Of a DNA stretch of 64,000 nucleotides, positions 1 to 64,000 are shown one piece after another (the first letter of the stretch is position 1; every line of letters starts with the position of its first letter). Origin of the DNA: Rhypophila decipiens. Its lineage: Eukaryota > Ascomycota > Sordariomycetes > Sordariales > Naviculisporaceae. The DNA lies in NCBI GenBank assembly GCA_033297075.1, contig MU858169.1:50479-114478 (forward strand), given 5' to 3'. The position numbers and the translations under genes are program-made. The notes beneath the pieces are model-generated. The model saw only the letters and a list, made by a program, of their open reading frames with translations. It made no database searches and was not told where the DNA came from.

Positions 1-2469
1 GGTCGTCTGTTACGGAGACGTCGACTGAGACTAGGTTTTTCATTTTGTAATTATTTGTTGTTGTTGCCGTGTTTCGCCTCTGGAGACGGGGACTGGTAAA
101 GGTTGGTTGCTCTTGCTTGTGAGCTCTTTCGTTGTGTCTTGCTTGTGTTGTGGTTGACTGGCGGTGAAGGTTTGTTGCGGGGTTTCTTTGCTGGCCGTAA
201 GGCAAGTGTGGTTTGTGATGGTTGATTGAAAGTGAAAACTTTGATTGTTTTTCGACGTCAGACTTTCGCAGAAAGAGACGTTGATATACGAGAGACTTGA
301 TTTCAAACTGCCGGTCTGCGAGATGAGGTCAGGCCTCGACGCGCCTTGATACGGGAAGCAGGTATGATTCACACGCGCGACACCTCACTTCCACCGCCCT
401 ATCGCTGTGCTTTGCTGGAGAGCTGGCGGTCGGTGGTGGGTTGAAAACAGCTCTGCATGAAGCTGCTCAGCTCGACCAATCGTCGGCGTACAGTTGGTCG
501 AGCTCTCCCCCTCACCACGTCTTGCCTGCATATTCAAACCCACTCGTGGCGCACAACCAGCCAGTGGTTATGCGGCTCCTCGATCGCACTATGCTTTTCT
601 CGTCCCTAGTCTTGAACACGATCTCTTTTGTCGGTGTTTTATCAGGGCAAAAATAGACAGCTAATGGAGGGTCATTTTGGGCGACAACTCGAGGGACTGA
701 TATCCCGAAGTCGACCCGACCACTCAATCGGGCACTGTTTCTTGGCTGCCGCCCTGCTGCCCCGACAATCCAAATCTGTTCCCGATTTCTAGTTTGGGAC
801 TAGTCTGTCTTGGCTTGAATAGGGGTATCAACACCCATCCATTGACTGAAGATAGGACGCTGAACACTTGGAGAACGCAACCTTCAAGGTGATCTGCTTA
901 TAAAATGAAAAGAGGCATCGGGTGATCTAGAGGTGAAAAAGTAGAGGGCTTGGACGAGATAATGGCGGATTTGGATGAACCGAATGTAGTTGGCGTGCAT
1001 AGGCCCTTAAGGCTCAGTGCCTCCGGGCGAAATAAATTCCATTCATCCATCCATACATCAACCAGACAATGGGTTGGGCGAAAAGAAGAGAAGTTGACAG
1101 ATGAGGATCTTGTATTGTTCTGATGGTAGTCAGTAGGATGTTAACTGCTGTTTTCCGGGCTTTCTTGTTCGATCACACTGTCCTGGCTTATCAAGCAACT
1201 CCTGAATCCTATTTGCCACGGCAAGACGAGCCTCCAGGCCGATGTGTTTTGTTTGGGTGTGGTCGTCGATGTGCATGGATTAGCTCTCACATCGACGAGA
1301 AGAACACGGGTGTATTCAAAGGATTGATCTTTACATGCATGGTTGTGTTTTATCAACAGAGCTCAAGTGTTGGAAACCCATACCCAGGGTCTATTGTGGG
1401 ATAGAATGATGCAACTAAGCTGCAGAGAATGATGATAGATAGACACATGCAATGCCTAGTAGCTTGATAGCATACCTACCTTCGATCGATTCAATCACGA
1501 TTGCCTGGGTGGGTCATGTGGAAATACCGTTCCTTTAGAAGGAGTGGCGTTTACCGTGTCACATGGGATTGTTCAAAACCTGAAATGTGAGAATGCCTGT
1601 TGAGAATACCATAGGTCTGCATATCCCAATCCATGTGGTCGATTTCAACGTCTCTGTCGAGTTAATGGCCGGGAATTAGCATAAACGAAGTAAGAGCTTA
1701 AATGTACCGCGAACAGAGAGATATGCATGTTGAGAATAACGGAGGCCCGAAATTCTAGGATTATAACACATGGGATTTCCCAGCCGATGCGATCGATTTC
1801 TTGCATTCCGCCTATGTCCTAGGGAAGACCGGATAATAAGATCCAACACACGGGAGCTTGAAAGGTACACGCCTTGAAGGACCGTCCTTTTTGCTGGTGT
1901 TGTTTACAATAAAGCGCCCGTTTTTGACATGCTTGTCGGAAACGTCTGAAGCCAAAACCAAGTAGGGTACGTTAGTCCAAGGAACGAGAGCCTCGAGAGC
2001 CGCGCTCCGTTGTCTGTTGAGGACGGCGTTGCGCCATAGCTCATGTGACTCCCGTTAGACTGTTATCCGTTAGGTAAGTTCTGTTACGAGTTGATGTGGC
2101 GGCGAAGGTTCTGCTCTTCTTCCATGTACTGCCGTTGTGACGTACCCGATCCTTCTTGACTCACTCCCATTCCCTTGATGACGTGTGGGCCCAGGCCGGC
2201 GACAAAAGAACATGACCTAGTGACCTGAGTTTTGAGGGTATGACACATCTTTATTTGGAACATCGTCAACGACTCAACGGGGTGCAGTTGGCGTTTTTGG
2301 ACTTTGCAATGGGTATTGTGGCTTCAACGACTGACCCTAATGATGCGGTGGCAGCTACTAGCCTTTCGGTGTACTCAACAGGAGGAAGCAGCAATAGAGT
2401 CAAGTATATGCATGGATCGTCAAGGATGGGCTAAGTATACATTCTAGAACCTTACACTGCTCTTTAGTC
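1..2469. other. spacer without a recognisable gene
   Basis: Only short ORFs without family features occur on either strand. The reverse strand of roughly 40-370 is open and rich in Ser, Thr and Gln, which looks like leader or low-complexity sequence rather than a protein. The notable content is a zinc-response-element-like palindrome at 880-890 and a weaker relative at 1872-1880. Confidence 0.6.
880..890. promoter_or_regulatory. zinc-response-element-like palindrome (ACCTTCAAGGT)
   Basis: The eleven bases fit the yeast Zap1 site ACCTTNAAGGT exactly. A weaker copy with the core CCTTGAAGG lies at 1872-1880. Ten fixed bases are not expected by chance in 64 kb, and the site lies on the same side as a zinc-type gene pair. 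However, it is about 1.6 kb beyond the 3' end of the His-rich gene, so it may serve a gene left of the window. Function is inferred. Confidence 0.45.
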
Positions 2470-3159
2470 CTAAAGTACAAAGACGGCACCGATAGTGGCA
2501 GCTGCAAGGACGCTTAGCAGAGCCATACCATGCTGGATACCTGCGGTCCCTGCGGAAGTTGGGACGGTAGACACGCCAGATGCTATTGCTCCAGTTTCTG
2601 TAGCAGACTGTGTCGGGGTAGCTGTAGCTGGTCCATCGCAGTGCCAGTGGTCACCGTGGGCAACGCAGCCGACAGACCCGGTGGGACTGGGCTTGATGGC
2701 GGCATCGTCATCGTGGTCATCGTGGTCGTCGTCGTGATGTTCGTGATCATCATCGTGATCTTCGTGGTCGTCGTGGTCATGATCGTGATCTGGGTGAGCG
2801 GGCGCGGATGTGACGGCTGGTGGCGGAGTAGTGAGCCTCGATCTCAATAAAGTCGACGGGGAGACCGTTATTGACGTCACGCGCGGTCCATCGCAGTGCC
2901 TTGACGTAGGGGGCGCGGCTGTTAGTCTCGATTTCTCGTGGAGGCGTTACCCGCCTGCCGGTAGACGCTCCCGTGGGACGGGCTCGGTTTCAAACTGTCA
3001 GGCAGATCGGCTAACTTACCAGTGGTCGCCGTGTGCTTCACATCCGACGGACTGGGTAGGTGAAGGTGCCAGGCTGGCGGTGCCAACCGAGCCTTGGCCA
3101 AGCGCGAGCGGCAGGAGGCCGACGAGCAGAGTGATACAAGCCTGGGAAGCGGTCTTCAT
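2470..3159 (-). CDS. small secreted His/Asp-rich protein, probably GPI-anchored, two CxxHGDHWHC motifs
   Basis: Two exons, 3159-3020 and 2899-2470, separated by a 120-base intron (donor GTAAGT, acceptor CAAG), give 189 residues. Residues 1-21 form a signal peptide (MKTASQACITLLVGLLPLALG). Two copies of a C-x2-HGDHWHC-x-GP motif start at C40 and C125. Between them, residues 84-112 are almost entirely His, Asp and Glu. The last 20 residues are hydrophobic after a small-residue stretch, as in a GPI signal. The composition suggests binding of zinc or another divalent metal at the cell surface. It diverges from a ZIP transporter that carries the same type of motif, so a joint role in metal capture is likely. 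I know of no gene name. The splice is supported because it restores the motif exactly (codon for W47 split TG|G). Confidence 0.8.
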
Positions 3160-4483
3160 CTTGTCGGAATGGCAACTTATGGTTCGGCTTTCTCAGCTTG
3201 ATGGGCTTGATGGGCTTGATGGGCTGGCTGGAGAGAGACGAGTGACAAGGGCAGAACAGAGAACGGGTGGCTTGCATGAAGAATTTAAGCGTTGATGAAT
3301 AACCGAAAGTTGCCTGTAAGCCTCCTCCACCCGAGCCGACCCGTCGGGATGCATCCTGATATTGTGCGCTGCTCGTCCTGGCATGGCGACGGGGCCTATA
3401 ACTCGGTTCGCCATGGACCTTGACGGCTTCAATCGTCACAATGCCAAGGCAGACTCGCTTCCAGGTGCTCCTAGAATTGATAGCTGCGTTGCAAGGGAGA
3501 GGAACCAGTGGGTATACAATGATCGGCGATCAACGGCAGCAGACGCATGTTTGTTCTTTTGTGTGGTGGGCTCATCATCCATAAGCCGATGGATCCTTTC
3601 ATAGCTTGGAAGCGCGTGGGATTTTCGCATGGCAGCCAATATCATCTCCGTCTTGTCACACAACATGTGGCCGGGACTCGGCGGCCATTCACGCAAATTA
3701 CAATGATTGTCACTGCTAGAAATCCATACGTAAGGCCCGTAAAGGTTCTTTTTGTGGAGCTCCAACGAGGAATATGCCGGTCGCCTATCACGGACTTGGC
3801 AGGTGTAACTTGATGTCCAGCGCGGAAAGCGTGGATGGACCCATCCGATGATGTCTTAGACTCCACTCTCGGTTCGGCGCCAAGACCCCGCCCAGAGAAA
3901 ATTCGGAAGAAAAAGGGGCGGGCTGACAAGTGCCAAGAGGCGTCTTGGTTGGCTGCACAATCAATAGGCGGCATGGCGTGGCCCTCAAGGTTCTCAGGGC
4001 CATCAAGGTTCACCCGACTGCGACTACCAGTCGGTCCAGTCTGCCACTCGATCCAATCGAGATGGATTTCTGCCAGATTGCGCACATTTCGTCCCCAATG
4101 CAATTCATCCCACTGTTTCCACTGTGCCCACGTCCATGACTGCGACAAGGATCCCACGGTCATAACCCCCCCGCTGCTCCTCCTCAATGCTGATTTTCTT
4201 CCATCGAGGTTCTCAGCTTGTCACTCTTCCAGCCCCTGCCACCGAACAATCCATCATTTTTAAGAAGACCATAACCCCTCGCATTCCCACCACCGGCCCG
4301 TTCCGTTGGATGTACTTTTGATATCCATTTCCACTAACCGGGACAGCATTTTGGTCATTCTGGAATTGTTTCATATTTATTTATAATTAAAGTGGTGACC
4401 GTTCGACCAAGTGCCCCATAGCATCATCAGGGGCGTAGCGCCATTTTATTTCGTCATCGTTCTATCCCATATCAACATCAAGA
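3160..4483. promoter_or_regulatory. shared divergent promoter region of the His-rich and ZIP genes
   Basis: 1.3 kb between two divergent starts with no convincing ORF. TCAAGGTTC occurs twice as a direct repeat, at 3985-3993 and 4003-4011, 18 bases apart. Each contains AAGGT, the half-site of the Zap1 element. A third related AGGTTCTC lies near 4207. Regulation by a Zap1/ZafA-type zinc-finger factor is an inference from motif and gene content. Confidence 0.4.
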
Positions 4484-6186
4484 ATGGTCCACATCGGACA
4501 GACGGTCAGCCTCTATGGCTTGTTTGGCCTCGCCATACTCGGATCTGTCAACGGCCACCCGCACCCGACGCCAGAAGAAATAACCGATTGCCACCTGGAG
4601 GATTCTCAAATGTGAGCTTCCTACTCTCAACCGTCATACATCTTACCTTGTTCTGGAAGCTGACGATTATTCAGACATTGTGTGGCTGGCTCAGAGGAGT
4701 ACATTGTCAAGTTCACTCCCAGCTCCCCCAACGACATTCCAACGTCCTTCAGTGGCTGCCATGAGCATGGTGCCTCATTGTGAGTTCCCAAAGTACATGT
4801 CGACCCACCTGTCGACCTCCTTGCTGACGCATCCATCAGATTTTGCCAAGGGCCAGATGGTTCAGATGTCTCGGTAGTTGTGGCGCACGATCATGACCAT
4901 GAGGACGACCATGAGCATGAGCATGAAGAAGACCACGACCATGAGGACGACCATGAAGGTCATGAGCACGGCGATGAGGAAGCCGGCACCGAAGTTGAAG
5001 AGTCCACTGAAGGCCTCAGCTGCCACTTCCATGCTGGAGTAGAGTAAGTACATTCGATCATTCTTCCATTTCGTCACAGTGACTTACACATATCAACAGA
5101 CACTGCACTGGTGGAGACGCAGAAACCAGACAAAACACCTGCTCGCGCGTCCAACGTGACTACAACATCCCTCTCCGGATTGGGCTCATTTTCGCCATGC
5201 TTGCTACCAGCACGCTCGGCGTCTATCTTCCCATATTCGCAGTCTCCTTCATGAGGCCGGAGCACATCGTCTTCACAGTCCTGCGGCAGTTCGGCACCGG
5301 TGTCATCATCTCAACTGCGTTCGTCCACCTCTTCACGCACGCGAACCTGATGTTCCAAAACGAATGTCTCGGAGACAGAATCCAATATGAGTCGACGGCG
5401 GCCGTGCTTCTTATGGCAGGTCTCTTCTTGTCTTTCATGATCGAGTATGCCGGTGTGCGTCTGGTTCAGTGGCACCGCGCCAAGTCGGCCTCTAAGAGCG
5501 TCGAGGACTCGTCAGATGGAGCTTCCCTGCAGAAGGTGAACACGTTGAGCGCGGAGATGATTAACATTTATGTTCTCGAGGCGGGCATCATATTCCATTC
5601 GTTCCTCATTGGCCTCACCCTTGTGGTATCGGGAGATGCCTTCTTTATCACCCTGTTCATCGTTGTCGTCTTCCATCAGTTCTTTGAGGGACTTGCTCTG
5701 GGCACACGCATTGCTGCGCTGGGACTCACACCTCGTGCTGCACTTCCATTGCCCGGGACCGGACACAGCCATGGGCATCACCATGACCACGTTCAGGTGA
5801 CGCATAAAGAGTCCTCTCCAGTGATTGAACAATCACCATCAGAGAGGACTCTGAGCAACGAGAGCGAGGTGACACCGACGGTATCGTTCACCAAGAAGGT
5901 TATCCTCGCGGCCTTGTTTGCTTTCGTCACACCAGCGGGCATGGCTCTTGGCACCGGGATCCTGGGTCACTTCAACGGAAATAATCCGGCCACGCTGATC
6001 GCCATCGGCACTTTGGATGCTTTCTCGGCTGGTATTCTCGTGTGGGTTGGCGTCGTCGAGATGTGGGCTCAAGACTGGATGTTGGGTGGCGAGCTGACCA
6101 ACGCACGCCCCGTCAAGACAATCCTAGGACTAGGAGGGTTGATCATGGGTATGACCTTGATGAGCTTGCTAGGGAAATGGGCTTGA
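4484..6186 (+). CDS. ZIP family zinc/iron transporter with three N-terminal C-x8-C modules
   Basis: Four exons (4484-4611, 4675-4779, 4840-5043, 5100-6186) give 507 residues. A signal-like hydrophobic start is followed by a Cys/His-rich outer region. C-x8-C modules start at C36, C71 and C139, with a His/Asp/Glu tract at about residues 95-130 between the second and third. The ZIP membrane domain follows from about residue 165. It shows the hallmark HSFLIGLTL in TM4 and HQFFEGLALG in TM5, where His and Glu line the metal path. The TM3-TM4 loop is short, and a HSHGHHHDH cluster lies in a cytoplasmic loop. Family knowledge says such proteins import Zn2+ (or Fe2+) across the plasma membrane. Introns 1, 2 and 3 all split the eighth residue of a C-x8-C module in phase 2. 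Substrate is inferred from the family; the exon calls are strong because every junction keeps the frame. Confidence 0.9.
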
Positions 6187-6862
6187 TTTCTTTTCTTTGT
6201 TTTGGCTTTTAGGGCGTTTTGGAGTTTTTGGAAAAGCACACAGTGCGCCATAGCGTGGGTCTGCTTTTTTTACATGATACCAACTAGTTGGATATGTCTG
6301 TGCCTGGCAGACAGGGTTATGACTCGGATTTTTATTTTTCTTGTCACTCCGGTCGACATTTGACGGATTATGATTTTGAAGGCATTCCAGACATGGCGGG
6401 TGTGTTGATTACGATTCTCATTGTTGTGAGTTCGCAGATGGATGAAAGCCGAGCGAGGGAGAAATGAAGCAGATAATACCCAAGACAAAACAGATTATGA
6501 TACAGATTAGATATGCATTGGCGTTGTATATATGTCATTCCGTGGTGACATATTTGGCTCTTCTTTCGTATCTCCGCATCGTCTTGGTTTTTTTTGGGTG
6601 CTACGCTGGATAAATGCCGCCTGCGGGATGTTTATATCCGAAGCTAGCTGTTCGGACCCCGATCTCGGCACCTGTCAAGCCCGCGGCCAGACCCCTGACG
6701 CCCCTGTCACGCTTAGCTAAACCTCGGCTGAAAGAGGTTATTTTGGCGACTTTTGGGGGTTGTGCCGACGTAACAATCCGTACCACAGCTAAAGTTTATT
6801 TACACGACTCATCAACGCCACGACATATCAGTATCAATTGATTGTCACGATAAACAGTCATC
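6187..6862. other. spacer: 3' region of the ZIP gene and promoter of the hydrolase
   Basis: No convincing ORF. The first part is T-rich, as expected of a 3' untranslated region. Nothing else recognised. Confidence 0.6.
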
Positions 6863-8358
6863 ATGTCGTCGGCGTATTTTCGCAAGGTGCACCACACCAT
6901 CAAGTGCGCCCATACGCGAGAGTATATCTCTGCGACGGCGAATGGGGACTTGGACCGGCCCCAGCTTGCGGTCGTGCAGTATATCCCACTTGATAACGAG
7001 AAGCCGCAGCCTGGCGATGTCACTTTTATAGCTACACATGCTAATGGGTTTCCCAAGGTGAGCGGTCTTTTTCTCGATTTTCTTGGTCTAATCAAGTTGA
7101 CTAATTGTGTCTGTCTAGGAACTCTATGAGCCGCTGTGGGATGAGATTCATAAACGATCGGCCCAGCACAAGTTTCGCATTCGCGGGATTTGGATCGCTG
7201 ATGTTTGGAATCAGGGGCAGTCTGGTGTTTTGAATGAGGGTGTCTTGGGGAATGATCGTGAGTCCTCATTTTCTTTCCATTCATTGATGCATGAGAGATG
7301 AGGGACTTCTCAATAGACTTGTTGTTGAGAACAAGGAGCTGACGAATTTGGCCCAATACAGCCAGCTGGTGGGACCACGCCCGAGATCTGCTCAACCTCA
7401 TCAACCAGAAGCAAGACCAGATGCCGCATCCTCTGGTGGGAATAGGACATAGCTTTGGCGCTACACAGCTGTATGTCTTGTCCATTTCCCAAACCCATCA
7501 ATCAAATTCTAACATGCTCAAACAAAAAGGACAATGCTCTCCCTCCTCCACCCGCGCCTCCTAACCTCCCTAGTCCTAATGGACCCCGTAATGCAACTCC
7601 CCAACGCCGGCGTCCGCCCCGCAATTCCCTCAACCCATCGCCGAGACATCTGGCCTTCTCGGTCCGAAGCATCGGCCAAATTCCACGGCAACAAATTCTA
7701 CCAGGCTTGGGATCCCCGCGTGCTTGAGCTCTGGATTGAACATGGCCTACGGGATTTGCCTACCTCTTTGTTTCCCAAAACTGGAGAGAAGGATGAGCGC
7801 GTTACGTTGACAACGTCGAAGCATCAGGAGTTGTTTACTTTCTTGAGACCGACATATAACCATGTCTCCAAGGCGGAGGTAGGATCGTTGAGGGACAAAG
7901 ACCCCATTCTGGATGAAGAATTCGGAAAGGACTGGCCGTTCTATCGCTCTGAACCGTTGGCTGTTTTCAAGAGGTTACCCGAGGTTAGACCTTCTGTGCT
8001 GTATATCTTTGGGGGGACTAGCGATTTATCCACGCCCGAGTTGAGAAAGGCCAAGATGGAGATTACGGGGGCTGGGGTCGGTGGTAGTGGTGGGGCTAAG
8101 GAGGGACGGGTGAAAGAGGTTGTGCTTGAGGGGACGGGGCATTTAGTTGCTATGGAGCGGGTTGGGGATTGCGCGGATGGGATTAGTACATTCTTGGGAG
8201 GTGAATTGGGTAGGTGGAGAGAGGAACGGAGGGACTTTGAGGAGAAGTGGGTTAGGGGGGTTCAGGGGCTTGATAAGGTTACTATTGGGGATAGGTGGAA
8301 GAACGAGATTACGCCTGTTAGTATGCGCAAGGAGAAGAAGGCCAAGGCTAAGATTTAG
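6863..8358 (+). CDS. alpha/beta hydrolase, LPX1/AKT2-like, putative peroxisomal
   Basis: Four exons (6863-7057, 7119-7257, 7362-7470, 7530-8358) give 423 residues. The N-terminal half has a 'HANGFPKELYEPLW' segment typical of this hydrolase group, where the HxxG turn forms the oxyanion hole. The nucleophile elbow is GHSFGA at about residues 138-143. The last intron falls just after it (CT|G). A C-terminal GTGHLV segment near residue 346 supplies a candidate catalytic His. The protein ends in KAKAKI; the AKI tripeptide is a known non-canonical PTS1 in yeasts, and relatives such as yeast Lpx1 and Alternaria AKT2 are peroxisomal. The substrate cannot be told from sequence (lipase, esterase or thioesterase are possible). 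Intron 2 has a nearer AG at about 7316, but the choice made here keeps the frame and yields NDPSWWDHARDLL. Confidence 0.8.
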
Positions 8359-8689
8359 GAGACACGAGGTCAGTTCTTTCTGGGTGGACTTGGAAAGATC
8401 AGGGATGATGATCCTGTCAGAGGCCGATTAGAATATGTTGGTTTGTGTTTAGAGATGAATGCTAGATTTATAGAACGATAGAAGTTCTGGGCATGATTCA
8501 TGTGTGGATTTGTCATTCTCGAATATTAGAGGTTATGTGTCATCCCAGGCTGAACAGTGAGTTGTAGTCCCCATGCTATAATTACCTAGACTCCTAGATA
8601 ACGCCCGAGGACCAATATACCCGACCATGAGCATCGTTGATATTTCTTTCGCAGATCCGCACAAACCTTGAACCGGCCTCCGAGTGTAT
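8359..8689. other. short spacer between convergent 3' ends
   Basis: 331 bases between the hydrolase stop and the permease stop. It is moderately AT-rich with no ORF of interest and presumably contains both 3' ends. Confidence 0.6.
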
Positions 8690-11162
8690 TTACAGCTTAA
8701 CCCAAACCCACAGCCATTCCAAAATGGCAATTCCCTTCTGTTTAGTCACACCCTCCTTTCTGGGCAGCACCAGACGACCGCGACGATGCCTCATGCCGCA
8801 GGCCTGGCATGGCGGTATGCTATAAGGATCTGTTGCCAGGACCGGTCCAATCGCCTCCAGCCCAGCGAGCTTCTGCGCTCGTCGGTGCCAACCACTCGGC
8901 TTGAACCCGCGAGTCTTGACAAAGTACGCGGCGCTGATGACAAGGAATATGGGTATCTGAGGGCCATGCGATGCAGTGGTCAGCTTGACTTCCTACGCCT
9001 ATGATGATTTGGTAGAGTTGATACTTACCCCGATGTAAGAGGCCACAAAGTCCTCTCCACTGACGGGGCTCACAAGTGTGCGCCAGCCTTGGAACAGAAG
9101 CATGAGTAGGCAAAATACCAAGGAGTAGAGTGCTCGAAGCCACTGAAGATGCGAACGGTACGGGTATTGCCGCTTGTTCTCGCGGTCGTACTGGAAGCGC
9201 ATTTCGGGGGTGAGGTTCAGGTCGTCATCTCGAAAGCCACATGCTGCTTTGTTGATTCTGGATTGAGATAGGAATGTTAGCCGGGGCGCTGATGATGCTA
9301 TCACAGTAGGTAACGATGACTTACTCCTTGTAGAACAGTATAAAGGTGTATGAGTTGACGGCATAGACGATCAATGTGGCGGTTGCTGCGATGGCTGTCA
9401 TGCGACCAAGGATCTGTGACGATGTGCACGTTGATTAGTATTACCCGTCAGTTGGCAAAGCCTATTTGTACAAGTATGTTCACCTACGATGATTCCGGCT
9501 TGGTAGAGAGAAATGCAAGGAACCCCAGAAGCCACGAGACCAACACCAAGTTCATAGGTACGCCGAAATGAGTACGTTCCAGTCAAGAACGGATAGCTTC
9601 CGCCCAGGTATATGATGGCCAAGCATCTCGAAGACTAGCAATGGCGTGCAAAATTCTCGAGGCACTGTACAAGGATGCAATTCCGGTCGTGCAGGCGGAG
9701 AATATGTAGAAACCGTTGAGAAAGTGCGGAAACCCGACGACATGTTCGCGAATAGCCGCCAGGACAAACACACTGGTCGATCCGCCACCGACCCCGTTGA
9801 GGGTGAGATTCCGCAGCTGGGCGTCATTAGCCGGGACGTTGAGCCCAACAGTGAATACGGCAAGGGCATAAAGAAGCATGACTCGGAGTGTAATCTTTCT
9901 GGTCGACATCTTGATTGTCTCGTCGCGAGCAAGATCTCGGTTCTCTGGTGCGGTGAGGAGGATGACGTCCCAGCCCATGAGCGAAAAGAACGAGGTGACC
10001 ATGGCGGTCCAGAGGGCGACAAATGTTGACGTGGATCCATGCAAGGTCACCTGGCTTGTGACCACCATATCGTCTTGTTGAGCGAACCCCAAGGGGCTTT
10101 CATAGGTCCAGAACCTCGAATCGTGATAGCGCTGTCGAGCGTTCAAGATTGTGTTGATGAGAATGAAAATGACCAGCAAGACGAGCTTGAGACTGCCAAA
10201 GATGTACTCCATCTGACCGTATATTCGAACAGGCAGCAGATTGATGACAATCATGATGACGAGAAAAATTCCAACCCATACTGCCGGACTTGTGGTGACG
10301 CCGGATTACCACTCCAGTGGGCGGTCAGGATAGCCCTGGGCCTCGAGGTAGTCGTCGGGCACCTGAAAGCGGAAGATCTCGGTGATGGCTGCCAGTTCAG
10401 CAGCAACGACAATGACGTAGGAGAACCACAGCATCCAGGCGCTTGCATAGCCGACAGATTCGTCGATGAAACGACAAGCGAACTCAAACGTGGGTCCTTT
10501 GACGGGAAACAGGGCCGTCATTTCGGCCATGCACGCCAACGCCGACCTGGAGGATGGATTGTTAGGTCCTAACGGCAAGGGGAAATTTTTAAGTAAGTTC
10601 TCTTACCACATGAGTGTTCCCATGAGCAGATATGCCAGCACAGCCAAGCCCGGACCGGCTAGGTAAATGACCTTGCCTGATGACAGGAAGAGACCGCTAC
10701 ATACGGTAGTTAGTGGCTGATTTGAGGCAGTCGAGAACTGTCAAGTCTTTGGATGTCTCTTACACGCCAAGGGCCATGGAGAAGCCAATCATGTTGACAT
10801 GTTTCTCCTCCAATGTGCGTCTGAATCCCACGTATTAAAGTTAGCATTCTGTACTTGAAGACGGCAGTATCCAACTGGAACGCATACCTCAAATCCGTCT
10901 CGGGGCCATTGGAGCGAATCGAAGCCTCTTCGGCCCCCACGGGGACCGTAGTACCCGGTCCCCCAAAGTAGGGCTTGACTTCAACTTCAGACTTTGGGAA
11001 ACCATAGTTCCCGGGCGGCGGAGGAGCCGGACGGGGACTCGGAGACCAATTGCCGCTCACTTCATGGCCATACTGGTTAGAGTATTGCTGGTGGTACTGG
11101 GCAAAGTCGGGATAATCCTGGTCATTGCCCTCGGATATCTCAGGACTTGGACTGCGGTTCAT
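8690..11162 (-). pseudogene. amino-acid/GABA-type permease (APC superfamily) with three in-frame stop codons
   Basis: Seven exons can be placed with frame-consistent GT-AG junctions: 11162-10888, 10820-10764, 10696-10607, 10546-9484, 9413-9325, 9257-9029, 8956-8690. They encode 689 sense or stop positions of a yeast-type amino-acid transporter with twelve membrane segments. Examples are FSMALGVGLFLSSG in TM1, the long fourth exon, and SYTFILFYKE near the end. The N-terminus (about 90 residues) is Pro/Ser/Tyr-rich and soluble. In the otherwise clean frame there are a TAA at 10308-10306, a TGA at 9585-9583 and a TAG at 9486-9484 (last codon before an intron). Each sits where flanking residues read on as normal family sequence (PLEW-stop-SGVTTSPAVW, AEAIRS-stop-LERTHFGVP, KPESS-stop-ILGRMTA). 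All introns and frames are otherwise intact, so decay looks recent. Sequencing error or RNA editing are alternatives. Confidence 0.8.
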
Positions 11163-11869
11163 TGTAGCTTGCTCAACCTGGTTCAATCTGCGACGATTTA
11201 GAAAGACTACACGGAGGGCAAAAGAAAAAGTCAGACTCGGGGGAAGGTGCGGATATTGATGGGCCATTGATATTGCTTCAAGTGTCTGCAACCACAAAGA
11301 AAGCGTAACACGAGAGCTGAGCAAGCGCATAGTGCTCCGGAGCTGGGCTACGATGGTCATGCAGCTTGAGCTTGACGAAAGATCAATTCCGACAAAGAGA
11401 CAGGAGCCGAAAAAGAGCTGCAAGGGCCCTAAGGGGTCTGACTCGATTGGGCAACTGGCCCTGAGCGTCGCATGGGCATGACACCTCAAACACTTAGAAC
11501 AAAGGAGGCCATCAGCGGAAGTGCAAGTGGTGGCAGAAAGCTGGGAGCGGAACAGATGGCACCCAGCCATATGCTATTGGGAGACAAAGAAATCTGACAA
11601 TACTCAAGAATGGCTGATAGCTGTGGTCATTCGGGATCGCCGACCGAATGGTACATGAGACCCTATCCTACCTGAATCTCAGCAGGCCAGTGGCAATCCA
11701 GAGAACGTTCTGGCACAAGACTTAGCAGATCTCACCATACCGAGTGCTTCTCGTCCTTAATCTTGCCCTTCAGTCGAACCACCGCCAAGCCTTGGATGCC
11801 CATCAAGCGATGCATACACAGACACCGAGTCAATATCGTTTATCGTAATGTTAGAATCCTTGGATCGCA
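11163..11869. other. shared upstream region of two damaged genes
   Basis: 707 bases between the divergent starts of the permease relic and the WD40-like gene. The permease frame stays open upstream to about 11570, but the Met at 11162 starts a segment of typical composition. Nothing else recognised. Confidence 0.5.
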
Positions 11870-14800
11870 ATGTCTGCCTCGCTGATCGCCAAGGCACGAG
11901 CTCGGCTCCCAGAATTTCACGATGCAACTCGTTTGGTCCACCAACTTGTCGGCTCTCACACCTGGAAGCTCGTTCGGCTTACAGATAGCCCATCGGATTC
12001 GACCCAGGCCTCCATCCCAAAATCAAATATCACACGACACCTGCTTGTCAAGCTAAAGATCATCTTTGATCACCAGTTATCCTTCTCCGTCCTCCGCGAC
12101 TCCCAACCCGAGTATTACTACTCGCTCGTGTCGGCGGGGCCTCAACGTACCGAATCGCGAATACAGTCTCGAGGCGACATTGTACGCTCTCTACCTTGCA
12201 ACAGATTTGGGACACCCCTCGACGCTTGGACAAGACAACTACAATATTGTTCGAGGGTTGGCGTTTGCAACGCTCTTGGCCGCCTTTCGAGCTTTGTGCC
12301 TGCATCGTACATCGTTTACCGGAGGAGGAAGCAGGACTGATACTGCAGAGAGCTGGACATGTCTGCGAAGTGTGGGAAACCCACCAGCCTCTCTCCATGG
12401 TCGAGGCGCTGGTCCTCCGCCGGCTGATCCCACAGACAATAGACAACATCCGCCTCCACGATGGAAAGAGCATGATCCAGATGTTTTGCTGTGGAAAATC
12501 TGACGAAAGAGACTATATTTATGGACAGGGCCCGGTCTGCATCGACCCGTCGAACCCACACATCCGGCTGCACTCACTCCATTGCTGCCACGACCTTGTT
12601 GAAACCTCTATACTCGTTGTTGACGAGACCGGTTGGATCGATGCCTTCTGGACCTTGTATGATGTCAACTGGGCGTTGATGGTTGTAACGATCCAAAGCG
12701 CCGAGATAGGAACAACACACCAGCTAAGGTTCGCACGAGTTAAGGCTGCGACCAGGCAACTTTGGGAAAGAGTCGGGACACTGTCGAAGAGCGTAGGAAG
12801 CGGGACAGTCAACAGTGACCTTTGCTCTTATTTCCAACGCGTCGCGCGTTACCTGGGGGATGACATTGGCTTTCTGTTTCCAGCAATCCCCGTCGAATCG
12901 GTGGCTGACTTCCAAGGAGCCGCCAACGATGATGTTGTGCATTTTGAGAGAGAGCTGGCCCGACTTAGTGGGAAAGTTAAAGAATCGAGCCCAATCTCAA
13001 GCCCCAAACTTCCAGCCAGGACCCTCAACAACATAGCACAGGACAGTAGCCCCATGGCCGTCAAGCCGGACTCCAACTTGAACTTGGCGGGTACACACCA
13101 GCGCCCGTCTTCCCCGCTCCAGTCGAGTAACTACCCTGCCCAGTCCACTGGTTCCGAGAACGCACCCCCAAGACAGCAAGCCCGTGGAAGTGATAATCCA
13201 GGACGAACAGGCCCCGACCTCGGACAAGGTAGAACTGACGAATCTGCAGTCTCAGCTGAAAGGACTTGCATTAGCTACTGGCTCCACTGGTGAAAATATC
13301 GCAGTAAATTCGCCCTCGTCCCCAAGACCTTTCTCATATGAGCCTCGTCCCGAAATCCTGCACCTCGCCACCACACGCAAGGCATCCATCCAGTCATCGA
13401 GTGGTTCTGTTTCAGAGCAGTCTTTCATCGAACCCAAAGTTCCGAGTCCCAGTCCACAGCCACCAAGTCTCTATTCACCAACAACGACCAATGAGACCTT
13501 CAGTCCCACCCGTAGCGACGGTCGAGGAGGATTCAGTCCGCATTCCAGGACCTGGCAGTCAGGATCATGGAGCATCAGCGATCAAAGCAGCACGGTTTCT
13601 TCTTCTCATCAACGCCAGCGGGTTGGCTCGCCTCTCTCGGCAACCCCGTCCAGTCCATTCTCGCCCCAGCGCGAGACATTGACCCCTCCCACCATCATCA
13701 AGCCTTCGATGGCTGTTGATTCTGGTTTGCAGGTGGTAGAAGAGCAGCCTCAATATCACCACCACCAACCTGACCACAACAGCCTTCACTATTCCTCCAC
13801 ACGCACATCGACACCAAGCGTCAGCGAAGCATCATCCAAAGAACCAGCCAAAAAGACCGGCTTGTTCCGGCTTAAGAAACTCACCTCTTTTACCCATCAT
13901 TCCAGTTCTAGCACCAGTGTCGACAAGTTGCCTTCAAGTTCGACGCAAAGACAAAATTCCATCCCCGAAGATCTCTGTTTTTGTTTCTCGGTGGTGGGCA
14001 CAGCCTTGTTGCTCTGGAGAAAACGACAAACCGACCACCTCGTCAAGTTGATCTTGCCCTTTTCAAACGGGCAAAAGCTTTCGCTCCGCAGATTCAATTC
14101 CAGTAATAATATCAAGCTAGTTGGAGCAGGTGATCACCTGGTGGCAGTGGTTGTCAGCCAGGAAAACAAGGCTGGATACGAGCTATGCTGCTTCGACAAG
14201 TACGCACGGCGGTTCGAGACCCAGTTGCCAGACCCGGGAGGCCTGTTACCGACTGCCATTGCGGTTTCGCGAGACGACGACAAGATGGCCATCTGCTGCG
14301 GCGGGACGGTCCTCATATACGAGATGGTGGAGAATGTTGGGCCCAAGCTGGCCGGCTCGGTACCGGGGCATTCGAGGGGGAGTAACCTTGCCGCGAACAG
14401 GAGGCTTCAACAGGCCAACTTTTCGCTTGACTCGACGATTCTCGTCACGGCGACACAAGAATACCATGCCGGCGACAAGAGCCCTTATCAGGTGCATGTG
14501 AGGCTGTGGCGTTGGAGTTCCGGGAGTCCACCGGTGTTGGAGATCGAGTTGGACCCTGTCGTGTTGGACCTGGGATATGGAAATGACCCTGGACTTTCTG
14601 GCGTGTTCTGCTCCATCGACCATGCTAATCCCATGAATTCACGGGTTTTTCTTGCGGCTCAGACGGCCAAGAGTTACGACTACATCCTGATGCTGTCGAG
14701 GCAGCAAAAGAATAGACGGATGAATCTCAATGAAAAGTCGATCGGAGCAGCGGCTCAGGCAATGGGAGGTCCTGGTCCTGGCACAAGCCCAAACTTCGGC

Positions 14801-15097
14801 AGTAAACATGTCTTCAAGAACGGACGAAATGATTTGTATATCGTGGACGTAAGGACGGGCGTGACACAGCCCCTGGCCAGTTTTACGAATGAACGGTCGG
14901 GCATGAAGCTCGACCAGGAGGCGAACATGGTTGTCGCGTTTCCCCATGAAACGCTTGCTCTTGCGTTTTGGAGGTCGCGGAAGGGCGAGTTGCTTTTGAA
15001 GCAGGTGGAGCTGAGTCTTGCAAGTGCAGATAGGCCGCCGACCATACATACGATGGATCTGGGAGGAGTCTTTCAGAAGGTGAGTCTGCAAGATTAA
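11870..15097 (+). pseudogene. fungal WD40-like protein, reading frame broken in three places
   Basis: The coding sequence starts with ATG at 11870 (MSASLIAKARARLPEF) and runs in one frame to about 12130. It continues in the next frame to about 12310 (EYSLEATLYALYLATDLGHP), in the third frame to between 13090 and 13170 (LILQRAGHVCEVWETHQPL), and then back in the first frame to the stop at 15097. Joined protein would be about 1,070 residues. The N-terminal part is helical. The middle is Ser/Pro-rich (13.2-13.9 kb). The last 380 residues look like a WD40/YVTN beta-propeller (for example AIAVSRDDDKMAIC). No splice sites fit the first two changes, because flanking sequence leaves no room. For the third, a weak intron 13091-13172 would restore the frame. 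Either a frame-damaged gene or assembly indels; function unknown. Confidence 0.55.
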
Positions 15098-15842
15098 TCT
15101 GGGGAACAGAGTTTCTGAAGGAAAGAGCAAGACCGGAATAATTTAGAGGCGGCGGAGCGCGGCGGAAATCGGAGGACAATTTACAAATAATCGATTTTAT
15201 GCTACATGTCTAGACGAAGTGAGTACATGTAATTACCACCTGGAGGAGACATCATACAGTAGCTTAGCGTGTCACTATCGCATCATGAGGCCGGTTCGGC
15301 GTTTTCTGTCGATGTGAAATTTGTGAATGAGAAGGAGCTATCATCCCATTCCTGCCGACTGGGTTGTATTCCGTAAGCCCGGTCTAGATCTTCAACTCGG
15401 GTCCACCGCGGGCTGTGGTACGAGATACGAACAGCAAAATACGGAGTACAGTGTTGAGTTTCGCCTTCCGTCCCCGGGAATTCTCCTCCACACCAAATTC
15501 CTTTCATGTGGTACACAGAGTATGCCGATGTTTTGGCTGAAACGCCGAAATGATATTTCCGGCAGTCGGTCGGTCCGACCATCTTTCCGACGACAACGGA
15601 GTAAGCACCATGTGATGACGCAACACTTAACACTGAACCGAGTTCAACCTTGCCCGGAAAGTCTCCGGTCTGGGTATATATGGATGTGTTCGTGCAATTT
15701 CTACCATGAACACTGATCTATCTAGAAAGGCCGCTTCCATTGACAGCAAAAACCAGGACCACCCCCCGAGCCTCGTCATCACTCTTCACCGGTCGTGCCA
15801 AACCATCATCTATCTAACCCGACCTGGCCACACATAACCAAA
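15098..15842. other. spacer: 3' end of the WD40-like gene and SDR promoter
   Basis: No convincing ORF. A TATA-like TATATATG lies near 15675, and CA-rich leader sequence precedes the SDR start. Nothing else recognised. Confidence 0.5.
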
Positions 15843-16911
15843 ATGTCACAACCACCCCAAAAGTCAGCCCTCATAACAGGCTGCTCAGCCGGCGGAGCAG
15901 GCGCCTCCATTGCCCTCGCCTTCCAAAAGCGCAACTACCTCGTCTTCGCCACAACCCGGAACGTTTCCAAAATCCCAGATTCTCTCACCTCCCTGCCCAA
16001 TGTCGTGACAGTCCCCCTAGACGTCACCTCGGACGAATCGGTCGAATCCGCCGCTGAAACCGTCCGAAAGACCCTCTCGGAAAAGTACAAACACCTCAAA
16101 GGTCTCGATGTACTGGTCAACAACGCCGGAGTAGGCTGGTGGGCCCCCATCCTCGACGTGCCCATGGACGATGCCAAAGCCATCTTTGAGACCAACTTCT
16201 TCGGACCCATCCGGGTATTGCAGGCCTTTTCTCGCGACTTGGTCAATGCCCGGGGAACAGTTGTCAATGTCAGCTCCATCGGAGGAGAATATGGTGCTTG
16301 GGGGCCTTTTCAATGTATGTTCTCTCAACTATCCAAGATCTTTAACAGAACTCAATAAGAAGATTCTCTAACATGTGGTTACTACTTTCAAGCAATCTAC
16401 GAAGCCTCCAAAGCAGCCCTCTCCCAAGCAAGCGAAGCTTGGCGTCTCGAGCTTGAGCCCCTCGGCGTGCGTGTCATTACATTACTCATGGGGGTGGTCA
16501 ACACGCAGTTCTTCAGCGACTACGATGGGCAAGTCCAGCTCCAAGAAGGGTCCTATTACCAGCCTATCAAGAGTATCCTCGACAAGATGATGAACCCCAC
16601 GCCGCGTCGGATTTCCTGGGAGGTGGATGCTTTTGGTGAGCACGTGGCTAGGAAGGTTGTGGGTGGCTCGTCTGGTAGGGTCTTTCTTGGTGGCTTGACG
16701 ACTGCTGTTCGAATTGCTGGCACTATTCTTCCTGAGTGGGCGATTGTGAGTCTACTTACCCATCTGATTCCTCGTTCTAATGACTTATCACTGGGGTGAC
16801 GAGACTGACAAATCCGATCTTTGTAATTTGTAGGATTGGATCATTCGTGTCCAGACACCCGATGCGTGGAAGATCCTTCGTGATTCGCGAAAGGGGCCCA
16901 AGAAGGATTAA
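15843..16911 (+). CDS. short-chain dehydrogenase/reductase, AYR1-like
   Basis: Three exons (15843-16314, 16393-16745, 16834-16911) give 300 residues. The classical SDR features are all present: the cofactor glycine motif TGCSAGGAG at residues 10-18, NNAG at about 94-97, the catalytic Ser in VSSIGG, and YEASK with the catalytic Tyr and Lys just after intron 1. Intron 1 splits the Ser codon of FQSIYEASK (T|CA), which confirms the junction. The fold and the LELEPLGVRV segment match the group that includes yeast Ayr1, the NADPH-dependent 1-acyl-dihydroxyacetone-phosphate reductase of lipid droplets and ER. Many fungal SDRs with other substrates look the same, so the substrate is uncertain. The C-terminus is short and basic, without a clear membrane anchor. 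Confidence 0.85.
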
Positions 16912-18296
16912 ACTGCGGAAATTACAGGAAGTATCTTAGACAAGGTTTACGGAAACCGTCTACGCATAAACCATTGCGTGGTGTGTAACAACGTTACTGT
17001 GGAAAGCTAGTATTTGAGTTCAAGGGAAAACCCTCTAGTTTCGGGCTGTAATTATAACATATCAGAGCCTGAGTTCGTCGCGGTTACGGTTACTCTAGAT
17101 AGTATTTAGTTGAGGTGGCTTGAACAGTCATTTTTCGGGGGTTTTCTAAGGTCTGCTCTTCATACTGGCGCTATGTTGTGACGAATGAGATATTATTTCT
17201 ACTTCTTTACTTGACCATCTTTCAACCTTGTTTGCATGTACCGTTTGGATATTTGTGTATTTTCCCACCTTTTTCTTCCGCCCTAATAAAGCATCACAGC
17301 AGCAAAACCTCGCGAGAGAGCCAAAGTCATTGGTCTGCAGACGTGTAAGCCGTGAGATTGGGGCAATCGCCCGCAAAAGAAATCGTCTCGGAACCCCGTA
17401 ACCTTGGGGGGGACGACAACTCCTCAGCAGACACCATGCAACGTGTCAAAAACGCCGAACACAGCTCCATGATACGAGCATTTCCTATCAGACGACTTGA
17501 TTTCTTCGAGCCGATGGGCTATAGTATCAAATATGTCTCCGGAGAATTGGGTATCTGCACACGGACGGCGTAATATTTCATCCGGGCCGGCCGGAACGGC
17601 CCCACTTGGAGATCCTTCCTCGGGTGAACCTCAGCTCCCGTCCTTTCTCAAGCGAGCGGCCGCGCTCCTAGATGACGTGTTGGAATCGGCATAATGTTCC
17701 TTCCTCGGAGCGTTCTTCAATCAACTCTACTTTCGCTTCCACGTTACTTTCGGCGATTGGGAAATTGTAAATGAATGCCGAATCACCACCCCAAATTACT
17801 CAGGACTGGTCCGTTCTGGGTACAAGATCATACGCCCTTACCGGTATGTCCAGGCAATTACCCTTGACAAAAACCTAAAGGAACTGACACAAGTTTCATG
17901 TCGAGTGAGCATCGAACCACACAATGTTTTTGATGATTTTGTTCTGTTTGTATATATGACACAGTCCTAATGTACATTTTTCACATGACCCCCTCCGTTC
18001 CCAATGGTTCCGACATGGACGTCTGATATAGTATGTGCGTCCTGTATCCCAAATGTTCTTAGAAAATAGGAATCCAACCATAAACGAGGGTAATGGCGCG
18101 TCACTGCCTGCTTCATGTGTATGTGCATCACAGCGCAGTATAACAACAACAAAAAGGTCTATCGACAACCAAAAGAAAAGGTAAAAAAGGATTCGCTCGG
18201 AACCTGTCCAGTCGAACAGAAAGAGTGAATAAGAAGTAGAACAAAGTGGTTGAGAATAAAATCTCGGGTGTGGAACGGGAGAGATGTCGATCCCGT
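16912..18296. other. spacer between the SDR gene and the convergent GK-repeat gene
   Basis: 1.4 kb with only short ORFs lacking family features. The right part is presumably the 3' untranslated region of the minus-strand repeat gene. Nothing else recognised. Confidence 0.55.
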
Positions 18297-19535
18297 TTAG
18301 TTCTGGCGACGGGCCCTCCGACGTCTGTCCTCACGGGCACCACCACGGCGACCCGCGGCATTCTCAGCAGCAGGGTCCGCCGCGGGGTCGTTGAGGTCAA
18401 GAACGGGCTGGGCCTCGACAATCTCTCCGTTCTCGCCCTCGACAACCTGACCGTCCTCGCCAACAACGACAACATCAGGGCTGGCATCGGCATCTTCCTG
18501 GTTCTTGCCCTTGCCCTTGCCCTTACCGTCCTTTCCCTTGCCCTTGCCCTGCTCACGCTCCAGACGGGCGCGCTCACGTTCAAGGCGGGCACGCTCGCGC
18601 TCGAGCTCGCGCTGAAGCTGCGCGTCCTCGCGATCAGCCTTGCCCTTGCCCTGTCCGCCTCCGTTGTCAACGACTGTCTCATTGCCATTGTCGATGACGG
18701 TCTCGTTGCCAATCACGACGGGGGCGGTTCCATTGCCGCCATCAACGACGGTGACATTGCCATTGACAGTGCCGTTGGCCAGGAATGGGGGAGCAACGAC
18801 GCCGTCCTGTCCTTTGCCCCTGCCCTTGCCCTTGCCGGCACGCTGGCGCTGCCTCTCCAGGCGGGCTTGTTCGCGCTCCAGCTGAGCAGCATCATCATTG
18901 GCCTTGCCCTTGCCTTTCCCCTTGCCATTTCCGCCTCCAAGGAGACCGCCAATAAGATCTTGAAGCTGGTCCAAGACGTCGGCATTTCCCTTACCCTTGC
19001 CCTTGCCAGCACCGCCACCGAGGAGGAGATCGATGATACCGTTGCCCTGGCCAGCGCCACCGGCTCCGGCTCCGGCTCCAGCGCCGGCACCGCCACCGAG
19101 GATGCCGTCCAAGAGGTTGTTGTTGACCTGTGCTTCGCGAGCAGCAATGGATGCCGGGGTGGATCTTGAAACGACGATGACATCTTCAGCGGCACCAGCC
19201 TGGGCTTTGCCCTTGCCTTCCTTGCCTTTGCCCTTTCCTTCACCCTTGCCCTTTCCTTCTTTGCCCTTGCCCTTTCCTTCACCCTTGCCCTTACCCTCGC
19301 CTTTGCCCTTGCCTTCATCTTTGCCCTTGCCTTCGCCCTTGCCTTTACCGCCAGCAGGGCCGGTTGCTACTGGGGCAGCAGGAGCAGAGGCTGAAACGTC
19401 CTCGACCTGGCGAGCTGAGAGATCTTGGCTGGAGGATGAGCGGAAGTTGATGCGAGCTGCCGAGGTGATGTCGGCTGTGAGGAGAAGGGAAGCCAGGACG
19501 GCCTGTTTCCATGGCGGGGTGTTGATGGCAACCAT
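18297..19535 (-). CDS. secreted Gly/Lys-rich repeat protein with Arg/Glu helical blocks
   Basis: A single exon of 412 residues. Residues 1 to about 27 form a signal peptide (hydrophobic AVLASLLLTADITSA). Long GKGKGEGKGK-type repeats follow at about residues 63-115, and shorter Gly/Ala and GKGKGK blocks come later. Two strongly charged helical stretches read LEREQARLERQRQR and RERARLERERARLEREQ. An Asn-rich segment near residues 250-300 has five or more N-x-T glycosylation sites. The protein ends in an Arg cluster (RRRRARRQN). I do not recognise a family. Predicted to be a secreted, highly positively charged, largely disordered protein, perhaps cell-wall or nucleic-acid associated; that role is inference. 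The start has a good context and heads the signal peptide. Confidence 0.75.
   Translation of the reverse strand: MVAINTPPWKQAVLASLLLTADITSAARINFRSSSSQDLSARQVEDVSASAPAAPVATGPAGGKGKGEGKGKDEGKGKGEGKGKGEGKGKGKEGKGKGEGKGKGKEGKGKAQAGAAEDVIVVSRSTPASIAAREAQVNNNLLDGILGGGAGAGAGAGAGGAGQGNGIIDLLLGGGAGKGKGKGNADVLDQLQDLIGGLLGGGNGKGKGKGKANDDAAQLEREQARLERQRQRAGKGKGRGKGQDGVVAPPFLANGTVNGNVTVVDGGNGTAPVVIGNETVIDNGNETVVDNGGGQGKGKADREDAQLQRELERERARLERERARLEREQGKGKGKDGKGKGKGKNQEDADASPDVVVVGEDGQVVEGENGEIVEAQPVLDLNDPAADPAAENAAGRRGGAREDRRRRARRQN
19201..19348. repeat. hexanucleotide repeat (CCCTTG/CTTGCC type) inside the GK-repeat gene
   Basis: On the plus strand the bases are imperfect tandem copies of a CCCTTGCCCTTT-like unit. 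Read on the minus strand they encode Gly-Lys pairs. The repeat has few stops in any frame, which explains long ORFs on both strands here. Similar shorter blocks occur near 18500-18560 and 18890-18930. Confidence 0.8.
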
Positions 19536-22500
19536 TTTTGCGGTTTCTGTTTTTGTGATGGAATGATGCAACTTCAAGTTGATACAAAGGAGTGGTAGAA
19601 TCGAATGTGATGATAAAAAAGGACCGTGATCAACACAAATGGTAAAGCAAAAAGAACCAGCGTCTACCCGTAGACTAAGAGATCGAATGTAACAAAAACA
19701 AACAAACAAAAATGGAAGGGAATAAGGTTGGAAGTTTGGTTCGGGTGTGGTGAAGAAAGAGGAGAAGGGAGGGTATCGAAACGGGAACCCAGAGTTGTCT
19801 TTATAAGGGGTGGGGAGCAGAGCAAAGATCAACCACTACGCACGGTGTTTGTTCTAGACTTTCAAGGCCGAGACAGGGGAGAAGAAGATGCTAAGGTAAA
19901 CAAGGTAGGTACCCAAGGCAGTGTGGCAATGATCTTACACGGTGTTGCAATCCATACGGTTTGCCCTACACTTCACCGTGTAGAGTGCTACGTTGTGTGG
20001 TGCACAAGCATCACCTCACCTTGCAGTACCGATGCACGATGGTGTTGTACTCGGGGAAGACCAGGGGCCCACTTCCCCTTGACCACCCCCCTCTCTCTAA
20101 AACACACGGAGTTGAAAAAGCTAAGGTAGCTAGCTATACTACCTAGGCCGGCAATGAGGGTCAAAGGAATGAGTGAAGGGACAATATCCAGGAGGAACAG
20201 CATGGATTTGGGGACTTTGTCAGGGATCGGGGCAGTTCAAAAGTCCAGACGAACTGATCTTTCTCAAGCACTTGCTTGGCTCACCAACAAGGCCCAGAAC
20301 TTCATTGAGATGACGAACGAAGCGAGGTCCAAAGCCAAAAAGAAATGGCCAATTTCCTGCCAAGAATGACATCGAAACTGTGTACGCGCGTACGGATAAT
20401 GCAACGAGATTATCGTGATGTGAACCGACTTCTAAGAATAACCATGTGTCCACAGGGCAGGGTAGATTTGGGTGGGTGAGGGACGTCGACGATCAGATCG
20501 GCCAAGGGCTGCTGCTTAAACGGGCGAGGATCCGGGACATGTCGATGATTACGTGTCTGTTTGCACAGACAAAACAAGACCCAGAACTGAGTACTCGAAA
20601 AAAGGAAAAAGGAGCAAAGCAATTTCGTTGTTTTGTCAGGGCTCAGTTCTGCTGGCGAAACGGAGGAAAGAACAAGAATTGGCGTGCTGCTCTGAAGAAG
20701 ATCGGGGGTTGAGACAGAAGCGAGGTCGATCAGATGTTCCAAGCCCTTGACAGTGATCGAGAACAAAAGGGTAGGAATTGCGGGAAAAGGACGTGAAGTC
20801 AAGTCGCGGTTTTGGTGCATCGAGGAAGGAGGTGATGTTGGACTTGGCTTTTGGGCTCTTTCCTCTCACGAATTTGAGCGGCGCGGATTGGCTGGAGACA
20901 CACTGAAGAGGCCCAGAAAACCGGGGACCTGGTCCGTCTTCCAGGGTATCCCCCGCACCGATGCGTCGCGGATTACAAGCCATTGGGTTTCAGCATGAGC
21001 GGAGAATTCTCATTGGCTCGCTTGTTCAAGGGACAGGAACAGTGCGGTTTGGGCAAGGAGAAGCTTGTCCAGGGCTTCAAGAGTCTTTGACTCCTCGACC
21101 GTGACGATTTTGGAGGAGGCTGGGCACAGGATAACCTTCTTTTCCTTTTGATGCAAAACAAAACAACAACAGTCTAGGTTTCTTTTTTTTTTTCACCCAT
21201 GCTGTCAAACAAACCTCAGCTCCTCGCCAGGGGATGTGCTGATCAGGCGATCTGAGAGACTGAGATTTCCTTGTTCCTGATCGAACATGGAGGACTACGT
21301 GGTCGAGTGCCGAGCGCAAAAAAGGGCATTTTCCCTAATACGGATTTGTTTGCGGGACTACCCATGGATAGAGTGCTATTTGAGTTGTTTTAGGTTTTTT
21401 ATGATGGACATCAATATCATTATGTTGGCTTCTGAGTTCTGACTGTCTTGTCCTGGGAGCGGAACGGCCAGGTTGTGGGGATGGCATGTCACACAAACAC
21501 GACGGTCGTATCGTCTCTTGTATCCTCGACTCTTCTTGCGCTTTCACACATGCCTCTAACTGGTGGCAGCAGTGGCACGTCCAACTGGAAGCAGAAAAGC
21601 CGGTTTGGCGTCGCCGAGCCGCAGGGCGCAAAACTGGAGGCGTCCTGTGTGGCGTACCGTCCAAGTGGATGACGAATACGTACTCAGTTCTTGCAACACC
21701 ACGTTCGACCTCCAATATGGCCAGCGGTTGTTGATGCCAAGTGAGTGACAGCCACTTTGCCGGCTTGGTCCCCACCCGGGTCAAGCTGAAAGATGAGCTG
21801 CTTCGTCTCGTCTCTAGCTGGGAAGATGTGACGAGTTTGTCTTGTCTCCTACAATTAGATTCCATGGCACCATTGGCAGCAACGTCTTGAGATAGAGGAT
21901 AAAATACATCCAAGGGGCCTGGTGAAATTCCTGATGACGCGTTCTCGCAAGCCAAGTAATGCATAACATACGTATCAGTATCTCGCTATTCAGGACATTT
22001 CAGGAATAGCGTAATGCTTGTTCTCCTTAGAAGTAGCCTCCAGTCGCCAAAGGTAATCTCTCGACTTCGAATATCATAACTTGCCCAAGGACACATATCT
22101 CGCCCAGCATACCTTTCTTCAAGAGTTTTTGTCTGCCAAGTATAGATCTTCAGGAGGCGAGAGTTCTTTAGCTTATCGTATTTCCAGTAGCAAATGTCCA
22201 CATGCCCCCAGGTCTAAACTAAATATCCAAGAATGCTCATCGTGACAGGAAGTCCCAAGTCCGCCCATTCTCCCCGGTCTAATTACATTTGCTGATCCTT
22301 TGTAAACATTCCACTACTTCTCTTCTTATATCCCTCCATGACAATCCAACTTCTGGAACATGATTAACAATTCTCGGATCCGGCCGTTCATACTCATAAA
22401 GCGTCATTTCCTGTCGTGTGTCGTGAGAAGACCCAAAATATGAAGGGAATCACTGATATGATGGTATCCATAACAGAACAGATAAAAACAAAAGAAAAGA

Positions 22501-22568
22501 AAAAAGGCCGTTAACATGGCTTTTGATGACAGACGGAAAAGAAGAGAAAAAGCAGGCCACGACGGGTA
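19536..22568. other. 3 kb spacer without a recognisable gene
   Basis: A minus-strand ORF of 209 residues at 21335-21964 has no family features and no signal peptide, so it is not called. A perfect 9-base inverted repeat (TACACGGTG at 19936-19944, CACCGTGTA at 19974-19982) and several AGGTAGGTACC-like stretches lie in the upstream region of the GK-repeat gene. The right 300 bases are the likely 3' end of the next gene. Confidence 0.5.
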
Positions 22569-25500
22569 TCACCTCAAACCTCCAGCACCCTTCTCTACAA
22601 CAAATAGCACCGGTTTGCGGGACCGAGGAGCGTGCCCCCTGGGGGGTATCACGGGCCTCAATACGGGGCCGCCCCCCAGAAGCTTTCCGAATACTCGCGA
22701 TCTCGATCCGGCGACGATTATTCCGTCACCAACTCCACCCGGCCCAATCTTACCCCCGGGAGATGGGGCCGGCTTGCTGGTCGGACCACTGTCAATCATC
22801 CAAGTTTGGTCCTTTACGTTCTTGCCTCGTTCGTCAAAGCCCCATCTACTCACCCCTCCGCCGACGAGCCATCCGGCCAGATTCTTACATTGGCTAATGT
22901 CGACCCACTCCAGTCGTCCACAACCTTCGAGCACATTTTCGACTCCGTTTCCTGTCACTCGTACACAGCCTCTCACACTCAACCCGCGCAGTTCGTTCAG
23001 GTGAAGGGCAATACAGCCCAGGCTAGCATCGCTAACAGCGCTCCCGCAGAATGCCAATCTCAGCTCCCGCAGCATGGGTAACCCTAGAGCAACCACCTCC
23101 GTCGCTGTATCCGACAATGCGCAACAGAAACTGAGGTCCAAGTGAGTCAGGCTCTTCGCAGCGTTTACCAAGGCGATGATGCTATGGTCCGATAGATATG
23201 TGCAGTCGGCAAGACACAGGTGGGTGAGTTCCGTGAAGTGATACGGGGCCCATGACTGGAAGCCGGCGTCCGTGATGGATGTGCACCGAGTGAGGGAAAG
23301 TGACTCGAGTCGGTTTGAAGCATGCGCTGCCAGATGTGCCATGGATCGGTCGGTGATGTGTTTGCAGTAGGACAGGTTTAGACGGCGAAGGCGAGGACAT
23401 CCTATGACGGTGCCCGGCGGCGGAGGAGCAGGGACTGGATGACCGTTCGGTTTGTCAGACCTCTGCTGATGTTGGGTCCCCCTTCGCGACTTGGCAGCAG
23501 AGCTTGAGATGACCACATTCTTGGCGTTCTCTCGTTGAGGCAGAGTCTCTGGCACCACCCAGCCTACAACCCGGGCCAGAAGATTGTCTCCGACCTTGCG
23601 GCAGTTACTCCAGTCTATTTCTTCGAGACCTTTGGCATTCTCGCTCATTTCCAGGATTTGTCCCGCTGAAACATCCCAAACACTTCGCATCTTCCATATC
23701 TTCACGTTCTTCCCACACAGCCTCCATACCGCCTGAAACCCCTCGTCCGTTATGTGAAAGCAATTGCTGATATCGATCTCGACAGGCCGGAGACCAACAA
23801 ACGGTGCTATTATAGTAGAGAGCGACCAATCCGACACTTTTCGGCTTATCGGGCTCAAATCGACGTGTCTGCAAAGGCTAGGGTTTTGTGTCAGGATGCT
23901 TCGCCAGTTCCGTGACACGGCTCGGAGGCGAATCATTTCAAGCAGATCCAAGTGCTTGAATACGGATGCCAGCACTTCGTCCGGCAAGACGCCCTTCGCA
24001 GCAGTGTCTTCCTGGGCCTGTGTCCTCCAAGGGAGGGTTTTGGCACGCTTGGAAGGAATAGGCGAGTCATCGGAATTTGTCCTGGACACCAATGGTGACG
24101 AGAACTTGAGTGGGCTGCCCTCTTGACCATGTGCCTTGTTTCCGTTTACGATGGTGGAAGAATCGGTCTGGGATGTTGGAGGGGCAAGTGAATTACGTCG
24201 TCGGTTACGTAGATTCTCCATGTCTACACTCAGGAAAGGGTCTGGATCGCTAGGTCCCTGGGTTTCTGGCTCGGTTTTAATGGGAGAGGTTGGTTTCGAT
24301 GGGGTGGTAAAAGTAACTTGTGGCAAAGAGGTTTGCTTCAGAGGTGATGCCGAGTCTTCATCCGACAGAGCATGGCTCTCTGCATCCGGCATATCGACAT
24401 CATTGTCTGACGCTTGGTATCTGTCCCTGGCTGTTGCCTCAACCTGAGATTTGATTTCAGGGGGGCAGCGCTTCCACAGCTCTTCCAGCGCATCACCCCC
24501 GATCATGAGACATTCCACGGCGGTGATAGACCTCACTGTAGCGGTTCTGCCCTCGGAGAGTCCCAGACTGGCCACCTCACCAAAGTATTGTCCTTGCTTT
24601 AATCTGGGGCGGGTCGTGTATGTGGACCTGGTCAAACGCCTGACACTTTTGGGACTTGGTGACTCATGTATGACCTCGGCTTCCCCACGAACAATGAAGA
24701 AAATCTCGTTTCCTGGGCTTCCTTGTTGAACAATGTCGGTAAAGGGTGAGTAGGATTTGGGCTGCGCGCTGAGTCCGAGGAAATGGAGGATGTCGGGTGG
24801 TAATGTAGAGAACAAGGGCAGTTCCTTGAGTGTCTTGCGCACGTTGACGTAACCGCTTCCCAGTGCGCTTCCGCTTATCGTTGGATCTTCGATGATGCCA
24901 GGACTCGGCGACTTTCGCTTTTTCGTGTTGACAACAGTGCCCTCTTTGATAATGCCAACATCTCCGGTACTTACTTCCCCTGGCGCAGCCTCGCGCGCCA
25001 GTTTGGAGCCATTGTTATCCGGTAACCTGCTGGCCTGACCGCCCTCTTGTCGCTTCTTCTTCAGGATCATCAGTCTCTCCTGCGCCTCATGGCGAATCGC
25101 CTTTTCCATGTCGGGGTATTTGGGTAGTTCAGCCTGGAGGTCCTCCTTCTTAAGAACGACCAACAAACATTTGGTCCTAGCAATTATGGTGGCGGTTCGT
25201 GGAATGTCCATGAGAACGCCAATCTCGCCAAAGAAGGCGCCAGGCTTGAGCTCAGCGTACACAGCCTCGCCATCGCGGGAGGTGACGGCGACGACGCCGC
25301 GAACTAGCCAATACATTGCTTTTGCTTCGTCTCCCTCAGTGAGAATGTGGTCGTGGGCGGAATGTATCTGTGGTCGGAGGTGTGCGCCAATGGCAACCAG
25401 AAAGTCCTCGGGGGCCGACATAAAAAGGGGGAAGGATCGAATGCGATCGACAAGGTCAAGCGGCATATCTGGAATGGTCGAAGCCGTCAGCGGCGACGGG

Positions 25501-25658
25501 CGTATAGGCCGCGTCGGGTTAGTCTCGACATTGAACGACCTGATTAATGAAGAGGCATCCTGAACCTGCTGTTGTCCCGTCTGTGGTCCAACAGTATGGT
25601 GTGCCAGGGCCCGGTAGGACGAGGCCGGTGGAGGCGGAGTTCGACTCCGGCGCATCAT
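22569..25658 (-). CDS. F-box/leucine-rich-repeat protein with two cyclic-nucleotide-binding domains
   Basis: A single exon of 1,029 residues. Two cyclic-nucleotide-binding domains lie at about residues 70-195 and 277-395. Each keeps the phosphate-cassette residues: FGEIG with E145 and R154 (PRTAT), and FGEVA with E361 and R371 (GRTAT). A Ser/Pro-rich linker contains a basic KRAK cluster. An F-box follows at about 556-600 (LPDEVLASVFKHLDLLEMIRLRAVSR, with the usual VSRNW). Then come cysteine-containing leucine-rich repeats to about 970, with the pattern L-x2-L-x-L-x2-C-x2-I-x-D/S, and a Gly/Pro-rich tail. F-box/LRR proteins supply substrates to SCF ubiquitin ligases. The two nucleotide domains suggest binding is gated by cAMP or cGMP, which is inference. 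Start is the first ATG of an ATGATG pair. Confidence 0.9.
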   Translation of the reverse strand: MMRRSRTPPPPASSYRALAHHTVGPQTGQQQVQDASSLIRSFNVETNPTRPIRPSPLTASTIPDMPLDLVDRIRSFPLFMSAPEDFLVAIGAHLRPQIHSAHDHILTEGDEAKAMYWLVRGVVAVTSRDGEAVYAELKPGAFFGEIGVLMDIPRTATIIARTKCLLVVLKKEDLQAELPKYPDMEKAIRHEAQERLMILKKKRQEGGQASRLPDNNGSKLAREAAPGEVSTGDVGIIKEGTVVNTKKRKSPSPGIIEDPTISGSALGSGYVNVRKTLKELPLFSTLPPDILHFLGLSAQPKSYSPFTDIVQQGSPGNEIFFIVRGEAEVIHESPSPKSVRRLTRSTYTTRPRLKQGQYFGEVASLGLSEGRTATVRSITAVECLMIGGDALEELWKRCPPEIKSQVEATARDRYQASDNDVDMPDAESHALSDEDSASPLKQTSLPQVTFTTPSKPTSPIKTEPETQGPSDPDPFLSVDMENLRNRRRNSLAPPTSQTDSSTIVNGNKAHGQEGSPLKFSSPLVSRTNSDDSPIPSKRAKTLPWRTQAQEDTAAKGVLPDEVLASVFKHLDLLEMIRLRAVSRNWRSILTQNPSLCRHVDLSPISRKVSDWSLSTIIAPFVGLRPVEIDISNCFHITDEGFQAVWRLCGKNVKIWKMRSVWDVSAGQILEMSENAKGLEEIDWSNCRKVGDNLLARVVGWVVPETLPQRENAKNVVISSSAAKSRRGTQHQQRSDKPNGHPVPAPPPPGTVIGCPRLRRLNLSYCKHITDRSMAHLAAHASNRLESLSLTRCTSITDAGFQSWAPYHFTELTHLCLADCTYLSDHSIIALVNAAKSLTHLDLSFCCALSDTATEVVALGLPMLRELRLAFCGSAVSDASLGCIALHLNELRGLSVRGCVRVTGNGVENVLEGCGRLEWVDISQCKNLAGWLVGGGVSRWGFDERGKNVKDQTWMIDSGPTSKPAPSPGGKIGPGGVGDGIIVAGSRSRVFGKLLGGGPVLRPVIPPRGHAPRSRKPVLFVVEKGAGGLR

Positions 25659-28600
25659 GTATAGCGCAGGAGCGGCAAAGCTCTCTGCCGGATTTCAGAT
25701 GACGGGTTTGTGCCTGGAAGGTGGTTTGGAAAGTTCCGAGGTTTCCCAATCCAGTCTCGATCAGGTATTGCGACCAGGAGAATGGTGTCTCGTGGCCCGG
25801 TGTCCCGTATATTGCGGAGGGGCCGGTTAGATGGAAATTAGGCGGGGATGCTTCATGCTATAGCCAGTCCAACAACGGCTTCCCCACACAGGAATGCCAG
25901 ACAAGGGAAGCTTTGGGCAGCGGTTTTATCTTGCTGTTGCAGTATTGCTTCGCTTCCGTGTCCTATTTGTGGGGAAGTGGTACTTTCGACCCTATGTCGA
26001 CGGAAAATTGGAGAACAAAGTCTTTATTCGGCGTCGCAAAGTAGTCCGCAGAACGGGAACCCGGGTCGGCTATCGTGAGGCACAATTGCCTAGGAAGAGA
26101 ATAACTTTTTCCCTTTGCGCTTGCGCTTGGTGGCAGGCACTCGATCGTGTAAGACGGAGAGATATGGTCGATGGCTCGACGGCAAGTGTGCCACGCAAGT
26201 TCGACGAAGGAGGGCCTCTGGAAACAGGATTTGGTCAGCTCAATGCTATCGTCGGCCACGTATATCGTCTTCGACACGGCTTACATGGAGTAGGCGAGTT
26301 GAAACACACAAAGTAAACGTCACGAGAACGGGTGGGAGGCCGAATTTGGAGATCCCAAGTTGTGGGGTAAAATGAGCTCGGGAAGATCAGCAACTCGGTC
26401 TGACTGTCTTTTGGCTGAAGAGATGGATGCGCGAGTCTGAGGTCCAAGTCAAGGAGGCACGAGACAGGATCGAGCCGAGGCGGAGAGGACTTGTTTGAGG
26501 AAGTCGAAATTGACGTGCGCAAAGATGCAAAGGCCAAGCTGTCTCGACACCTGCTTCTCTCTCGCTCCGATCTGCCAATCCTACTGTTCGGCCTAGAAAA
26601 CGTGGGGCAGATGCAGATCAGTATCGTCACTCCTTGTGTCCAACGAAAGTCTCGAGAGATTCCTCAGCCTCAGTGCTACAACACACGAGCCGACATCGCA
26701 CACGCCAACGGTTATGATAAGGAGCTGCTTGATGGGTGGTATCCAGACAAAATCGCCAGGAGGAAGAATTGATGATGGTTTCTTTTGGAGAAAACGGGAA
26801 AATATTGCGCGCGTCTGACCTCCAGGGCACGAAGGAGCCAAAATGTTGAACTGGGAGGTAAGGTATGCTAGGTACATACAGAGTAGGTACAGTACATGTA
26901 CATGCAGTACCTGCTGGTGTGGTACCGGAAGAAACAGATGATGGTATCCGTTTTGGGACGGTGTTGCACCGCGCCGCAAAAGCAGGGGACAGAACTCCAA
27001 CAAGGGCAGGAGCTGAAGGCCTAGGTATTCTGACCGTTCCTCTGCTGTCTGTTACCTGATCGGGAGGTGGAGTGTGCGAGCCGTCCAATGTCGAGCTCGT
27101 CGACTAAATATGGGCGAATGTTGAAATACTGGTTTTCGGAGCCCCGAGGCGATGTTTGAAGTGTGTGAGAAGATGTGCGCTCGAGCCCAAACAAGAGGCT
27201 CAACGGGGTTGCGGCGGAGGAAGAGAAGCTGGAGGGGTGGTTTAAGAAGAGGTACAAGGGAAACATCCGTGAACTGAACAAACATTGAGAAATTGCTTTC
27301 GTCCCTTCTCATAGCTCATACTACATAGGACCGAAGGTGAGAAAGCACGGTGCAGTTGAGGGCCACTTCACCTGTCGTTTCTTTGGGAGTCCTAGGCAAT
27401 TTATTGGATTGATGAAGAAATGACGGTGGTGGTTTACACTTGCCTAGGTGGGGTCAAAGAGCTAACGTCGCGCTTGCTAAAGGTTTGAAGGGGGTTAGGT
27501 GCGGAGCTCTGAACTAGGTGCAGTCGGCCGTATTCAGCTGTCTGTATGGCAGGCGCACATCCCGCAGCACATGCAGCAAGCCAGGCACCGGCACATCCGA
27601 TAGCCACCGATTCGATCAGTGGCTGCGGCAGCGTCCCGGCATGACTAAGAGGTCTGCACTTTCATTGATTCTATAAAAGACAACGACGCTGAAAATCACT
27701 TCCCTGAAGAAGTGAAAGACAACGGCTGTCCGGATACCTGGAGCCATTCCAGTGGAGGAAACCAGGCCGGAACGCTGGAAGGATGACCCTAAGTCCGGCA
27801 GCTGTCAACCGTCAAAAGCCCCCGCTCTGGATCTGATGCTAAAAGTTTTAGTGGGATTGAGCTCTGAACAACAGGCGGACCGTGAGTCTGTGACCCGCCC
27901 GCCGGTGCTAAACAGTAAACTCACCGCCGCCCGGGAACCGGCCATGCGATAGTCAACCGCTTGTGGCTTTCCATTATAAACAATAACGTAGCTTTGAATA
28001 CCATGAGGAGAATGGACGCTTGCGGGTTTGATTTTACGAGTGGCACATAATCCCATCAAAATCCATTGGGGTTCGTTCAGCCCAAAGCACTGGAAAGCGT
28101 GTGAAGAAAACGCCCCAAGGCCTGCACGATGACGAACCATGTCTGCCATTCCCGTTATCCCGCTCTTTCCCGCGTTTTACTTTTTTCTTCTCGAAAGAAT
28201 GGAAGAAGCATTCTACCATCCCCGCAGCAGAAAAAGTAAAACAGACGCGTCCCAATACCGCCCCGGCTACACTGCCGGTACCTGTACTCGCTCCGAAGTT
28301 TTGACGCTTGAGACACCCGACGGTAGGCGTGCTGATGGATTCCACTCTGGATTGCTCGTTCCTTTGGATTTTTCGCTCTCAAAGGAACTTCTGCTCGGGA
28401 ACCGTGTCAACTCACGATGATGGGCCGACCTCCGCTTTGTTTCAGCGCGTGCGTGCGTGCCCCTGCCCAGCAGCAACCCAGGGCCGCAGGACGAACCAGG
28501 CTCCTCCAACGAAACAAGTCCTTACAGGGCGATACGGCTGTTATTATGGAGACCGGAGCACAGGTACCGATTACCCCTGTGGCAGCCCCAATTCGTCCCC

Positions 28601-30599
28601 AGTTCCAGCGCTCCACGTGTAACAGTTACCCCGGAATGCCCGGCTTGGTCCGACCGCCCCATCCTTGCAGACGCCCACTGTTCGAGAAAAGTTCTAGCGT
28701 CTGTTGGGCCTGCTCTGTGTTTCCTTCCACCTTTTCACCTTCATATCATCCTGATTGCTCCTTGTCCGGTCTTCGTCCTTGACCAGCTCTAGATGGACCT
28801 TTAGCTCCTAAAATACCCGTATTTGAAATCGAACCGTTCCTTATTGGATCTGGGAGGAAACAAGCTCATCCCTAGGCAGTTTAGTTGCTCGAAAGCTTAA
28901 GCCAGCTCCATATCATTGCGATGAAGGTCAAGACATCCCGCTCTCCTACCTTGAGTGGGATTCTCATGATAGGTCTGTCAACCACATGAGAATCCAATGA
29001 TTGCCTCAACTGAACATTTGTGCCTGCTTTATGCAGGGCAGTGCAGGCTTCCACGTGGTGAAAACCAGACATGTCATCATCCCGCCAATCCAACAAGAAA
29101 AAGAGAACAGATCACTTTCATGCTTCAATGCAAGCAGCCCGATGAATCCAGTACTAACTCCCATGGCCATACCCTTCATATGATATTTCACACAACAGCT
29201 TCACGCAAGGCAGAATTAATGGCCTTGACGTTGAAACTGACCTGAAGTGTGAACTCCAGACAAATTACAGTACATTACCGGATATGAACGTGGTCCATAT
29301 CAATGCATGCTTCCTCCAACTGCAGCCAGGTGGCATTTAGATAAGGCTGGGAATTGAGACAGCCCTTATTAGGACGATGGAAGAATCGACTGCATGTGCT
29401 GTGGGTGATATGCCGGTACATACCTATCTGTACAATGCCTCTTCCTTATCAAATACCGATACCGAAACAGATCCCGAAGCACCGCTCGCTCAACGGGGCG
29501 GTCAACTTCAACCACTACTACATTCACTCAACGATGAGTGAAGGAGATAAGCACCGTGCACTCGTGAATGAGAGTCTTCAGACCTGCCCGACTGGGACTA
29601 TGTCCTTTACTTTTGTATTTCTTCGTGTGTACTCAAGTTCTTAACTTGAACTGCTAGACGACAACCGCACTGCAGCACACCCCAAGGAAACGTAAAGCTT
29701 ATCCTTTCATCAAGAGAGGCAGGTCGCAACAACGAATCAATCTTAATGTCGCAAGCAGGCCAATTCACAACATGTGGATATTGGCTTAAACATAGAGCGG
29801 GAATTCGATGTAAAGGTATTGTTAGACTTTTTTCTTTTTTTTCCCCATCTATTGATGAGATTTGTGTCTCTTGCCTGTATATTCCTGCCCCAAGTACAGT
29901 ACCAATCGAATGTTATGGTAGTGCAAGTCCTATTTATTAGATTGTTCTACCTACGTGGTCCTCCGGCTACCGGATCCCTGGGCTCCGGTATCACAGCACT
30001 TCTTGAAATGGTATATGCCCCGTCGTTTTAGGTTCTGCAAAGGTCACATGATAATACCATCCCAAAGAACACAGACTGATATCGTCCCTGCCCTCGGGTT
30101 TGACCCATGCGGTGGTTCGAGCTCGTGATGTTGGCAAGCCAGCATGTCCATTAGTGTCCAGCCATCCCAACTAGATGTCATCCCTGCCGAGCGAGAGGGA
30201 AGAACGGACGGACAGCTCAATAGAGAGTAAGATGTGTCTAACACCATGCTGTGCTGATTTTGTCATCCCAAATTCCGGTGGGCTCGGGTATAACAACGCT
30301 ATTGTCTGCTTCTCTTGTTGATCTTCTCGTCCCATGTAGTGTTCTGCTGACTTGTTTCAGCACATCTCTAATTCGGCTTCGTCCAAAAGCAATATTAGTG
30401 CTTCCGTCCGAACATTATCGGATGGTGATGCTGTGCCTCTGAATAATATCTCGTGTATTCGAAGCTAAGATCGGCAATGGAACAAAACGTTGAACACCAG
30501 AGTCGAGGGTCTAGTGTATCCCTTCCCATCGGGACCAAAATGAGCGACGCAATGATCCCCGGTTGAGTCACCCGTCACCAGTCCACAGATGTAGAATGT
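25659..30599. other. 5 kb gene-poor spacer
   Basis: Both strands hold only short overlapping ORFs with no signal peptide, motif or codon pattern that I trust. A GTAC-rich dyad with the palindrome GTACATGTAC lies at about 26884-26912. No transposon ends or tRNA genes were seen. The first few hundred bases are presumably the promoter of the F-box gene. Confidence 0.5.
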
Positions 30600-31103
30600 T
30601 CAGATCACTCCGCAAGTCCCATAATTGCACATGACCTGGGCATTGGAGTTGTAACAACAGACCGAGCCAGCCGAGCAGAAACACCCCATTCCCTCGGCGA
30701 GAAGATTTGGTTTGATGCCTCCCAGACCGCTGAGCCCTGTTGCTGAGTTGCCGCCGGCACAATGTCCCGCTCGGCTGCTTCCGAAAAGCCAATTGCTTAA
30801 AGAAGTCCAGCTCCAGTGTGGCGATGATGATGATGACGGCTGGGCTGTTGGCGTGGCTGTCTCTGTGCGGATCACCGTTGCCGTTGTCATGGCTATTGTT
30901 GCGGTTTTGGTTTTGGTCACTGTCGTGGTGAGCATCGTCATTCCGGCTCCATGTGTTCTTTCTTCCTCCGGTGATGATGGAGATGATGTGGGCTGTGGTT
31001 GCTGGTGGTCGGCAAGGACGATTTGTGGTTGTTCCTCCCGCGGAATCGAGGCCGCCATGGCTGTGGTTGCCAGCAAGGCGAGGTTGAGTGTGGTGAATCT
31101 CAT
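30600..31103 (-). CDS. small secreted Cys-rich protein
   Basis: A single exon of 167 residues from ATG at 31103-31101. A signal peptide (MRFTTLNLALLATTAMAASI) is followed by a Pro/Gln/Ser region and a long Thr/Ser/Ala-rich stretch suited to O-glycosylation. A compact C-terminal region has seven Cys in the last 55 residues, including CFC, VCCYN and a terminal CNYGTCGVI. No family recognised. The size, signal and Cys spacing fit a candidate effector or cell-wall protein. The open frame extends upstream to about 31496, but the signal peptide fixes the start. It is the only convincing gene in about 8 kb. Confidence 0.7.
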   Translation of the reverse strand: MRFTTLNLALLATTAMAASIPREEQPQIVLADHQQPQPTSSPSSPEEERTHGAGMTMLTTTVTKTKTATIAMTTATVIRTETATPTAQPSSSSSPHWSWTSLSNWLFGSSRAGHCAGGNSATGLSGLGGIKPNLLAEGMGCFCSAGSVCCYNSNAQVMCNYGTCGVI

Positions 31104-33608
31104 CGTGGTAGTTGCCTTTTCAAGTTCTCTTTTCCCAGTGCTGAGCTTTTGAAGTTTCGTGATGCAGTCGTGATGATGCTTTGTGGATGTTTCTGCCTCT
31201 CCTCCAGACTGGGGTTCTCCCAGATAAATATTACTATAATTATCGAAGGGGAGTCGTATGTCCCGCGCCGAAGAGAGGCTGTCCAGTGACTCGGTTGTAT
31301 TTCCTGCAGGAACCCGTCCTATTCTCCCCAACCGTCGTTCTGTGATAGGTGAAAGACTGGATGATCTTGTTTTTATTATGTCGGGATGACACAGGCCAGG
31401 GACGGGACGAATTGTTGTTGCTGACAAGATCGTACGAATAATGTGGTGCAATGCTCTCGGGCTCTCTGGAGAGATGCAAGCCACAAACGCACACAAAACG
31501 CTTGAGAGGGAAACAACCGGACAGGAGGCAGGAGGGGTGCGATCACCCGGAGATGGTGGTTGTTTTAGATAATGTCCGTGTAAGTGACGATTTGGGAAGG
31601 TGGGGACTGGTCAACGGCTGGTATCGGCCGTGAAAAATGAGCGTATTATGATGTCCTTTTGACAACGAAATGAAATCCCCAAATTCTTGAACAACCGTGG
31701 AAAACGAGAGTTCAAAGAGTTGAGGAGGGAACGAAATCCACATGACGTCTGGTTTATAAGAACTGTTCGGTTCGTTAGCCTTCTCCTCTCGCCGGTTACA
31801 ACCAAGCCCGGCCCTTGACCCTGGTGTGCATCAAGTTACCCGTCCCAGGCGTATTAATATCCGTATTGTGTTACAGGGACAAGAACCACAAGCCACCGCC
31901 AACTAACTCCTGGAGGAGCCCAAAGCCGGGTGAGGCACAGAGTTTACCGTCATGAGAACACCTATTCTGGCCATATGATTAGAAACCCCGAGGTCATGCT
32001 TTTCCTTTTCCCCTTGCGGCGTTGGGAAACAAGATTCAGCTCACAAATTCATTGTCCGCTGCAGCTTGCGCCGTTGTTCGTTGCGACGGGTCTTACGGCA
32101 CTCGGCACCAACGCCGAAGTTTGGACTTTGTTGGAGCCGCCATATGATCGATCGAAACTACAACCGCCGGAACTGAGAATGATAACTGTTTCTGGTAATG
32201 GTTAGTAGAGGTCAATAAATTTCCATGGTTAAATGCGTTTTGCGTTGGTAATGCGACGGTCAAGTCACTCGACGGCCTTGATTCGCCGCAACCCCCTCAT
32301 TTAGCCAGACGAGGGCAACAGAAGACTCTGGTCACGAGAGGTTATTATTATGCTATAATACACCTCAACGACCTTAACGAATGGCACATGAGGGTTTGTG
32401 GTTACTTTGTTAAGCTCAATTCTGGGCGGCACGAGCGACTGATTCCAGGCCTCTCGAAGGCTGGCGCTGTATTTGGTGGTTTGACCCCTGAAAGTTTGGA
32501 ATCGTCCAATTCCTGGGGAAAGGCCTCAAAGATTCAAAGCTAGCTGGGAGAATAGTTACACCAGCCGATCATACTCTGGACGGACCTGCATCTGCAACTT
32601 GGTGCTCGGAACTCCTTGCAGCTGAAATATTTTTCCGTCCAGAAACATTGGTGATGTTTTACTTGGTCCCTTGCGTCCCCAAGGTTGGTGTCTTGGGCTT
32701 TCCCATCGCCAAATGGAGAAGGAAAGGCCTGCTATTCCGAGAAATGCCAATTTGATGTTGCTCGCAAAACCAAACGCGACCCGGCTTTCTTTCTGTGGCC
32801 CTGGGACATGGCATTTTTACGTTGCGCATCTGTGGCTATTTTCCTCCCATTATGAAGGTGGCGCGGAGGCTTCAGACCCGGCAAAACGGCCACCGTCCAG
32901 CAAAGCGCCAGTATGCAGGGGGTCTGCGGATAACAGACAACACCGTGAAGCATGCACGACATGTTCAAATGGTGATACAGTGGAAATGACATGTCAAATC
33001 GTGTTGCCCATTCTCATGAAATTCGTGATCCACCCAGGCTTCACAAAGGTACTGAAAATAATGCCAGTCTATGTGATGCATGGATCCCTGACCGGTATCA
33101 TCGCTCCCTCTGCCCTTGAACGCGCTGAAAAGAACTGGTGGAGGAATGAGGAAGCAGAGGACAGTATACTCTTCCGGTTGCCGAATGAAGTGAGTTTTGA
33201 GGAATGCAAACTCCGCTGATGAATCTGATGTAAATCCGGAAGGACCGGAAGCCGTTGATGACCGGACAGGACCTTGATGACCGTTGGCTGTGGCAGGGCA
33301 TCCGGCCATGAGAGGCTGGTGAGTGACCCGGGGCAGCAGTGGAGGAGCTCTGGAGCTGCCCGTCCGGGAGCCGACAGGACCCGCCCCGATTGGCCCAATC
33401 GGCTTCATCCAGTTAACTCCGACTCCACCATTGCTCGAAGCTTCTCCCTGTCGACATTAGCTAAGCTCCATACCCCATCGAGACGTCATGCGGGTTTTGC
33501 CTCTCGCTCGGTAAAAGTAGATCTGACCTCAAGTCCGGCCAACAACCACTTCATCACCACATTCCTCGCTTTCGTCGTCTTGTCAATCGGATTCAACAGT
33601 CCTCTGAC
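31104..33608. other. 2.5 kb spacer without a recognisable gene
   Basis: Short ORFs on both strands, including 182 residues at 32671-33219, have no recognisable features. The last 200 bases are CT-rich leader sequence ahead of the next gene. Confidence 0.5.
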
Positions 33609-34736
33609 ATGGCGTTTACCATGACAGTCCGCGCAGGACCCGCGCGCCTGGCGTCGCGATTGCCTCAGCTCGCCAAATCTTCAGAGGCTGCGTCTGCCAT
33701 CCGGACATTCCATCAATCTACAACCAAGAACACTTTCTTCACACCGAGAACCGTCTCCCTCGTCTTCCGATCCAACGCGAAGCCTTCCAACAACCTGCTC
33801 TCTCGTCTCCAAGGTGCCGCCCGTGGCTATCAACAGAACTCATACGGCTACGCGCCACCACAGGTCGATCGCCAATCCCTCATCCGCAGGCTCGTTACCG
33901 GTGGTGCCATCTTCGGCGGCACACTGATCGCCATCAATGTCGCGTTCAACCGTGAGACCCGGGAGGATGGTGGAATGCCCACGTACGAGCGCTCGTACCT
34001 CCACCAGACATTCATTCACACCGGTTTGGGAATTGGCATCATTGGTCTCACTGGCTACCAGATGATTCAGAGCGGCTTTGTCTACCGCTTGATGGTGACG
34101 AACCCATGGATGGTTGCCATCGGTGGACTGGCCCTTAGCTTCGGCACCATGATTGGCACCCGTGCCATTGACCCCGACAAGTAAGATTGATCCTCCCTGA
34201 TTACCCTTTCACTTCCGAGAGGTCCGGATACTAACAAGGTGATTCACAGCTACGTCCCCAAGTACGCTCTCTGGACCGCCTTCAACGCCACTCAGGCCGC
34301 CTTCATTGCCCCCCTCATGGCCATGGCCCCGCCCGCTCTCCTCGCCCGCGCTGGCCTCTACACTGTTGCGATGATGGGCGGTATCTCCTTCGTTGGAGCC
34401 ACTGCTAAGCAGGAGAAGTACCTCTACATCGGTGGTCCCCTCCTCGCCGGTGCTGCCATCGTTGCCGTCTCTGGTCTCGCTCCATTGGTCCTCCCGGTCA
34501 CTGCCGTCCGTACTTTGGCTATCACCGAGAACCTCTGGCTCTACGGTGGTCTCGCTTTGTTTGGCGGTTTCACCCTCTACGACGTCCAGAAGGTGTTGCA
34601 CCACGCCCGTCTTGCCGAGCGCGGCATCATCAAGAGAGACCCTGTCAACGAGAGCATCTCCCTCGAGCTCGACTTCCTCAACATCTTTGTCCGCTTTGTC
34701 CAGATCCTGATGATGCAGCAGAACAGGAGGAAGTAA
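33609..34736 (+). CDS. mitochondrial Bax-inhibitor-1 family membrane protein (GHITM/TMBIM5-like)
   Basis: Two exons (33609-34180, 34250-34736; AA|C splits an Asn codon) give 352 residues. The first 60-75 residues are Arg/Ser/Thr-rich without acidic residues, typical of a mitochondrial presequence. Seven or so hydrophobic segments follow: GGAIFGGTLIAI, TGLGIGIIGLTGYQMI, WMVAIGGLALSFG, and the paired segments around AGLYTVAMMGGISFVG. The C-terminus keeps the BI-1 pattern YDVQKVLHHAR ... SLELDFLNIFVRFVQILM. Relatives sit in the inner mitochondrial membrane and are tied to cristae structure and cation/proton exchange. Direction of transport cannot be read from sequence. Strong ATG context (GACATGGC). 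Confidence 0.88.
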
Positions 34737-35598
34737 ATTTCCTTTTGTGGGGGTGGGAAACGAATGATGCCAGGTTCCGGTTGGGGACTTGTACCGATTT
34801 GGTGAGATGACTGTTGGAGGATAGGGGAAGCTACTCTGGTGCTTATATGTGTCGGTTCCAGAAGAAATTCCCCACTCACTCAATACGTCTCAGACGAGAC
34901 AGACCGACGAGATTATCATTAAAGCATTATTTCCTTGGGTGTTTTCTTTTGTTTTTTGTTTGCTTTCTGGAGTTCAAGTGTTGGAGAGAGGACGCGGGTT
35001 GGCTTTGTTGTTCGACTAGCTAGGTATATCAGTGTACTAGATTCACTGCCCAAAGCAACAAGAAGGCATTCATCCTTCCTAGTCGTGTTTCCTTTTTTGT
35101 TCTCTTATTTTGTGACCAGTTGTCAACTCTTACAGTCAGTGGTCATACACGGGGATCGGTTCAAGTACTAATCTCTGATCACTCTGATGGTGTTTTATTT
35201 TCACGCCGGCTGGTGGGCCATGTATACGGGCTAATGGCAGAGAAGACTGGACAGGAGACAAACAATTTCCAATAAACAAAAATGGCAATTCAATATGGCC
35301 AGGTACTATAATACTGTCAAAAGAAACAAATCTCGTTCGCTTGAAATCCGTCCAACCAAAACTCCCAATCCAATGATGTTAAATCCGTCTTGCATAGTAT
35401 ACATGTTTTCGTAAAGCCCGTTCCGATAATGACGCCGTTGAGGTCGTTCAAATGTTGAAATATTTCCCCCTATCGCTCGCTTGTTAAATAGCAAGACCCA
35501 AGATTATTATTACTGATCATACAGCACACCCCATTTACACCCCCTCCGCCCAGTGTTTTTCGATCTCTACGAAGGAAGAGCTAGCCGACAAGCAAAGC
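34737..35598. other. spacer between convergent genes
   Basis: 862 bases with T-rich 3' untranslated character. No ORF of interest. Confidence 0.6.
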
Positions 35599-36273
35599 TT
35601 ACTTGAGGTCGGGGAACTTGCGCAGGTAATGGCTCGGACACTCATATCCGGCGGGGTTCTTGTCGAGGTAGAGCTGGTGGTAATCTTCGGCGTCCCACCA
35701 CTGCTTGGCGGGGAGGATCTCGGTGACGATCTTGCCGTGCCACCACTGCTCGTTGGCTTTTTTCGTGATCTCCCTCGCGATGGTCTCTTGCTCGGGGGAG
35801 TGGTAAAAGATCCCGCTGCGGTATTGGGTTCCTCGGTCGGGACCTTGTTGGTTGGATGTGGTCGGGTCGTGCATCCTGTAGAAAAAGTCTAGGATCTGGG
35901 AGTAGGTTATTTTGTTGGGGTCGTAGATTATTTGGGTTGCTTCGGCGTCTGTTACATTTAGAGGATGGTTAGTGGGCTTCTTGGGGAGAACAGAGCTGCA
36001 GTGAAGGGAGGGAGACGTACGGCCAGTCTGTCCGGAACATACGGCGCGGTAGGACGGATTGGAGGAGTCGCCGCCGATGTAGCCCACCCGGGCGTCGTAG
36101 AGGCCTTTTCCGCCGAAATGCTTGCGGTACATGTGCTCGACGCCCCAGAAGCAGCCAGCCGCGACGGTGGCTTTTTCAGCGCCCTCCGGGATGGTGACCG
36201 GGGCGGTGCTCATCGTGGCGGACTGAGTGAATGGACGGAGGAGGCGGGATAGAATGGAAGATGGAGATGACAT
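35599..36273 (-). CDS. msrA: peptide methionine-S-sulfoxide reductase
   Basis: Two exons (36273-36021, 35948-35599) give 200 residues. The intron splits the His codon of GQTGHAEATQ (C|AC), a highly conserved MsrA stretch, which fixes the junction. The catalytic GCFWG motif (nucleophile Cys followed by Phe-Trp) is at about residues 40-44. It is followed by the usual GYxGG and YDPxxI segments and GTQYRSGIFY. The enzyme reduces methionine-S-sulfoxide in proteins and free methionine. The first 20 residues (SILSRLLRPFTQSATM) are basic and hydroxylated, like a short mitochondrial presequence. A second Met at residue 21 could give a cytosolic form, so dual targeting by alternative starts is possible. 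Confidence 0.93.
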   Translation of the reverse strand: MSSPSSILSRLLRPFTQSATMSTAPVTIPEGAEKATVAAGCFWGVEHMYRKHFGGKGLYDARVGYIGGDSSNPSYRAVCSGQTGRTSPSLHCSSVLPKKPTNHPLNVTDAEATQIIYDPNKITYSQILDFFYRMHDPTTSNQQGPDRGTQYRSGIFYHSPEQETIAREITKKANEQWWHGKIVTEILPAKQWWDAEDYHQLYLDKNPAGYECPSHYLRKFPDLK

Positions 36274-39250
36274 TCAGGCTTTCGATGACCGAGTAACAGT
36301 TGAATTCGAGATGTTTTGGGAAGTAGATGAGGATAGGAAGCTTTATTCGAGCGCAAAGAGTTGCGATTTCGCGATCTATCGAGCTAGATCCCGGTCAATT
36401 TGCGGGGGAGATGGATTCTTTGCGATGGCGACAGGTGGGACTGAGGTTGCGTTGGAGGAGTTCAGGTACTGATAAATGGAGTCGGTGAGAAGTGTGTCAC
36501 AAAAGGTGAGGAAGCTCTTGAAGGAAGTTAAGAAGCTGCTTATATACGATAACTAGGTATGTCCGGCTCTGTTTGAGGCGATTTCCCCAAAGTTCTCGAT
36601 TCCAAATCCCAAAGCTGACCTTTGGTGAGCTCCCCTGATCGATCGAGGTGGTGACGTTGTGAGGGGCTGAGGGGTCAGTGGCTGCAGTGCTTGTGTGGCC
36701 AATTGGCTGTGGGGAGGTGCTGACAAATGTTGGAGAATTCCAAATGCCATTCAGACCTCTGCTCAGTGGACCGGATGACAGTGGAGCTTCGGTCAACTCA
36801 CCGCCGACGACCGCTGCGGTCTTGAAAGTCAGACCGGCGGCATTACGGGGTACACCTCTCACGGCTGTTCACATAATCTCTTACAGACGAGTTACTAGAC
36901 CTTCACAAATCTGGCACATGGTCTTGCCAATGTGCTTCATCCTCCTACTCTAGATAAATTCCCGGTCTATCTTTCTGTGTTTTTAGAGGACGTGTTTTCT
37001 TTGACCACGCCCTGAGCCGAGAGAAGTTCTCTCCGCTTGAACTTTCGGGATGTCTTCTTCTTTCTGTTTGATCACCGTCAATTGAGGACCTTTGATCACT
37101 TTTACCGAAAACTGTCCCTGGACAACAGTTCCACATCTCACCGGGATCTTACCAATTTATCATCAGTTTGTTGCCATGCTGAGTTTCCGGTTTGACATCT
37201 GGATTCTTTGAGCACCTACTCTCGCGACCGGCTTACTTGGCGAAGGCTCAAAACAGGGCCGGACACTGCGAGTCTGGGACACACATTCGGTGTTGAGACA
37301 TGGCGGTCCGCATGCAGGAACAATTGATCTAAGTGGCTTCTATGAGCCTGAGGAATACGCCTGAGGAATAGCTCATGTCGACTTTCCATTTGGACGCTGA
37401 TAATATCAGTCGTTCAGGAAGGTTTGGTCAATCTGTGCAGGAGCAACAAATCCTATTTCGTCCCCTCGCGTCGACACGCCCAGGCTCTTTCGAAGCGCTA
37501 ATATTGCAGTGTCGGGCCAATTTCTCTTTCTTGGAGCCCCGGATAGACTGGAGACTGGCTCAGGGAGACTGTGATGAGTCCGTATTCACCCGAAGCTGAG
37601 TGGAAAGCACGTCGTTCTCTGGGATTTCAGCATCTCCCATTTCCTGAGTAATTAACAACAGTCAAACAAAGGATGATCAGTGGGAGTAGCAGCGTTTCAT
37701 CTCGAGGGAAATACCAGAGAGCGGGAGACTTTCAGCCGCTCTGAATAGGGCCTTGTGCGGTTGGCCACTGGAAAACATTGTCAACATGTTCGTGTCATCA
37801 AACGCGCGATATCTTGAGGTCGCAACCCGAATACCGGAGAGGGACATCAGAAGCATGCCAGGCTGCCCGATCTGAACATCGAGGGCAACATCCGCCAAGG
37901 GATGGGGGGACGACGAATTGGACCCCCGCCCCGATCGCGGGAACCGGGGGCTTCCCGAACCCTGTGCCAGCGGCCAGCCACTCGTATTGAAGCGATATCA
38001 AACTCGACCAGGTTGATGTTTGGTCTTTGAGAAGAAGCGCTGCACTTTTTCTTACACGCACATCGATGAAGAAAGCCGTCTCTTGGCTAGCCCTGCATGG
38101 GCACTTGGGCAACTTCACCTCGCCACGGTGATTGATCGTGGGGGAATAACATTTCCGCGACACCAGCCCTTACTCTTTTCCCCAATGAAGAACGCCACTG
38201 CCGAGCTGTGTGGGGGAGGAGCGTCAGTGATGAACCAATGAGCACAATGAAAACGCGTTCAAAGGGTCCAGCATGGCGCCCATCTGCCTTGTGGCTTGGG
38301 TCACAGCTGTGAGATAGGGTAACACGGCACCGAGGGCGTGATTTGAGAATACTCATCCGGAGGAAGAAAGGACTCGGGATGCCGTCCTTCGATGCATGTC
38401 TTGCCCGAACGCATCATCCGAAAATCCCCGATCCACAACCGTTGAAGATTCTCCGGATAGCAACATGCGGGCGGGTCTCTTACCTAACGAAAAGAACAAG
38501 GCCAGGAACAAGCACGGAACGAGACAGGCGACAGAAAGCTTCGCTGCCTTGGCCGGACCCGACAATGGACTCGTCTTTTTACGTCTCAAGATTTCGTGTG
38601 TCGCAAAGTGAGCAATAGCTTCTGATTGGGGCTCGATAACGATGGCTCTCGGCGAAGCTCGGCAGCTCTTGGCCGACTGCTCGGCGCGGGTGAAGGAACG
38701 GGCCCACCAAGACACCAACAGCCCTCCTTCGCGGCATTAGAGCGCCTTGGCCGCATCACGAACCATCCCCAATGCGACTTTGTATCTTCCATGGCTGCAG
38801 CATCACATTCTGGTGCCCAGCAACATTGGAATTTCAGGAATCAGCAAAGATGCGACGCGGATCCGCCCTCCACGCCAAGTGAGCATCTTGCCATTCCCGT
38901 ACATCCTCATCTGCGTCCAGCCTCGCACCTGGGTCTGTTATCTCGAGGTGCCTTATCTCTTGGTATTTGCAGTGACAATGGAGGACTGGTCTAGCCAATG
39001 CCGTGGCTCGCTCAGTCAGTTGCTGCTGATATCGAGAGATTCGAGACCCTGGATATCAATCAACCCCAGATAGCGGCAAGACTCTCACCATGGATATAAG
39101 AGACAATGTCCTGCGCCGATCGCCCGAAGTGAGATGTTTGACTCAACACACGACGACCACGGCAGGAAACCAAGAAAGCGCCTCGCACCAGCATTGTAAT
39201 CCGCCTGCGCACGTGTCGACCCGATCTGAGACATCTCAACATCGCCCACC
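36274..39250. other. 3 kb spacer; right part is the upstream region of the urea permease
   Basis: No convincing gene. An ATG at 39090 opens a 60-codon frame to 39272 that overlaps the DUR3 start out of frame. AGATAG motifs, the core of NIT2/AreA-type GATA sites, lie at 38312-38317 and 39068-39073, and a CACGTG at about 39209. Urea permeases are usually under nitrogen control, so GATA regulation is plausible but unproven. Confidence 0.5.
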
Positions 39251-41659
39251 ATGGATTCTGGCCCGGTGTTGAACCAGGGATGGGGCTACGGCCTCATCAT
39301 TGGGCTGGGCGTTTTGTTTGCGTACGTCGTCCGGGGAGTCAAAATGACGAGAATGCCAGGCCGTTGCTAACCCGGTACAGGGTCTTCATGATTGTCATCA
39401 CTTGGTCACTGAAGCGATACAACTATGAGCTCCAGACCTCCGAGATGTTCTCCACTGCCGGTCGTACCCTCAAGTCTGGTCTCGTTGCTACCTCTGTCAC
39501 CTCTACCTGGACATGGGCGGCCACATTGCTTCAGAGTTCGGCTGTGGCTTACAAATAGTATGGTCTCTGTTCACCTTTTGTCGAGAGAGCCTCTGCTGAC
39601 CCGGACCAGTGGTGTTTCCGGTCCCTTTTGGTATGCCTCTGGCGCGACAGTACAGATTATTCTGTTTGCGACCTTGGCCATTGAGCTTAAGCGGCGCGCG
39701 CCCAATGCCCACACTTGTAGGGCTCGCCCCAGATATAATGGCCTTGAGGGCTCCAGCTGACCCATTACACAGTCCTCGAGGTTGTCAAGGCCCGCTATGG
39801 CCCCACTACACACATGGTCTACATCGTATTCTGCTGCTTCTGCAACATTCTGGTGACGGCCATGCTTCTCACCGGTGGTTCCGCTGTCATCAACAACCTG
39901 ACGGGCGCGCCAGTTGCTGCAGCTGTCTTTCTTTTCCCGCTTGGTGTTGTCGCTTATACCCTCTTTGGAGGTATCAAGGCCACCTTCATCACGGACTACA
40001 TCAACTCCCTGGTCATCATCCTCATCATCTTCCTCTTCTCATTCACTGTCTACGCGACCAACGATATCCTTGGCTCGCCTGGCCGTGTGTGGGAGATTCT
40101 CACCAAACTTGCTGCTGAAAGGCCGCTTGACGGCAATGCTGGCGGCAGCTACCTGACCATGAAGTCGCAGGGCGGCGGTATGTTCCCAAAACCCATGACA
40201 ACCGTTATCTGTCTGTGCGTACTGACGTTCTGCAATAGCCGAGTTTTTCATCATCAACATCGTTGGCAACTTCGGCACCGTGTTCCTCGACAACGGCTAC
40301 TACAACAAGGCCATCTCGGCGTCTCCTGTCGATGCCCTTCCCGGCTACGTCATGGGGTATGCAGTCCCTTCTGTTCTCTAGCTTGATGCACAAGGCTAAC
40401 ACTCTCAACAGCGGTATCGCCTGGTTCGCCATCCCATGGCTGACTGCCACCACCATGGGCTTGGCTGGCTTGGCCCTCGAGCAGTACCCTGTCTGGCCTA
40501 CCTATCCCAACCGCCTTCCAAAGGCCGATGTTGATGCTGGTCTCGTCCTTCCCAATGCAGCTGTTGCTCTGCTTGGACAGGGTGGTGGTATTGCTACCTT
40601 GTTCCTTGCCGTAAGTTCTGCCCTCAATCCTGACATGGCTCTTGAGACACATCCTGACCACCATTCCAGTTCATGGCCATCATGAGCACGTACTCGTCGG
40701 AACTGATTGCTGTCTCTTCGATCGTCACCTACGACATCTACAAGACGTACATCAACCCCAATGCGACCGGCAAGCAGCTGATGCGCGTCAACTACATCGG
40801 CATGGTCTGCTTCGCTCTTTTCATGGCTGCCTTCGCCACCGCCCTCTACTACATTGGCATCTCAATGGGTTACCTCTACGTCATGATGGGCGTCATCATC
40901 TCCTCGGCCGTCCTCCCGGCCACCCTCACGCTCCTCTGGGCCGACCAGTCCTGGGCGGCTGCGACCTTTGCGCCCATCATCGGCTTCATCTGCTCCGTCA
41001 CGTCTTGGCTCGTGCGCACCAAGATCGTGTACGGCGAGCTCACCGTCGACACGACCGGCTCCAACGACCCCATGCTCGTCGGCAACATCGTCTCGCTGCT
41101 TTCCCCCGTCGTCGTCATCCCGCTCCTAACCTACCTACCCCCCTTCAAGCCGCAAAAGTACGACTGGCAGTCGATGCTCAACATCCGCAAGGTCGACGAC
41201 CACGACATCGCCGATGAGGCGCACGTCGATCTCGAACGCGTCCCTGGCGAGCACCGTCCCACTGGCATCGATCCGGAGCAAGAGCAGGTCAAGCTTGCCA
41301 AGGCGGCCAAAATTGCCCGCTGGCTCACTGTCGGACTCACCCTCTCCCTTCTGGTTCTCTGGCCTATGCCCATGTTTGGATCCGGCTACGTGTTTAGCAA
41401 GGGCTTCTTCACCGGCTGGGTCGTTGTTGGTATCCTTTGGCTATTTGTGTCGACGGGTATATGCGTCTTCTTGCCGCTGTTTGAGTCGCGATCGACCATT
41501 GCCCGGACGACAAGGATGATGTTCAAGGATCTTCTTGGGCTCGGCAAGGGTGGAAGGAAGATGGAGGAGACGGAGGGTGAGGTTGTTGAGGCGGCGCCTG
41601 GGACGGAAACCCCGACCAAGGAGAAACTGGCTGATGTTGGTGTGAAGAGCGCCGATTGA
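39251..41659 (+). CDS. dur3: urea active transporter (solute:sodium symporter family)
   Basis: Seven exons (39251-39321, 39381-39557, 39610-39716, 39773-40177, 40239-40356, 40412-40610, 40670-41659) give 688 residues. All six junctions are GT-AG and keep the frame. The protein has about fifteen membrane segments. Family stretches include [22 protein letters not shown] and [11 protein letters not shown] in the substrate region, [14 protein letters not shown], and [17 protein letters not shown], as well as [18 protein letters not shown] around TM9-10. This matches the fungal Dur3 urea/H+ symporters of the plasma membrane, which may also carry polyamines in yeast. The C-terminal tail (about residues 615-688) is cytosolic and charged. 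No urease or urea amidolyase gene is in the window. An out-of-frame upstream ORF overlaps the start. Confidence 0.93.
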
Positions 41660-42031
41660 CAGTAGCTGTGATGGGACACTCCTGCGGAGGGAAGGGGCGC
41701 AGGGAAGATGCTCCACCGGTGAGGAGGAAATTTTACTTGTAGTAGTACATCATTTTTACAAGCTCATACCAATATTGGTAATATACCACGTCTTGTTCCA
41801 TCTTTTTTGATGATGAAGCTTTATTCTTGGTTTTTTTGGTCGTGATGCAAGACTACGTCACTTCGAGTCGTGTACGAACTCAACTTTGAGCATAAACTCT
41901 ATTTGTTCAATTCGAACGCCAAAATCACAAGGAAATACCACGTCTTGTTTGACCACGTTTTTTTCTTGCCAATGTTATGCATCTTGTGGTGAGAAGGAAC
42001 ACAGCACGAACAGGGCTCATCATCACCTCCG
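41660..42031. other. short spacer after DUR3
   Basis: AT-rich 3' sequence with several homopolymer T runs. No gene seen. Confidence 0.5.
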
Positions 42032-42367
42032 AGTTTGCCAGGCAAGTGCGACTACTTTACGGGTACGGATGCTACTCGGCGTCGATCACCTGGGGTCCCA
42101 ACGCCCCATTGACCGGCACCAACATTTGGATTTCTCACAAGATTAGCAACTTTATCCCCGGCATGAGATAAAAGCTCTACATCCCGGCGCGGGCTAGTAT
42201 GAATACTGGCGGAGTGTATAACTGCGGCATCCTTATCGAAATGACTGGCCCCACTGGTAACTTTCGTTCGTCGGTAGATCCTATGGCTACAGCACATCTT
42301 GGGTGCCGGTGCAGGGTTGGTGACGGCTCCATCCACGGTTGCCGACCACTACTTTAGCATACCGTGA
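42032..42367 (+). pseudogene. relic of a secreted jelly-roll/carbohydrate-binding-like domain
   Basis: The plus strand reads GYGCYSASITWGP and IWISHKISNFIPGMR, then a TAA at 42169-42171. The same frame then continues as KLYIPARASMNTGGVYNCGI. Further on, the likely continuation YGYSTSWVPVQ lies in another frame, and TAPSTVADHYFSIP in a third, before a TGA at 42365-42367. The order 'ITNLxPGxxYxLxxxARxS...C' followed by 'YSTSWVPV' and 'ADxYFS' is the layout of fungal beta-sandwich carbohydrate-binding repeats in secreted proteins. One stop and two frame changes in 330 bases indicate a decayed gene. No signal peptide was found upstream. Family assignment is tentative. Confidence 0.45.
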
Positions 42368-42414
42368 CAACAATCCAATGCTTGGCTCTCTCAAGACATG
42401 CCATGACCGACCTC

Positions 42415-44853
42415 TCACTCAATGGTGATGACATATCGCAAGTCCGAATTCCCCGACTCGGGCACATCGACCCGTGCACACTCGGCTTCCGCAGTCGAGG
42501 CTCCGACCTCCCGCAGCACCTCTAGGAACACGAGACACTTCTCCGAATCATGCTCCCGTTCAAAGTCCTTATTAGGATACGACATATGAGACATCCTAAA
42601 GGCACCAACCCGCCGGAACCGACCCCTTGCGCCGACCCCGCCACAGCACTGGAGGACCATGCCGACTACCTCCATACCAACGTTCCACTCCTCTGGTTCT
42701 TTAATTTCATGGTTCTTTTCCTTCTCCTCCTTCCTTGTGTCAGCTGTCTCGTGCCCATTTCCCACGCGGGCGCCCGTCTCGCCATAAACGATGGGCACTA
42801 GGTACAGCGCCTCATCCGGGCGGACATCTTCCCCGGAACAGTCCAACAAGACGCCGAAGTACTCCCGCCGGCCGCTTAACCGGTCGACACGCACAGGCTG
42901 ACGGGTCTCGGTCCAGTCGGCCTCTCCTAAGACAACGGCACCATCACCATCATCATGACCCTCGACAACCAGCCACCCACGAACCATGCCCTCGCAGGCA
43001 AACGTCAACTCACCCCTAGTGACGGCCCCAAACGGATCCGGCCCCGCAGGCGTCGTCCACACATCCACCACCCGTAGAAATTTCATCGCCCGCCCCATCA
43101 GCTCGTCCTCTTCCCAATGCGGACTGAACCTGGCCGGCCCATCCACAGCCGCCCAGCTCCAGCTAGGCGCGCGCCACTCCCTCGGCCTGGGCCTCCTCCT
43201 CTTCCGCTTTTGCGCAACCCACCAACCCAGCTGCAATAGAAACCTCTCGCGCCACATACCCGCCAAATATTGGTCGTGGCGGTTGTTATCCCCAAGCTTA
43301 GCAGCAGCAGTAGCAGCGACGTGCTGGGCACGGGCAATACCCGCCAGCGCAGGCAACTTGTCCCCCGGCACCGTCATCCTCGTCGCCGTGTACTTTTCCA
43401 CGATATGCAACCAGTTCCAGCCGCCCCGGCCGACCCCCCTCCCGCAGACAAGGTATGCTGGTCCCAGACGGCCCGGGAAACCGTCAGGCAGAGAGTCCGA
43501 TCCGACGCTCGACCGGCACTCCCAGAAGAGTCCCTCGCGGCCGCCGCCGCCCGTTCCTAGGTGGAGAGTCCGAGGCGCGAGGAGCTTCTCCTGCAGCGCC
43601 CAGGCCCGGCGCGCGAGCCGGGTATTGGCGACGTAGTCTTCGTAGACAGCGGGGCTGTGGAAGTTCTGGACGCACGTCGCCGAGGCAAGATGAGGGCGGG
43701 TGACACGCGCGCAGAAGCCCCCGCTGTTTCTATTCTGGGAGACGGCCGCGGCGGGCTTCATTGTCTTCTTCTGCGCCAGTGGCGACTCTAATGAGAAGAG
43801 GCTGCCATGCACGCTGCGGGTCCACGACGCGGCCAGGTTAATGGTGGCGGACCCGTACACGGAGCGCATGCGCCCGGCCTCGCGCAGCCAGTCCGTGTTG
43901 TCTGGTTCGTGCTGGATGATGCAAAGAGCGTCGATCCAGATGTGGCCGAGGTTGAGTTTTGTCGTAATGTGGATGGCGTCCTGGAAGGTCTGTGGGAGGA
44001 GGTCAAGGGGGATGGACGAGTGGAAGGCGTCGTAGTTAGCGGCGGTTAGTCGGGTGAAGTCTGCCGTGCCCCAGCGGTAGCTGAGGGACGCATACGGCGG
44101 GAGTGTGTCCATGGAGGCGGTCGAGACGAGTTTGACCTTGCCAGTGTCGTGGTCGATGGCGACGAGTCGGGAAGGGCGCTCGTGCTGCTGCGGCTGCCTT
44201 TCAATGCGGCAGTGCTCGTGGGATGATAGGCAGGTGGCGAGCCACCTCTGGGCCACCTCGACCGGGCCGAGGCCCTCCTTCCAGAGTTGACCTGCCGTGG
44301 GGGGCATGACGTGTGACACGAACTTGGCGGTCTCGGCATGGGTGCAGTGAAAGGCCATCTTGAGCGGATAGTTGATCCACAGGATCGAGGTTCCTGGATA
44401 CCATTCTTCGATCATGAGGGCTGCTGTGCCGCTGTCTTTAACGAGCTGCAGCCGTCGCTCGATTTTGCGGAACGTAACCAGGCGGCCCTCGACCTTGAGC
44501 CGCGTTAGGAGGAACGCGCAGAACTTACACCCGCTCCGCGCGGTGGCTTCGATCTCGCACGTGTGAAGGGGCCGGGCGACCGCGCACATCCGGTGCTTGG
44601 CCCTCAGGTCAGGCCAGTTATCGAGGACGTGGCGGCATTTAGCGCAGAGGCCGACGCCATGGTCAATGTCGGTAGTAGGGACCAAGCGTTGGATGTGCTG
44701 CTCGATCTCGGTGTCGTCCAAGTCGTCGGCTTCGACTGCGCGCACTACGGCGGACTGGGCGCATATTTCCGTTGGATCCTCGGCCAGGTAGTCTTGATAC
44801 CAGGTCTCGAGCGCAATGGCACTGGGAGATTCCGGAGCACCCTGCGGTTCCAT
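42415..44853 (-). CDS. heterokaryon-incompatibility (HET) domain protein
   Basis: A single exon of 812 residues. A Cys pair CAKC at 70-73 and a second, CKFC, at about 109-112 form the usual leader. The HET domain spans about residues 253-410. It has the diagnostic YASLSYRWGT at 254, LPQTFQDAIHITTKLNLGHIWIDALCIIQ at about 286-313, and RMRSVYGSATINLAAS at 328-343. The C-terminal half is variable, as in other members. HET proteins trigger cell death after fusion of unlike strains or act in self/non-self sensing. A partner (NLR or STAND protein) is not present in the window. The start ATG at 44853-44851 is the first in frame. Flanks are a decayed gene on one side and AT-rich sequence on the other. 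Confidence 0.92.
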   Translation of the reverse strand: MEPQGAPESPSAIALETWYQDYLAEDPTEICAQSAVVRAVEADDLDDTEIEQHIQRLVPTTDIDHGVGLCAKCRHVLDNWPDLRAKHRMCAVARPLHTCEIEATARSGCKFCAFLLTRLKVEGRLVTFRKIERRLQLVKDSGTAALMIEEWYPGTSILWINYPLKMAFHCTHAETAKFVSHVMPPTAGQLWKEGLGPVEVAQRWLATCLSSHEHCRIERQPQQHERPSRLVAIDHDTGKVKLVSTASMDTLPPYASLSYRWGTADFTRLTAANYDAFHSSIPLDLLPQTFQDAIHITTKLNLGHIWIDALCIIQHEPDNTDWLREAGRMRSVYGSATINLAASWTRSVHGSLFSLESPLAQKKTMKPAAAVSQNRNSGGFCARVTRPHLASATCVQNFHSPAVYEDYVANTRLARRAWALQEKLLAPRTLHLGTGGGGREGLFWECRSSVGSDSLPDGFPGRLGPAYLVCGRGVGRGGWNWLHIVEKYTATRMTVPGDKLPALAGIARAQHVAATAAAKLGDNNRHDQYLAGMWRERFLLQLGWWVAQKRKRRRPRPREWRAPSWSWAAVDGPARFSPHWEEDELMGRAMKFLRVVDVWTTPAGPDPFGAVTRGELTFACEGMVRGWLVVEGHDDGDGAVVLGEADWTETRQPVRVDRLSGRREYFGVLLDCSGEDVRPDEALYLVPIVYGETGARVGNGHETADTRKEEKEKNHEIKEPEEWNVGMEVVGMVLQCCGGVGARGRFRRVGAFRMSHMSYPNKDFEREHDSEKCLVFLEVLREVGASTAEAECARVDVPESGNSDLRYVITIE

Positions 44854-45860
44854 TGCGTGGTCGGTTAGGAGAATCAGTCTATCAGAGTGCGGTTTGCATA
44901 CTTGCAGTTATAACTAGGCAGAGAGAAGAGAGCAAAGAGACAGCAAGGTGGAATGAGATGAGTTGAATAAGTCCAGAAAGTTACAAGGTGGACAGGCTGA
45001 AAGCGGTAGGTTTAGCAGAAGTCTAGAGAGGGGTAGCTGATTTGGTATTCTATACTCGTCGGTTGAGCGAGGGGGTTGGGGGCCTTGGCTCAACCCACCA
45101 GTATCTATCCTCCGAGGCTCCGATGCCTACAGCTACGTAACGGGCTAGTGCCTCCTGATGGGACTGAGACCCGTGATGAAAGAACTCATAATAAAAGGGT
45201 TTCGCACTCAGAAGCCGTCTTAGACTTACTGATGTATACATCATTCAGATAATTAATGAGAACCAAGGTAAAGTCTAGCTAGCGGGGGTTCTTATATAAA
45301 ATCTAGGCAAGTAAGGAAGTTTACAGATATACTAAGCAAAAAGTTAATATTTATGTCTTATCAAGTATTTAGGATCGCTTTGAGGACTCATAGGTTATGG
45401 TACTGAGTCTGACCGTGGCTTTATTAGTACCTTTATGATGCGCACAAAACACCCCCAGTTACCAAACAATAATCATTAAGTCAATGTTTGGTCTCTATCT
45501 ACATTAGCTAGCTATCTAATACTCTAAATGAAAGACGAGGATCTGAAGCCCGGCACGGCGAGAAAGAAGCGCTTGGCTGGAAAAGTTGAGAAACTCGAAA
45601 TGTCGCTGAACTCATCTTGGAAATTGGAAGGTGTGATGTGGTAAAATTGAAGAAAAGTCATAATGCACCGTGACGCTGGACCGCTTTAAATCAATGAAAT
45701 CCTGATACATATGCAAGGAAATCGTCGACCAAAAGGAAAAGAAAAAAAAGACAAGAAAACCGAAAGCCCGGTGCCTATTCAGATGGCCTAAACAACCGAA
45801 GCAGCGATGAACTCCAAAGTCCCTATGAACTACTTGTAAATGTTGAAATCAAAGCCGTCA
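44854..45860. other. spacer with an AT-rich stretch
   Basis: No gene. From about 45240 to 45540 the sequence is clearly AT-rich (TTAATATTTATG, AATAATCATTAAG and similar), unlike the surrounding DNA. It could be a mutated transposon remnant or an untranslated region; no element could be named. Confidence 0.5.
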
Positions 45861-48092
45861 TCAGAGGAACATATTCCTCCGATCAGCATCCTTTCGGCTC
45901 TGCCCGGGTGCCGTGTAATCGATTCCGCTGACACTAGTCAGATCCTTCTCAAACATCTCCTGGATCTTGGTAACCTGCAGCAACTGCTCGAGATCCAACT
46001 TGACGCCGTCATATACCGACAAACTCTCCGCCGCCTTGATGGCATTCTTAATCTGCCGTCCATTGAGATCGTGCTCGGCAAGGATATCATACCCCTTCTC
46101 GGAAATATCCACACCACCGGGTACCATCTTGCAAAAGTTCTTCCAGATCTTCCTGCGAGATTCAAACGACAGGTCTGTGTACCGGATAGGAATGTGGATA
46201 CGGGATTTGAACGCGTCGTCAAAGGTATTCACCCGGTTGGTGGTCAGGAACAAGATTCCACTGTAATATTCCAGGACACGGAGGAACACGCTGACCATGG
46301 CGTTACGGTTGAGGTCGTGCAGGGCGCGCTGCTCGAGAAAGACATCCGCCTCGTCGATGAGCAACACCGCCCGCCAGGTGGAAGTCATGTCCATGATACG
46401 GGTGAGCTCGCCGTCGAGCGCGCTCGAGTGCGTGCCCAGGTCGCCCGACGAGACCATGTACAATGGCCGCTGGACATATTCAGCCACACACTCGGCCGTG
46501 AGAGTCTTGCCTACACCAGGAGGACCGTGAAGAACGCAAACAAGACCCTGCCCTTTACCCTTGACAATATCGTCAAAGCTCTCGCGTTTCTGGGCATGCG
46601 TGGACACCAGCGCCCGAACAGTCTGCTTGACGGCCGGGTCAAGCACCAATCCATCGAAGCACTTGGTATTCCACTCAATCGGCTGGAGCAGATCCACCCG
46701 AAACTCCATAAACTGCTTAGTCGAGAAAGCATAGCCCCTCACAAACGCATTGCAGAGCATGAGATCATCGTCCGAGAGCTTCTCGAAATCATAACCCTCC
46801 TTTTCAAAATCATCCGTGTTCTCCCTGCCGCGGTTCTGCGGGAACTCCTCGACGGTAAACGAGTCGTTGGGATCCAGGCGGTGGTATGTCCGGCAGTCGA
46901 TCATGACCCTCCCGCTGACGTTGAACCGAATATACCCCTTCTCGCCACGCTTGACCGCAATCCCGTTGTACTGGAGGTAGTGCTGGCCGATGAAGCTCTC
47001 GAACTTTCTGCCCCGCTCGGTGAGATCCTTTCGGAGCTCGTCCGCGTCGTCGAGAAGATGGAGAGGCCGCACGCACATCTCGCTCAGCGCTTGCATGCCC
47101 ACGTATTTGGGAACAAACATGTTTGTCCTCCGCGTGCCAATGTCCTCGCCGTCAAAGTCGACATAGTCCATCGAGAGCCAAAAGGCCGCCTGGTCGCCCT
47201 CTTCATACCAAGTGTTGTAGATTCGATAGGCGCGGTGTTGGTTGAGGACCTTGCAGTGGACGACGGTCTTGGTGGGGAAAATGGTCCACAGGCGGTCGTA
47301 GGCGATGGACTTAACATCGCCGTTTAAGCACCTGTCGTAGGCCGCGATATCGAGCTCAAAGTGGGACTTGATCCACTCGACTAGGAGCTTGAGCTGCTTG
47401 AGCGACTCCTCGTCGTCGGCGAAGCGCTTGAGGCCTTCCTCCTCCACCTCTTTGCGGTAGTGGAAGAGCGAGTGGTATGGGGACTCGATCTGCACGTCGT
47501 CCACGTCGATTGGGTCTGAAGGGTAATCGCCGATGACATCTTTGAGTAGTTGTCGGAGTGGTTGAGGGTTGACGTAGAGGCGAGTGTAGTCGAGGTCGTC
47601 ATCCTCGTCGTAGTGCCGGACAAGGCAGAAGGCGAATAATTGCCACCAGTCCTTTTGCTTGGGCTTGTCGACGTCCGACTTGCGCTCGACAAAGTAGGTC
47701 TCGTCCTTTTCGTCGTATTTTCGGTCGAGATGTTTCATCTCACATTTCATGGTCTGGTCCTCTGGCTTCTCATCCTTCTTGTCGGCATCCGAGTCCGAGT
47801 CGGACCCTTCTTCTAACTTTTTATCCTTTTCGGTCTCCTTGGTCTCTCCATCTGTTGTGCCCTCTTCTTTCTTCTGAGCAACACTTGCGCAGTGGCAACA
47901 GTGGACGTTGAGCACTGGTGCTGCTGGGGTGACAGAAGCCGTGGTTTCGAAGGAAGTCGATTTCTCAGAGGGAGCCTCAGCCGATTTCTCAGCAGAAGCC
48001 GATTTCTCAACTGGTGTTCCATTCGTCTCCCCATTCGTCACTCCATTGGTTACCCCGTTCGGGGTATCCTCGGATACAGCTCCAGGCGCCAT
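45861..48092 (-). CDS. AAA+ ATPase with fungal N-terminal region (DUF7025 type)
   Basis: A single exon of 743 residues if the start is ATG at 48092-48090 (MAPGAVSED); an upstream in-frame Met at 48173 would add 27 residues. The N-terminus is low-complexity and acidic (Glu, Lys, Ser), followed by a domain at about 180-480 of the kind found in filamentous-fungal AAA proteins. The AAA module has Walker A GPPGVGKT at about 523-530, Walker B LLIDEAD at about 577-583, sensor TTNR at about 617 and an arginine-finger FKSR. A C-terminal lid follows. Only one AAA module is present. Relatives of the bacterial FtsH/Bcs1-like clade remodel proteins, but the substrate of this fungal group is unknown to me. 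Confidence 0.85.
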   Translation of the reverse strand: MAPGAVSEDTPNGVTNGVTNGETNGTPVEKSASAEKSAEAPSEKSTSFETTASVTPAAPVLNVHCCHCASVAQKKEEGTTDGETKETEKDKKLEEGSDSDSDADKKDEKPEDQTMKCEMKHLDRKYDEKDETYFVERKSDVDKPKQKDWWQLFAFCLVRHYDEDDDLDYTRLYVNPQPLRQLLKDVIGDYPSDPIDVDDVQIESPYHSLFHYRKEVEEEGLKRFADDEESLKQLKLLVEWIKSHFELDIAAYDRCLNGDVKSIAYDRLWTIFPTKTVVHCKVLNQHRAYRIYNTWYEEGDQAAFWLSMDYVDFDGEDIGTRRTNMFVPKYVGMQALSEMCVRPLHLLDDADELRKDLTERGRKFESFIGQHYLQYNGIAVKRGEKGYIRFNVSGRVMIDCRTYHRLDPNDSFTVEEFPQNRGRENTDDFEKEGYDFEKLSDDDLMLCNAFVRGYAFSTKQFMEFRVDLLQPIEWNTKCFDGLVLDPAVKQTVRALVSTHAQKRESFDDIVKGKGQGLVCVLHGPPGVGKTLTAECVAEYVQRPLYMVSSGDLGTHSSALDGELTRIMDMTSTWRAVLLIDEADVFLEQRALHDLNRNAMVSVFLRVLEYYSGILFLTTNRVNTFDDAFKSRIHIPIRYTDLSFESRRKIWKNFCKMVPGGVDISEKGYDILAEHDLNGRQIKNAIKAAESLSVYDGVKLDLEQLLQVTKIQEMFEKDLTSVSGIDYTAPGQSRKDADRRNMFL

Positions 48093-49434
48093 CGTGAATG
48101 TTTTAAGAAGAGTTGGTTTCCAAGTAAATGTATATGCGGGGGTTGAAAGGTGTAAGTGGGAAACGGTACTCAAATGGTTGTGTTAGCCGTAGTGCCCGAT
48201 GGTTGAAGTCGCGATCAAGAAGTTCTACCATGTAGGTTTGTGAACGGAAGGAGGTGTAAAATCGAAAAATTGAAAGAAATAGTCAGATTATATATGAGCC
48301 ACCACAAAGGTTTCTCAACTCTCAGTCTGAACTTAGAATGTATGACTGTACTCCGCCCTCGTACAGATCACTGGTTTCTCCACCCAACGTATGCAGCCCG
48401 CTAGGCTCCCACAGCCCAGTAGCCTTCAAGCTTCCCAGGCCGCAATCCCGCATTGACGGGCCAATCAGCGGCGCCCGGGTAGGGGTTGAAACGGGGGTCG
48501 CCAATGTGGCGCGCAGGCAACAACCGGGGTCTTGCTGCACTGCACTTGCATTGCCAGTGAACAGATTCTTGGGGGCAAAGCGTTTGGAGGCCTGAAGGCC
48601 TGATGGAGGACGGGCTGGGTTGGGGCTGGTCAGTGATTGGGACCGCTGAGGGAACCAAGTCCTCACCGCTGGAGTCATTCCCTCGTGGGGCTCTGGGTTC
48701 GCAAGTCGCAACCCAATGACTCGACACCGCGTGTATTTTGTGCCCGCAAAACCAGGCAGGAAGGGGTCCGCGTGTTGTCCGGATAACATATGCTGACATT
48801 TTGGATGCAGCGAAACCTGTTACTGCATTCTTACGCAAGCTTTTTGGATGCTCATACGAATGGCTGTTCTAATTATTGGTACGACATCTTCTTTTCAATC
48901 TAATCCAGAGGCAACTGGCATCAATAATTGTATCCCGTATGTCGGTGGAGGTAACAATGTTCTGGTGCAAGCCACCTGCCAAGGATTGAGAACTTGAGTG
49001 GTAATCCTGCGTAATGTATTGTATGATTACCGCGTAATTGATTACAAACATACAGTCATAATTCCTGAATTATTATATTTTCCCATCTACACTTGATCCA
49101 CATGGGTCCCGATTAATGTTTGACTTCGCTCCTCCGATCAATCTCTCCATGATGTCTTGGCATATTCACCGACATGAGTCACAAAGACAATAATAACAAG
49201 CTCCAAGTTTAAGTTAGTGCTCTAAAACTCCGAACCCTGTATACCGTGAAACCGAATTTGCCTCATTTTTTATGCCGTACCTAGTAGCAAAGTGTTTCAT
49301 TGTTGTGTTCGAAGACGATAAACAACCATCGCGAATCCCAAAGACCGTTATCCAAGAAGTATTCCCGTTCACCCTGTCCTGTACATGGAAGCCCCCTTAT
49401 TAGTGTACCGTTCTGTTGCAAACCTCTAATTCAG
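48093..49434. other. spacer, promoter side of the AAA gene and 3' side of the secreted-protein gene
   Basis: 1.3 kb with no convincing ORF. The segment from about 49000 to 49330 is AT-rich. Nothing else recognised. Confidence 0.5.
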
Positions 49435-50241
49435 CTAGGACCGTCTTAAACCATTGATTTCCGCGGCCGAAGGAAGAGTACGCCCAGGCTGATCATCGAC
49501 GCAGTGGAAAATGCGATACCCATAGACATGTTCGCATTCGAACTTCGGTTGCGGTAATGTTTGAGGCCTACAAGTGCCCCAAACACTGTCGTCCAATCCC
49601 ACGAGAGGGTACCCTACGTTTTTGTAGGTTGCTGGCGGCGAGTTATAGTCTGATTAGAAAGGAATCGAAAATAGGGGTGAAGGGATAGTCCGGATGGATG
49701 GATGAATGTGGGTATGTTCAAGGTCATAACTTATATCCATAGAGTTCAGAAACCAACTTTGACGATCTTAAACCCACAATAAAGCCTCAGAGCGTCACCG
49801 ATATGTAACGAAGTTACTGAGATGAGCTGGGAAATGAGAAAGGTGTAGAACAGGGAGATGATGTTGTGAATGTGAATAGGTAAGAGAGATAGCGGGCAGA
49901 GAAATCATCAGCTTACTCCAGTGCCAAATTGGATTTGTCGAATGGAAATTCATCTCGATAACGTCAATATCCGACGGATCGCCGGTCCAACTGCAGTCTA
50001 GATGCATGCTCGTATCCTTGTTTTCGCAACGGACTCCCGTCTTGACGCCGCTCACGTCAACACGAGGGTAGAAGTAGACCAATTTGTCTAACACGTCACA
50101 ACTTGGAATGCGGTCGTCCCAGACGAAGTACGGTGTGTCCATGTGGTCTTGATAGACATGCCAAAGCCAAAAGTCTGCGACTGTAAGGCCAAAAAGAAGG
50201 GATAGACCCATGGTGCGGAGGATATTGGTGAGCCACTGCAT
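49435..50241 (-). CDS. small secreted six-Cys protein, copy A of a tandem pair
   Basis: Two exons (50241-49917, 49631-49435) with a 285-base intron (donor GTAAGC, acceptor CCAG) give 173 residues. Residues 1-22 are a signal peptide ending in VADF. The mature part shares with copy B the order VWDDxIPxC, GVRCExK, PSDIDxxEMNxH, NPxxHWT, then YKNVGYPLVGLDDSVWGTC and DQPGRTLPSAxEIN. Conserved Cys are in IPSC, VRC, LDC, GTC, FEC and FHC, enough for three disulfides. The intron splits a Thr codon (A|CA) at the same place in both copies. Family not recognised. Likely a secreted effector-like, antimicrobial or cell-wall protein; this is inference from size, signal and Cys. Confidence 0.72.
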
Positions 50242-51022
50242 GATAATATGATGTTTGAAGAGGTCGTGCGGTTGCCGATGATTTGCTAGGTATGATGGTA
50301 TCAAGTATAGAATCGAGATGATCAAACTGTATAGCCACACCTGCAAGAATGGAAGAAGCTTGTGCGGTCTGGAGGATCATGTCTAGAACAAAAGTTTGCA
50401 TAAATATCCAACTTCTTACTTTTTGCGTTCGTGAAGTTGTCCAATCTTTGGTGCTTTCATCGTTCGCAAACAAACCCGTACAATCATCATCCTTGTATCA
50501 TCCGCTGTTGTATCTTGTTCCCGGGCTCGGTCAAGGTGCGGCTCAAGCACATCAAGCGGAGCAGTATGTCTTCCCCGTTTCACAGTACATGATCAAACCG
50601 TGAAAATGCCTTTGATGTATTAAACCGTATGAATACGGATTCTGCCCATCAACGGCCTGGAATTCAATGCCCTGTAAGGCTCTTGTTTAACTATGCCATT
50701 TGGACTCCTAGCGGCATAGAAGTTGTCAGACGGCTCGTCCAGTTGTTAGTAGTTGAGCGTTCTCAGCAGTCACTCCATGGTCAATAGTCCCTTTATACCT
50801 ACAAAGGCTGGTCTTAACCAACGTGGCAACGGCTGTACTTCGGAGCGGTAAGTGCCGCAGTTCGATTACTCCTTTAAGTGCTTGTGTTCAATTCCAAATT
50901 ATGGCTGATTTATATAAATTTGTGAACAGCTTCACCTTTGCAGCCTGGTCAGCGACAATTCTTTTTGCACCCCAGCCCAGCCCAAGCCCACTGAGCCAGC
51001 AAATCCCACCGCCTACCTTTCC
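50242..51022. other. spacer between the tandem copies
   Basis: 781 bases with no ORF of interest. Presumably the promoter of copy A and 3' end of copy B. Confidence 0.5.
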
Positions 51023-51771
51023 TCAGATCGGATATTTGTATAAGTGATTGATCTCCTTGGCAGAAGGAAGAGTACGCCCAGGCTGATCCCCGACACAGCG
51101 GAAAAGGCGCCGTCCTTCGCCCCAGTCACAAAGGAACGAATTTTCTTGGGAATTCAAGTCCTGGGGAATACAGGTGCCCCAGACACTGTCGTCCAGTCCG
51201 ACGAGGGGGTACCCTACATTCTTGTAGATTGCTGCCCGGTGCGGTATCATATCGTCAGTGATCGTAGCAATGGAGGTGTGAATGAGTGAATGGACAATGT
51301 CAATGGGCGGGGGGTTTCAAAAGAGTCAAGGAAATATCTCGCTAGATAACTGGATCTTGCTTGATGAGTTAATAGGGCGTATATGAAAAATTACGAGGTG
51401 GATGGCAGTTTCCCAGATAGGGGCGATAGGTACTAGCAGGAAAACATAAACTTACTCCAATGAAGAGTTGGGTTCATCCAGTGGAGATTCATCTCGAAGA
51501 TGTCAATGTCCGACGGGCTCCCTTCCTTACCGCAGCCCAACTTGCCCTCGCAACGGACTCCAACATTGCGGCCACTCGCGTCATCCACACGGTCGAACGA
51601 CTGAGCTCGAGAAGCGGCTTCGAAGCAAGTCGGAATGCTGTCGTCCCAAACGTTGTAGCCTCTAGAGTAACCGTCAAAGTTAAGGACTTCCCAGACCGAA
51701 AAGTCTGCCAGAGCAAGCTCAAAGAGGAAGGATATGGCCAGGGTGCCGAATAAGGTCTTGTATGTTCGCAT
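51023..51771 (-). CDS. small secreted six-Cys protein, copy B of a tandem pair
   Basis: Two exons (51771-51456, 51231-51023) with a 224-base intron (donor GTAAGT, acceptor GCAG) give 174 residues. The signal peptide (MRTYKTLFGTLAISFLFELALADF) lines up with that of copy A residue for residue without gaps. The mature part has VWDDSIPTC, GVRCEGK, SPSDIDIFEMN, NPTLHWT, YKNVGYPLVGLDDSVWGTC and DQPGRTLPSAKEIN. An extra Lys/Glu turn and one spacing change lie between Cys 3 and the PSDID block. Same strand and intron phase as copy A, so the pair arose by tandem duplication. Exon 2 is much more alike between copies than exon 1, at both protein and DNA level. Confidence 0.75.
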
Positions 51772-52102
51772 GGTGAGATGATGTTATAAAAATGGGGGGG
51801 AAGGCGCCGACACTTTGACGACCGGACGACCGCAGAATCGATCAGAGGGACGAAATGAGGTTGCGCAGTCTCCAAGTTCAGGTAAAAATAGCAAGCTTTG
51901 TAAAAATATACTGAATCCTATCACATTACGGCGCTACAAGAACCGAACTGGTCTGGGACTGCTGGTAGAAGGAGCGAAGTCGTCACCTGATCTCACCGAA
52001 CACAATCGCGAATTGTCCTTGTAACATCCGCTATGGTGGCTTCTTGAAGAACTCGGTGTGCTAAAGTACCACACGCGCAGCAGTATGTGATATTCGCTCG
52101 CA
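51772..52102. other. short spacer upstream of copy B
   Basis: 331 bases, likely the promoter of copy B and the 3' end of the Nudix gene. No ORF of interest. Confidence 0.5.
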
Positions 52103-53584
52103 TCACAGTTTAGCACCCCGTTCGGCTTCCTTCCGTTCCGCCTCCCGCTCCTCCCGGAGAACATCCTCCCTCCACCTCACCTCCACGTCCCTCGGCCCTT
52201 CCTTCCGGAAGCTCACCAGTACTACCCTGTCCCAGTCGCCGCCCCTCTTGGTGCCCTTCAGCTCAGGACCAGGCTTGTCCAAGCCCAGGACGACCCGTCT
52301 ATCGCTCTGGCGCATAAATAGCACAGTGGGACTTATGACTTTGTCCGCCCAGGGAATCGATGCCGTGGCGTGAATCCTGGCTTCCTTCCCACCAGGCCGG
52401 TCCGATCGAACAGTTGGCGTGCGACTCAAGAATTCCATCAAGCCTTCGCGCTCGGTCTGGTAGTTCCTTGCTGAGGATGTGTCACCTCCTTTGATAAACT
52501 GCGAGACTATGTGTAGCAAAAAGAACTGCGGAGGAAACAAAATGATCTCCCCTGATCGGGCGCGAGAGATCCAGTTGGACGGATCATCAAACGCCGCAGC
52601 CGTGTGTTCCAGACCACCGTCATGGGTAGGTGTCGGGATGATGACCTCATGTCCTTCCGCGCCGGCTGTGGGACCTAACGACGCGGATGCGGCTGAAAGA
52701 GGAAGCATATAGATGTACATCTGGGTTGAGAACCGCCTGTTGGGTCCATTTGGGGGCGTGATCCATCTTGTAAATGGTGTAAGGCCATCTGGTTTGTGCG
52801 ATGATCAGCCAGGCGTCATGTTGTATCCGCGCGGGAGAAAGAACCAGAACATACCCGTATCGGGGATCCCACCAACACTGACAAGCCAATCGATGAATTT
52901 GATTGTGTTCCCATGAACTGCTTTCCTACCGGCCTCGCGGACTTGGTCGGACAGCCCAAGGAGAGATCCATCTTTTGTCTTGGCAAGCAGAATCCCGCTC
53001 TCCTCAAAGGTCTCTCGCACTGCGGCTAACCTGTAAACGAGACTGTCCTCATGCAGTGACTCACTCCCGGGCTCTGGCAAGGGTCCTTCATGGAAGGATG
53101 ACAGGTTCCCGCCGGGAAAGACATGGGCTGATGCGAACGATTTTGATGTCTGCACTCGGTGAAGAAGTAAGACCTGGTTGTTTGGTGATATCAGGAGAAT
53201 GCTGAAACACGGAATTGTCAGCTCGTCGTGAAACCGGAATTCATGACTAGGGAGGTAATCCGAGCTTCCTCACCTAGAGCTTGGTCGCACCGGAGTTGGA
53301 GGCGGCCTCTTAGTCTTGGTTTGTGGCTTATCAGATGCGCCTGCCCGAGAGGACGGCGAACTGGTGGAGGTTGGGGCTGACTGGCGCGGTGTCATCTTGG
53401 AAAAGTATCTCTTCGCTGTATAAGGTGGCAAAGAGTATGGCTGTGGTAGTTCAGTAGCCACGCGTGAATGGTGCTGCCGTCTTATGATGTCAACCTTTAC
53501 CCTTATGTCCTTCAATGGTTTTGTAACTGCTCTAGACAATGCGCTGTTCCTCACACAGTGAAGGCAGAGCCTGGCGCGTGCCAT
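52103..53584 (-). CDS. Nudix hydrolase, NUDT19-like, probable mitochondrial or peroxisomal CoA diphosphatase
   Basis: Three exons (53584-53274, 53201-52855, 52788-52103) give 447 residues. The first 60 residues are Arg-rich with few acidic residues (MARARLCLHCVRNSALSRAV), like a mitochondrial presequence. A later Met before RQSAPTSTSS could start a shorter form. The Nudix fold starts with SILLISPNNQVLLLHR, and VFPGG precedes the box. The box core is RETFEESGI, with the usual RExxEExG, while the upstream Gly-Glu spacing is longer than standard, as in the NUDT19 subgroup. The middle has DGLTPFTRWITPP, also typical of NUDT19 relatives, which cleave CoA and acyl-CoA. The tail is Glu/Arg-rich and coiled. 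Both introns are GT-AG and keep frame. Confidence 0.82.
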
Positions 53585-54269
53585 TATGGCATTGGTAGGT
53601 GATGGGGGAATGCGGGCATTTATTGGTTTATGAGAGAGCCCTAGTCGTCACAGAAAGCTACCAGTAGGTCTTGGGATGTGTCGACGTTGAAACAAGCCGA
53701 GGTTCCTTGGATGAGTTGGACCGATTGGAGGTGGTGAGGTCGTTTCTCCAACAGGGAAGCGATGCGCTACCAGCCTGCCAAGACCCGCCGTCTTCCCTGC
53801 GATCTTCCCCACGATTCATCCCATCATTGTCCCCGCAACCCGGATGACAGCTGCCCCTTCCACATCGGGGGTTCCACCAGAATATGGGACGAGCATGAGA
53901 GACAATGGATATTGTATAGCAAGGGCATCTGATTAAAACAGCTTTGTGTGTTTTTGAAAATGCCAGTCATAGTCCGGATCAGAGAGGCAGGCGTCGACAA
54001 ATTAGATAACCCGCGGCCCGCCAAACGTCATGAACAAGCACCTTCAGGATGACTCCAACTCAGCAGTCCCGTGAACTGATATCGGGATAAAAGAAGGATA
54101 TATATACAAAAGAAAGAACGTATACGGTATTTCGCGCCCAAAATGAGTTCACCATCCATAAAAACACAACTGATGGATCCAGCCATCTTGTCAATGCAAA
54201 CGACACGCTGTTCCCAAGTACACGGAAATGAACCAGACAGCCCACACCATCCAAACAACATAAAACACA
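53585..54269. other. spacer upstream of the Nudix gene
   Basis: 685 bases with no convincing gene, covering the Nudix promoter and 3' end of the SLX4 gene. Confidence 0.55.
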
Positions 54270-56846
54270 TCAGAATCGTTTCCTTGCCTTCCCGTGTATG
54301 TTTTGCCTCCACAAACAACAAACGCTCTTGCTAAGACACCACAACTTGACTTCTTCGGGATTGACCTCCCCATCGTGCCCCACCCGATCCAGTTGGCCTG
54401 CGTTCAACCACGCTGTGAGATCCTCCAGAATGACAGGATCGTACATGAGCATCTTCTCATACCAAGAAGGTTCTGCTGGATTTCTGGTCCGCGGTGCAGT
54501 CGTAACTGCCTTTGTAATGCGGCTGAACAGCACCGTCTGTTCCGTGCTTGGACCTTCCATTGCCAGCAGAGAGGCATCCTCCGTGTCGTCGCTGACCGAA
54601 ACATCCATTGCTTCGTGGGCATCATCTGAAAACACATCCTCTTTGGCCCGAGCTGAGACCGGCGATGAGAAAAATGGGTCCTCCGAATCAGAGGCATCCG
54701 AATCCGCTATCTCGACAACTGCCCGTGAAGCCGTCGCAGCCTTGGTCCGCTTGGGAGTAGTAACAGTTGGCACCGAGGTCGATTCGGTGGAAGCTGCCGC
54801 AGGTTTGGTCGTTTTGCGTGGTCTCCCTTTGGGCTTGGCAGCCGTTTTGGTCTTGGATGTGGCATCATCAGTGGCCGAATCCAGAAGGGTTGCTTTCTGT
54901 TTGTTGTCCCAACATTTCTCCAAGAGGGCAATCATCGCCTCCCTCTTCTTCACTGGCTTGAACCCATATGCCGATATCTCCTTGGCCAACTTCGCATCAG
55001 TGTAAAGCTCATATTTTGGGCGTTGAGGCATACTGGCTTGTGGCCTTTCAGGTGAGGCTTGTGCCTGAGACTGTGCAATAAGTCGGTGGTGTTCCTGGTT
55101 ACTTGGTGGCGGTTCAAAATCCGAATCAACCGTAAGATGGACTTGAACGGACTCCGCTGGGATAGGCGGAGTATGCACCTTTGATGCGGCTGATTTCCCA
55201 GCGCCGGTCGCTGCTGTCGGCGCAGCGAACAAAAGAGCCTTGGGTGCCGTTGGAAGGGCAGGGCTTTCCGTGAGATCGAAACTGTCAAAGTCGGACGACA
55301 GGATCTCGATGGGGATTTTCGGAGCTGACGCTTGCCCGGCTACAGCCTTTTCTGTGTCCAGGACTGAGAGCTGGGGAAGTGGGTAATCACTCGCCGCCAC
55401 CGGGGAACCTGTTAGGTCGAGAGGCTCCAGGTCTAACAGGTCACCGTCATCATCTCTGGCGCCAGCTGTCCAAAGTTTACCTCCCGCTTTCCTCCGACGA
55501 GCAATTTCACTCTGAATGGGACTGGACGAGGCAAATGGATCCCTATCTGGATGGTTGGACTCTTTCATGGCCTCATGCAAGGCGCGAAAAAGATCGGGGT
55601 CGTCTTCTGTAGCCAGTTGACTGGCTGTACCGAATACAAAGTCTTGACCAGAAACCTGCTTCAGTGCGCTGGCTGGTGAAAGAAGAATTTGTTTCTTCGG
55701 TTCCGCTTTCTTTTTGGAAGCTTTTGCTTTTGCCGGTTTCTTCGCTGTTTTGGACGCGCCACCCGCCCCTTTACCGGTTTCCTTGCCGGGGCCCTCGACT
55801 TCAAAATAATTTAACACAGACTCCTTCCTGGCCTTTTCTGTGGGAGCCAAATCTTCGTTCTCTTCAACAGGACGGTATGCTGCCATGGCCAGGTCCGTAA
55901 TCGTGCGTGGTTTCTTTTTGGGCGCCTTTGACTTCGCTTGCGATGTCTCCGGTGTCGTGGTCTTGCTCGTTTTGGTTGCCACTAGCTCAATGAGCTTCCT
56001 TTTCCCCAGAATATCGTTATTTGATGGACCAGCTATTGTCGAAGCGTTGATCTGGCCGTCGTCCATCTTGTCATTGTAGCCACCCAGGAGGTTCTTGAAT
56101 GAGTCCTGCAACTCTGGTTCCTGTGACAGTACCGAATCTTCCAAGTTGATGGTGATCTTCTCCGGGGGTGGAGTCCAGTCCAATCTCCTTCGTATTGCCT
56201 GTTCTTGGTCAATAGGCTCATCGTCAAGTTTACTGGTCGCAGGCTCTGCCGGCACTGTGGACGGAGCTGGATTGGCAAAGTGTCTGCTAACAGTTTCCGC
56301 TTTCTTTCGTGTCTTCTTTTCCTTTGGCGCAGCTTTGGTGACCTTCCCCTTTGGTATTGTGGTCTGCGCCTCTTTCTGCTGCTCAGTTGCGCCTTTCGGT
56401 CTCCCGCGTCGCTTGGGAGCAGGTTTGGATTCCGCAGTTACGGCATCAACCAGCGGCTGCGGCGGCGGCGGCTCGGCTTCTCCTTCACCACTCTTCTTGC
56501 TCTTCTTCGCAGTTGTACCCGTCGCCCTTTTCTTCCGTGGTTTCTTCTCGTCGCTTTCAGATGCCTTCGATCCGGGGTCGACTGGCTCTGGTATCCCGTC
56601 GGCTTTTGAGACCATGTCTTTCGCGCTCACGTCTATAGGTTCGTCGTCAACGAGCTCTTGCCCCGGATGGAGTGATTTCCACAGATTTGTGGCGGTCATG
56701 AAAGAACTTGGCGCATTGTCGGGAATCGCGGCGGCATTCTTGCCGCTTCGGAGGGTAGTTCTTTTGGGCGATTTGGCAAGCAGTTGGTGGATCGAAGGGA
56801 ATTCGGGAGACGACGAAATGACCACAACAGAGTCATCTTGGGCCAT
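54270..56846 (-). CDS. slx4: structure-specific endonuclease subunit SLX4
   Basis: A single exon of 858 residues from ATG at 56846-56844 (MAQDDSVVVISSSPEFPS, as in other fungal SLX4 proteins). The open frame continues upstream for 39 codons but has no ATG there. Most of the protein is disordered, Lys/Pro/Ser-rich, with RRGRPKG and RPRKTTK AT-hook-like clusters. A SAP-like helix pair (LAKEISAYGFKPVKKREAMIALLEKCW, written here only as a guide to about residues 620-650) lies in the C-terminal half. The last 75 residues form the Slx4 C-terminal domain: MLMYDPVILEDLTAWL, EEVKLWCLSKSVCCLW and KARKRF. That domain binds the SLX1 nuclease, and the complex resolves branched DNA in the nucleus. The SLX1 gene is not in the window. 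Confidence 0.93.
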   Translation of the reverse strand: MAQDDSVVVISSSPEFPSIHQLLAKSPKRTTLRSGKNAAAIPDNAPSSFMTATNLWKSLHPGQELVDDEPIDVSAKDMVSKADGIPEPVDPGSKASESDEKKPRKKRATGTTAKKSKKSGEGEAEPPPPQPLVDAVTAESKPAPKRRGRPKGATEQQKEAQTTIPKGKVTKAAPKEKKTRKKAETVSRHFANPAPSTVPAEPATSKLDDEPIDQEQAIRRRLDWTPPPEKITINLEDSVLSQEPELQDSFKNLLGGYNDKMDDGQINASTIAGPSNNDILGKRKLIELVATKTSKTTTPETSQAKSKAPKKKPRTITDLAMAAYRPVEENEDLAPTEKARKESVLNYFEVEGPGKETGKGAGGASKTAKKPAKAKASKKKAEPKKQILLSPASALKQVSGQDFVFGTASQLATEDDPDLFRALHEAMKESNHPDRDPFASSSPIQSEIARRRKAGGKLWTAGARDDDGDLLDLEPLDLTGSPVAASDYPLPQLSVLDTEKAVAGQASAPKIPIEILSSDFDSFDLTESPALPTAPKALLFAAPTAATGAGKSAASKVHTPPIPAESVQVHLTVDSDFEPPPSNQEHHRLIAQSQAQASPERPQASMPQRPKYELYTDAKLAKEISAYGFKPVKKREAMIALLEKCWDNKQKATLLDSATDDATSKTKTAAKPKGRPRKTTKPAAASTESTSVPTVTTPKRTKAATASRAVVEIADSDASDSEDPFFSSPVSARAKEDVFSDDAHEAMDVSVSDDTEDASLLAMEGPSTEQTVLFSRITKAVTTAPRTRNPAEPSWYEKMLMYDPVILEDLTAWLNAGQLDRVGHDGEVNPEEVKLWCLSKSVCCLWRQNIHGKARKRF

Positions 56847-57413
56847 TTTGGCGGAAGCCGAGAGCACGCTGCTGGGCGCGGATAGTTTTGACCGTTTGGA
56901 CCTCTTCACCACAGGAGGGCCTCTACTCGCGGCGTTCCCCAGTCGCCAAGGCAGAGAAAGCAACGAAGACTGCTTCAGGGCGGCGGTTTAAGCGACAAGG
57001 GAGAACCACAATGTAGGCAACATGAGATTGAGCGATTCAGTCGATCGTATTTCGTCGCGAGTCTGTCGTCGCAATCTGGAATGGCGGGGCTTCACAGGAT
57101 GGCCAAAACAACATTGTCCCATCCCGTTGCACAAAAGGTGGAGCCTTCACTCGAATTGGGCCAGTCTCGTCGCATCACGAATCTGTCGCGTAGTCACATG
57201 ATCCTGCACATGAGAGCGCCCCACTTCCAGCAAACGGCAAGATGTCGAAAGAAGTGGGCCCGTGCCCAGCCCACACAGACTGGGGCTTATCCCACCAAAT
57301 CTACCAAAATCATCGAAATTCTGATTTGACCGAAATCCTGTGCCAGTTTTCCGCTCTCCAACCCGACAACACCACAAATCGTCACTTAGCAGCACCCATC
57401 TCAAGCCGCAAAA
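56847..57413. promoter_or_regulatory. divergent promoter region of slx4 and the eS21 gene
   Basis: 567 bases between the starts of two housekeeping genes in divergent orientation. The side near the ribosomal protein gene is CA-rich leader sequence. No specific site recognised. Confidence 0.5.
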
Positions 57414-57761
57414 ATGGAGAACGACCGTGGTGAAATCGTCGACCTGTAAGCGAATCCCGCGAAGAATGCAAGCGATTGGAATCGGCGAAGAATCGCAGTT
57501 TGGCTAACTTCTGCGTCCCCTCGTCGCAGTTACGTCCCCCGCAAGTGCTCGGCCACCAACCGCATCATCAAGGCCAAGGACCACGGCTCATGCCAAATCA
57601 CCATCGCCAAGGTTGACGAGAACGGCCGGGCCATCGCCGGTGAGAACATTGTCTATGCTCTCTCTGGCTTCGTCCGCGCCATGGGCGAGAGCGACGACTC
57701 CCTGAACAGACTCGCCCAGCGCGACGGCCTCCTCAAGAACGTCTGGAGCGCCCAGAGATAA
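57414..57761 (+). CDS. rps21: 40S ribosomal protein eS21
   Basis: Two exons (57414-57445, 57530-57761) give 87 residues, the usual length. The intron lies after ten codons (CT|T, Leu of VDLYVPRKC), a position and size typical of fungal ribosomal protein genes. The sequence runs [20 protein letters not shown], then [39 protein letters not shown] and ends NVWSAQR, all family-diagnostic. It is a component of the small ribosomal subunit needed for late pre-rRNA processing. Confidence 0.97.
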
Positions 57762-58499
57762 ATTCAGCATTGCGGTTTGGGAAGGATGATGGTACGAATT
57801 CGCTGGTCCTGCGGCTGGTTTTGCGCCGGCAGTCCAACATTTTCCTGGCTAACACCATCACGGCAGGTGTTCTCGTTTAGATGGACGTCTTGAACGCCGG
57901 AACGACTGGCGACGGGCTACTGCTTGGGTTTGGGTCAGGGACACATGTTTTTTTCGGGGATGCATATCTTTGCTCAATCAACTCATTGGCGTCAAATGGA
58001 CATTATCTTCCCGGAAAAATAAACTGGCATCGTTGAATTATCTCACACAGCTCGACCCCTTGGCTCCTCTATTGTCTTCCCGCCCCTCCCGTGAAATAGA
58101 GTTCTCACCTCTCCGACCGGCTTGCGAAGGATCCCATGATTCCCTCTCGATATTTTGGGATTCTGGGGCTACTGCGATAGTCTCCGTGCCGAAGATTGAA
58201 AAAGGCCTTGATTAGTTGTTTCCATAAAGTCTCATTGGGAGCTTTACAGATACGGGCCTAACATTCCAATGTCTTTTCCCCCGTGGTGGCGGCAGCCAAG
58301 TGGTTGTTCCGTGCTGCTTCAACATCAAAAACACTGAGCAATCTTCCGACAAAACACATGTGCTGGGTGAGGAATTACAATTGTCATGTGCACAGCATCC
58401 CGAATTGTTTCGGGCCGTATTCTACGCTTTTCGTTCCCGTTCCTGAGTTTTGGGGGGCGCTAAAAGAGTAAAACGCCTCCGACGGGATGGATCTGACGC
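57762..58499. other. spacer upstream of the photolyase gene
   Basis: No convincing ORF. Contains the 3' end of the eS21 gene on the left. Confidence 0.55.
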
Positions 58500-58548
58500 G
58501 ATCGGTCTCGATGGCTAGGCCATGATGACGTTTGGCGATCGAGCGATC
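58500..58548. promoter_or_regulatory. GATC-rich cluster resembling a blue-light response element
   Basis: GATCGG at 58500-58505 and the paired GATCGAGCGATC at 58537-58548 lie 140-190 bases before the photolyase start. GATCGA-type and paired GAT-CGAT sites are what the White Collar photoreceptor complex binds in Neurospora. Photolyase genes are common light-induced targets, so the link is plausible but is only a motif match. Confidence 0.4.
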
Positions 58549-58690
58549 AGCACTCACAAAGGGATCGCGTTTGCGCATACATCATTTCAGCCATCGATTC
58601 TCGTGTTCTTTCCATTTCGTCTTTTCTCTCATTCCTCCGTGTATAAGTTACCCACCAAGTGTCTGGAAACCTCTTCCAATCTCTTTGCAA

Positions 58691-60643
58691 ATGGTTCGTC
58701 AAAGGGTCGTAGCCCCCGTCACGCATAAGCTCGCGACAATGACTGTCAACGGCACCGCCTCCAAAAGGGGCATCGTCCATTCCAATAGCAATGGTGTGAG
58801 TGGCATGCACAATGCCAACGAAAGCAGCAGTCCCGACCAGAAGAGACGTAAAACCACACACGACGATCGAGCTCCCGATCCCAAATCGACCGAAGATCCC
58901 CTCCGCGCTCCCCATCCCTTTTTCGCAGATTCTCAAAACCATGGCATCGTCCTCCGCAAGTACTACCCACATGAGATGTCCAATGCCCGCGCGAGAGCAT
59001 ATGTCACCAACCAGATCCCGCGGCCGATCGAGCTGCTCAACTCTGCGCTGGCCGCCACGTCTGCTGTGCGGAAGAATATACAAGTGCAGGATGCCGTCGT
59101 GCACTGGTTCAAGATGGACCTCCGGACGAGCGACAACCGCGCGTTATTCTTGGCAAGTGAGAAGGCGCGGGAGGCTGGTGTGCCGCTGATTGCGATGTAT
59201 ATCGTCAGCCCGCAGGACTTTGAGGCCCATTTGACGGCGCCGGTACGGGTGGATTTTATGCTTCGGACGCTAGGTGTTCTGAAGGAGGATCTGGCGAAAC
59301 TGGATATCCCGCTCTGGGTGGAAACGGTGGAGAAACGGAAGAACATTCCCAGCAGAATCGTAGAGCTGATGAAAGACTGGGGAGCTAGGCATTTGTTCGC
59401 CAACATGGAGTATGAGGTTGACGAACTACGCCGTGAGGCGGACCTTGTTCGGTCTTTTGCAGCGAATGGGATTGCAGTTGAGGTGGTACATGATACTTGT
59501 GTTGTGCCACCGGGCCAGCTGAAGACAGGGACCGGCAAGCAATATGCTGTCTACACTCCGTGGTTCCGCTCTTGGATCGGCCACGTACACGGGAACCCGG
59601 ATCTGCTGGAGCTTTCAGATGGACCTGCGCCCAATTCAGGGTCCGCAAGGATACGTTTCGCGAAATTATTCGAGTGCCAGATTCCCCCAGCACCAGACAA
59701 CAAGAAGTTGAGTGAAGAGGACGCGAAGAGAAGCCGGGCTTTATTCCCAGCTGGCGAACACGAGGCGCTCAAGAGGCTCTCCAAATTCTGTGACGCAGAC
59801 ATTTCTGGGTATGGAAAGCATCGCAATATCCCATCAATGCCCGGCACATCCAATCTTTCGGTTCATTTTGCAAGTGGCACCCTCAGCGCCAGGACAGCGG
59901 TGCGCACTGCCCGTGACAGGAACAACACCAAGAAGTTAAACGGCGGCAATGAAGGGATACAAACATGGATAAGTGAAGTGGCATGGCGAGACTTCTACAA
60001 ACATGTCCTAGTCCATTGGCCATATGTTTGGTAAGTAGCCATCATCGTCCTCACAGTCCAAGCTTATTCGCCTGGTGACCTAACCTCGCTGTCCAGTATG
60101 AACAAACCCTTCAAACCGGAATACTCCAACATAGAATGGTCTTACAACATGGAGCAGTTCGAGGCCTGGACCCAGGGCAAAACCGGGTACCCCATTGTCG
60201 ACGCCGCCATGCGCCAGATGCACTCCATCGGCTGGATGCACAACCGATGCCGCATGATTGTTGCTTCCTTCCTGGCAAAAGACCTGCTCCTCGACTGGCG
60301 GATGGGCGAGAAGTACTTTATGGAACACCTCATCGACGGTGACTTTGCGAGCAACAATGGCGGCTGGGGATTTGCTGCTTCTGTAGGCGTTGATCCCCAG
60401 CCGTATTTTAGAATCTTCAATCCTCTTTTGCAGAGCGAAAAGTTTGATCCTGACGGAGAGTATATACGGAAGTGGATCCCCGAGCTGAGAGGGATCGAGG
60501 GCAAGGCGATACATGAACCGTATGCCCGTGGGGCTGGAGGTCTAGCCCAAAGGGCGGGATATCCGAGGCCGATTGTTGAACATAAAGGGGCTAGAGAGCG
60601 GGCGTTGGCGGCCTACAAGAAGGGACTGGAGAGTAACTTCTAA
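58691..60643 (+). CDS. phr1: CPD-type deoxyribodipyrimidine photolyase
   Basis: Two exons (58691-60030, 60097-60643; TG|T splits a Cys codon in WPYVCMNKP) give 628 residues. About 110 residues form a Lys/Ser-rich leader; an alternative ATG is at 58739. The photolyase N-terminal domain (QDAVVHWFKMDLRTSDNRAL, about 137-156) is followed by the FAD domain with VAWRDFYKHVL, TGYPIVDAAMRQM, WMHNRCRMIVASFL and SNNGGWGFAASVGVDPQPY. These are class I CPD photolyase blocks; the WFK and MHNR motifs and the NGGWQW-like stretch contact FAD and the lesion. Uses blue light to split cyclobutane pyrimidine dimers, in nucleus and possibly mitochondria given the basic N-terminus. Confidence 0.94.
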
Positions 60644-62606
60644 CCATGACGCATTTTTGGGCGGGACATTGGCGTGTGATCGAGTGTAGGTTAAGATCAG
60701 GGTAATGACTTGTGAACACAATACAACATTTCGCGACAAATTGTCAAGGTTAATGTACCTGTGTCTTGTGAGACGAAGCTGGGTACACGAAATTTACATT
60801 CTCATGCCTCTCATTTGTTTGTAACCCATGCCTTAATCTACCTCATTTTAATCAAGGCATTGCCAATCTAGCGCAGTATCTCTGGTATTGATGAGGTCAA
60901 ACTTACACAGAAGGCACAGGACAGGAGTTTCCGCTTTGCCTGGACTTCGGCTTCCAGCTCCCGGCTCGCCGGTTCCTCGGCACCGCATGATACCACCAAT
61001 ACCACCATGTCATCCTTCCGACATATGACCCCCGCAGCTCAGTTGGGTTGTCTACTCTATTTTGGGATCTATGACACCACGCATTTGTTCTCGGGACGTG
61101 CCCAAGGCCTTGATGAGCGTGCTGGGAGGACCGACCCTCAACACTACGGGTCCGGGGTAACAGATATTCCATCAGGGCGACCCCGCCTCGAGTCCTATCC
61201 TAGTCCTGTATACCACAACGCCGGGCTATACGTGCCGAGAGCCACTGGCACTACTTGCTTTCCGGGCACCTGCCGCAACTCGGAGATCTCATTATCCCGC
61301 CCGCGAAGACGTTTGCAGCCAGAGAAGAAGTCCCGGATGGTTAGCGTCTTGGTCCAGGCCGCGTTCGTGCCGTGATGGCTGGTATCTAGAATGGCATTTT
61401 CATGACATTACTGATCAGAAGCCTGGGCAACAAATATTGATTTCGATGAGGCGTTCAGGTGCCTGGCGGGGAGGCCATCCAAAGCCGCCATGACCTGTGT
61501 TGTGCGTCGAACCTAACTACATGTGCCGTTCACGCCGAATATGTCCCGCCGGTGTGGGCAGTCAAAAGGCTGCTTTCCAAAGTCATTGGTTAGGTATTCA
61601 CCAGAACGAGCTTAACCTGGTTCGAAGAAACGGGAGACAAAACCTGCAGGCATTCTTTCAGTTCAGAGAAATTCACACCATTCTGCCAATCAGGAAGCTC
61701 CCAACGAATACGCAGTCACAGTCCAGGATCTCTGCTGACTGGACCGTTCCATTCCGTGTTCCCTCCAGCCCTGGCTGCGGCACGGTCAGGGTCTTGATCG
61801 TGTGGCGGTGGGTAGCCGGTGGGGCCGGAGTTATCGAATGCAGAGCTCGCTGCAGTTGCCGGATCGGGAAGAATATCTGTCAATCGATGAGATGATGCTG
61901 GATCAAGGTCCCCGTCAACCTGGCCATGGATTTCATCCTAAAATGACGAGTAAAAAGCTTGTTTAGATGGCCACGGGAGCAGCCGCGCTTGGCAAGAAAT
62001 AGCAATATCAAAGCTTTCGCTTATAGATAAAATCCGGGGAAGATATTTCTTGGTTTTTGGTTGGTGTTACACGGTTTTATTTCCGTGGAGAGCTCGGGAC
62101 TTCAGGAACCGGAGATAGGAAAATACGGGAGGGTAAGAACGGGGTGTGCAGATGTCCCTCACAATTTCCTGAGCTGAGCAGTGAGCAGTGAGCCTCCACC
62201 ACACGGACACCACACTTTTACCGACACCCACCGGGGAGACTATTGATGACTGCGTCACCGGGAACCACCAACAAACCCTGCAGATGTTTTGGAATCTCAC
62301 AGGCTTCCGTGCAGAGTCTGATGTTTGTTTGGTCGATTACCCAACACAGAACCCACCGATGCAACGCAGCTCGGCAGGGTGGGTGGATTCGAGCAAAAAG
62401 AGGGCGGCAAGGCTCCCAAGGACCAGGGTCTTGGGATCTTAATAATCGACCTACCATATGTCGAGAAAGAAGCAACTAAAACGATCAGGATCTACTCCGT
62501 AAATATGCAGGTATATTAAGGTCAGCCCATCCGGCCCCGTCCTGCTCTGGTTGCTGCTGCTGACCTAGACTGTCTAGACAGAGCTCGTTTCTTCTCCAGC
62601 AGCATC
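60644..62606. other. 2 kb spacer; right end is the tyrosinase promoter
   Basis: Only short ORFs without features. Nothing recognised apart from the TATA-like sequence at 62512-62518. Confidence 0.5.
62512..62518 (+). promoter_or_regulatory. TATA-like box (TATATTA) before the tyrosinase gene
   Basis: Lies 89 bases before the ATG, with a short C/T-rich leader in between. A fair match to a core promoter by position and sequence only. Confidence 0.35.
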
Positions 62607-63715
62607 ATGGTCAATCTTGTTAAACTCGTTGCCCTCGGGTTGGCGCTCTCCGGTATCTCGACCGCGAAGCCCAAGCCGGCGTGCAAGAAGATGACCACCC
62701 GCCAAGAATGGTATGTCCCGCCCCTTCCTTTCCAACTGCTCTCAATCAAACCAAAACAATGCCAAGCTAACAATCCAATTCCAGGCGCGACATGAAGAAG
62801 GCCGACCAAAAGAAATACATCAAGGCGCAACAATGCGTCATGACCAGCCCTGCCAAGCTCCCCAAGCTCAAGGCTCTCGGGGCCAAGACACGCTGGGACG
62901 AGCTAGTCATGCTCCACCAGGTCGAGGCTCTCCAGATCCACAGCACAGGAACCTTCCTCCCCTTCCACCGCTACTTTTTGCACGTGCAGCAGTTCCTCCT
63001 CGGCGAGTGCGGCTACAAGGGCGGGTTGCCGTGGTGGAACGAGCCCCTCGACGCCGGAAACTTCATCAACTCGCCGCTTCTGGATCCCGTCTATGGCTTC
63101 GGCGGCGACGGCACCGGACCCGGCCTCTGCGTAGACGGACCGTATGCCAACCTGACAGTCAGCATCGGCCCGGGCTTCCACAACCAGCCGCGCTGCGTGA
63201 ACCGCCACATCAACGACTTCTTCAGCCCTTTCACCAACCAGACCTTTGTCGACGACGCCCTCAACCAGCCCGACTATGCGACCGCCTGGCTGGCCATTTA
63301 CATGGGCCCCCATCTGTTTGGTCATATCGCCCTGGCCATGATGGACGGCAACAGCATCACCTCCCCCGGAGACCCGCTGTTCTTCATGCACCACGGCTTT
63401 GTGGACAAGATGTGGTGGGACTGGCAGGCGCGTAATCTCCCCGCCCGGCTGAGCGACATGAACGGTCCGAATGCGCAGTCGCCTGAGATTGGGTTTATCG
63501 AGTTCAACGGCACCATGGCCGAGGAGGCGGTCGAGCAGGGCTGGGGATCCCCGAGCCCGGCCATGCTGGCTATCACGCCTAACCCTCAGGCTGGCGACGG
63601 CGGCCCTGAGACGACCTTGAACCATGTTATGAGCTCGTTGGGTATTATTCCTGACGCTACTGTTAGGGATGTCATGGACATCCAGGGAGGGTATTTGTGC
63701 TATCAGTATGTGTAG
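62607..63715 (+). CDS. secreted tyrosinase (common central domain)
   Basis: Two exons (62607-62710, 62785-63715; TG|G splits a Trp codon in RQEWRDM) give 344 residues. A signal peptide of about 20 residues (VALGLALSGISTA) precedes a short propeptide-like region. The first copper site has H79 (LHQVEAL), H87 (IHSTGTFLPF) and H96 (FHRYFL). The second has PHLFGH, with two His, and FFMHHGFVDK, so all six copper ligands are present. N-glycosylation sites include NLT, NQT and NGT. There is no long C-terminal lid domain as in mushroom tyrosinases; the protein ends soon after YLCYQYV. It would oxidise phenols to quinones outside the cell, as in melanin or secondary-metabolite pathways, but no such cluster is visible here. 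Confidence 0.92.
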
Positions 63716-64000
63716 AGCCTTGGAGTTACAGTGGGGCGGCAAAAGTGTCGAATATTGGCTATAACATATGGAAAACCCCGGTTTTACTACCTTTCTAAAT
63801 CGGGTAAAGAGTGGATTTAAAATTATATAAAAACTTAAGTTAGTTCTATTATAAAGGCTATATTATAGTTTAATTAATTATATAAAAAGTATGACTTTTA
63901 GTTACTTATGTAAGGTGATGGCAGGTACGCCTGATCAAGGTGGTCACAATGAGGGCAACAAGTGTCAACAATAGGCGCGAGCAAGAACTAGCATTGATCT
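63716..64000. other. AT-rich end of the window
   Basis: From about 63760 to 63930 the sequence is dominated by A and T with TTAATTAA-like words. Its composition is very different from the neighbouring gene. This looks like sequence hit by C-to-T mutation or the edge of an AT-rich island. No gene seen. Confidence 0.6.

Follow-up and report, generated by a model that had tools for sequence, protein, structure and literature searches.

The window analyzed here, a stretch of 64,000 nucleotides from Rhypophila decipiens, contains at positions 2470–6186 a divergent gene pair encoding a ZIP importer on the forward strand and a 189-aa His/Asp-rich protein on the reverse strand. We consider it probable that this pair constitutes a zinc-uptake locus of the zincophore type, with a Zrt1/ZrfC-class ZIP transporter lying head-to-head with a small GPI-type wall protein that is not Pra1, and with hairpins in both proteins that stem from an intron-bounded module. 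Relatives point to such zinc-gathering pairs being widespread, with a small partner that is not related to the zinc scavenger known from fungi. The intron signature and the putative exon-duplication route are new, as is the Pra1-unrelated partner at a zincophore locus, which is also found in Paracoccidioides and Neurospora.

Gene models and modules

Both genes were spliced in frame from the window DNA (Table 1). The spliced models confirmed the five C-x8-C modules that an earlier note on this DNA had described, at C36, C71 and C139 of the ZIP protein and at C40 and C125 of the small protein. As that note had stated, four of the five match C-x2-H-[G/A]-x4-C-x-G-[P/G], the exception being ZIP C36 (CHLEDSQIHC) with Glu in place of His; all four introns cut module residue 8 after codon base 2 (I43, L78, E146 and W47), and only the C125 module of the small protein is uncut.

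Table 1 Features of the gene pair, with positions in the window (carets mark splice junctions)
Feature	Position	Strand	Basis or remark
ZIP gene, Zrt1/ZrfC class (assigned), 507 aa	4484..6186	+	in-frame splicing; PF02535 2e-36
ZIP exons	4484-4611, 4675-4779, 4840-5043, 5100-6186	+	in-frame splicing
ZIP intron 1, phase 2, cuts I43 (module residue 8)	4612..4674	+	
ZIP intron 2, phase 2, cuts L78 (module residue 8)	4780..4839	+	R/S in preceding half-modules of unspliced relatives
ZIP intron 3, phase 2, cuts E146 (module residue 8)	5044..5099	+	cut here in 120/120 listed short relatives
ZIP module A, C36-G48, CHLEDSQI^HCVAG	4589..4690	+	spans intron 1
ZIP module B, C71-P83, CHEHGASL^FCQGP	4757..4855	+	spans intron 2
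ZIP terminal module, C139-G151, CHFHAGVE^HCTGG	5021..5115	+	spans intron 3
Candidate shared promoter, between the two start codons	3160..4483	.	shared promoter inferred
CAAGGT cores	3417-3422, 3986-3991, 4004-4009	-, +, +	motif match
Small His/Asp-rich surface protein gene, 189 aa	2470..3159	-	in-frame splicing; PF28209 by precomputed label
Small-gene exons	3159-3020, 2899-2470	-	in-frame splicing
Small-gene intron, phase 2, cuts W47 (module residue 8)	2900..3019	-	
Small-protein module 1, C40-P52, CEAHGDHW^HCDGP	2884..3042	-	spans intron
Small-protein module 2, C125-P137, CVAHGDHWHCDGP	2629..2667	-	uncut

The transporter was assigned to the Zrt1/ZrfC class by its PF02535 domain, the ZIP fold of a relative (Foldseek of the P0121 model to BbZIP 5tsa, E 6.7e-5) and its N-terminal CHFHAGVEHC site; a sequence search with the ZIP profile returned no similar solved structure at E ≤ 0.001. 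The N-terminus ahead of the first membrane helix comprises ~165 aa. The CHFHAGVEHC of the C139 module has the same letters in Candida albicans Zrt1, where it is part of a described likely zinc site, and peptides of this site and of the Aspf2 tail bind zinc via Cys and His, according to the available part of PMC9780748. That the ZIP modules have to do with zinc is partly known already, and the ZIP module itself is not new. The DNA encoding CHFHAGVE has a single exact match in its own genome, at this locus, and the modules were not found at the eight other PF02535 places of that genome, where two rows were noise (L001-L007, L047).

The small protein is identical over its full length (100%) to the deposited R. 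decipiens protein QBC37DRAFT_29303 (P0001). By eye it has a signal peptide and a hydrophobic GPI-type tail, and it is probably GPI-anchored. It is homologous to PF28209-labelled members, the precomputed label being present on 118 of the 120 homologues listed (126 found), and the family carries repeated C-x2-H-G-D-H-W-H-C modules. A sequence search for solved structures with this family gave five rows, the best with E 0.11, and the literature searched on PF28209 contained no link to ZIP or to the intron. HGDHWHC likewise has one exact DNA match in the genome, at this locus; all 13 near matches to the DNA of either module (≤2 mismatches) were judged chance after same-strand reading.

Co-location and comparison with known zincophore systems

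The earlier note had proposed looking for the motif next to ZIP genes in other fungi. Relatives of the small protein and of the ZIP protein lie on one record in 21 of the 23 species common to both match lists, with consecutive locus numbers in seven, and on different records in the remaining two; the divergent orientation is that of the R. decipiens window alone.

The arrangement resembles Pra1/Aspf2 with Zrt1 (Zrt101)/ZrfC in that the ZIP protein carries the C. albicans Zrt1 site CHFHAGVEHC, a divergent partner gene (orientation from the window) adjoins a Zrt1-class ZIP gene, and Cys-His sites are extracellular. The three CAAGGT cores between the genes recall aspf2-zrfC, whose promoter has the ZafA core CARGGT and three ZR motifs (PMC6070888, available part); CAAGGT is not rare, with at least three copies in 29 of 314 window slices of equal size. 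Like ZrfC, the transporter extends a long N-terminus outside the cell, in which putative zinc-binding motifs recur. In Aspergillus fumigatus ZrfC there are four, said to matter for virulence (Amich et al., via the accessible portion of PMC4343018); the literature searched on this N-terminus, itself available in part, contained neither the intron-split exon unit nor the paired A-B beta domain. In contrast to Pra1/Aspf2, the partner is no HRXXH protein, PF13933 (HRXXH) giving no match to it at E ≤ 1. R. decipiens also possesses a Pra1, which is encoded on another contig; no intron breaks the ORF there, and the protein ends in a C-x9-C tail. Because this Pra1 is retained, and because A. udagawae has a member of the small-protein family despite the Pra1-ZrfC synteny reported to be kept in Aspergillus (PMC3386192), the small protein is no simple replacement for Pra1.

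PRA1 is reported missing in Neurospora crassa (PMC5751234) and, in the available parts of PMC4595289 and PMC7734293, in Histoplasma and Paracoccidioides, in each case with the Zrt1/ZrfC importer kept; in silico analysis suggested that Histoplasma is without a zincophore (PMC7734293). The 120 listed small-protein homologues (126 found) include Paracoccidioides brasiliensis and Neurospora intermedia, N. tetrasperma and N. hispaniola, while N. crassa and Histoplasma are absent from among them. The family member PADG_03277 (P0074) is listed as secreted and its Blastomyces ortholog as induced in vivo (PMC5040785, available part), and ZRT1 is likewise induced by Blastomyces in mouse infection (PMC4595289, available part). 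We tentatively propose a second zincophore-like class in fungi, unrelated to Pra1, which would be built from the transporter's intron-bounded receptor module, would still lie beside the transporter and might supply zinc to Zrt1/ZrfC importers, notably in the lineages reported without PRA1 (Neurospora, Paracoccidioides). Being conserved, of another build and encoded right beside the transporter gene, the small protein is an immediate zincophore candidate for fungi reported to lack PRA1.

In the mechanism that we favor, zinc scarcity would act through a Zap1/ZafA-type factor on the CAAGGT sites and switch on both genes. The His/Asp-rich arm and the Cys-His hairpins of the wall protein could then hold zinc at the wall and hand it to the matching hairpins of the transporter, the last of which stands beside the membrane part, for import. 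It is rather unlikely that the small protein is instead a wall-bound buffer or detoxifier of zinc, copper or nickel that does not feed the transporter. His/Asp-rich arms and Cys-His sites in general bind several metals, which suits such a function, but starvation, more than excess, would explain why the gene shares a record with a ZIP importer in 21 of those 23 species and why CAAGGT sites lie between the two genes. Nickel is bound by the Aspf2 tail peptide as well (PMC9780748, available part), again in keeping with a buffer.

Conservation of the intron site

Coincidence, which the earlier note had called unlikely, was quantified under a uniform-site null. The chance that three ZIP introns fall at one equivalent site of three modules is ~3e-6 (with a free choice among 60 relative sites and an N-terminus of 165 residues), and that of the single intron of the small gene falling at the same site in either of its modules is ~0.0035. 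Proto-splice insertion was ruled out as the cause of the common site, since the four junctions read AT^A, TT^A, GA^A and TG^G and no shared proto-splice word can explain it. A count of the donor pattern C-x2-H-[G/A]-x2-NN^GTRAG over the 45.7-Mb assembly gave 19 matches versus 10 for the backwards-read control, and three of the 19 matches lie within this locus. The only one inspected of the 16 outside it, L024 at C145, is by eye a cytochrome P450.

Searches with the small-family alignment for DNA of relatives yielded one pattern match in viral_contigs and 26 in genome_contigs, none of which was confirmed; the intron sites of relatives were therefore taken from the signatures of unspliced ORFs. 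In the short ORFs of ZIP relatives, a set selected for being cut, the last module is cut at residue 8 in all 120 listed (257 found), 91 stopping at this residue and 29 continuing into non-module letters. Since an AG^N junction predicts R or S there, the upstream half-modules are informative as well: residue 8 is R in 55, S in 14 and L in two, and after removal of both L and one R, which by eye are no cut modules, all 68 have R or S. Among the 120 listed small-family members (126 found) are 14 half-modules with R, three ORFs that end at the Trp and six that read through past it; where members are unspliced, most, though not all, show the cut at this Trp. In P0083, P0088 and P0094 the second module, not the first, ends at this site.

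Homologues that keep the motif with introns at unrelated positions, which the earlier note had named as evidence against its reading, were not seen in this indirect survey, with the following exceptions: two small-family members that match a phase-1 junction (P0099, P0116), one discordant gene model with L (P0070) and many uncut modules, of which 22 were counted in ZIP relatives, with P0222 and P0233 reading through all of theirs.

Module number varies. The 120 listed ZIP relatives have two to nine modules each, mostly in a 35/long spacing pattern. The earlier reading of exon duplication stands insofar as an intron-split module was duplicated within the ZIP protein and the neighboring surface protein carries an intron-split hairpin in the same register, but "tripled in the transporter" describes one state of several: three modules occur in 31 of the 120, five in 68. 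An exon bounded by two such introns is symmetric (2-2), so that each one duplicated or moved brings exactly one further module. In this way the modules probably multiplied in the transporter, and the small protein most likely started from such an exon as well.

Predicted hairpins and origin of the modules

AlphaFold predicts each of the five modules as a beta-hairpin with strands in one register, the ZIP modules being viewed through the model of the relative P0121 (strands E32-39/E42-47 for module A and E67-74/E77-81 for module B). For the terminal ZIP hairpin the pLDDT is only 71-72, and the small-protein model is poor (mean pLDDT 60.9). Both proteins would thus expose copies of a mini-module C1-x2-H4-G5-x4-C10, whose coding segment can be split at residue 8 by a phase-2 intron.

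Sequence comparison alone does not establish homology between the ZIP and small-protein modules. The small module scored against the ZIP-module profile was equalled or beaten by 660, 996 and 1526 of 20000 shuffles in three column ranges, and hhalign gave a probability of 5.3, which was exceeded by five or more of the 60 controls with shuffled columns. The two profiles agree at Cys1, His4, Gly5, Cys10, Pro13 and the Gly preceding Cys1, and disagree or are neutral elsewhere. This, together with the two phase-1 relatives, would suit convergence, in which extracellular Cys-His hairpins were selected for metal binding, the residue-8 intron is an independent gain or coincidence, and the genes are neighbors through co-regulation only. 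We regard convergence as rather unlikely, because the same residue and phase recur in both families over many unspliced relatives (the named exceptions apart), the second module of three small-protein relatives ends at the same site, the predicted hairpin register is identical, and the junctions have no proto-splice word in common. We therefore infer a common origin of the modules of the two proteins. The intron-split hairpin also illustrates clearly how symmetric phase-2 exons build up a repeat domain in fungi, and perhaps how such a domain passes to a neighboring gene.

That the Cys pair is a structural disulfide of a wall or adhesion module, with metal binding incidental, is improbable: the signal peptide seen by eye makes the small protein extracellular and the paired Cys lie, by position, on opposite predicted strands, but His4 is kept in 234 of 234 pattern-matched small modules (although E and Q would also have matched), while 233 retain His7 and 221 retain His9, and the Zrt1 and Aspf2 peptides mentioned above bind zinc through His as well as Cys.

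Gene models and intron positions

Reading and splicing both genes of the divergent pair, the ZIP importer gene and the gene of the small His/Asp-rich protein, bore out all coordinates that the earlier note had claimed for them and their introns. The deposited R. decipiens protein QBC37DRAFT_29303 (P0001) is identical to the small protein (100%, full length), and the assembly containing the window comprises 45.7 Mb in 408 contigs. As had been claimed, each of the four introns splits the codon for residue 8 of a C-x8-C module behind its second base, and the second module of the small protein is the one without an intron. If intron sites were drawn uniformly, three ZIP introns would fall into this arrangement with a probability of about 3e-6, counting all 60 possible module-relative sites, and the matching position of the single intron in the small gene would contribute a further 0.0035, in agreement with the view that coincidence is unlikely. 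A common insertion target is also an unlikely source of the equal intron sites, because the junction bases vary among the four introns. The observation is sound, and its reach is wider than a first reading of the sequence could know.

Features of the gene pair, its intergenic region and the Pra1/Aspf2 homologue (window coordinates unless a contig is named)
Feature	Position	Strand	Details
ZIP gene	4484-6186	+	introns of 63, 60 and 56 bases; read and spliced
Small gene	3159-2470	-	one 120-base intron; read and spliced
Three CAAGGT cores between the start codons (3160-4483)	3417, 3986, 4004		<1.2 kb from both start codons
Pra1/Aspf2 homologue (L029)	G000:C401:3000-10345	-	PF13933, E 3.4e-96; separate 10-kb contig

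Modules and introns in relatives

ZIP residues 26-240 matched 509 proteins. Among the best 120 of these, and with the terminal module included, three ZIPs had two modules, 31 three, eight four, 68 five, seven six, two seven and one nine. The top spacing patterns (49 and 26 of the best 120 ZIPs) alternate between 35 and a longer distance; the modules therefore stand in A-B pairs (A and B being the C36 and C71 copies), followed by CHFHAGVEHC. This pairing is a sign that two-module units have been duplicated. By eye, the relative P0222 carries three like A-B units in tandem.

Intron sites in relatives were read from unspliced ORFs in the protein database, where a phase-2 cut GA/GTRAGT yields Glu and then a stop, and an acceptor AG/N yields Arg or Ser ahead of the next residue. 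Short ZIP ORFs were sought with the stretch that precedes the final cut (A3; candidates of about 37-119 aa, E<=10), which gave 257 proteins. The last module was present in all 120 listed of these; 91 stopped exactly at residue 8 and 29 continued into non-module letters, but as the set was picked for shortness, the number of genes without the intron is not readable from it. In the upstream half-modules of the same ORFs, residue 8 was R in 55, S in 14 and L in 2 cases, with 10 more rows off the half-module pattern excluded. By eye, the two L rows and P0288, an R row, were either noise or uncut modules lengthened by a residue; without these three, R or S stood at residue 8 in 68/68. The same script detected 22 uncut ZIP modules in these ORFs. 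P0222 (nine modules) and P0233 (seven) are each one open frame throughout, on contigs of 11-13 kb, so that module introns seem to be absent or lost in some ZIP lineages, provided that these contigs are genomic.

The small protein matched 126 homologues, of which 118 of the 120 listed carry the precomputed label PF28209; by their names, we take the listed relatives to be Sordariomycetes, Orbiliomycetes, Eurotiomycetes, lichen fungi and others. Among these 120, the module consensus was C-E-P-H-G-D-H-W-H-C-[D/E]-G-P, with two pattern matches in 58 proteins, one in 32, three in 22, four in five and none in three. R preceded H-C in 14 half-modules, as expected from TG/G. In P0083, P0088 and P0094 the ORF stops at the second module's Trp, and six members, including the deposited gene models P0070 and P0077, read straight past the Trp. 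P0099 and P0116 have G ahead of the half-module, which fits phase 1, a one-base shift within the same Trp codon and thus possible intron sliding. P0070, with L at the junction, is a further exception to the expected signature. Set aside as uncut were P0052, whose start is truncated, the gene model P0108 and a single noise row in P0120.

Relationship of the two module types

The sequence profile tests did not join the small and ZIP module types. On a profile of ZIP A/B modules (192 non-redundant of 407), the small consensus, Cys left out, gained clearly only at Gly before Cys1, His4, Gly5 and Pro13, and 660, 996 and 1526 of 20000 shuffles scored at least as high over three column ranges. With hhalign, small and ZIP A/B modules reached a probability of 5.3, a value that 5 or more of the 60 shuffled controls surpassed; ZIP A/B against terminal modules reached 67.4.

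For the ZIP we used the predicted structure of the relative P0121 (92% against the ZIP of the window, within the region searched), whose membrane part matched BbZIP. Its N-terminal domain is confident in blocks 31-90 (pLDDT 93-96), where the six strands make up two copies of a hairpin with an added strand; confidence is lower for the terminal hairpin 124-135 (pLDDT 71-72). The small protein is modeled as largely disordered (mean pLDDT 60.9, pTM 0.26) except for its two modules, with hairpins 41-43/46-48 and 126-128/131-133 in blocks of pLDDT 76-86. In all five modeled modules the strands lie at about residues 1-4 and 7-10, which places the intron early in the second strand. A common origin of the modules in the two proteins, as proposed, is argued from hairpin register, intron site and neighbourhood; sequence comparison alone does not establish it.

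Gene neighbourhood and promoter

Record lengths and locus names were compared by hand between the small-protein matches (120 listed of 126) and the ZIP matches (best 120 of 509), which share 23 species besides R. decipiens. In 21 of these 23 the records that carry the small gene and a ZIP are equal in length, a chromosome-size record without consecutive numbers being weak evidence; divergent orientation is established in the window alone. Locus numbers are consecutive in 7/21 (Naviculisporaceae PSN 640, Apodospora, Thermothelomyces thermophilus, Chaetomium olivicolor, Colletotrichum jinshuiense, Phialemonium thermophilum and Staphylotrichum longicolle), and in 3/21 one of the two genes is present again on a different record. 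The genes are on separate records in Lomentospora prolificans and Fusarium zealandicum.

In the own genome, HGDHWHC and CHFHAGVE, searched as exact DNA patterns, gave one match apiece, both at this locus, and such modules were not found at the eight other PF02535 places. Thirteen near matches were chance by appearance. A Pra1 homologue lies apart from the locus, as an unbroken ORF ending CHTHADGVLHCE. This tail resembles the ZIP terminal module with one inserted residue.

Against the 15-base ZR consensus (PMC6070888), the CAAGGT cores showed by eye one mismatch at 3986, two at 4004 and one at 3417. CAAGGT occurs 48 times in the window, with about one expected and three observed between the start codons; TCAAGGT occurs 15 times, with 0.31 expected and 3 observed there. 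This apparent enrichment is suggestive only. ZR motifs are required in vivo in the divergent aspf2-zrfC promoter (PMC6070888).

Comparison with known zincophore systems

Syntenic zincophore loci are C. albicans PRA1-ZRT1 and A. fumigatus aspf2-zrfC (PMC3386192); synteny is kept in 61 of 87 Pra1-positive species (102 analysed) and PRA1 is lost in N. crassa (PMC5751234). The likeliest Zn site of C. albicans Zrt1 is the region KKCHFHAGVEHCVDDNNHDA, and in the Aspf2 tail Zn is bound through a pair of Cys and a pair of His residues (PMC9780748). The C-terminal motif of Pra1 is CHTHXXGXXHC (PMC12663325), and a review ascribes four motifs to ZrfC (PMC4343018). Genes induced in mouse infection include ZRT1 and PRA1 (PMC4595289); one table lists PADG_03277 among secreted proteins and gives in vivo induction for its ortholog in Blastomyces (PMC5040785). 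In our literature search, largely outside subscription journals, the small module (HGDHWHC, CEPHGDHWHC) did not turn up in any paper, nor did a paper on the ZIP/small-gene pairing or intron pattern. Most likely, this is a zincophore-type locus in which the importer is paired with a module-sharing wall protein, whose function here we infer.

Elsewhere in the window, one open frame at 22572-25694 (-) matches cyclic-nucleotide-binding, F-box and leucine-rich-repeat domains, and domain matches to an Slx4 endonuclease (54273-56987, -) and a DNA photolyase (58529-60031, +) lie close together.
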